33,350 nt of DNA from Candidatus Buchananbacteria bacterium RIFCSPLOWO2_01_FULL_39_33 (GTDB taxonomy: Bacteria > Patescibacteriota > Patescibacteriia > 2-01-FULL-39-33): contig MHIM01000024.1 in assembly GCA_001817505.1 (NCBI GenBank), forward strand, positions 1-33,350, given 5' to 3'. Both the position numbers and the translations under genes were made by a program. How positions within the stretch are numbered: position 1 is the stretch's first letter; the number at the start of each line of letters is the position of its first letter. The notes under the pieces are model-generated. The model was given only the letters and a program-made list of their open reading frames with translations. It was not told where the DNA came from and did no database searches. Positions 1 to 33,350 of this stretch are shown here, piece by piece.

Positions 1-3000
1 AGCGCCGCCTTAGGCATCAACCAACAAATAACTTATCAAGGCAAGATAGCCAATTCTTCCGGCGTTTCGGTCTCCACTAATAATTATGGTTTCCAGTTCC
101 AACTCTATGACGAGGCCAGCGCCGGCACTCTGCTTTGGGAAGAAACTTGGACCGCCACTACCACCGCTGGAGCAGTTAGTATCGCCCGAGGCGTCTTCTC
201 AATTAACTTAGGCACTTCTACTTCGCTTTCCACTGTTGATTTCAATTCCAATTCTCTATTCCTGTCAGTTAAATTTGACGCTGATGGCGATGGCGGTTTT
301 GAAGAGACCTTCTCGCCCAGAAAAAGAATCACTTCCTCGCCTTACGCCTTCAATGCTGACACTGTTGATGGCTTGCACGCCACTACCACCGCTACTGCTG
401 GACAACTCTTGGCTTTGGATACTAATAAAGGCCTAAGTTTGAATGGCGTAACTACCACTGATTCTTTCTATGGTGGTGGCTACGCTTCTACTACTTTGGG
501 CTTCTTTACTCAAGGCAATCTCTGGGTGGGCGGTAATGCCACTTCCAGCCATTTAGCCGTTACTGAACTTTGTCTTGGCAATGATTGTGAGACCGCTTGG
601 CCAAGCAGTAGCAGTGGTTCTTCCGGCGCTTGGTACGCCTTTGACGCTACCGCTTTAAGTCCCACCTCCACCCGCGGCATCTTGGTTAACGCTGCTTCTT
701 CCACCATCACTAACTTAGTGGTTAACACCGCTACTACTTCTAATTGGTTAAACATTGGCACTTACGATGTCATCGCTAATCTGGGCGCTACCATGGGCGC
801 TGGGGATCTCTATGTCGGTCGAAACGCTACGACTTCTGGCAATTTGACAGTTAGCGGCACTACTAATTTAGCATCGGCTTCCACTACCGGAACTTTTTAT
901 GCTGGTGGTTATGCTTCTTCTACTTTGGGTCTGTTCACTCAAGGCAATGGCCATTATGGCAGTAATCTGACAATTGATGGCAACGCCACCACTTCCGGCT
1001 ACTTGGTTTTAGGCGCTGTCAATCCTAATATTAATTTAGCGGCTGGTTCCTTATGGGCCTCCTTTGCCACTACTTCTCAAGCCACTTCCACTTTTGGTTA
1101 TTTTGCCGATCACTTGAAAGTGGCTACTACCACTAAAGCGGATGGTAAAAAATTAATTGTCGGTGGCACAAGTTATTTTAGTAATACGATGTCAGTTGTA
1201 ACGGACAGTAGTGTCACAAATTCCTCTTTAATTATTAGGTCGGTTACAACATCTGGCACCAACCGTTTGCCTTTAAGGGTCCACGCCGTTGATGGGGTGG
1301 AAGAAGGCAATCCAACTCTAATCGGCTCGGAAGTCGCTTTGTTTCAAAGGAATTGGAGTAATGCTTTCGGAGCGAGTATTGCTATTGTCGGTGGCTCGGC
1401 TGGCAATTCTCAAGTTTTTCTTGGCGATAAAGATGATATTGATATCGGGCGCCTTCTTTATAGACACGCTACTAATTCTTTGGAATTGATAACCAATAAC
1501 ACTACCAATTTGACAATTTCCAGTAATGGTTTGGATATAGCCGCTAACGCCACTACTTCGGGTTGGCTCAATGTCGGCACGACTAATGTAGTTGGCTTGT
1601 TAGGTTCTAATATCGGAGCTGGGGATCTTTATGTTGGCAGGAATGCGACCACCTCTGGCAATCTGACGGTCTTGGGTTGGGCTTCGACTACTTTAGGTCT
1701 CTTTACTCAAGGCAATCTCTGGGTGGGTGGTAATGCTACTACTTCTCATTTAGCCGTTACCGAACTTTGTCTTAATAACGATTGTGAAACCGCTTGGCCG
1801 ACAGGCGGTAGTAGTTTGCAAAATTGGGTTGGCACATCTTGGGGAGTGGATTTAACTCCAACTTCCACTTCAGCCGGCATCTTCGTTAAGGCCAGTTCAA
1901 CTATTGAAAATAATTTTAGAGTTCAGGGTAATACCACCACCACCGGCAACTTCACCGTCGGCACGTCAACCTTGGTTATCCAACATGATTCTTCAGCGGC
2001 TGATAACGCCTTCATTGGTATTGGCACTGCCAATCCAACGCAGATGTTGCACTTATCGGCCTTTAGTGATGCTGTTATTCGCTTTGAAACTAAAGATGAT
2101 TTGACTAGTGATGGGCCGAATAATCCAGCCGCGGCCACTTCCAGCGCTTTAATTGGTACGGCGGCCTGGAGCGATGAAACTAATGTTTTTACTAGTAATA
2201 ACAGCAGAGCGAGTGTTGCTCTTCAAGGTATTGCTTCATGGAAATATTCTCACTATTTAACTGCTACTTCCACTGGTTTTTCTCTTCCCAGTACTGCTGT
2301 GGTTAAGGGCATCCAAGTTGAGGTGGAAAAAAGTGATAGTTCAGGAGTTGACTGTTATGATAACGCCGTTAAAATAATTAAGGACGGTGTTATTGGCAGT
2401 ACGGATAGATCAGATAGTAACCTATGGCCCGCCACTGCCTCTGAGGCCTATACCACTTATGGCGGTCCTAATGACCTCTGGGGCGAGGACTGGACTTATG
2501 ACGATATCAATGCGACTGACTTTGGTTTGGCGTTTTCAGCCAAGTGTTTTAATATCAGAATCGCCTACATTGATCATATCCGCTTTACGGTCTACTACAG
2601 CGAGGGGGTTGACTGGGCCGTGGGCAGTGACGTGAGTCAAAGTTCCGCGTTTAAGATTTCCGGTTCATCACAGCTGGGTTCCAACGATTATATCACTGTC
2701 AGCGCTACCGGCAATGTCGGCATTAGTACTTCCACTCCCTCTTTCTTGTTGCAGGCCGGCAGTATTGGCGCTGGCACCTACTTTAGCGTTGACAGTTCTG
2801 GTAACGCCACCACTTCCGGACGCTTAGTAGTCGGCACGACTGCCGCCTGGGGCGCGCCTACTTCTACTTTAACCGTTATCGGTTCCGGTATGTTCACCAA
2901 GGGCTTGATAGTTGGCGATAACGCCACTACTTCCGGCTATATGATTGTAGGCACTACTAATCCAACTTTTAATTTATCGGCTGGTGATATGTTAATGGGA

Positions 3001-4668
3001 GGCGATTTATATGTTCAAGGCAATGATATAAATATGGGGCCATCAGTAGCTGTAAAAATTGACACTACCATATCAAAAGGCTTCTCTGGAGTTGGCTCTG
3101 GCAGCTCTGGCGGTCTAGGAGGAGATGTGAGTATTGGCGATGGTGGTGTGGCGGGTACTGGCATCGGTGATAATGATGGTGGCGCCGGTGGCACGATTAC
3201 TCTAGCTAGTGGCAGTGATTCAGATGCTTCCCAAGCTGGTGAAACTGGCGGAATTGGCGGCACGATTACCATGGTGTCTGGCGGTCAGAGTTTTTCCGGC
3301 TATGCCAACGACGGCACGGTTAATATCGGCAATTCAGCCGGTCAAAAAAACGCCTCGTTCTATGTCTATGGCAATGCTACCACTTCCGGTTATTTAGTTA
3401 TCGGTACCACCAATCCAGCTGGCTTTAATGCCAGCGCCGGTGATTTGTATCTGGGTGGCAACGCTACTACTTCCGGCCGGCTGACGACCGTTCAGACCTA
3501 TAATGAAACCACTGCCGATGCCGCTAATGTCTATATTGATTCCACCGGTAAATTATTCCGTTCCACTTCTTCCAAAAGATATAAATATAATATCAATTAT
3601 AACGGCATTGACGGCAGTTTGCTTTATAAATTAAAGCCAGCTTCTTATACCGACCATGCCGGCCAAGAATTCATCGGCTTTGTGGCGGAAGATGTGGCCG
3701 AAGTTGAACCACGGCTGGTTTTATTTGACCAACAGGGTCAACCAGACGCTTTACATTATGGCAATTTTGCCGCTCTCTTAACCAAGGCCATCCAAGATCA
3801 GCAATTAGAAATAGCCGATTTGCAAGCCAAAATTAATTCTACCGCTTCTTCAACTCCCAGCCAAACATTTATTCAGGTGGTTGATAATTACACTTCGGAT
3901 GTTGAAACACTGGCTGTTAGGCAGGTTGCTAATTTTTATGGCACAATCATGGTTGTCGGCGAAGCCGGCTTTATCAGTAAAGTGACTTTTGCCAGTGATA
4001 TTGAAGTCAAGGGCAAGATTTATGCCTCTAAAGACCAGGCCGGTGGCGTTGTTATTCCGGCTTTTGCCACCAGCACTGAAGTAATTTTTGAGAATGAGTA
4101 TTGGTCGGTTCCTCGGCTTGTGGCTACGGCTCAAGATAATTTAGAGAGCAAGAATTTTTGGATATCCGATAAGACCGCCAAGGGTTTTCGGCTCAATATG
4201 AGCCCGATGATGAATAAAGATATTAAGTTTGATTGGATCGCTTTGGCGGTTAAAGGTGAAAATGAGGCCGAGGGCTTACTGCCACAGGTGGCGGGTGAGA
4301 GTGTTACTGTCGGCTGCACTGATTCTTTAGCTATTAATTATAATCCGCTGGCGACAGCCGATGACGGCTCTTGCCAATATCCGCTAGCCGAACCAATGGT
4401 CGTTTCTTCTACTCTTGAAATTATTATCAGTGGTTGCACCGATCCAACGGCCAGTAATTATAATTTATCAGCCACAGCCGATGACGGCTCTTGCCAATAT
4501 CCGTTAGCCGAATTAATCGTTGTTCCTTCCACTCTTGAAATTATTGAGCCCCGGCCAGAAATAATTCCTGTCATAGATTCTGTCCCTGACTCTGAACCGG
4601 TTGTAGCCCCGATGACCGAACCTGTGTCTGAACCTGTTCCGGTGGTTGAAGAACCTGTAGCTATTTAA
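1..4668 (+). CDS. Giant repetitive surface protein with S74 (tail-fibre chaperone) domain, 5' end missing
   Basis: The reading frame is open from base 1, so the start lies outside the window; 1555 codons are visible, ending in TAA. The protein is rich in Thr, Ser, Gly and Asn, with about ten copies of an NATTSG-type motif followed by a short beta-like stretch (for example LVIGTTNP), as in phage-tail-fibre-like stalks. A 40-residue block at 484-603 recurs at 1681-1800. A non-repetitive beta-rich section covers about 2086-2700, and a Gly-rich section about 3080-3330. Around 3559-3830 is a Peptidase_S74 type intramolecular chaperone domain: SSKRYK (Ser and Lys five residues apart, as in the autocleavage dyad), GFVAEDV, then a coiled-coil-like tail. 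About 280 further residues follow, with two tandem 40-residue GCTD...DDGSC units (4312-4551) and a Pro/Glu/Val-rich C-terminus. The function is unknown; cell-surface attachment or adhesion is an inference. Secretion signals cannot be judged without the N-terminus. Confidence 0.9.
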   Translation, partial: SAALGINQQITYQGKIANSSGVSVSTNNYGFQFQLYDEASAGTLLWEETWTATTTAGAVSIARGVFSINLGTSTSLSTVDFNSNSLFLSVKFDADGDGGFEETFSPRKRITSSPYAFNADTVDGLHATTTATAGQLLALDTNKGLSLNGVTTTDSFYGGGYASTTLGFFTQGNLWVGGNATSSHLAVTELCLGNDCETAWPSSSSGSSGAWYAFDATALSPTSTRGILVNAASSTITNLVVNTATTSNWLNIGTYDVIANLGATMGAGDLYVGRNATTSGNLTVSGTTNLASASTTGTFYAGGYASSTLGLFTQGNGHYGSNLTIDGNATTSGYLVLGAVNPNINLAAGSLWASFATTSQATSTFGYFADHLKVATTTKADGKKLIVGGTSYFSNTMSVVTDSSVTNSSLIIRSVTTSGTNRLPLRVHAVDGVEEGNPTLIGSEVALFQRNWSNAFGASIAIVGGSAGNSQVFLGDKDDIDIGRLLYRHATNSLELITNNTTNLTISSNGLDIAANATTSGWLNVGTTNVVGLLGSNIGAGDLYVGRNATTSGNLTVLGWASTTLGLFTQGNLWVGGNATTSHLAVTELCLNNDCETAWPTGGSSLQNWVGTSWGVDLTPTSTSAGIFVKASSTIENNFRVQGNTTTTGNFTVGTSTLVIQHDSSAADNAFIGIGTANPTQMLHLSAFSDAVIRFETKDDLTSDGPNNPAAATSSALIGTAAWSDETNVFTSNNSRASVALQGIASWKYSHYLTATSTGFSLPSTAVVKGIQVEVEKSDSSGVDCYDNAVKIIKDGVIGSTDRSDSNLWPATASEAYTTYGGPNDLWGEDWTYDDINATDFGLAFSAKCFNIRIAYIDHIRFTVYYSEGVDWAVGSDVSQSSAFKISGSSQLGSNDYITVSATGNVGISTSTPSFLLQAGSIGAGTYFSVDSSGNATTSGRLVVGTTAAWGAPTSTLTVIGSGMFTKGLIVGDNATTSGYMIVGTTNPTFNLSAGDMLMGGDLYVQGNDINMGPSVAVKIDTTISKGFSGVGSGSSGGLGGDVSIGDGGVAGTGIGDNDGGAGGTITLASGSDSDASQAGETGGIGGTITMVSGGQSFSGYANDGTVNIGNSAGQKNASFYVYGNATTSGYLVIGTTNPAGFNASAGDLYLGGNATTSGRLTTVQTYNETTADAANVYIDSTGKLFRSTSSKRYKYNINYNGIDGSLLYKLKPASYTDHAGQEFIGFVAEDVAEVEPRLVLFDQQGQPDALHYGNFAALLTKAIQDQQLEIADLQAKINSTASSTPSQTFIQVVDNYTSDVETLAVRQVANFYGTIMVVGEAGFISKVTFASDIEVKGKIYASKDQAGGVVIPAFATSTEVIFENEYWSVPRLVATAQDNLESKNFWISDKTAKGFRLNMSPMMNKDIKFDWIALAVKGENEAEGLLPQVAGESVTVGCTDSLAINYNPLATADDGSCQYPLAEPMVVSSTLEIIISGCTDPTASNYNLSATADDGSCQYPLAELIVVPSTLEIIEPRPEIIPVIDSVPDSEPVVAPMTEPVSEPVPVVEEPVAI
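484..603 (+). repeat. 120-bp intragenic repeat, copy 1
   Basis: Encodes a 40-residue block (ASTTLGFFTQGNLWVGG ... LGNDCETAWP) that recurs at 1681-1800 in the same frame with only a few substitutions. It contains two Cys residues, rare in this protein. It is an internal module duplication of the surface protein. Confidence 0.9.
1681..1800 (+). repeat. 120-bp intragenic repeat, copy 2
   Basis: Second copy of the 40-residue block at 484-603, with exactly the same length and no gap. Most DNA differences are third-codon changes, so the copies have diverged under protein-level constraint. Confidence 0.9.
4312..4551 (+). repeat. Two tandem 120-bp units encoding GCTD...DDGSC modules
   Basis: Units 4312-4431 and 4432-4551 each encode 40 residues. 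Both begin GCTD, contain NYN and ATADDGSCQYPLAE, and end STLEII. Short GCxD-NYNP-DDGSC modules recur in surface proteins of Bacteroidota and Patescibacteria. The Asp residues and paired Cys suggest metal binding or a disulfide, which is an inference. The stretch encoding the Asp-rich core is almost identical at DNA level, so the duplication is fairly recent or is being homogenised. Confidence 0.9.
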
Positions 4669-4672
4669 TTAA

Positions 4673-4734
4673 GTTGCAGAATTCCCCTGTCTTTTAAGAC
4701 AGAGGATGAATGTGACACTATTCCGAGCGAAGCG
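4673..4734 (+). repeat. Solitary IS200-type end, no transposase gene
   Basis: An outer arm GTTGCA (4673-4678) pairs, with two G-T wobbles, to TGTGAC (4711-4716). An inner hairpin (about 4684-4705, TT/TTTT loop) lies between, and the two are separated by GAATT on the left and ATGAA on the right. The next bases, TTCCGAGCGAAGCG (4721-4734), are identical to those upstream of the IS200 tnpA at 32917-32930. No tnpA follows; a GIY-YIG gene does. It is read as a remnant or non-autonomous copy of the IS at the right end of the window. Confidence 0.75.
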
Positions 4735-4765
4735 CCATTTTACTATTGTCATCCCCGATCATCTC

Positions 4766-4796
4766 CTGTCATCCCCGCGAAGGCGGGGAACCAGTG
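4766..4796 (+). repeat. REP-like palindrome, left flank of the GIY-YIG gene
   Basis: CCCCGC-GAAG-GCGGGG (4773-4788) lies in the widespread context TGTCATCCCCGCGAAGG. A partial copy, GTCATCCCCG, sits just before it at about 4748-4757. An inverted relative lies on the other side of the GIY-YIG gene at 5133-5160. Confidence 0.75.
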
Positions 4797-4814
4797 ATAA
4801 AATTCACCAAAATT

Positions 4815-5111
4815 ATGTACAAATATTATTATGTCTATATCTTAGCTAGTAAACGCAATGGCACTTTATATATTGGGATGACCAATAATTTAGTCAGAAG
4901 AGTTTGGGAACATAAGAATAAAATTTTTAAAGGTTTTACCAATAAATATAATGTTAATAAATTAGTTTATTATGAAATTTTTGAAAATGTGAATGAAGCT
5001 ATTGGTTATGAAAAGAGAATTAAAAAATGGAATAGATTATGGAAATTAAGAATTATAGAAGAGAAAAATTCAACTCGGGAAGATTTATCTGAAAAAATAA
5101 GTATTGTTTAA
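4815..5111 (+). CDS. GIY-YIG nuclease domain protein (single-domain, URI type)
   Basis: A 98-residue protein made up almost entirely of a GIY-YIG nuclease fold: YVYILASKRNG, then TLYIGMTNN, then the catalytic Arg region NLVRRVWEHK and a later conserved Glu/Lys region (EAIGYEKRIKKW). Single-domain members of this family occur in many bacterial genomes; their role is unsettled (repair or repeat-associated DNA cleavage have been proposed). I chose ATG 4815. The frame is open back to a TTG at 4746, but that extension only translates the palindromic repeat and is unlikely to be protein. The gene is clearly more AT-rich than its neighbours and is bounded by inverted palindromes, which suggests it arrived with the surrounding repeats. 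Confidence 0.9.
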   Translation: MYKYYYVYILASKRNGTLYIGMTNNLVRRVWEHKNKIFKGFTNKYNVNKLVYYEIFENVNEAIGYEKRIKKWNRLWKLRIIEEKNSTREDLSEKISIV

Positions 5112-5132
5112 GATTTTTATTTTTGGGTCTAG

Positions 5133-5160
5133 ATTCCCGCCTCCGCGGGAATGACAAAAG
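5133..5160 (-). repeat. REP-like palindrome, right flank of the GIY-YIG gene (inverted relative to 4773)
   Basis: ATTCCCGC-CTCC-GCGGGAAT (5133-5152) followed by GACAAAAG. Its reverse complement gives TGTCATTCCCGCGGAGG, the same word as the left flank at 4768-4788, so the two copies face each other across the nuclease gene. Confidence 0.8.
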
Positions 5161-5284
5161 GGTACGGGAATGACAAAAAGGTACAGGCACGACAACGGAT
5201 ATTAGAATGACAAAAGATATCAGTATGGAAAGAAATGACAAAAAGGTGTGGGAATGATAAAAGGGTACGGGAATGACAAAAACC
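5147..5284 (+). repeat. 19-nt tandem repeat (about 7 degenerate units)
   Basis: Units of 19 nt near the consensus GGGAATGACAAAAGGGTAC start at 5147, 5166, 5185, 5204, 5231, 5250 and 5269; the last is cut to 16 nt. Units 1, 2 and 6 are nearly identical, 3 and 4 are degenerate, and 8 extra bases separate units 4 and 5. Unit 1 begins inside the 3' arm of the REP palindrome, so the array seems to have grown from that arm. There are no spacers, so it is not a CRISPR. Confidence 0.85.
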
Positions 5285-5335
5285 TTTTTTTATATTAAAC
5301 TTAATAAGTTAAAATTTACTTGAAATTCTCATTTT

Positions 5336-7876
5336 ATGGTTTATCGAAGAAGAAAAAACAATGTTTTTGCTTGGCCCGGCCGAAGAAGAAGGCGAAGCCG
5401 AAACCAGTTTGATGTTCGCAATCTGCGAGGCGGTTTTGGTTTAGATTGGGGTCTATCATCAGAGACCAAAAAAGGTATTATAATCATCGTTCTATTTGTT
5501 TTGGCGGCTTTAAGCTCTTTAGGTCTTTTTGATTTAGCCGGCGATTTTGGCCAGATGATAATTAGAGTCCTGTCTTGGCTGTTAGGGGCCTTAAAATGGC
5601 TGTTTCCGGTCATGGCTTTGCTTTTTGGCTACTTTATGTTGCGGGCTGATAAATACCAAGTGAAAGTGGTAAATTATCTGGGCGCGATTTTTTTAATCTT
5701 GGGGTTAACCACTCTCTGGCATTTGCCGTTTAATATGGAGCAAGCCGTTTTCGCCGCCAACCAAGGCCTGGGTGGGGGCTATGTCGGTCTGATTTTATTC
5801 TGGCCACTTCTTAAATTTATGGGTTTTTGGGGAGCGCTAGTGGTGTCTTTGGCTATTTTTTTAATCGGCGTTCTTTTAACTTTTGAAACTTCGCTCTACG
5901 GCCTGATGTGGCCGGTCAAATTATTTAAATTTGTCTATAGTCGATTTGCCAAGATGACTGAAAGGAGAAAAATAAAGATGGATGATGATTATGAAGAGGA
6001 AGAAGACCGGGCTGAAATTGAAGAAGAACTTGAAAGTGAAACCAAAGCGGGAGAAGATATGAAAGATTATTCAGAACCGCAATTTGTCAGAAAAGATGTC
6101 AAGGCCTTTGATTTAGACGATGAAGAAATGCCCAAAATAGCCAAGCCTAGAAAATTCGGCAGAAAAATAGAATTGCCCCTGGAATTGTTGGTCAGCAAAT
6201 CGGGCAAGCCCACCAGCGGCGACATTAAATCAAACCAATTTATCATTAAAAAAACTCTGTCCAATTTCGGCATAGAGGTTGATATGGGCGATGTTAATGT
6301 CGGTCCGACTGTCACTCAATACACTTTCCGTCCGGCTGATGGCGTTAAGCTGTCCAAAATTACCAATTTAAACAGCGATTTGGCGCTGGCCTTGGCGGTC
6401 CATCCCATTAGGATTGAAGCGCCGATTCCCGGCCGGTCTTTGGTCGGCGTGGAAGTTCCCAACCAAATGGCGGCTAAAGTGACGATGAATGAAATTTTGG
6501 CCGGCAAGAAATTTAAAGAAAGAGAAAATAATTTAATGCTGGTCTTAGGCAAGGATGTCAGCGGTCAGCCGTATTTGGTTCAGCTGGACAAGATGCCTCA
6601 TCTTTTGATTGCTGGCGCCACCGGCTCGGGCAAATCGGTTTGCATTAATTCCATAATCACCAGCTTGCTTTATCAAAACAGCCCCGATGAATTGAAATTC
6701 ATTTTAGTTGATCCCAAAAGAGTGGAACTGCCGGTTTATAATGGCATTCCTTATCTTTTAACGCCGGTTATCACTGATGTCAAAAAAACCATTAACGCCT
6801 TGAAATGGACGGCGGTGGAAATGGAAAGAAGATTTGAGGTTTTGGCCAGAGCCGGCCAGAGGAATATCGCCGCTTATAATAAAGCCGCTGATGATAAATT
6901 GCCTTATATTATTTTTATCATTGATGAGCTGGCTGATTTAATGTCTACCGCTCCCAATGATATAGAAGCGGGCATTGTTCGGCTGGCCCAAATGGCCCGA
7001 GCGGTGGGGATTTATTTGGTCTTGGCCACCCAAAGGCCATCGGTGGAAGTTATTACCGGCTTAATTAAAGCCAATATCCCGGCCAGAATCGCTTTTTCGG
7101 TCGCCTCATTGATAGATTCTAGGACGATTTTAGATGTCTCGGGCGCCGAGAAATTGGTCGGCCGCGGCGATATGCTTTATATCGGCCCGGAGACCAGCAA
7201 GCCCAAACGGCTTCAGGGCGTTTATATTTCTGACCGGGAAACCCACAACATTATAAACTATATCAAGCAGCAGGGAACAGCCGATTATATTGAGGAGGTG
7301 GTGGAAAGGCAAGCCGGTCCAAGCCAGTTGAGCGGCGGTTTTTATGATGATGGCGGAGAGGCGCTGCTTAGCCAGACGAAGGATATTATTCGCGAGTCAG
7401 GTAAAGCCTCGGCCTCGCTACTACAAAGGCGTCTTAAAATCGGTTATGCCCGAGCGGCCCGGATCTTAGATTTGCTTGAAGAACAAGGGCTAATCGGGCC
7501 GGCTGACGGAGCCAAACCGCGGGAAGTTTTTTTAGAAAAATTAGGCGGAATCAGTGCCTTGGAATTTTCAGCCAGAGAGCATAATTTAACCGGAGAATTG
7601 GAGCCCTTTAATGATAACCGGCCGGTGCCGGCAGATCTGTTAGACCCAGACGAAGAAGATAATGAAGATGATGAAAATGATGATAGCACTAATTTTAAAG
7701 ATGATACTAATGAAGAAGAAAATAATAATCAAAATTTAGTTGAAACAAGTGAAACCAAGGAGGAGTCAGTCATTGCAGAAGCAGAAAATGAGCCGGCAGA
7801 AACTGATTCTAAAAACCAGAAAATAAATCCGTCAGCCGGCGGCCAGAAATTTTTTTCCGAGGATGAGTGGACTTAG
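5336..7876 (+). CDS. ftsK: DNA translocase FtsK/SpoIIIE
   Basis: An 846-residue septal DNA pump that moves chromosome ends through the closing division site. Several hydrophobic segments between about residues 45 and 190 form the membrane anchor, followed by an acidic/charged linker (about 210-250). The motor has Walker A GATGSGKS (427-434) and Walker B FIIDELADL (D530/E531). A gamma-type winged helix lies at about 678-732 (RESGKASASLLQRRLKIGYA), the part that reads polar DNA motifs in relatives. Unusually, about 110 further residues follow the gamma domain, very acidic and Asn/Glu-rich (about 765-830). ATG 5336 follows the basic start MVYRRRKNN; no good Shine-Dalgarno site precedes it. It heads a probable operon with the RodZ-like gene and recA. 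Confidence 0.95.
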   Translation: MVYRRRKNNVFAWPGRRRRRSRNQFDVRNLRGGFGLDWGLSSETKKGIIIIVLFVLAALSSLGLFDLAGDFGQMIIRVLSWLLGALKWLFPVMALLFGYFMLRADKYQVKVVNYLGAIFLILGLTTLWHLPFNMEQAVFAANQGLGGGYVGLILFWPLLKFMGFWGALVVSLAIFLIGVLLTFETSLYGLMWPVKLFKFVYSRFAKMTERRKIKMDDDYEEEEDRAEIEEELESETKAGEDMKDYSEPQFVRKDVKAFDLDDEEMPKIAKPRKFGRKIELPLELLVSKSGKPTSGDIKSNQFIIKKTLSNFGIEVDMGDVNVGPTVTQYTFRPADGVKLSKITNLNSDLALALAVHPIRIEAPIPGRSLVGVEVPNQMAAKVTMNEILAGKKFKERENNLMLVLGKDVSGQPYLVQLDKMPHLLIAGATGSGKSVCINSIITSLLYQNSPDELKFILVDPKRVELPVYNGIPYLLTPVITDVKKTINALKWTAVEMERRFEVLARAGQRNIAAYNKAADDKLPYIIFIIDELADLMSTAPNDIEAGIVRLAQMARAVGIYLVLATQRPSVEVITGLIKANIPARIAFSVASLIDSRTILDVSGAEKLVGRGDMLYIGPETSKPKRLQGVYISDRETHNIINYIKQQGTADYIEEVVERQAGPSQLSGGFYDDGGEALLSQTKDIIRESGKASASLLQRRLKIGYARAARILDLLEEQGLIGPADGAKPREVFLEKLGGISALEFSAREHNLTGELEPFNDNRPVPADLLDPDEEDNEDDENDDSTNFKDDTNEEENNNQNLVETSETKEESVIAEAENEPAETDSKNQKINPSAGGQKFFSEDEWT

Positions 7877-7887
7877 CTTAAGAAAAT

Positions 7888-8529
7888 ATGGCTAAAAAAA
7901 TCAACCTAGCCAAAACAGTGGGAGAAATACTGACTGAAGCCAGAATCAGCCGGCAGATCCATTTGGATGAGGCGGCCAAGGATTTGGGCGTGCCCTTCAG
8001 GTATCTTGAGGCCTTGGAACATGATAATTTAAAAGATTTGCCTGCCTGGTCTTATATTAATAATTTGTTGAAAAAATATTGCCATTATTTGAAAATAGAT
8101 TTTGCTAATTGTTGGAACCAGCTAAAAAATAATCCTGATTTCAGAGGTCGAAAAAAAAATAAGGAGGTAGAAAAAAAACATCTTAGGTCCTGGCCAAAAT
8201 TAACCAGAAAAATTACGATCTGGCTGTTAATAATTGTTATCTTAATCTTTTGGGCGCTGAAAGTGGCAAAAATATTTTCACCGCCTGTTTTAGAGATAAG
8301 TTATCCACTGGACGGCTCCCTAGTCAGTGAAAAGCAAATAACTTTAAGAGGGCATTCGGCCAAGGAAGTGGAGCTGATTGTCAATAATAAGGAGATATTT
8401 GTTGATGATAACGGCAATTTTGAAACCATTGTTGATTTGCAAAAAGGCCTGAATTTGATTAAGATAACTGCCAAGAAAAGGTATAGCCGAATCCAGGAAA
8501 AAGAAATTAAATTATTATTTAAAGATTAA
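7888..8529 (+). CDS. RodZ-like membrane protein: HTH, one TM segment, extracytoplasmic beta domain
   Basis: 213 residues. Residues about 10-75 form a Cro/RodZ-type helix-turn-helix (HTH_25 style: GEILTEARISRQIHLDEAAK, then the PFRYLEALE helix). A basic stretch precedes one membrane segment at 107-127. Residues 133-213 look like a small beta-sandwich (PLDGSLVSEKQITLRGHS ... GLNLIKITA) of the kind found in envelope proteins. This topology matches RodZ, which links MreB filaments to wall synthesis, but the outer domain differs and no mreB is in the window. It starts 11 nt after ftsK and ends 14 nt before recA; the order ftsK, HTH-TM gene, recA is common in Parcubacteria. Confidence 0.8.
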   Translation: MAKKINLAKTVGEILTEARISRQIHLDEAAKDLGVPFRYLEALEHDNLKDLPAWSYINNLLKKYCHYLKIDFANCWNQLKNNPDFRGRKKNKEVEKKHLRSWPKLTRKITIWLLIIVILIFWALKVAKIFSPPVLEISYPLDGSLVSEKQITLRGHSAKEVELIVNNKEIFVDDNGNFETIVDLQKGLNLIKITAKKRYSRIQEKEIKLLFKD

Positions 8530-8543
8530 GTTGAATATAAATT

Positions 8544-9578
8544 ATGTCCCAAAAATCCAAAATGAAGGAGGGTGAGATCAATGAAAAAATTAAAGCCGTG
8601 GGCGCTGCCATTGACCAGATTAGGGAGAGATTTGGCGAGGGTTCAATAATGAAATTCGGCGAGGCCAGGACGATGCAGGTCCCGGCTATTCCTACCGGTT
8701 GCTTGTCGTTGGATATCGCTTTGGGAGTTGGCGGCGTGCCCCGGGGGCGAATAATTGAAATTTTCGGTCCTGAAGCGTCGGGTAAGACCACTTTGGCCCA
8801 GCATATTGTAGCCGAGATTCAGAAAGCGGGCGGCGTGGCGGCCTTTGTTGACGCCGAACACGCGCTGGATCCGGATTACGCTAAAATAATCGGTGTCAAT
8901 ATTGATGATCTTTTTATCTCCCAGCCGGATACCGGCGAACAGGCCTTGGAAATCGTTGAGACCTTAGTCCGTTCCAATGCGGTGGATGTGATTGTGGTGG
9001 ACAGCGTGGCCGCTTTGGTACCCAAAGCGGAGATTGAAGGGGATATGGGCGATTCGCATATGGGGCTTCAGGCCCGACTAATGAGCCAGGCCTTAAGGAA
9101 ATTAACAGCGGCTATTGCCAAAAGCAATACGGTTTTGATTTTCATCAATCAGACCCGGTTGAAAATCGGTGTTTTTTTTGGCAATCCAGAAACCACCACC
9201 GGCGGCACGGCTTTGAAATTTTATTCTTCAATCAGGGTTGAAGTCAGGCGCAGCGCTCAAATCAAACAAGGCGAGAAGAATATCGGCAATCGCGTCAAAG
9301 TTAAAGTCGTTAAAAATAAAGTGGCGCCGCCTTTTCAAACCTGCGAGTTTGATATTATGTATAATGAGGGCATTTCTATTTCCGGCGATGCCATTGATTT
9401 AGGGGTGGCTTACGGGGTGGTCGCCAAAAATGGCAATTCTTATTCATTAGGCGAAGAGAAGTTAGGCGTGGGCCGGGAAAACGCTAAAAAATATCTTAAA
9501 GACAATCCCCAGCTGATTGATAGGATTAAAAAATCAGTTTGGGAGGAGGTAGGCAGAAAGAGAGCCGAAGAAGAATAA
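8544..9578 (+). CDS. recA: Recombinase RecA
   Basis: 344 residues, normal RecA length. It has the N-terminal polymerisation helix, Walker [10 protein letters not shown], the catalytic region [12 protein letters not shown], Walker [11 protein letters not shown], loop L1 ([18 protein letters not shown]) and loop L2 ([10 protein letters not shown]). The segment before L2 reads [12 protein letters not shown] rather than the usual INQIRMKIGVMF. It forms filaments on single-stranded DNA for homologous repair and SOS co-protease action. ATG 8544 fits the family N-terminus. ATG 8562 is a possible alternative. A strong Shine-Dalgarno-like GGAGGGTGAG inside the gene at about 8567 points to an out-of-frame ATG and is probably chance. 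It is the last gene of the ftsK operon and converges with uvrA. Confidence 0.97.
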
Positions 9579-9620
9579 CTGGGGAATAGGAAACATGAAA
9601 CAGGAAAATATTTCTTTAAT

Positions 9621-9655
9621 AAAAAATAGCCTGATAAAATTTCAGGCTATTTTTT
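9621..9655. terminator. Bidirectional terminator shared by recA and uvrA
   Basis: A 14-bp perfect stem (9621-9634 with 9642-9655) with a 7-nt loop, an A-run on the left and a T-run on the right, so it can work on both strands. It lies in the 75-nt convergent gap; its right arm covers the first two bases of the uvrA stop triplet (9654-9656). Confidence 0.9.
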
Positions 9656-12500
9656 AGGTCAAATATTTTTTTAAATATTGCCCGGTATAACTCTTTTTAA
9701 CTTTAGACACTTCCAGCGGCGTGCCCTGGGCAACTATTTCACCGCCGGCTCGTCCGCCTTCCGGACCCAAATCAATTAGCCAGTCGGCGCATTTTATCAC
9801 ATCTAAATTATGCTCAATAATTAGAACCGAGTTGCCTTTGTCAACCAATTGGTTTAAAACCTGTAATAATCTTTTAACATCGTCAAAATGCAAGCCAGTG
9901 GTCGGCTCATCTAAGATGTATAAAGTTTTACCGGTCGGCCGGCGGGAAAGTTCAGTCGCTAATTTTACTCTCTGGGCTTCACCGCCCGATAAAGTCGTGG
10001 CGCTTTGCCCCAATTTCAAATAGCCCAAACCGACTTCTTCTAAGATAGATAGCTTATCAATTATTTGCTGGTGGGAATTGAAAAATTTCCTGGCTTCAGC
10101 CACCGACATCGCCAGAATGTCGGCGATATTTTTACCTTCGTAATGTATTTCTAAAGCGGCTTGGTTGTATCTTTTGCCGTGGCATTCTTCGCATTCCATA
10201 TAAACATCAGGCAGAAATTGCATTTCAATTTTTACTGAGCCATCGCCCGAGCAGGTCTCGCAGCGACCGCCGCCTTTGACGTTAAAACTAAAATGTCCTT
10301 GTTTAAAACCGCGCACCTTGCTTTCCGGCAAGCTGGCATAAAGATCTCTAATATAGGTAAAAACACCAGTGTAGGTGGCCGGATTAGAGCGAGGCGTTCG
10401 GCCAATAGGCGATTGGTCGATATCAATAACCTTATCCAGATTTTCCAAGCCCTTAATTTCTTTATGCTGGCCGGGCAAATCTTTGGTGCGGTAGAATTTA
10501 TTGGCCAGCGCTTTGGCTAAAATCTCGGTCATTAAAGTTGATTTGCCGCTACCGGAAACACCGGCAATGCAAACCAATTTACCCAAAGGAATTTTAACAT
10601 CAATATTTTTCAAATTAAATTCTTTAGCGCCTTTAATTTCTATGAATTTGCCGTTACCCGGACGGAAACTTTTTGGCGCTTTAATGACTTTGGCGCCAGA
10701 CAAATATTGTCCGGTAATGGATTTTTTATTCTTTTTTATTTGTTCAAAAGTGCCATCAGCTACAATTTCCCCGCCTAAAGAGCCAGCACCCGGGCCGACA
10801 TCAATTAAATAATCAGCTGAAGCCATCATTTGTTCATCGTGTTCAACCACAATAACCGAATTGCCTTTATCGCGCAGTTTTTTTAAGGTGTTGATTAATT
10901 TAGCATTGTCTTTGGCGTGTAAGCCGATTGAGGGCTCATCTAAGATATAGGTGACTGATTCCAAACCCGAACCGATCTGGGTGGCCAGTCGGATTCTTTG
11001 GGCTTCGCCGCCGGCCAGAGTATTGGCGCTGCGGCTTAAAGTCAGGTAATTCAAGCCGACATTTTGCAGAAAACCGATTTTTTTAACAATTTCTCTGATA
11101 ATTTGTTTGGAAATTTTTCCTTCCCGAGAAAAGGCCTTCCACTTTTTAGCCAATTCCTCAAACCACTGCACTAATTTATCAATATCCAAATTACTGACCT
11201 CAGCGATTGATTTTTTTTCTATGGTAACCGCCAAGGCCTCGGGCTTCAAGCGTTGGCCGTGGCAGGCCGGACAAGTGGCGGTGCGCATATAATCTTCCAA
11301 GGTTTTTTGCAAGTATTCCGATTTAGTGTCTTTATATTTGTTTTCAATGAATTTAATCAAACCCTCAAAGATAATTTTTTCTCCATTAATCTCATAAACT
11401 TTATCGCCAGTGCCTAAAAACAATATTTCCAGCGCTTTAGCCGGCAGTTCGCTGACCGGCAGATTTAGACCAAATTTATTTTCCTTGGCCACTTGTTCTA
11501 AAAGTTGGAAATTGGAATTTTGGGAGGCGAAATTTCTAGACCAGGGCTTGATGGCGCCTTCAGCCAGAGTCAATCTTTTATTGGGAATAATCAAGTCCGG
11601 ATCGGGCACCAGGCGGATGCCTAAACCCCGACAATCAGAACAAGCGCCGAAAGGCGAATTAAAAGAAAAAGTCCGCGGTTCAATTTCGGCGATGTTTTCG
11701 CCGCAGTTATGGCAAACATAATAAAGATTGAATGGCAGATTTTTATCTTTTTCCGGCAAAAAAACATTTAAGAAGCCATTGCCGAAGTCCAAGGCCAAGG
11801 CGATAGCTTTCGCCAGTTGCTGGAAATCTTGATCATTTTTATTTTTTTTCTTAATTTCTAAAGAAATAACAATCGTGTCTATTAAAATTTCAATCGTGTG
11901 ATTGATATTTCTATCCAGTTTCAATTCTCTGGCTTCGCGAATATTATAAAAACTGCCATCAATTCTTAGGAGCTCGTAATTAGCTCGATTAATGGCTTCA
12001 ATTTGCTTGGTATGAGAGCCCTTTTGGTTTGAGACCGCCGGTGATAGCAATTGGATTTTGGCGCCCAGCGGCAATTCAGTGATTTTAGCCAGTATCTGGG
12101 CCGGAGTTTGTTTGGTAATTGCTTGGCCGCATTGATGGCAATGAACTAAGCCGACCTTAGCGTAGAGCAATCTTAAATAATCATAAATTTCGGTAATGGT
12201 ACCCACAGTAGAACGCGGATTAACGGAGGAAGATTTCTGGTCAATGGCGATAGTCGGCGATAAGCCCTCAATATTATCAACGTCCGGTTTATCCATTAAA
12301 TCCAAAAATTGCTTGGCATAAGATGATAAACTTTCGGCGTATCTTCTCTGACCCTCGGCATAAATCGTGTCAAAAGCCAGTGACGATTTGCCCGAGCCCG
12401 ACAAGCCGGTGATAACCACTAATTTATTTTTAGGGATATCAACATTAATGTTTTTTAAATTGTTAACGCGGGCGCCGGTTATTGAGATTTTATCTCGCAT
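9654..12500 (-). CDS. uvrA: Excinuclease ABC subunit UvrA
   Basis: 948 residues, the usual length. UvrA is the damage-recognition ATPase of nucleotide excision repair; it loads UvrB at lesions. Two ABC modules are visible. The first has Walker [10 protein letters not shown] (32-40), the zinc finger CHNCGE ... CSDCRG, and later the signature and Walker B DEPSIGLH. The second has [10 protein letters not shown], the zinc finger CETCSG ... CEECHG, the signature [12 protein letters not shown] and DEPTTGLH. All ATP and zinc ligands are present. ATG 12500 is preceded by a consensus sigma70-type promoter at 12533-12561. No uvrB or uvrC is in the window. Confidence 0.97.
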
Positions 12501-12532
12501 AAGGAGTTGAGCTTTAAATTAAATCAATTCTC

Positions 12533-12561
12533 ATTATAGCTGATCCTTGATTCATTGTCAA
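12533..12561 (-). promoter_or_regulatory. Consensus sigma70 promoter for uvrA
   Basis: On the minus strand: TTGACA (12561-12556), 17-nt spacer, TATAAT (12538-12533). Both boxes match the consensus fully. The expected start is near 12526, leaving a leader of about 25 nt before the uvrA ATG at 12500. No LexA-like palindrome was seen at the site. Confidence 0.88.
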
Positions 12562-12664
12562 AAGGAGATAGTAGCCGGTAATCAGTAATTAGAAATAGGA
12601 AATAAGAAATAAGAAATTAGGGGTTTTATAAATAAAAAATGAACATATGAAAAATTAAAATAAT

Positions 12665-12685
12665 CCCCTCCTTTTTAAGGAGGGG
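12665..12685 (-). terminator. Hairpin downstream of porB, probable operon terminator
   Basis: Perfect 9-bp stem CCCCTCCTT/AAGGAGGGG with a TTT loop. On the minus strand, the direction of the por operon, the next bases are ATTATTTTAATTTTT, a U-rich run. The same GC word also occurs as a dispersed repeat in many bacterial genomes, so it may be a repeat used as a terminator. Confidence 0.6.
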
Positions 12686-12714
12686 TAAGAGGAGGCTGCT
12701 GAAGTTTAACCTAA

Positions 12715-13626
12715 TTAAAGCAAGTTAAAATCCCTAATATTTTTTTCAGCCAAGGCCTGAATTTTGGCTATTTCTTTCTGGCCCTCTGGTGACTTGAATA
12801 AATGCTTGAATCTTTTTTGCAACTTGAGGAAATTTTCTACCGGCACTTTTTTGGTGATTTTCTGCGCCTTAATTAGTTCGCCATTAACATATTCAACTAT
12901 TGGATAAAAACCCGATTGCACCGCCAGTTGCGAAGTGCTTAGAGTGTCTTTGGGCTCAATGCCCCAGCCGGGCACGCAAGGCGTATAAATTTGCAGATAT
13001 TTCGGTCCTTTGATGGACAAGGCCTTCTTGGTTTTAGCGATGATATCCAGGGGGTAACCGGTAGTAGCAGTAGCGACATAAGGCAAGTTGTGGGCCAGGG
13101 CGATTCTAATCATATCTTTTTTGGGTAAGTCAGAGCCCCAAGATTTATTGCCAGCCGGAGTGGTAGAAGTGGCAGCAGCCAGCGGAGTGGCGCCACTGGA
13201 TTGATAACCGGTATTTTGGTAGGCCTCATTGTCATAGCAGACATATAAAATATTTTCACCCCTTTCCCACATACCGGAAATATGAACCAAACCAATATCA
13301 AAAGTCGCGCCATCGCCGCCGATGGCGATAACATTAATTTTATCAGCCAACCCCTTAACTTTTAAAGCCGCTAAAATTCCTGAAGCCACCGCCGCCGGAT
13401 TTTCAAATAAACTGTGAATCCAGGGCTGTTTGTAGGAGGTCATCGGGTATTGGGTGGTGGTTACTTCGCTGCAGCCGGTGGCGTTGGTAACAATGGTGTT
13501 GGGTCCGGCCGCATCCAAAACCAAACGAGCGGCGACAATCATGCCGCAACCGGCGCAAGCCGTGTGGCCCGGGTTCAAGAGATGAGACAGGGGGGATTTG
13601 TATTTAGTTTTAATATCTTGAGGCAT
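12715..13626 (-). CDS. porB: Pyruvate:ferredoxin oxidoreductase, beta subunit (TPP-binding)
   Basis: 303 residues. The beta subunit binds thiamine pyrophosphate and one 4Fe-4S cluster for oxidative decarboxylation of pyruvate to acetyl-CoA (or the reverse). Visible: cluster cysteines C24 and C27 (TACAGCG), C52 (NATGC) and C217 (YTPCVPGW); the TPP/Mg region GGDGATFDIG (about 103-112) with YDNEAYQNTG (131-140); and the GATPLAAATSTTPAG loop typical of PorB. It is the last gene of the cluster, 120 nt after porA; that gap forms a long AT-rich hairpin. Pyruvate is the most likely substrate, but other 2-oxoacids cannot be excluded by eye. Confidence 0.9.
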   Translation of the reverse strand: MPQDIKTKYKSPLSHLLNPGHTACAGCGMIVAARLVLDAAGPNTIVTNATGCSEVTTTQYPMTSYKQPWIHSLFENPAAVASGILAALKVKGLADKINVIAIGGDGATFDIGLVHISGMWERGENILYVCYDNEAYQNTGYQSSGATPLAAATSTTPAGNKSWGSDLPKKDMIRIALAHNLPYVATATTGYPLDIIAKTKKALSIKGPKYLQIYTPCVPGWGIEPKDTLSTSQLAVQSGFYPIVEYVNGELIKAQKITKKVPVENFLKLQKRFKHLFKSPEGQKEIAKIQALAEKNIRDFNLL

Positions 13627-13646
13627 AAAATATTTTAGGAATTTTC

Positions 13647-13740
13647 AATTTCTAATTTTCAATTTTCAAACAATGATTAAATTTTATAATTTTAGAATTT
13701 AATTATTTTGAAATTGTTTGAAAATTGAAAATTGAAAATT
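13647..13740. repeat. Long AT-rich inverted repeat between porA and porB
   Basis: Left arm 13654-13674 and right arm 13713-13733 are perfect 21-bp complements, with imperfect extension outward to 13647/13740; a second inverted pair (ATTAAATT/AATTTAAT) lies inside. It fills nearly all of the 120-nt gap between two subunits of one enzyme. It may be a hairpin that adjusts subunit expression or a repeat insertion; both are inferences. Confidence 0.8.
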
Positions 13741-13746
13741 TTAAAA

Positions 13747-14895
13747 TTATTTACTGACAAATACCGCTTTTTCTTGATTTTTATCAGCCAGTTTATAAAT
13801 ATGTTTGATCATTTCTTTGGTCACGTCTCGTCCGCCCAAGCCGACGATAAAGCTGGTGATATTTTTACTGTCGCCGATAGTTCTTTTTATCTCGGTGGCT
13901 AAAATTCCCTCGGTGCCTAAGGAAATTGATTTATCAATAACGGCAATATTTTTAGCGTCTTTTAACGCTGTCAGTATTTCTTCTTCCGGCCAAGGTCTAA
14001 GTGACACAATTTTTAAAACACCAATTTTGTTTTTTTGTTTTTTTGTTTTATTGTTTTCTTGAATCTCATCCACCGCGTCTTTAATTGTTCCTAAAACCGA
14101 GCCCATGGCCACCAAGACCGTTTCCGCTTTTTTATCACCGTAATATTCCACTAAAGCCAAGTCCCGGCTGAAGATTTTTTTGAAATCGGCCATTTCTTTT
14201 TTCATAACTGCTTTGGAAGCCACTATATCATCATGCAATTCCTCTCTGATTTCAAAATAATGAGTCGGAGTGGCAAAAGCGCCTAAAGTCAAAGGATTGT
14301 TAACATCTAAAATTTCTGTCGGCTGATAAGCGGGCAGGAATTTTTTTATTTTTTCCGTTGTTTCCACTGCTACCGGTTCCACCACATGAGTCAAAATAAA
14401 GCCGTCTAAGTTGACCATTACCGGCAGTTGCAATTTCTCGGCAATTTTATAAGCCAGGATATGCAAGTCGCAAACTTCCTGGTTGGTTTCGCCAAACCAG
14501 AGTAACCAACCGCTATCGCGCATAGTGACAGCGTCTTGCTGGTCGTTCCAGATGTTAATTGGCGCCGACACTGCCCGATTGGCGCAAGTCATGACCAGTG
14601 GCAATCTCATGCCGGCGATATTATAAATCACCTCGGTCATTAGCAGGAGACCTTGTGAGGAAGTGGCCGTATAAGACCGAATACCGGTAGCCAGTGAACC
14701 CAAAACAATGGAGGCGGCGGCAAATTCGCTTTCCGCTCGGATGTATTCATAGCCGGCTTCACCGTCAGCTTTCATTTTGGCCAGCTCTTCCACAATATGG
14801 GTTTGCGGGGTAATTGGATAAGCTGAAATTACACCTGGCTTACAGGCGTTAATGGTCTCGGCGATGGCTCGACTGCCTTCTAATATTTTAAGCAT
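13747..14895 (-). CDS. porA: Pyruvate:ferredoxin oxidoreductase, alpha subunit
   Basis: 382 residues. The alpha subunit carries the pyrimidine-binding half of the TPP site. Recognisable are SAYPITPQTHIVEELA (24-39), the ESEFAAASIVLG region, TATSSQGLLLMTE, and NDQQDAVTMRDSGWLLWF, which matches PorA-type enzymes. The C-terminal half has the transketolase-C-like fold (VLKIVSLRPWPEEEI). A lysine/asparagine patch (NNKTKKQKNK) is encoded by T-runs at 14026-14056, a likely slippage site. ATG 14895 is 59 nt downstream of porD. Part of the C-D-A-B cluster. Confidence 0.9.
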   Translation of the reverse strand: MLKILEGSRAIAETINACKPGVISAYPITPQTHIVEELAKMKADGEAGYEYIRAESEFAAASIVLGSLATGIRSYTATSSQGLLLMTEVIYNIAGMRLPLVMTCANRAVSAPINIWNDQQDAVTMRDSGWLLWFGETNQEVCDLHILAYKIAEKLQLPVMVNLDGFILTHVVEPVAVETTEKIKKFLPAYQPTEILDVNNPLTLGAFATPTHYFEIREELHDDIVASKAVMKKEMADFKKIFSRDLALVEYYGDKKAETVLVAMGSVLGTIKDAVDEIQENNKTKKQKNKIGVLKIVSLRPWPEEEILTALKDAKNIAVIDKSISLGTEGILATEIKRTIGDSKNITSFIVGLGGRDVTKEMIKHIYKLADKNQEKAVFVSK

Positions 14896-14954
14896 ATATA
14901 TAATAAATTTTAAATTATAAATTCAAAATTAAAAATTAGAAATTATTTTTTTAA

Positions 14955-15230
14955 TTATTTAAACTCTTCTTTCATAGTGATGCATTTGACGGGACAAATT
15001 TCGGCGCACAGGGAACAGCCCTTGCAATAATCCAGATCGTTTTCATAAAAAATTTTGCCCTGGCTGTTTTTTTTGCTGGTCGGAAAACAAATGCCTTCCG
15101 GGCAGATTTTGGCGCATAAATCGCAGCCAATGCATTTTTCGTGGTCAATGATTGGGTAATGGATTTCGCGCCAATGGCCGGTCTTGACTTGGTCGGTGGT
15201 GCCGGGTTGAACTGTTAATTTTATTTTCAT
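14955..15230 (-). CDS. porD: Pyruvate:ferredoxin oxidoreductase, delta subunit (2x4Fe-4S ferredoxin)
   Basis: 91 residues with two classical ferredoxin motifs: CIGCDLCAKICPEG and CKGCSLCAEICPVKC. It carries electrons from the TPP site of the alpha/beta subunits to free ferredoxin. A short N-terminal extension includes GHWREIHYPIID, usual for PorD. It lies 12 nt after porC, so the two are almost certainly co-transcribed. Confidence 0.92.
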   Translation of the reverse strand: MKIKLTVQPGTTDQVKTGHWREIHYPIIDHEKCIGCDLCAKICPEGICFPTSKKNSQGKIFYENDLDYCKGCSLCAEICPVKCITMKEEFK

Positions 15231-15242
15231 TTTATTTGGTTT

Positions 15243-15785
15243 TTATTTTTTAACTAATTCAAAACCGCGTTTAGCCGCTTCAATATTCTTTCTGATAATT
15301 TCTTCATCGCCAAATCTCTCTTTAATAGCTCGCTCAACCGATGCTAATTTAATCAAGCCGGTTAAGCCGGCGAAAGCACCTAAAAGTATGGTATTGATAA
15401 TCGGCTGGCCAATGATTTTCAGCGCTAATTTGGTAGCCGGGATAGTTTTGATTTTAAGGCCTTTGGGCGCTTTAAACTCACTGGCCGGTTTTTCGCTGTT
15501 AATTAAAGCCACTGCCTCTTTTTTTACTCCCTCAAAAACGTCGACGTTTTCTAAAAGACCCGGGTCTTGAATAATCAAATAATCTGGTTCATAAACCTGG
15601 CTGCGCAAGCGGATGAATTTGTCATCAATTCTGACGAAAGCAGTAACCGGCGCACCGCGGCGTTCAACACCAAAATTAGGAAACCCTTGGGAATACTGGC
15701 CATCATAAAAAGCGGCTGAAGCTACTAATTCAGCGGCAGTTACCGAACCTTGCCCGCCTCGCCCGTGTATTCTGATTTCTACCAT
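15243..15785 (-). CDS. porC: Pyruvate:ferredoxin oxidoreductase, gamma subunit
   Basis: 180 residues of the POR/KOR gamma domain: MVEIRIHGRGGQGSVTAAEL at the N-terminus, then SQGFPNFGVERRGAPVTAFVRID and the LGAFAGLTGL region. This is the fourth subunit of the archaeal-type enzyme; its glycine-rich N-terminal loop is the family signature. It starts 3 nt after the DsbA-like gene ends and is followed at 12 nt by porD, so the operon order is dsbA-like, C, D, A, B. Confidence 0.93.
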   Translation of the reverse strand: MVEIRIHGRGGQGSVTAAELVASAAFYDGQYSQGFPNFGVERRGAPVTAFVRIDDKFIRLRSQVYEPDYLIIQDPGLLENVDVFEGVKKEAVALINSEKPASEFKAPKGLKIKTIPATKLALKIIGQPIINTILLGAFAGLTGLIKLASVERAIKERFGDEEIIRKNIEAAKRGFELVKK

Positions 15786-15788
15786 ATA

Positions 15789-16547
15789 TTAATATTTTAA
15801 TAATTGATCAAGTAATTTTTCCCAACTGTCTTGGGAGATCAAGCCGCTCAATTTATTGCCATTGATAAAAAAAGTCGGTGTGCCCTTGATTCCCAGAGTA
15901 AAGCCGTCCTGGGTATCTTCTAAAACCATATTTTTATATTTTTCCGTGGTTAGACAATCGTTAAATTGCTCTAAATTCAGTCCGGCTTGCTGGGCGATAT
16001 TTTTTAAATTATCAGTTGAATACTCACTGCTGGGATTTAAAAATAGCCGATCATGCATTGCCCAGAATTTATCTTGTTCATGAGCGCAGAGTGAGGCCTG
16101 TGAAACCAGGGCCGAGTTCTCATTAATAATCGGGTATTGGCGGTAAATATAAAGTATTTGGTTTTGGTATTTGGAGACCACTTCTCGGATAATGGGAAAT
16201 TCCGCCTGACAAACCGGACATTGAAAATCAGAAAATTCCACAATTACCAGTTTAGCGTTGACCTGACCCAAATGTGGCCGATCTAATTTTTCGGCCAATT
16301 GTCTTTGAGGCGTCTGGGCCAGTAAATTGGCGGCGGTAATTTTATCAATAATTAAACCGCTTTCAGAAGCCGATGATTTTAAAAAGCCCGGAGTTGATAT
16401 TACCAATAAACTTAACAAAAGTACAACTATAATAATAAAAACTATTATAGCCAGACCCCATTTTTTTTGGTACCATTTTTTATAGCTTGGAAATGGTTGG
16501 TTATAGTTATAATTGTTAAGTGGATTAATTGGCTGGTTTTCCAACAT
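15789..16547 (-). CDS. Membrane-anchored DsbA-like thiol:disulfide protein
   Basis: 252 residues. A hydrophobic segment at 31-51 follows a short basic N-terminal tail (signal anchor; no lipobox). The thioredoxin-fold domain (Thioredoxin_4/DsbA type) starts about residue 88 with HLGQVNAKLVIVEFSDFQC and contains the active site C110-P-V-C113, followed by the cis-Pro loop GIKGTPTFFINGN. It probably catalyses disulfide formation or isomerisation outside the membrane. A VKOR/DsbB partner is not in the window. It precedes porC by 3 nt, so it probably shares a transcript with the oxidoreductase although the two act on opposite sides of the membrane. An extended -10 element lies just upstream. Confidence 0.9.
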   Translation of the reverse strand: MLENQPINPLNNYNYNQPFPSYKKWYQKKWGLAIIVFIIIVVLLLSLLVISTPGFLKSSASESGLIIDKITAANLLAQTPQRQLAEKLDRPHLGQVNAKLVIVEFSDFQCPVCQAEFPIIREVVSKYQNQILYIYRQYPIINENSALVSQASLCAHEQDKFWAMHDRLFLNPSSEYSTDNLKNIAQQAGLNLEQFNDCLTTEKYKNMVLEDTQDGFTLGIKGTPTFFINGNKLSGLISQDSWEKLLDQLLKY

Positions 16548-16555
16548 ATGAGTTA

Positions 16556-16564
16556 ATTATAGCA
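16556..16564 (-). promoter_or_regulatory. Extended -10 promoter for the dsbA-like/por operon
   Basis: TGCTATAAT on the minus strand (16564 to 16556), a perfect extended -10. The -35 region is weak. Only 8 nt separate the hexamer from the ATG at 16547, so transcription would begin within about 2 nt of the start codon, giving a nearly leaderless mRNA. Confidence 0.7.
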
Positions 16565-16624
16565 TATCCAAATAAATTATTACCTTTTAATATTAATTGT
16601 ATGTTACTACAATACCACTAGGCA

Positions 16625-16653
16625 TTGACTTTATTCTTAAGGTGTGATATCAT
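16625..16653 (+). promoter_or_regulatory. Sigma70 promoter for secG
   Basis: TTGACT (16625-16630), 17-nt spacer, TATCAT (16648-16653) preceded by TGA (extended -10). The expected start is near 16660. It is back to back with the promoter of the dsbA-like operon, about 60 nt away. Confidence 0.8.
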
Positions 16654-16659
16654 ATTAAC

Positions 16660-16747
16660 AATAAGAGATAACTTAAGCTAAATCTAAGTTAAGGAGGTCA
16701 ACCGGTTAAAAGCCGTGCTTTTAAGAACGGCTAATTAATATTTTATT
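16660..16747 (+). promoter_or_regulatory. Structured secG leader with an orphan Shine-Dalgarno sequence
   Basis: About 88 nt. AACTTA/TAAGTT (16670-16675 with 16685-16690) can pair just before a perfect AAGGAGGT (16691-16698). The next hairpin is AGCCGT/ACGGCT (16711-16716 with 16727-16732). No ATG, GTG or TTG lies at a usable distance after the AAGGAGGT; the secG ATG is about 50 nt further on. Function unknown. Confidence 0.45.
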
Positions 16748-16957
16748 ATGATTATTGACATTATTCAGATAGTGGTAGCTATAGCGCTGATTACCGTAAT
16801 CGTCCTCCAAAATCGAGGTGCGGGTTTAGGCGCCGCTTTTGGCGGCGAGGGTAATGTTTATCGCGCCAGAAGAAGTGTGGAAAAGGTTTTATTTCAATTA
16901 ACTATCGTCTTAGCGGTAATATTTTTTATTACAGCTTTCATCAACATCTTATTCTAA
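16748..16957 (+). CDS. secG: Preprotein translocase subunit SecG
   Basis: 69 residues with two membrane segments (about 4-22 and 47-67) and the conserved cytoplasmic loop NRGAGLGAAFGGEGNVYRAR between them, the SecG family signature. It assists SecYE/SecA-driven export. ATG 16748 gives the standard N-terminus. The gene lies 2 nt upstream of the substrate-binding protein start, so the two are co-transcribed from the promoter at 16625. Confidence 0.93.
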   Translation: MIIDIIQIVVAIALITVIVLQNRGAGLGAAFGGEGNVYRARRSVEKVLFQLTIVLAVIFFITAFINILF

Positions 16958-16959
16958 AT

Positions 16960-18789
16960 GTGGAACTATTATCTTACTGGCGGGAAAAAATAACCAATTT
17001 TTTTTCTTACCAAAAAAAAAGCTTGAGGAAATTCCAAAAGCAGCACCATTTGGATAGACAATTGGTGAGTATTTTAAATAAATCAAAGTTTCCGACTCTG
17101 AGGCAATTACGCTATCTGCCCAAAATCTTAAAGCCTCAAGAGCGCCGGCAAACTAATATTTTATTTATTATTACTTTTACGGCTTGGCTGATTTTTGGCG
17201 TTGCCGGTTATTTTTTGGCCACAACTGCCGTCCCCGCTCCCGGCGGTGAATATATTGAGAGCTTGATTGGTTCGCCCAGATTTGTTAATCCCATTTTAGC
17301 TCAAACCGATGTTGATCGGGATCTAGTCCGCCTGATCTTCTCTGGGCTTTTAAAATATGATGAGCATAGGCAGCTGACTACCGATCTGGCGGAAAGTTAC
17401 GATGTTTCCAGTGATCAGCTGACTTATACTTTTTATTTGAAGAAAAATGTTTTTTGGCAGGATAGCGAAAAATTTGATGCTGATGACGTAGTATTTACAA
17501 TTGCTTCTATTCAGGATCCCGAATTTAACAGCCCGCTGTCCAGAAGCTTTCGAGGCATTATTGCGCAAAAGGTAGATGAGAACACCGTTAATTTCACTTT
17601 AAAAGAACCTTTTGCTCCTTTTTTAGGGCTTTTGACTTTCGGTATTTTACCAGAGCATTTATGGTATTCAATTTCACCGGCTAACGCTAATTTAACGGAA
17701 CTTAATATAGCGCCTATTGGCACTGGCGCCTGGCAATTTGAAAAATCCACCAGAGACAAGACGGGCGTGATTAAATCCTATACTTTAATTAAAAATCCCG
17801 GTTATTATGGCAATCAGCCATATTTAGATAAAATAATTTTTAAATTTTACGGCGATTTTGCTTCGGCTGTTGATGCTTTAAAAAGCAAAAATGTTCAAGG
17901 CCTGGCTTATCTGCCTAAAGAATTCAATGATGATTTTGAGAAATATAAAAATTTGAATTACCATTATCTGGACCAGCCGCAGTACACCGCCTTATTCTTC
18001 AACCAAGAAAACAATGATTTTTTAAAAGCCGATTATGTTAGGCGGGCGATCGCTTTGGCTATCAATAAGGAAATTATAGTTAGAGATATTTTTAATGGCG
18101 AAGGCCGAGTGGCCGACGGTCCCAATTTGCCGGGAGTAGGCATTAATCCGGCTATCAAAAAATACAATTATGATCCCTTGGCAGCCGCCCAACTCTTGGA
18201 AAATAACGGCTGGCAGCTAACTTCTACTACCACCAGCGATGGCTTAACCAAGCAAGTCAGGCAGAAGAAAAATTGGTATCTGGAATTGAAGTTAACAACT
18301 GTTGATCAGCTGGTTAATGTTAAAACCGCCGAACTGATCAAGGCCTCTTTGGAGCAGATCGGTTTTAGCATTAATTTAGACATTGTTGACAAATCCAAGG
18401 TCTTGCAGGAGGTGATTAATACTCGCAATTATGAATCTTTGCTGTTTGCCGAAAATTTAGGAGCTGATCCAGACCCGTTTCCTTTCTGGCATTCTTCGCA
18501 GAATGAATATCCCGGCCTGAACTTAGCAGTTTTTACCAATAAAAAAGTTGATAAATTATTAGAAGATGCCAGAAAGACCAATGATTGGGAGGAGAGGAAA
18601 GAAAAGTATTTAGAATTCCAAAAGATTGTTGCTGAAGAATTACCAGCCATATTTCTTTTTAATGCCACCTATACCTACCCCCAGGATAAAATTATCCAGG
18701 GATTTAACTTAAATAGCATCTCGGTGCCGGCCGATCGTTTTTCCGATTTGCCTCAATGGTTTATAAAAACTAAGCGTGTTTGGCAGTAG
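16960..18789 (+). CDS. Membrane-anchored oligopeptide-type ABC substrate-binding protein (SBP_bac_5)
   Basis: 609 residues. After a basic cytoplasmic N-terminal tail of about 65 residues there is one membrane segment (about 66-88); the rest is a family 5 solute-binding fold: GLLKYDEHRQLTTDLAESYD, DADDVVFTIASI, the GTGAWQFEK region, YVRRAIALAINKE and GVGINP. This is the DppA/OppA/NikA superfamily. No lipobox Cys is present. No permease or ATPase gene is nearby, so its transporter, if any, is elsewhere. The GTG at 16960 is the likely start; an ATG at 16958 is in another frame and soon stops. There is no clear Shine-Dalgarno site, so translational coupling to secG is likely. Substrate unknown. 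Confidence 0.88.
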   Translation: MELLSYWREKITNFFSYQKKSLRKFQKQHHLDRQLVSILNKSKFPTLRQLRYLPKILKPQERRQTNILFIITFTAWLIFGVAGYFLATTAVPAPGGEYIESLIGSPRFVNPILAQTDVDRDLVRLIFSGLLKYDEHRQLTTDLAESYDVSSDQLTYTFYLKKNVFWQDSEKFDADDVVFTIASIQDPEFNSPLSRSFRGIIAQKVDENTVNFTLKEPFAPFLGLLTFGILPEHLWYSISPANANLTELNIAPIGTGAWQFEKSTRDKTGVIKSYTLIKNPGYYGNQPYLDKIIFKFYGDFASAVDALKSKNVQGLAYLPKEFNDDFEKYKNLNYHYLDQPQYTALFFNQENNDFLKADYVRRAIALAINKEIIVRDIFNGEGRVADGPNLPGVGINPAIKKYNYDPLAAAQLLENNGWQLTSTTTSDGLTKQVRQKKNWYLELKLTTVDQLVNVKTAELIKASLEQIGFSINLDIVDKSKVLQEVINTRNYESLLFAENLGADPDPFPFWHSSQNEYPGLNLAVFTNKKVDKLLEDARKTNDWEERKEKYLEFQKIVAEELPAIFLFNATYTYPQDKIIQGFNLNSISVPADRFSDLPQWFIKTKRVWQ

Positions 18790-18871
18790 TTAAAAAATTT
18801 ATAAAGTCCATAAAGTTTGTAAAGTTAATCGATTTTATAACTTTAAAACTTTTAACTTTATGACTAAATTC

Positions 18872-18953
18872 GCCGAAGTGGTGAAATTGGTATACACGTA
18901 CGGTTCAGAGCCGTATAGGGAAACCTGTGTGGGTTCAAGTCCCACCTTCGGCA
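18872..18953 (+). tRNA. tRNA-Leu (anticodon CAG)
   Basis: 82 nt. Acceptor GCCGAAG (18872-18878) pairs with CTTCGGC (18946-18952), discriminator A; CCA is not encoded (CTA follows). D-stem GTG/CAC; anticodon stem TACGG/CCGTA with loop TTCAGAG, anticodon CAG at 18906-18908; class II variable arm with AGG/CCT; T arm GTGGG-TTCAAGT-CCCAC. The long variable arm and CAG identify leucine, reading CUG. Confidence 0.95.
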
Positions 18954-19197
18954 CTATAATAACTCTTAACAATTAACAATTAACTATAGTTTTGAAAATC
19001 TTAAACCAAGGGACTTAAACGGGTTAACGTCCAATCTGCCACTGGCAGATTGTCCGACATTTGTTACGCCTTTGGCGCAGAATCAAACAACTCATCAGTT
19101 GTTAAGCAACTGACTCAAGAGATAATTAAATTATCTCTAAATTAATTAATTTCCTTAATTGGACAGCTATTTCTAGCTGCTATTAACCATTAAATAA
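18954..19197 (+). promoter_or_regulatory. Hairpin-rich leader between tRNA-Leu and the RNase J gene
   Basis: In 244 nt there are at least five short hairpins: AATCTGCC/GGCAGATT (19033-19051), CGCC/GGCG (about 19068), CAGTTG/CAACTG (19096-19112 region), a 21-nt palindrome AGAGATAATT/AATTATCTCT (19118-19138), and CAGCTA/TAGCTG (about 19164-19179). GTCCAAT (19029-19035) can also pair with ATTGGAC (19158-19164), which would exclude the first hairpin. No strong promoter was found. It matches no riboswitch that I recognise. Confidence 0.45.
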
Positions 19198-21141
19198 ATG
19201 ACCAATGAAGAAAAAAGTCGTCAGCCTAGCCAAAACCGACGCCAGCATATCAAATCTCGGGGCCGCTTTTTTTCCAAACACCGGCCGGAACGGCCAGATC
19301 GTTATTCCAAAAGCCGGCCGCTAGCCCGTGAGCCATTAAAGCCAACTTCTCCAACCACCACTCCCAGTTATCAGGATAAAATTTTGGGTAATGCCAATTT
19401 AACTCCTTCAACTGACTTAAAGAAGATAAGTTCCCAATTACCAACTTCTGCCAAGCATTTGGGCGCCCGAAAAGGCGAGGATGTTTTAAAGATTATTCCT
19501 ATCGGCGGTTGTGAGGAAGTCGGCCGCAATATGACCATTTTTGAGTATCGCGATGATATAGTGATTTTAGATATGGGTTTGCAGTTTCCTGAAGAAGACA
19601 TGCCGGGCATTGATTATATTATTCCCAATATTGATTATTTAAAAGGTCGGGAAAAAAATATCCGAGGCGTTATTTTTTCTCACGGCCACTTAGACCATAT
19701 CGGCGCCGCTCCGATTTTGTTGGAAAAATTAGGTTATCCCACGGTCATCGGTCGCAATATGACTTTGGCCATGATCAAGCATCGGCTGGAAGATTATAAA
19801 AAAGATAGCTCTAAAAAGTTAAAAACCATTTTGGTCAATAAAATTACTGATAGATTGAAACTTGGCGCTTTTGGAGTCAGTTTTTTTCAAATTGAGCATT
19901 CAATTATGGATGCGGTCGGCCTTATCTTAAAAACTCCTTATGGCACGATTATTCATCCAGGCGATTGGACGATGGAAAGGGATAAAAATAATCATTCTTT
20001 AATTGATTATCGTTATTTGGCTAATTTACCCAAGCCGAAAATATTAATGTTGGAAAGTTTGGGAGCTATTAATACTAAAACCAGTGTTAGCAGTGAAGAG
20101 ATGAAGAAAAATTTGACTAAAATAATGACTGAAGCCCCCGGGCGCTTGATTATCGGCACCTTTTCCTCGCAGATTGAAAGAATCGGCTGGATTATTGATA
20201 TTGCCCAAAAAATGGGTAAAAAGGTCGCTTTAGACGGCTATAGCATGAAAATGAATGTTGAAATTGCCCAACAGCTCGGCTATATTAAAGCCCATAAAGG
20301 CACCATTATTAAAATTGACCAGGTGGCGGATTATCCCGACAATAAAGTGATAGTTTTATGCACTGGCGCCCAGGGCGAAAGCAATGCGGTTTTATCCCGA
20401 ATAATTGACGGCAGCCATCGGACCATTAAATTGAAAAAACACGATACCATTATTCTATCCTCGTCAATTATTCCTGGTAACGAGAGAACCATCCAGCGGC
20501 TGAAGGATAATTTATACCGCCAGTGTGATAATGTTATTCACGGCAATATCATGGATATCCATGTTTCCGGCCATGGCAACCGCGATGATATCGCTTACTT
20601 CTTAAAGACCGTCAAGCCGGATTATTATATTCCGGTTTATGCTAATCATTACCTATTAAGAGAAGCTGCCAAATTAGCCGAAGGACTGGGCCTTAGAAAA
20701 GACAGAATTTTTGTGCCCAATAACGGCAGTATTATGGAATTTAGTAAAAAAGGCGGTCTGATAAGCAACAAAAAGGCGATAACTGATTATATTTTTGTTG
20801 ACGGCTTAGGTATTTCTGACAGTCATAATGTTATTTTGCGTGACCGCCAGATGATGGCCGCTGATGGCATGTTAGTTATTATTGCCACTATTTCTCGCAA
20901 AACCGGAGAATTGGTGCATAACCCGGATTTAATTTCCCGCGGCTTTGTTTATATGAAGGAAAATAAAAAATTAATTGAAATGACCAGGCAAAAAGCCAGA
21001 AAGATATTAAAAGACCATAACCCCAAAACCGCTCCAGATGAACAGATTATCAGGGAGAAACTAAGAAATGAGATTGGTAAATTCTTGTTTCAAAAAACCG
21101 AGAAACGCCCGATGATTTTACCGGTTATTATAGAAGTATAA
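19198..21141 (+). CDS. rnj: Ribonuclease J (metallo-beta-lactamase/beta-CASP)
   Basis: 647 residues, longer than the usual ~555. The extra part is a basic, probably disordered N-terminal region of about 90 residues (MTNEEKSRQPSQNRRQHIKS onward). The core begins IIPIGGCEEVGRNM and has the zinc site HGHLDH (162-167), the later His/Asp ligands (IHPGDW), the beta-CASP signature (IIGTFSSQIERI) and the C-terminal CHVSGHG-like motif (IHVSGHGNRDD). RNase J has 5' exonuclease and endonuclease activity in RNA turnover and rRNA maturation. The N-terminal tail could bind RNA or partners (inference). ATG 19198 lacks a clear Shine-Dalgarno site. Confidence 0.95.
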   Translation: MTNEEKSRQPSQNRRQHIKSRGRFFSKHRPERPDRYSKSRPLAREPLKPTSPTTTPSYQDKILGNANLTPSTDLKKISSQLPTSAKHLGARKGEDVLKIIPIGGCEEVGRNMTIFEYRDDIVILDMGLQFPEEDMPGIDYIIPNIDYLKGREKNIRGVIFSHGHLDHIGAAPILLEKLGYPTVIGRNMTLAMIKHRLEDYKKDSSKKLKTILVNKITDRLKLGAFGVSFFQIEHSIMDAVGLILKTPYGTIIHPGDWTMERDKNNHSLIDYRYLANLPKPKILMLESLGAINTKTSVSSEEMKKNLTKIMTEAPGRLIIGTFSSQIERIGWIIDIAQKMGKKVALDGYSMKMNVEIAQQLGYIKAHKGTIIKIDQVADYPDNKVIVLCTGAQGESNAVLSRIIDGSHRTIKLKKHDTIILSSSIIPGNERTIQRLKDNLYRQCDNVIHGNIMDIHVSGHGNRDDIAYFLKTVKPDYYIPVYANHYLLREAAKLAEGLGLRKDRIFVPNNGSIMEFSKKGGLISNKKAITDYIFVDGLGISDSHNVILRDRQMMAADGMLVIIATISRKTGELVHNPDLISRGFVYMKENKKLIEMTRQKARKILKDHNPKTAPDEQIIREKLRNEIGKFLFQKTEKRPMILPVIIEV

Positions 21142-21184
21142 TTATTTTTAACTCTAATAAAGAAACCTTATCTTTGGGAAAACA

Positions 21185-21217
21185 AAAACCGCCCCAGAGT
21201 ATCATCGGGGCGGTTTT
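21185..21217 (+). terminator. Rho-independent terminator after the RNase J gene
   Basis: An 11-bp perfect stem AAAACCGCCCC/GGGGCGGTTTT (21185-21195 with 21207-21217) with an 11-nt loop and a T-run. It lies 44 nt after the stop. Being A-rich on the left as well, it could also act on the other strand. Confidence 0.9.
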
Positions 21218-21226
21218 ATAATGTTG

Positions 21227-21270
21227 CTGGCCGAATACCCCTGGCTTTTAAGCCAGGGGATGAAGGCCAG
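21227..21270 (+). repeat. Second solitary IS200-end-like hairpin
   Basis: Outer arms CTGGCC (21227-21232) and GGCCAG (21265-21270) pair perfectly. Inner 10-bp stem CCCCTGGCTT/AAGCCAGGGG with loop TT (21238-21259). The stems are separated by GAATA on the left and ATGAA on the right, the same internal loop as at 4673 and 32869, but with different base pairs in both stems. Confidence 0.75.
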
Positions 21271-21292
21271 TGTGAGAAAAAATATTGTCGGC

Positions 21293-21322
21293 AGTAGAGA
21301 CGGGGCATGCCCCGTCTCTACT
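21293..21322. repeat. Perfect 30-nt palindrome
   Basis: AGTAGAGACGGGGCA followed directly by its complement TGCCCCGTCTCTACT. There is no loop spacer, so it can form a cruciform or hairpin. It is part of the palindrome cluster downstream of the RNase J gene. Confidence 0.95.
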
Positions 21323-21330
21323 AGTCATTC

Positions 21331-21395
21331 TGAATTTGCCCAGACCTGCCTGCCGGCAGGCAGGTACTGCGGTCTAAAGACCGCAGTCAAATTCA
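21331..21395. repeat. Nested palindromes: TGAATTTG arms enclosing two further palindromes
   Basis: TGAATTTG (21331-21338) and CAAATTCA (21388-21395) are inverted. Between them are a perfect 22-nt palindrome ACCTGCCTGCC/GGCAGGCAGGT (21344-21365) and, directly next, ACTGCGGTCT-AA-AGACCGCAGT (21366-21387). The structure suggests successive insertion of small palindromes into an older one. Confidence 0.85.
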
Positions 21396-21426
21396 TTGAA
21401 TCTTAATAGCCCTAATAGAACTTGGT

Positions 21427-24400
21427 TTATGGCAGATCCTGGCTAGCGGCTAGACCGGCTACTTCAGCAGCGGAAAGAGTCCGATTATAAAGGCGGACAT
21501 CGTCAAGACTGCCGTTAAAAGTATCACTTGGGTTTTTAGCGGCGTTCTTGGTGCCGATATAAAGCGGGTCACTAGTAATAGCAATGTTGCCGGTACCGTA
21601 GCTATTTTTTTTCTCCTGGCCGTCAAGGTAAATTCTTAGCCGTTTTTCGGTGGCGCTGTAAGTGGCGGCAATATGGTGCCACTTGCCATCTACTGGCGGC
21701 AGCGGTATTGAGACCGAAGAGTTGACGCCAGATAATTGGAAAATAAGATCTTTACCTTTGTTGGAGTAGAGGCGGTATTGGGTATCGGCTTTGCCGGTGG
21801 TGCCTTTTTCCATCAGGCGCGGATTGCCGCTCCAGCTGGTGGGCTTAACCCAAAGCGCGATTGAAAGCGAACTAGTGGCGTTAAGCGTAGGGTGATTGGG
21901 CACTAAAACATAGGAGCCGGCTGAGCTGGTAAAAGCGTAAGCTCCACCCAGCTGACCGCTGGTAAGATTAACGGCCTGGCCGGTTGCTAAATGGTTATAA
22001 ACTGAAGAGTCAATAACACCTCCGGCTGGGTCGTCATCAAATTTAAGATGAAGCACGGCCGGGGCGGCGGTTGATGATGGTGGTATTTCAATTTCAGTTA
22101 CGCCTATGGTGGTGGTAGCCATAGCAGTTGCTCCCCGATTGTCGGTAACGGTGAGAGCGGCTAGATAAGTGCCGAAGTTATTATAGGTATGGGTTGTAAC
22201 CTGGCCGCTGCCGGTCTGGCCATCGCCATAATCCCAATTATAAGCTGAAATCGTACCATCAGAATCGGTTGAAAGCGAACCGTCAAATTTGACTGTCAGT
22301 GGCGCTGGACCAGCGGCAGTTGAAAGATTTATTTGGGCAACGGGCGGCAGATTGATATCAAGCTCAAAAGCGCCAGCGTCAAGGCCTGTGCTATAAGGGC
22401 GAGTTAGACGATTAAAGTCAAAAGCCAATAAATCCAAGAAATCACTGCTTTTATCAAGATTGATGGCTGGGCTGTTAGAGTCCAGAATACGCAGATTGGC
22501 AATATAGCCAGACACTTCAATTAATCCCTCGGCTACTGATGCCGGGTAGCCTCCAGTCGTGCTATGAGTGTAAGTTGAGCTTTTAACCAATTTCGGATCG
22601 GCTGTCAAACTGCCGGTTTCGCCGGATTTAGTTTGCCAGTCGGTTAAATTATAAGAATTAGAATCGCTTTGGAAGAGCGCTGATTCATTACCGGGGACAT
22701 AATAAATATTATTGCCAAAGGATATAGCTGATAATAACCCGTCATTTTCTAAATAAGCCACTTTAAGTTTACCGGCGTTAGTACTGGTATCTAAAACTAT
22801 GATATTATCCTTAAAAACCAGATCCTGATGGACGCAGCCAAAATTAACATTATTCCACTGGGGGCAAGCCGAGCCGTCAAAATAAAATCGCTGCCAATTA
22901 TCTCCGGGCGAATTGATATTTAGCAGCGCATTAATTCCTCCGGCAGCTGATTTGGTTAAAAAGGTGTTGCCGATTATTTTCAAATGGCGAATCGGCCGCC
23001 ATTCCCAGCTGGCATCGCCGATTTCAAGGCGGCGGGAAGTATAATTAGTGGGAGAAATAAAAAGGTTATTCCTGACAGTGACATTATCGGTAGCCACGAT
23101 TTTAAGCCAGCGTTCAGCATTGGTAAAGACATTGTTTTCTAAGGTAATATATTCTGAACTCATCAGTTTAGGCGTGGTTTCCAGAGCTACTTGGCCGGTA
23201 CTTTTATCAATATTAGCCATCACATTGGAAGAAATTAAAGCTGAACTGTCAGCTGTTTTTAAGAATTCTCGGATATTCCTGCCACTGGGGACAGCCGTCG
23301 GACCTAAAACTAATTGGCCGGTAGTGGTTGGCGTAGCTCCGGTAGTATAGAGGGAGATTTTGGTTGTTAAATTAACCGTATCAATCGCTTCAATTTTAGC
23401 TATTAACTTTTTTCCCGCATAAGTTCCAGCGCCGTCTAAATTAGGAGCTAAGTTAACGTTAATAGGATCAAACCAACCGCTGCTATAGGGCGAATAATTA
23501 TAGTAAGAGTAGTGAGGGGGGCCATAAGCGCCATTAGGAGCGATTTCCACCAAACTGAAATTATAGCGAACACCAGAAGAACCAGCCGGGCAGTTGTGAG
23601 AACCGCCGGCTCGTCCCGAGCCGGCACTTATTGAACTTAGATTGTCTCTCCAACCCAGGAAACGATTACTAACAATTGCCACGTTATTGGTGAAGCGCTT
23701 GGTATCGCCGCCATCTAGGCGCAAAGCAGTTCGGCCGCAAGCTGGCCGGGAAAAAGTATTATTATAAATAAGCGCTTTGTTTAAATAAGGCAGATAGGCG
23801 TCATGATTGCCTGACTGGTCAAGAGTGGAATTGACGAGAGCCAGGCGATCGGCCAAAGCATAGAGCTGGATGCTGGTGAAAGGAGCGGTTGCTTGGCGGT
23901 TGGCAATAATTGAATCAAAAATGAATAAACCGTGCGGGTAAGGTGAAGGATATTGCGAATCCGGCACGCCATCGGCGCTAATGAAGGAATTGTAGGGGTC
24001 ATAACCCTCAACCCTTAAAAATAAAAAATTGCGATTGCCGCCAACCAAATGGATCAGCTGGCTGAAATATTGGGTGGTAGCTGTGCTTTTATTTGATAAG
24101 CCCTCAAAATTCAGGTCAACAAAACCGATGTGCCCGACTCTTCGGGTAAGGCCGTTTAGGTAAGTGAGATTACTGCTGGTTCCCATATATTGGATAATCG
24201 GTTTGGCGCCATCGCCGTAAGCGCTAAAAGAGTAAGAATGGCTGGCTACATTGCCTAAGGTAAAGCTTTTTTGCGCCTCAAATGTTTGGCTGCGCTTGAA
24301 GAGAATTCGGTCGCCGGGCTGGTATAATTTGGCGGCTACTCCGGCAAACGCTTTATCGGCTGTTTGCCAGGCTGTCTGGGGCGAGAGGCCGTCATTGGCA

Positions 24401-24954
24401 TCGTTACCAACCGCCGAGTCAATATAATAGGTTAAGTTGTCGGGCGCTAAGACGGTAATTTCAATTGAAGCCGTTGAAACCTGACCACTACGATTTTTAA
24501 CAGTCAGTTTGGCTGTGTAGGTACCGGGCTGTTCATAGATGTGGGCGCCATTAAAGGCGTGAAGTTCATTAGGATTGCCGTTATAAGCGTTATTATCGCC
24601 AAAGTCCCAAGCGTAATCAATAATCTCATTTCTAGGTAATGATTGCCAGCCCTCCAGGAAAACGGGAAATGGCGCGTAGCCGCGGGTGAGAGTGATGGGC
24701 TGGCCATCTTTGGATTTATGGTTGGCGTAGTTGGTTTGGTACCAAGCGTCTTGGGCGGTATTGGGGTCAGTGATAACTGCCTGTGGCGCAACCGTGGCGA
24801 TGGTTATAAGATTTTTATCAATACTATTATTGATAAAATAACCATAAACTAAAATTCCGCCTATTATTAAAACTGTGGTGATTGTTATCATCACCTTATT
24901 AAGGGTGGATATCTTGGTAAAATAATATTGTTTGGTTAGAATGATTTTTTTCAT
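21427..24954 (-). CDS. Membrane-anchored PKD / beta-helix / PKD / LamG surface protein
   Basis: 1175 residues. One membrane segment at 20-40 (signal anchor) puts the rest outside the cell. PKD domain 1 is at about 86-169 (YAWDFGD, HIYEQPGTYTAKLTV). A long right-handed parallel beta-helix-like region follows (about 176-860), opening YYIDSAVGNDANDGLSPQTA and showing repeated NN-F/NI patterns as in pectate-lyase-type or carbohydrate-active folds. PKD domain 2 is at about 872-960 (YNWDYGDGQTG, HTYNNFGTYLAALTV). A LamG/concanavalin-like domain ends the protein (about 965-1165: WVKPTSW, GKWHHIAATY, GSLDDVRLYNRTLS). It may bind or cleave polysaccharides or mediate contact with a host cell; no catalytic residues can be assigned by eye. 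ATG 24954; no clear Shine-Dalgarno site. Confidence 0.88.
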   Translation of the reverse strand: MKKIILTKQYYFTKISTLNKVMITITTVLIIGGILVYGYFINNSIDKNLITIATVAPQAVITDPNTAQDAWYQTNYANHKSKDGQPITLTRGYAPFPVFLEGWQSLPRNEIIDYAWDFGDNNAYNGNPNELHAFNGAHIYEQPGTYTAKLTVKNRSGQVSTASIEITVLAPDNLTYYIDSAVGNDANDGLSPQTAWQTADKAFAGVAAKLYQPGDRILFKRSQTFEAQKSFTLGNVASHSYSFSAYGDGAKPIIQYMGTSSNLTYLNGLTRRVGHIGFVDLNFEGLSNKSTATTQYFSQLIHLVGGNRNFLFLRVEGYDPYNSFISADGVPDSQYPSPYPHGLFIFDSIIANRQATAPFTSIQLYALADRLALVNSTLDQSGNHDAYLPYLNKALIYNNTFSRPACGRTALRLDGGDTKRFTNNVAIVSNRFLGWRDNLSSISAGSGRAGGSHNCPAGSSGVRYNFSLVEIAPNGAYGPPHYSYYNYSPYSSGWFDPINVNLAPNLDGAGTYAGKKLIAKIEAIDTVNLTTKISLYTTGATPTTTGQLVLGPTAVPSGRNIREFLKTADSSALISSNVMANIDKSTGQVALETTPKLMSSEYITLENNVFTNAERWLKIVATDNVTVRNNLFISPTNYTSRRLEIGDASWEWRPIRHLKIIGNTFLTKSAAGGINALLNINSPGDNWQRFYFDGSACPQWNNVNFGCVHQDLVFKDNIIVLDTSTNAGKLKVAYLENDGLLSAISFGNNIYYVPGNESALFQSDSNSYNLTDWQTKSGETGSLTADPKLVKSSTYTHSTTGGYPASVAEGLIEVSGYIANLRILDSNSPAINLDKSSDFLDLLAFDFNRLTRPYSTGLDAGAFELDINLPPVAQINLSTAAGPAPLTVKFDGSLSTDSDGTISAYNWDYGDGQTGSGQVTTHTYNNFGTYLAALTVTDNRGATAMATTTIGVTEIEIPPSSTAAPAVLHLKFDDDPAGGVIDSSVYNHLATGQAVNLTSGQLGGAYAFTSSAGSYVLVPNHPTLNATSSLSIALWVKPTSWSGNPRLMEKGTTGKADTQYRLYSNKGKDLIFQLSGVNSSVSIPLPPVDGKWHHIAATYSATEKRLRIYLDGQEKKNSYGTGNIAITSDPLYIGTKNAAKNPSDTFNGSLDDVRLYNRTLSAAEVAGLAASQDLP

Positions 24955-25044
24955 ATTATTTATAAGTAATTAAATAAGCCTTTTAATTATGGCATAAGTG
25001 AATACCTTGATATAGTTAGTATAATTATTTGGTTAAGCTAATTT

Positions 25045-25053
25045 ATTATAACA
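25045..25053 (-). promoter_or_regulatory. Possible extended -10 promoter for the PKD/LamG gene
   Basis: TGTTATAAT on the minus strand (25053 to 25045). The -35 region (TTACCG, 17 nt upstream) is weak. It would give a leader of about 85 nt. Other TATAAT-like boxes occur in this AT-rich gap (for example CATAAT at 24991-24986 with TGC in front), so the choice is uncertain. Confidence 0.4.
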
Positions 25054-25128
25054 TAAAAAAATAAGACCGGTAATTAGGTTGGCGGTCAATATATATTCTC
25101 CAAGTTAATTTTCAAATAGAGGAAATAA

Positions 25129-25178
25129 ATTTAATCAAAAGCCGGCAGCGCTTTAGCGCTGCCGGCTTTTGATTAAAT
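25129..25178 (-). terminator. Terminator with 24-bp perfect stem after the SpeD-like gene
   Basis: Left arm 25129-25152 and right arm 25155-25178 are perfect complements with only TT between them. The GC core is GCCGGCAGCGCT, flanked by A/T-rich ends that provide U-runs on either strand. It abuts the stop codon of the SpeD-like gene (25179) with no gap. Confidence 0.85.
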
Positions 25179-25568
25179 CTAATAACGAATAATGGTTTTT
25201 ACTTTTGATTTTTTAGCTTTAAAATATTTTTTAGCGAATTTCTCGGCCTGATTCGGGTCAAAAAACTGGCAACTGAAAATATCAATAAAAGCCCGGTCTT
25301 TGATCATATGGTCAAAATGGATTGTCAGAGACGATGTCTCCAGAAATTGCATCACGGAATAACCTTCTAAATGTCCTTCGGCAAATCTTTCCAAACGCAT
25401 CGGACCGTGGGTCTTCATACCGATAGTAGCAATCATTTTTTTAACGAAATTTCTTATCGCTTGAGGCGATTGAATGAGTTCATGGTCGCAGCCAGACAAG
25501 TCAATACTTGCTGTCAGTCCCCACGCTTGTTGCTTTTTATAAAGCAAGCGTAAGGCAGAAATTTTCAT
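25179..25568 (-). CDS. S-adenosylmethionine decarboxylase-like (SpeD family) pyruvoyl enzyme
   Basis: 129 residues, the size of the bacterial class 1B SpeD proenzyme. Family features: an N-terminal strand with SGCDHELI, then GHLEGYSVMQF, FLETSSLTIHF and FIDIFSCQFFDP. Aligned to the known pattern ESHxTIH...DxFTC, the residues are S79 (which would become the pyruvoyl group), H84 and C100. The Glu normally just before the cleavage Ser is Thr78, and the WPE after the His is absent (FDH instead). SpeD makes decarboxylated SAM for spermidine synthesis; some SpeD homologues act on ornithine or arginine instead, so the substrate is open. No speE or other polyamine gene is in the window. AAGGA (25582-25578) is 9 nt before the ATG. 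Confidence 0.78.
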   Translation of the reverse strand: MKISALRLLYKKQQAWGLTASIDLSGCDHELIQSPQAIRNFVKKMIATIGMKTHGPMRLERFAEGHLEGYSVMQFLETSSLTIHFDHMIKDRAFIDIFSCQFFDPNQAEKFAKKYFKAKKSKVKTIIRY

Positions 25569-25621
25569 TTCTTTTAATCCTTATTAATTAATTAAAGTTT
25601 TCTAAAGAACTTTTATAGTCA

Positions 25622-25649
25622 ATTATAGGATAAAAAAAATAATTGTCAA
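25622..25649 (-). promoter_or_regulatory. Sigma70 promoter for the SpeD-like gene
   Basis: Minus strand: TTGACA (25649-25644), 16-nt spacer, TATAAT (25627-25622). Both hexamers match the consensus. The expected start is near 25615, leaving a leader of about 46 nt that includes the AAGGA ribosome site. Confidence 0.82.
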
Positions 25650-25721
25650 GGCCAGAGCCGGCTGTGGATAGTTTAGGCAGGTGATTAGGAGCCAGGTTCT
25701 GGAAATAAAGATCTTTTTAGT

Positions 25722-25750
25722 TTGCTTTTTCTAAATTTTGCTGATAAAAT
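25722..25750 (+). promoter_or_regulatory. Promoter for trpS, predicted leaderless
   Basis: TTGCTT (25722-25727), 17-nt spacer, TAAAAT (25745-25750) preceded by TGA (extended -10). Exactly 6 nt lie between the -10 hexamer and the ATG at 25757, which puts the expected start of transcription on the A of the start codon. Confidence 0.72.
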
Positions 25751-25756
25751 AGCTTT

Positions 25757-26704
25757 ATGAAAAAACCAGTTGTCGTTTCCGGCATTCAGCCGAGCGGGCC
25801 ACTTCATATCGGCAATTATCTGGGGGCCTTGAAAAATTGGGTTAAAATACAAAACAGCGGCCAATACGACTGTTTCTTTTTCATTGCCGATTACCACTCT
25901 CTGACTGAAAGCTATAACCCAGGCGAAAAAAAAGAGCAAATTTTTAATTTAGCCATTGATTATCTCTCGGCCGGTTTGGACCCGAAAAAATGCACTATTT
26001 TTGTCCAGTCACAAGTGCCGGCCTGTACAGAATTGGCTTGGATTTTTAATACTGTGACTCCCATCTCGGAATTAGAAAGAATGACTCAGTTTAAGGATAA
26101 AGCCAGCCGACAAATAAAAAATATTAATCTTGGTTTATTTGCTTATCCGGTTTTACAGGCGGCTGATATTTTACTTTATCATGGCCAATTTGTACCGGTG
26201 GGCGAAGACCAAATACAGCATATTGAACTGACTCGGGCTATTGCCAGGTGGTTTAACAATAAATATAAAACCAAATATTTTCCGGAGACCAAGCCGCTCT
26301 TGACTCCAGCTGCCAGAATAATGAGTTTAACTGATCCGACCAAGAAAATGTCCAAATCGCTAGGTGACAAGCATTGGCTGGGAGTAGCTGAACCATTTGA
26401 CGCTATTTTTAGTAAAATTAAAAAAGCCCCGACCACTTCAGAGGGTCTAAAAAACCTCCAAGCCATTTATGAGGCCTTTAGTGAAGATATGAAAAGCCCA
26501 TTTAATCCAGCTAAGATGAGTGAGACCAAAAGAGTCCTGGCTGAAGGTATCAGCCGTCATTTTGCCGCTGGGCAGAAGACCAAAAATGACTTGCTGAAAA
26601 ATGAAAATTATGTCAATAAAGTTTTAGCTGACGGCCAGAGTCAGGCGCAGGCTATCGCCTCTAAAACTATAACTGAAGTCAAAAAAATAATCGGTGTTGG
26701 TTGA
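25757..26704 (+). CDS. trpS: Tryptophan--tRNA ligase
   Basis: 315 residues, a compact class I synthetase. N-terminal SGIQPSGPLHIGNYLGAL contains the HIGH-type motif HIGN (17-20). FFIADYHSLT and the EDQIQHIELTR region, which reads tryptophan, follow; KMSKS is at 197-201 (KKMSKSLGDK). It charges tRNA-Trp in the cytoplasm. Family length is about 320-335, so it is complete. The start lies 6 nt after a -10 box with no Shine-Dalgarno site, so the mRNA may be leaderless. It probably shares a transcript with the following acyltransferase, 54 nt away, which has its own strong ribosome site. Confidence 0.96.
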   Translation: MKKPVVVSGIQPSGPLHIGNYLGALKNWVKIQNSGQYDCFFFIADYHSLTESYNPGEKKEQIFNLAIDYLSAGLDPKKCTIFVQSQVPACTELAWIFNTVTPISELERMTQFKDKASRQIKNINLGLFAYPVLQAADILLYHGQFVPVGEDQIQHIELTRAIARWFNNKYKTKYFPETKPLLTPAARIMSLTDPTKKMSKSLGDKHWLGVAEPFDAIFSKIKKAPTTSEGLKNLQAIYEAFSEDMKSPFNPAKMSETKRVLAEGISRHFAAGQKTKNDLLKNENYVNKVLADGQSQAQAIASKTITEVKKIIGVG

Positions 26705-26758
26705 GCAAAGAGAGTTTTAATCACATCTAAAAATGTACCTTACAAAAGGAGGTGAACG

Positions 26759-27469
26759 GTGGTGTTTAAAAATGAGATTAAAGCTGTTATTTCTTATTTA
26801 ATCTTATTTTTAACTGGCTTGGTTTTTTGGGTCTTTATTAAGGTTGGCAATCGGACTATTATCATTGGTCGGGAAAATGTTCCTTGGAGGAAAAATTGTT
26901 TGATTATTGCTAATCACTTGACGATGGTTGACAGTTGGTTTTTAACTTTTGCCGTTTATTGGCCGGAAGTGATGGTGCGGCCGTCTTTATTTCCCTGGCA
27001 TTTGCCGGAAGAGAGAAATTTTATGAAACAACATTGCCTGCTCACTCTGCTGTGCGACTTGTCCAAATGCATCCCTATCAACCGAGGCAGCGGTGATTTT
27101 ATTGGAAAATTGGATCTGCTGGTTGATAAATTACAAAATGGCTCAATGATGATTTTTCCCGAAGGTGGTAGAAGTCGCCAGCCAAAATCCGGCCAGTTAA
27201 ACACTTGGCGTCGAGGAGCTGCTGTTCTGGCTTGTGAAGCCCAGGGTGTGGTTCTGCCGGTAGCCATTAGGGGAGTGGAAGATATTTTGCCGATTGGCAA
27301 AAAATTTCCCAGGTTATTCAAGCACGTAGCCATAGTTATCGGCCAACCGATTGAAATTAAGGATTTATTGACTGATAATAAAGAAGAATCAGTCAAAATA
27401 ATTTCTAACCGGCTAAGGGTGGATTTGCAGGCCACACTCGAAATGGCTTTTAAACAATTAGAAAAATAA
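26759..27469 (+). CDS. plsC: 1-acyl-sn-glycerol-3-phosphate acyltransferase (PlsC-like)
   Basis: 236 residues. An N-terminal membrane segment (about 10-30) is followed by the acyltransferase motifs: NHLTMVD with H53 and D58 (HX4D catalytic pair), INRGSGDF, FPEGGRSR (133-140), and VLPVAIRGVEDI. It would make phosphatidic acid from lysophosphatidic acid at the inner membrane. CPR genomes often keep only part of the lipid pathway, so the acyl donor and true substrate are uncertain. The start is GTG at 26759 or 26762, chosen by the strong AAAAGGAGGTG at 26744-26754. It ends in a clear terminator. Confidence 0.88.
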   Translation: MVFKNEIKAVISYLILFLTGLVFWVFIKVGNRTIIIGRENVPWRKNCLIIANHLTMVDSWFLTFAVYWPEVMVRPSLFPWHLPEERNFMKQHCLLTLLCDLSKCIPINRGSGDFIGKLDLLVDKLQNGSMMIFPEGGRSRQPKSGQLNTWRRGAAVLACEAQGVVLPVAIRGVEDILPIGKKFPRLFKHVAIVIGQPIEIKDLLTDNKEESVKIISNRLRVDLQATLEMAFKQLEK

Positions 27470-27517
27470 AAACCGCTCTGATTTTCTGCCAACTGGCTGA
27501 AGCGGAGCGGATTTTTT
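27467..27517 (+). terminator. Terminator after plsC
   Basis: Stem CCGCTC/GAGCGG (27473-27478 with 27505-27510), an inner small stem GCCA/TGGC in the loop, A-run on the left and a seven-T run on the right. The minus gene ending at 27525 could use it in the other direction, as the left side is A-rich. Confidence 0.8.
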
Positions 27518-27524
27518 TAAATAG

Positions 27525-28895
27525 TTATTTAATAAGGGCAACTGCCTCTTTTTTTATTTTATTTAAGGTCTTTTTATTTTTAGCTTCAATATTCAATCTG
27601 ATTAAGGGTTCGGTTTTAGAGGAGCGGATGTTAATAAACCAATTGGGGTCATAAATTGACAGTCCGTCTAAGCGGTTAGTTTTCTGTTGAGAATATTTTT
27701 TGATCAATTTTTTTTCTAAACCAACCAAATTATTTTTTTGATAATTGATTTCTCCCGATATCAGATATTTCTTTTTGAATTTAGCAACGGCCGAAGATAG
27801 AGAAAGATTATTTTCTTTTAAATATTCCAGAATCAGGAGTATGGGCATAATAGCATCGCCAAAAACATAGTTTTTCTTCTTGTCAATTAGACGGAAATTA
27901 AAAAAATAATGGCCGGAGTTTTCACAGCCAAAGAACGCTTTTTTCTCTTGCATTAATTTAACGATATTGGCATAACCGGCGCGACTGACAAGCGGCCGGC
28001 CGCCAGCGTGATTTATCACTTCTTTTAAGCCCAGTTGCAATCTGGCATCAATAACTATATTGATTCTGGGATATTTTTTTAAGATTAATTCCGCCAATAA
28101 GCAATTTAAATAATAAGGATTAACCAAGTTTCCTATCTCATCAATAAAGAGGCAGCGGTCGCCATCGCCGTCAAAAATTACTCCCAAATCGCCGGCCTGT
28201 TTTTTAACTGCTTCTTTGGCTGGTTTCTGATTGATGGCCAGCATCGGATTAAGGTTATGGTCAGGAAATCTATCACCGGCCTTAAAATTCATTTTAATTA
28301 TTTTAGAGTGCAATCGGACAAAAAAATAATCGGCCAGCCGAGCGCCCGAGCCATTGCTGGCGTCTAAAACAATTTTAAAACCCCTGATGGTTTTTAAATC
28401 AACAATTTTAGCAGCCAATTGGTAATAGGCCTGGGCGATATCAATTTTAGCGGTGGGCACCGGCGGGAATTTTTTAATTTTAGGCGGAGTTATTTTTTCG
28501 GCCAGTTGCCAGATTTTTTTTAGTCCCGTATTAAGCCCTAAAAGTGAGCCGTTTTTGTCAGCTAATTTCAAGCCGGCATAGCCAACTGGGTTATGCGAGG
28601 CCGTCAGAGAAACGCCGCCGTCTAATTTTTTAATAAAGATGGCAAGAAATATCGCCGGCGTGCTGTTAATACCCAAGTCAAAAATTCGACCACCGGCATC
28701 TTTAACGCCTTTCAAAAAAGCCGGCAAAATTAAAGCCGATTCTGGCCGGCGGTCAAGACCAACAGCAATAGTTTTAGCTTTCAAAGATAAAACAAAAGCT
28801 CGGCCCAAAAGATAAGCGGTTTTCTGATCCAGCTCCTTGGGATACTTGCCTCTAATATCGTATTCTTTAAAAATTTCCGGCTTGATTTTTGCCAT
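27525..28895 (-). CDS. Phosphomannomutase/phosphoglucomutase
   Basis: 456 residues, alpha-D-phosphohexomutase family. The four hallmark loops are all present: the phosphoserine loop SLTASHNP (S100), the Mg loop DGDGDR (242-247), the sugar-recognition loop CENSGH (324-329) and the phosphate-binding loop RSSKTEP (424-430). It interconverts hexose 1- and 6-phosphates for sugar-nucleotide and envelope polysaccharide synthesis. ENSGH in place of the common EMSGH or EASGH agrees with a PMM/PGM of the ManB/AlgC group, but the sugar preference cannot be fixed by eye. ATG 28895 gives the usual IFKEYDIRG start. Its promoter is unclear; a TAAAAT box lies 4 nt before the start. Confidence 0.93.
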   Translation of the reverse strand: MAKIKPEIFKEYDIRGKYPKELDQKTAYLLGRAFVLSLKAKTIAVGLDRRPESALILPAFLKGVKDAGGRIFDLGINSTPAIFLAIFIKKLDGGVSLTASHNPVGYAGLKLADKNGSLLGLNTGLKKIWQLAEKITPPKIKKFPPVPTAKIDIAQAYYQLAAKIVDLKTIRGFKIVLDASNGSGARLADYFFVRLHSKIIKMNFKAGDRFPDHNLNPMLAINQKPAKEAVKKQAGDLGVIFDGDGDRCLFIDEIGNLVNPYYLNCLLAELILKKYPRINIVIDARLQLGLKEVINHAGGRPLVSRAGYANIVKLMQEKKAFFGCENSGHYFFNFRLIDKKKNYVFGDAIMPILLILEYLKENNLSLSSAVAKFKKKYLISGEINYQKNNLVGLEKKLIKKYSQQKTNRLDGLSIYDPNWFINIRSSKTEPLIRLNIEAKNKKTLNKIKKEAVALIK

Positions 28896-28925
28896 TAATA
28901 TTTTAATTCACTAATTTTTTTAATT

Positions 28926-29046
28926 TGTCATTGCGAGCCTGCCGGCCGGCAGGCAGGAGAGCGAAGCGGACGAAGTAATCTCATATTTGTATCAGATGGG
29001 ATTGTTTCACTGCGCCTGCTGGTTGGCCGGCCGGTTCGCAATGACA
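28926..29046. mobile_element. MITE/REP-like element with TGTCATTGCGA termini
   Basis: Perfect 11-bp inverted ends TGTCATTGCGA (28926-28936) and TCGCAATGACA (29036-29046), with the widespread internal word GAGCGAAGCGGACGAAGTAATC and its partly complementary GGGATTGTTTCAC. No ORF. Arms are interrupted by GC palindromes: GCCTGCCGG/CCGGCAGGC on the left (about 28936-28953) and TTGGCCGGCCGG on the right. The family is common in bacterial intergenic DNA and is non-coding. Confidence 0.75.
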
Positions 29047-29099
29047 GAAAAAAGATATTTCATAATTTGATTTTAACATTTTTCCGATAAAACTTAAAC

Positions 29100-29816
29100 T
29101 TAATCAGCATTTATTTTTTCGGTAATCGCTATTAAATTCTTGCCTTTCAGCCGGGAAGTTGGTTGTCCCTGGTATTCATAAAATATTTCTTTTACTTTAA
29201 AGCCAACTACTTCCAGCAGTTTTTTTAATTCCTTTCGGCTAAAGGAGTGGACATATCTGAATTCTTTTTTTTGCCAAGGAATGAAAGCATCATTAAAAGA
29301 CCAGAGTTTATATTTAATAAGCTTTAACTTATAATTAAACAAATATCGGCGATAATCTTTTTGCCACAAATTCCAGACCGTGATTATTAACCGGCCATTA
29401 TTTTTTAAAGACCGATGGATATTTTTTAAGATTTTTAATCTAAGTTCGGTAGTAGGCAGATGATGTAAAACCGCTATTAGCAAGGCCAGATCAAAATTAT
29501 TTTCCGGCAATTGATAAGCCAGAATGTCTTGGACTTGAAAATTTAAGTTTTTTCTGTTAGAATAATTATTCTTGGCAATTTTTATCAGCTGATTAGAATT
29601 ATCCAGGCCTAAATAATTTTGGCTGTCTTCAACTAATTCCGACAGGCGTCCGCTACCGCAGCCCAAATCAACAACATTACTGGCCTTAATCACATAAGAT
29701 TTTAGCCAAGCCAAAACCGGCCAGGGCTTTTGGCGGGTCTGGTAAAAGTCGGGAGCGATTTTATTGTAAATATCCGAAGTGGATTTTAAAATTTCCTTTA
29801 CTGTTTTTTCTTCCAT
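29100..29816 (-). CDS. Trm9/ALKBH8-like SAM-dependent tRNA (wobble uridine) methyltransferase
   Basis: 238 residues from ATG 29816; the frame is open back to a TTG at 29843, but ATG is preferred. Class I methyltransferase: motif I VVDLGCGSGRLSEL, motif II LGLDNSNQLI, motif IV region DLALLIAVLHHL, then GRLIITVW. Beyond the generic fold it has features I know from Trm9 and the ALKBH8 methyltransferase domain: IYNKIAPDFYQTRQKPWP at the N-terminus, IAVLHHLPTTELR in the middle, and the C-terminal AFIPWQKKEF...YVHSFSRKEL followed by a GFKVKEIFYE strand. Those enzymes methylate cm5U34 to mcm5U34 in tRNA. The divergent neighbour is Elp3, which makes the cm5U precursor, so context supports the same role. 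A Trm112-type partner is not in the window. Family by recalled similarity, not by search. Confidence 0.72.
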   Translation of the reverse strand: MEEKTVKEILKSTSDIYNKIAPDFYQTRQKPWPVLAWLKSYVIKASNVVDLGCGSGRLSELVEDSQNYLGLDNSNQLIKIAKNNYSNRKNLNFQVQDILAYQLPENNFDLALLIAVLHHLPTTELRLKILKNIHRSLKNNGRLIITVWNLWQKDYRRYLFNYKLKLIKYKLWSFNDAFIPWQKKEFRYVHSFSRKELKKLLEVVGFKVKEIFYEYQGQPTSRLKGKNLIAITEKINAD

Positions 29817-29822
29817 ATATTT

Positions 29823-31397
29823 ATGACCAAAATTCAATTGCAAAAAATAATCAAAGCTTTAGTTCTTGCCCAGCCCAGTTCTTATAAAGAGCTGGCAGCT
29901 GTGGTTAGAGCTGAAGCCAGCCAGTTTAGCCAGCCATTGCCAGAAAAATCCCAATTGCTTTTAGCTTATCACAGTTTGCTTAAAAATAAAAAAATAAAAT
30001 CCAGCAGCGTTTTGGAAAAATTATTGACCAAAAGAGCGGTGCGGACTCTTTCGGGGGTGGCGGTGATTACGGTTTTAACCAAGCCCTACCCATGTCCGGG
30101 TGAATGCCTTTTTTGTCCGACCGAAGTTAAGATGCCCAAGAGCTATCTGGCCAATGAGCCGGCAGTGATGCGCGCCATTTTAAATGACTTTGATCCTTAC
30201 CGCCAGATTAAAATGCGACTAAGGGCCTTGAAGGCCAATGGTCATAAAACCGATAAAGTGGAATTAATTGTCATTGGCGGCACCTGGTCGGTCTTGGACC
30301 ATCAATATCAAAATTGGTATATCAAAAGATGCTTTGAGGCCTTAAACGGCCGGCCGTCAAAAACTTTATCAACCGCGCAAAAAATAAACGAGAATGCCAA
30401 GCATCGCTGCATCGGCTTGACTTTGGAAACCCGCCCTGATTATATAAGCGAAAAAGAATTGATTAGAATGAGGGAATTGGGCTGTACGCGGGTGGAATTG
30501 GGCGTCCAGCACATTGATAATAAGATACTGGCCTTCAATAAAAGAGGGCATAAGGTCGAACGAAGCATCAAGGCCTTAAGATTACTCAAAGAAGCTGGCT
30601 TTAAAGTTAATTTGCATCTGATGCTGGATCTGCCGACTGCCACTCCAGCCAAGGACTTGGCGATGTTTAAAAAAATTTATACCCACTCCGACTTTTGTCC
30701 GGATATGGTCAAGATTTATCCTTGTGTGGTCAATGAAAAGGCTGAACTTTATAATTTATGGAAAAAGGGAAAGTATAAGCCCTACAGCGCTAAACAGCTA
30801 CGTCGGCTGTTGGTTGATATTAAAAAAATCACTCCTGAATATGTGCGTATTACTCGTTTGGTTAGGGATATTCCTAAAGAAAGCATTTCCGCTGGCAATA
30901 AAATTACCAACCTGCGCCAACTGTTAGCCGACCAAGCCAAAGACGAGGGCTGGGTTTGTCGTTGCATCAGATGCCGCGAAGTTACCAGGCAAGAACAGGT
31001 TAAAGGAGTCAGCAATTTAAAATTAAACATCAGGACTTACCCAGCCAGCGGTGGCACTGAATATTTTTTAAGTTATGAGTCAGCCGATGAGAAAGCCCTT
31101 TACGCTTTCTTGCGCTTGAGGATAAATGATAAGATTAACAATAATTTTATTGCTGAACTAAAAGGCGCGGCGCTAATTAGAGAACTTCACACTTATGGCG
31201 AACTGACCGAAATTGGTGCCAAAGGCGATGTCCAGCATTTGGGTTTGGGCAAAAAATTATTGAAAGAAGCGGAAAATATTGTTAGCAGAAAAAAAATAAA
31301 AAAAATAGCGGTCATTGCTGGTGTGGGCGCAAGGAAATATTATGAGAAATTCGGTTATAAATTAGAGGGGACTTATATGGTTAAGGAGTTATCTTAA
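29823..31397 (+). CDS. elp3: Elp3-type tRNA uridine(34) carboxymethylase (radical SAM + GNAT)
   Basis: 524 residues, full length. The radical SAM cluster is C91-x3-C95-x2-C98 (PCPGECLFCPTE), followed by the Elp3 signature NEPAVMRAI and the IVIGGTWS, LTLETRPDYI and VELGVQH strands. A zinc-type RCIRCREV motif leads into the C-terminal acetyltransferase domain: ELHTYGELTEIG, acetyl-CoA loop QHLGLGKKLLKEAE, and VIAGVGARKYYEKFGYKLEG. Elp3 uses SAM radical chemistry and acetyl-CoA to make 5-carboxymethyluridine at tRNA position 34. In eukaryotes it needs other Elongator subunits; bacterial and archaeal Elp3 work alone. Its start lies 6 nt from the start of the Trm9-like gene on the other strand. 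Confidence 0.94.
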   Translation: MTKIQLQKIIKALVLAQPSSYKELAAVVRAEASQFSQPLPEKSQLLLAYHSLLKNKKIKSSSVLEKLLTKRAVRTLSGVAVITVLTKPYPCPGECLFCPTEVKMPKSYLANEPAVMRAILNDFDPYRQIKMRLRALKANGHKTDKVELIVIGGTWSVLDHQYQNWYIKRCFEALNGRPSKTLSTAQKINENAKHRCIGLTLETRPDYISEKELIRMRELGCTRVELGVQHIDNKILAFNKRGHKVERSIKALRLLKEAGFKVNLHLMLDLPTATPAKDLAMFKKIYTHSDFCPDMVKIYPCVVNEKAELYNLWKKGKYKPYSAKQLRRLLVDIKKITPEYVRITRLVRDIPKESISAGNKITNLRQLLADQAKDEGWVCRCIRCREVTRQEQVKGVSNLKLNIRTYPASGGTEYFLSYESADEKALYAFLRLRINDKINNNFIAELKGAALIRELHTYGELTEIGAKGDVQHLGLGKKLLKEAENIVSRKKIKKIAVIAGVGARKYYEKFGYKLEGTYMVKELS

Positions 31398-31406
31398 AGA
31401 CCAAAA

Positions 31407-31436
31407 GTGGCATAAAAATACTTTTTTAGCTATCAT
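31407..31436 (+). promoter_or_regulatory. Probable promoter for glyA, predicted leaderless
   Basis: TATCAT at 31431-31436 with a poor -35 (GTGGCA, 18-nt spacer). The hexamer lies exactly 6 nt before the ATG at 31443, so the expected start is the A of ATG. The weak -35 lowers confidence; read-through from elp3, 45 nt upstream, is the alternative. Confidence 0.5.
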
Positions 31437-31442
31437 AAAACT

Positions 31443-32747
31443 ATGACTAAAAACGAGGTTCGTCCTGTTAAATACCGCCAAGCGGTAATTTCACCCAAGG
31501 CGAAATTATTTAACGGGGTAAAAAAATTAATTCAGCAGGAAATTACCCGCCAGCAACAGGGTTTGGTTATGATTGCCAGTGAAAATTATGCTTCGCCTGA
31601 TGTCTTAGAGGCCATTGGCACACCGCTGTCCAATAAATACAGCGAAGGTTATCCGGGCAAGCGGTATTACACCGGCAACGAATTCATTGATAAAATTGAA
31701 AACATCGCTAAAGAAGCGGCCTTAAAAATGTTTAAATTATCGGCAGATAAGTGGCAAGCCAATGTCCAGCCCCATTCCGGCTCTTCAGCCAACCTGGCGG
31801 TTTATTTAGGACTCTTAAAACCGGGCGATAAAATATTAGCACTGGATCTTGGCGCCGGCGGCCACTTGACCCACGGCTCTAAAGTCAACTTTTCCGGCCG
31901 ACTGTTTGAATTTTCCCATTATAGTGTTGATCCCAAAACCCATAAGTTTGATTACCAAGAGATTTTAAGGATTGCCAAAAGGGAAAAACCGAAAATGATT
32001 GTCTCTGGCGCTACCGCCTACACTCAACAAATAAATTTTAAGAAATTTTCACAAATTGCCAAAAGTGTCGGGGCTTATCACTTGGCCGATATTTCCCATG
32101 TAGCCGGGCTGATAATCGCTGGCGCCCATCCCTCGCCTTTTCCGGAAGCTGATGTGGTTACCACTACCACTCACAAAACTTTGCGGGGACCAAGAGGCGC
32201 TATCATAATTTGCAAAAAAGAATTAGCTAAAAATATTGATAAGGCGATTTTCCCCGGTTTACAAGGCGGTCCCTTAGAAAATATCATTGCCGGCAAAGCC
32301 ATCGCTTTTATTGAAGCGCAAACTTCACAATTTAAAAAAGACCAGATCCAGACAGTTAAAAACGCCCAAGTGTTGGCCGAAACCCTAAAGTCCAATGGTT
32401 TAAAATTAATAGCTGACAGCACTGAAAATCATTTAATCTTAATTGATTGCCGCAATTTGAATATTTCCGGCAAAGTTGGCGCCGAGGTCCTGGCCGAAGC
32501 TGGTATTTATACCAATGCTAATATGATTCCTTATGATCCGGCTATGCCTCTAAACCCATCAGGCATTAGAATAGGCACGCCGGCTTTGACTACTCGGGGC
32601 TTAAAAGACAAGGAAATGAAAATAATCGGTAAGTGGATTGCTGATATTTTAAAAAATCCTAATAATAAAAAATTGAAATCAAAAATTAAGAAGGATGTTT
32701 TTAAATTAACCAAAAGATTTCCTGTATATCAAAATTTTAAATTATGA
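31443..32747 (+). CDS. glyA: Serine hydroxymethyltransferase
   Basis: 434 residues, slightly longer than the usual ~415 through about 20 extra N-terminal residues. A PLP enzyme: LVMIASENYASPDVL, NKYSEGYPGKRYYTGNEFID, the HPHSGSSAN-equivalent QPHSGSSAN, LADISHVAGLI, and the PLP Schiff-base lysine in TTTTHKTLRGPRG (K245). It transfers a one-carbon unit from serine to tetrahydrofolate, giving glycine and feeding methylation and nucleotide synthesis. Stop is TGA. ATG 31443 lies 6 nt after a TATCAT box and has no Shine-Dalgarno site. Confidence 0.97.
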   Translation: MTKNEVRPVKYRQAVISPKAKLFNGVKKLIQQEITRQQQGLVMIASENYASPDVLEAIGTPLSNKYSEGYPGKRYYTGNEFIDKIENIAKEAALKMFKLSADKWQANVQPHSGSSANLAVYLGLLKPGDKILALDLGAGGHLTHGSKVNFSGRLFEFSHYSVDPKTHKFDYQEILRIAKREKPKMIVSGATAYTQQINFKKFSQIAKSVGAYHLADISHVAGLIIAGAHPSPFPEADVVTTTTHKTLRGPRGAIIICKKELAKNIDKAIFPGLQGGPLENIIAGKAIAFIEAQTSQFKKDQIQTVKNAQVLAETLKSNGLKLIADSTENHLILIDCRNLNISGKVGAEVLAEAGIYTNANMIPYDPAMPLNPSGIRIGTPALTTRGLKDKEMKIIGKWIADILKNPNNKKLKSKIKKDVFKLTKRFPVYQNFKL

Positions 32748-32828
32748 ATTTTTAATTTTGAATCAATTTTGAAATTAGAATTTTAAATTTTTATACTTAA
32801 TTTAAAAATTAAATTATTAAAAATTCAT
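32744..32828. repeat. AT-rich inverted repeat after glyA
   Basis: ATGAATTTTTAAT (32744-32756) and ATTAAAAATTCAT (32816-32828) are perfect 13-bp complements; further AT-rich inverted words lie inside and just beyond (GAAATTTGAAATTTGAAATT at about 32830). It overlaps the glyA stop and could act as a weak terminator. Similar AT-rich inverted DNA fills the porA/porB gap. Confidence 0.65.
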
Positions 32829-32868
32829 TAGAAATTTGAAATTTGAAATTAAAAATTATTTATTTTAT

Positions 32869-32930
32869 GTCGCAGAATACTCCCGCTTTTTAAAGCGGGA
32901 GATGAATGCGACACCTTTCCGAGCGAAGCG
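32869..32930 (+). mobile_element. Left end of the IS200 element
   Basis: Outer arms GTCGCA (32869-32874) and TGCGAC (32907-32912); inner 10-bp stem CTCCCGCTTT/AAAGCGGGAG (32880-32901) with TT between; internal loop GAATA/ATGAA (the last bases of each side border the stem). TTCCGAGCGAAGCG follows (32917-32930). Subterminal hairpins like this are what Y1 transposases of the IS200/IS605 family recognise as single strands. Copies without the gene lie at 4673 and 21227. Confidence 0.8.
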
Positions 32931-32936
32931 AGGTTA

Positions 32937-32945
32937 TGATAGAAT
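32937..32945 (+). promoter_or_regulatory. Extended -10 for tnpA, predicted leaderless
   Basis: TGATAGAAT with the hexamer TAGAAT at 32940-32945, exactly 6 nt before the tnpA ATG at 32952. The -35 (TTCCGA, 17-nt spacer) falls in the conserved TTCCGAGCGAAGCG word of the IS end. Confidence 0.5.
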
Positions 32946-32951
32946 ATTGGC

Positions 32952-33350
32952 ATGAAAAAGACTACTTTCAACGCTACTTATGATATCCAATACCATTTTG
33001 TCTGGATTCCTAAATATCGCAAGAGAGTACTGGTTGGAAAAATCAAAGGTAGAATAAATAAGCTATTTCGAGACTGCGCAGATGTGAACCAATTTGAAAT
33101 CATTGAAATGTCAATCCAACCCGATCACGTTCATCTTTTGCTCTCTGCCAAACCCAGATATTCTCCTGCTGAAATCATGTGTTTAATCAAGGGTGGTAGT
33201 TCCAGAATAATTCGTCAAGAATTTCCAGAATTGGAAGAGTTTCTCTGGGGTGATAGTTTCTGGGCCGATGGCTATTTTGTTTCAACGCACAGTGTGGTCA
33301 ATGAAGAAATCATAATAAATTACATAAAACAACAGGACGAAGATCGCTAG
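32952..33350 (+). CDS. tnpA: IS200/IS605-family transposase TnpA (HUH, Y1)
   Basis: 132 residues, complete; the TAG stop is the last codon of the window. The HUH metal site is PDHVHLLLS, and the catalytic tyrosine is in NYIKQQ near the C-terminus. The N-terminus YDIQYHFVWIPKYRK and FLWGDSFWADGYFVST are family hallmarks. TnpA cuts and joins single-stranded DNA at hairpin ends (peel-and-paste), leaving no target duplication. No tnpB or iscB gene is visible, so it is the IS200 arrangement, but the right end lies outside the window. All catalytic residues are intact, so it may be active. Confidence 0.96.
   Translation: MKKTTFNATYDIQYHFVWIPKYRKRVLVGKIKGRINKLFRDCADVNQFEIIEMSIQPDHVHLLLSAKPRYSPAEIMCLIKGGSSRIIRQEFPELEEFLWGDSFWADGYFVSTHSVVNEEIIINYIKQQDEDR

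Follow-up and report, generated by a model that had tools for sequence, protein, structure and literature searches.

A divergent Elp3 and Trm9-like methyltransferase gene pair in Patescibacteria as a likely two-enzyme route to wobble-uridine modification

Elp3 and Trm9 belong to a pathway of wobble-uridine (U34) modification that has been described in eukaryotes and in part of the archaea. Elp3 alone suffices to make cm5U in archaea (PMC13315578), the Elp3 and Trm9 genes are clustered in Sulfolobus (PMC2584109), and mcm5U34 has been reported in Haloferax (as cited in PMC7663514); archaeal Trm9 is limited to Sulfolobales and Halobacteriales (PMC5372719). Residues R29, H115, R241, Y243 and N271 of yeast Trm9 are needed for tRNA binding and catalysis, and their mutation cripples the enzyme (PMC5372719). 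With regard to bacteria, relatives of the methyltransferases that depend on Trm112 had not been found according to a 2017 review (PMC5372719). A 2020 review was aware of bacterial Elp3 in Dehalococcoides alone and of no direct evidence for what it makes (PMC7663514); a 2026 paper places Elp3 in 'numerous bacteria' (PMC13315578). Nothing tying Elp3 or Trm9 to Patescibacteria was found in the open-access literature that we searched, subscription papers and preprints being outside the search. The chemistry discussed here is already known; what is new, as far as the literature searched goes, is its bacterial and apparently Trm112-free form as a near-fixed pair of genes.

We analysed a stretch of 33,350 nucleotides (the window) from a Patescibacteria genome of 0.97 Mb that is 97% complete. 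A preliminary description of this DNA, made without database searches, had proposed that a complete Elp3 lies next to a methyltransferase resembling Trm9/ALKBH8 more than a generic methyltransferase would, and that the two form a minimal version of the eukaryotic pathway. Both genes were confirmed at the coordinates it gave, in divergent orientation and with their starts 6 bp apart (Table 1). The N-terminus of the methyltransferase is MEEKTVKEILKSTSDIYNKIAPDFYQTRQKPWP, and the protein also contains IAVLHH and FIPWQKKEFRYVHSFSRKEL. The IAVLHH core and the C-terminal motif region which had been claimed are therefore present, and the claimed IAPDF-x-TR start held only in part, since two residues precede TR and not one. 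The same divergent pair was observed in two Candidatus Buchananbacteria, the nearest named relatives. Elsewhere in the window, an IS200-type Y1 transposase (PF01797, 4.4e-41) lies at the edge at 32952-33350 (+), a 1555-residue open frame with an open 5' end and no Pfam match at 1e-5 occupies 1-4668 (+), and 21427-24954 (-) encodes a protein of 1175 residues that carries PKD domains and, at its C-terminus, a laminin-G-like lectin domain.

Table 1. Features of the gene pair, codons equivalent to the key Trm9 residues, and asparagine-synthetase-like genes at other Elp3 loci (coordinates in the window, or in the locus named)
Feature	Position	Strand	Evidence
Trm9-like class I SAM methyltransferase, 238 aa	29100..29816	-	Pfam Methyltransf_11 8.4e-19; PDB best match 5cm2 Trm9; fold model pLDDT 94.2
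Gap of 6 bp separating the divergent start codons	29817..29822	.	sequence
Elp3, 524 aa, radical SAM + GNAT; proposed cm5U34 synthase	29823..31397	+	TIGR01211 2e-169, above cut-off
R28 codon (= Trm9 R29)	29733..29735	-	R in 41/41 family members
H118 codon (= Trm9 H115)	29463..29465	-	H in 38/41
R187 codon (= Trm9 R241)	29256..29258	-	R in 40/41
V189 codon (= Trm9 Y243)	29250..29252	-	Val in the window protein; Tyr in 26/41 members
N227 codon (= Trm9 N271)	29136..29138	-	N in 40/41
Stand-alone asparagine-synthetase-like (PP-loop) protein, L047	3210-4022	+	
Stand-alone asparagine-synthetase-like (PP-loop) protein, L036	16-864	-	
Stand-alone asparagine-synthetase-like (PP-loop) protein, L038	702-1481	+	
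Stand-alone asparagine-synthetase-like (PP-loop) protein, L080	4322-5110	+	
Stand-alone asparagine-synthetase-like (PP-loop) protein, L087	4039-4824	-	
Stand-alone asparagine-synthetase-like (PP-loop) protein, L046	3349-3780	+	

The window Elp3 scored 564.5 bits against TIGR01211, for which the curated cut-off is 350. Its radical-SAM cysteines are C91, C95 and C98 and its linker cysteines C379, C381 and C384; the GNAT domain is present, and a solved archaeal Elp3 could be aligned along its length. It is a complete, full-length radical SAM and GNAT protein, as had been claimed; that it forms cm5U34 is inferred. DmcElp3 of Dehalococcoides resembles it in being a bacterial stand-alone Elp3 with the same two domains, but lacks the N-terminal extension of the window protein (PMC6367351), and Dehalococcoides is not known to have either an enzyme for a second step or a derivative of cm5U (PMC7663514).

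In order to place the methyltransferase, we compared it with proteins of known structure. Among all PDB chains the best match to the single sequence was chain Z of 5cm2 (E 1.8e-19; next chain 1.1e-10), which is Yarrowia Trm9 in the Trm9-Trm112 complex and is ~35% identical to the window protein. A profile built from 30 family sequences gave 120 bits for 5cm2 and 90 for the next PDB chain. In the reciprocal direction, a search of the window's genome with Trm9 returned the methyltransferase gene at 2.6e-20 and the runner-up gene at 0.034. The AlphaFold2 model (pLDDT given in Table 1) also had 5cm2 as its top PDB fold match, with many class I methyltransferases also close. Against the family profile, a haloarchaeal Trm9-like reference scored 124.8 bits and yeast Trm9 118.1, whereas the other methyltransferases tested reached at most 91 bits, with E. 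coli UbiE, UbiG and BioC at 36-37 and E. coli CmoM at 22.8. The haloarchaeal reference lies on a Natronorubrum replicon and was the one Trm9-like reference that the plasmid search gave; no relative of the methyltransferase was found in phage records. By sequence, profile, predicted fold and reciprocal search, the methyltransferase is a relative of Trm9, which is its closest solved relative. The match is beyond chance, and the claim that the protein is more than a generic methyltransferase holds.

General family libraries and phylogeny were less decisive. Only broad methyltransferase families of Pfam pass for the window protein, and its NCBIfam matches to UbiG, UbiE and BioC fall below their curated cut-offs (UbiG 45.6 against 102.95 bits, UbiE 44.7 against 216, BioC 42.8 against 184.95). 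We also built a maximum-likelihood tree from 66 proteins. In it the two Trm9 references are each other's partners, and the sequences closest to them after that, measured by path, belong to the family. A branch that has every other methyltransferase on the same side was recovered in 56% of bootstrap trees. The deep branches are unresolved, and we dropped the tree as proof of Trm9 membership; an AU test with the family and Trm9 constrained together does not reject that grouping (p-AU 0.496), nor does it prove it. The preliminary description had stated that grouping with ubiquinone or small-molecule methyltransferases would refute its reading. On scores this refutation failed; the deep tree does not on its own place the family.

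We then considered the residues on which Trm9 function depends. All five published numbers fell on the right letters of the yeast sequence used for numbering; counts were taken over 41 Patescibacteria family proteins. The window methyltransferase retains four of the five, the fifth (Y243) being replaced by Val. R28, H118, R187 and N227 occur jointly in 36/41 family members and in 0/23 other methyltransferases. The protein also has in common with Trm9/ALKBH8 the N-terminal TR-x-KPWP and a C-terminal lid with R-Y-x-H, together with a gene linked to Elp3. It differs in being bacterial, in lacking the long insert of yeast Trm9 and, in comparison to ALKBH8, in having neither its AlkB nor its RRM part.

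Co-occurrence was assessed in 287 genomes drawn evenly across the phylum. Counting the family with the window query (E up to 2e-14), we found the methyltransferase in 76/287 genomes and Elp3 in 106/287, and all 76 had Elp3. The family profile added two diverged members, both adjoining Elp3, which brought the total to 78 genomes in 43 families, Elp3 being present in 78/78. A Fisher test on the 76/76 count gives p 4e-45; the sampled genomes share ancestry, for which this value is not corrected, and it overstates the evidence. The sounder figure is that one arrangement is kept in 38 families: in 70 of the 78 genomes no more than 3 kb separates the two genes, and they are divergent in all 70. The remaining eight comprise a divergent pair 3.5 kb apart, a tandem pair 5.2 kb apart and six pairs split between contigs. 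Loss of the neighbour relation in related genomes, which had also been named as a possible refutation, was thus not observed.

We asked whether this linkage could be leftover synteny. Among the 30 best Elp3 loci, 19 have the methyltransferase as a neighbour, four have glyA and one has the PGM gene. Since the glyA and PGM neighbours are not kept, gene order has otherwise been lost, and we rejected the idea that the adjacency is due to conserved gene order alone. In one genome, G174 (L056), Elp3 is followed by queH and a tRNA-guanine transglycosylase-like gene (3122-3679 (-) and 3672-4538 (-)), forming a small wobble-modification gene cluster. At the 13 loci with both starts callable (the window and L004, L005, L037, L040, L041, L044, L049, L052, L054 and L060-L062), the start-to-start gap of the divergent pair is 0-53 bp, which leaves no room for promoters and leaders other than within the coding sequence of the partner, unless there are none. 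Within the methyltransferase gene, at 29764-29792, a sigma-70-like match was seen for Elp3.

The pathways by which C5 of U34 is modified in other bacteria, MnmE/MnmG/MnmC and CmoA/CmoB/CmoM, have unrelated first-step enzymes, and these were not found in the window's genome. In that genome, family searches at the sensitivity used did not detect MnmE, MnmG, CmoB or Trm112; all genome-wide absences reported here rest on such searches. In the sample, MnmG is present in 6/287 genomes and MnmE is above cut-off in 5/287, none of them with Elp3; the 52 MnmE matches in all were mostly partial, GTPase-domain and below cut-off. A parallel operation of MnmE/MnmG with Elp3 was therefore rejected. No CmoB above cut-off was found in the 34 Elp3 genomes tested (the window's and 33 relatives). 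MnmA is present in 244/287 genomes, including that of the window, although most sampled Patescibacteria have neither Elp3 nor MnmE/MnmG.

Trm112 deserves separate mention, as yeast Trm9 needs it (PMC5372719) whereas none was found in the window's genome. A stand-alone ORF of Trm112 size was found in only 1/287 genomes (G148), which lacks Elp3. A fused or diverged Trm112 was considered and rejected, as nearly all PF03966 matches cover only a short part of a larger ORF that encodes another protein. It remains possible that a strongly diverged 40-residue domain escaped detection, and the genome is 97% complete. Since no Trm112 was found, we call the protein 'Trm9-like' and not a 'Trm9-Trm112 holoenzyme'. 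The survey of related genomes for both genes, Trm112, MnmE and MnmG, which the preliminary description had also proposed, supports its view of a minimal form of the pathway: MnmE/MnmG do not occur together with Elp3, and almost no genome has a stand-alone Trm112.

Based on these observations, we propose that the two genes encode a two-enzyme wobble-uridine pathway, a reading that we consider likely (probability about 0.8). Elp3 would use acetyl-CoA and radical SAM chemistry to form cm5U at tRNA position 34, and the Trm9-like enzyme would then methyl-esterify the cm5U carboxylate in a SAM-dependent step to give mcm5U34, acting without a separate Trm112. MnmA would probably then supply a 2-thio group, so that tRNAs of the Lys/Glu/Gln type carry mcm5s2U34. 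In these bacteria, which are without MnmE/MnmG, the pathway would take the place of that system. Our data show homology, residues, fold, linkage, co-occurrence and the absence of alternatives at the sensitivity used; substrate, product and independence from Trm112 are inferred, and no modified nucleoside has been measured in these organisms. The earlier Elp3 and Trm9 reading is hence supported up to the biochemical step, with formation of mcm5U still an inference, and the Val at the Y243 position of the window protein, the need of yeast Trm9 for Trm112 and the poor resolution of the tree are points against it. The closest parallel is the archaeal pair of Haloferax and Sulfolobus, where Elp3 also occurs without other Elongator subunits and together with a Trm9-type enzyme. 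However, Trm112 was found in the Haloferax and Sulfolobus control genomes and not in the window's genome, and the Patescibacteria form is bacterial and a near-fixed divergent pair.

Four other explanations were weighed. The methyltransferase could share the tRNAs of Elp3 and modify another group, either a different anticodon-loop base or ribose or another cm5U derivative. In favour of this, the linkage to Elp3 is very strong yet by itself names no atom, and Val replaces Trm9 Y243 in the window. On the other hand, the conserved residues are those which Trm9 uses for cm5U34 placement and tRNA binding, and the nearest relatives are Trm9 proteins; we consider this reading unlikely. A variant of the main reading is that mcm5U is made with the help of an unrecognised Trm112-like activator encoded elsewhere. 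The requirement of eukaryotic Trm9 for Trm112 (PMC5372719) speaks for it, as does the ease with which small zinc-knuckle proteins are missed, but the single Trm112-sized ORF in 287 genomes, in a genome without Elp3, makes this improbable too. A third possibility, that the protein belongs with generic small-molecule methyltransferases such as UbiE, UbiG and BioC and is next to Elp3 by chance, could draw on the Pfam and sub-threshold NCBIfam results. It is largely refuted by the family-profile scores (36-37 bits against 118-125 for Trm9), the invariable co-occurrence with Elp3 and 70 adjacent pairs, and the absence of the Trm9 residue set from the 23 other methyltransferases compared; we rejected it on scores and residues as very unlikely. 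Lastly, E. coli CmoM also forms an ester at a U34 carboxylate, but a functional analogue of it acting on cmo5U34 instead of cm5U34 is all but excluded by the low profile score of CmoM and by the lack of CmoB above cut-off in the 34 Elp3 genomes tested.

In the 28 Elp3 genomes without the methyltransferase, we looked at what else lies near Elp3. Six of them, from four families, have an asparagine-synthetase-like gene there (Table 1). The protein has 260-283 residues (the G058 copy is cut by a contig end) and contains the synthetase domain of asparagine synthetase without its glutaminase domain. The gene is divergent to Elp3 in four genomes (with an intervening ORF in G021) and tandem in G073 and G204. 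Neither the 78 methyltransferase genomes nor the 134 genomes without Elp3 that were tested yielded it; one further match, in G243, lies inside a 572-residue ORF, the size of an ordinary asparagine synthetase. Families f45 and f56 have the methyltransferase in some species and the asparagine-synthetase-like gene in others. Fold comparison of the predicted structure returned carbapenam, asparagine and beta-lactam synthetases, which use ATP to activate a carboxylate that then becomes an amide.

The enzyme that converts cm5U to ncm5U has been described as unknown (PMC3110198). By analogy, it would not be unreasonable to hypothesise that Patescibacteria have two interchangeable second steps behind Elp3, one forming an ester (mcm5U) and the other an amide (ncm5U), although we hold this bolder reading as readily wrong as right. 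The asparagine-synthetase-like enzyme would use ATP to activate the cm5U carboxylate and turn it into the amide of ncm5U. That the same carboxylate is esterified in one set of genomes and amidated in the other is the simplest reading, but it rests on six genomes and on chemistry by analogy. The remaining 22 Elp3 genomes have neither second-step gene, nine of them from family f30 (G018, G037, G055, G071, G113, G127, G160, G221 and G272); they may stop at cm5U or possess another second step. The amide-forming alternative is a more novel lead than the Elp3 and Trm9-like pair itself and, if true, would give the first candidate for an ncm5U-forming enzyme.

Taken at this strength, the finding places Elp3 in 106/287 genomes of one large bacterial phylum, 78 of them with a Trm9-like partner. 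A pathway of eukaryotes and some archaea would thereby extend to bacteria without the usual U34 system. A two-protein system that has neither Elongator nor Trm112 may be useful for mechanistic work, and the product of the asparagine-synthetase-like gene could be put to the test as the ncm5U enzyme that is still missing.
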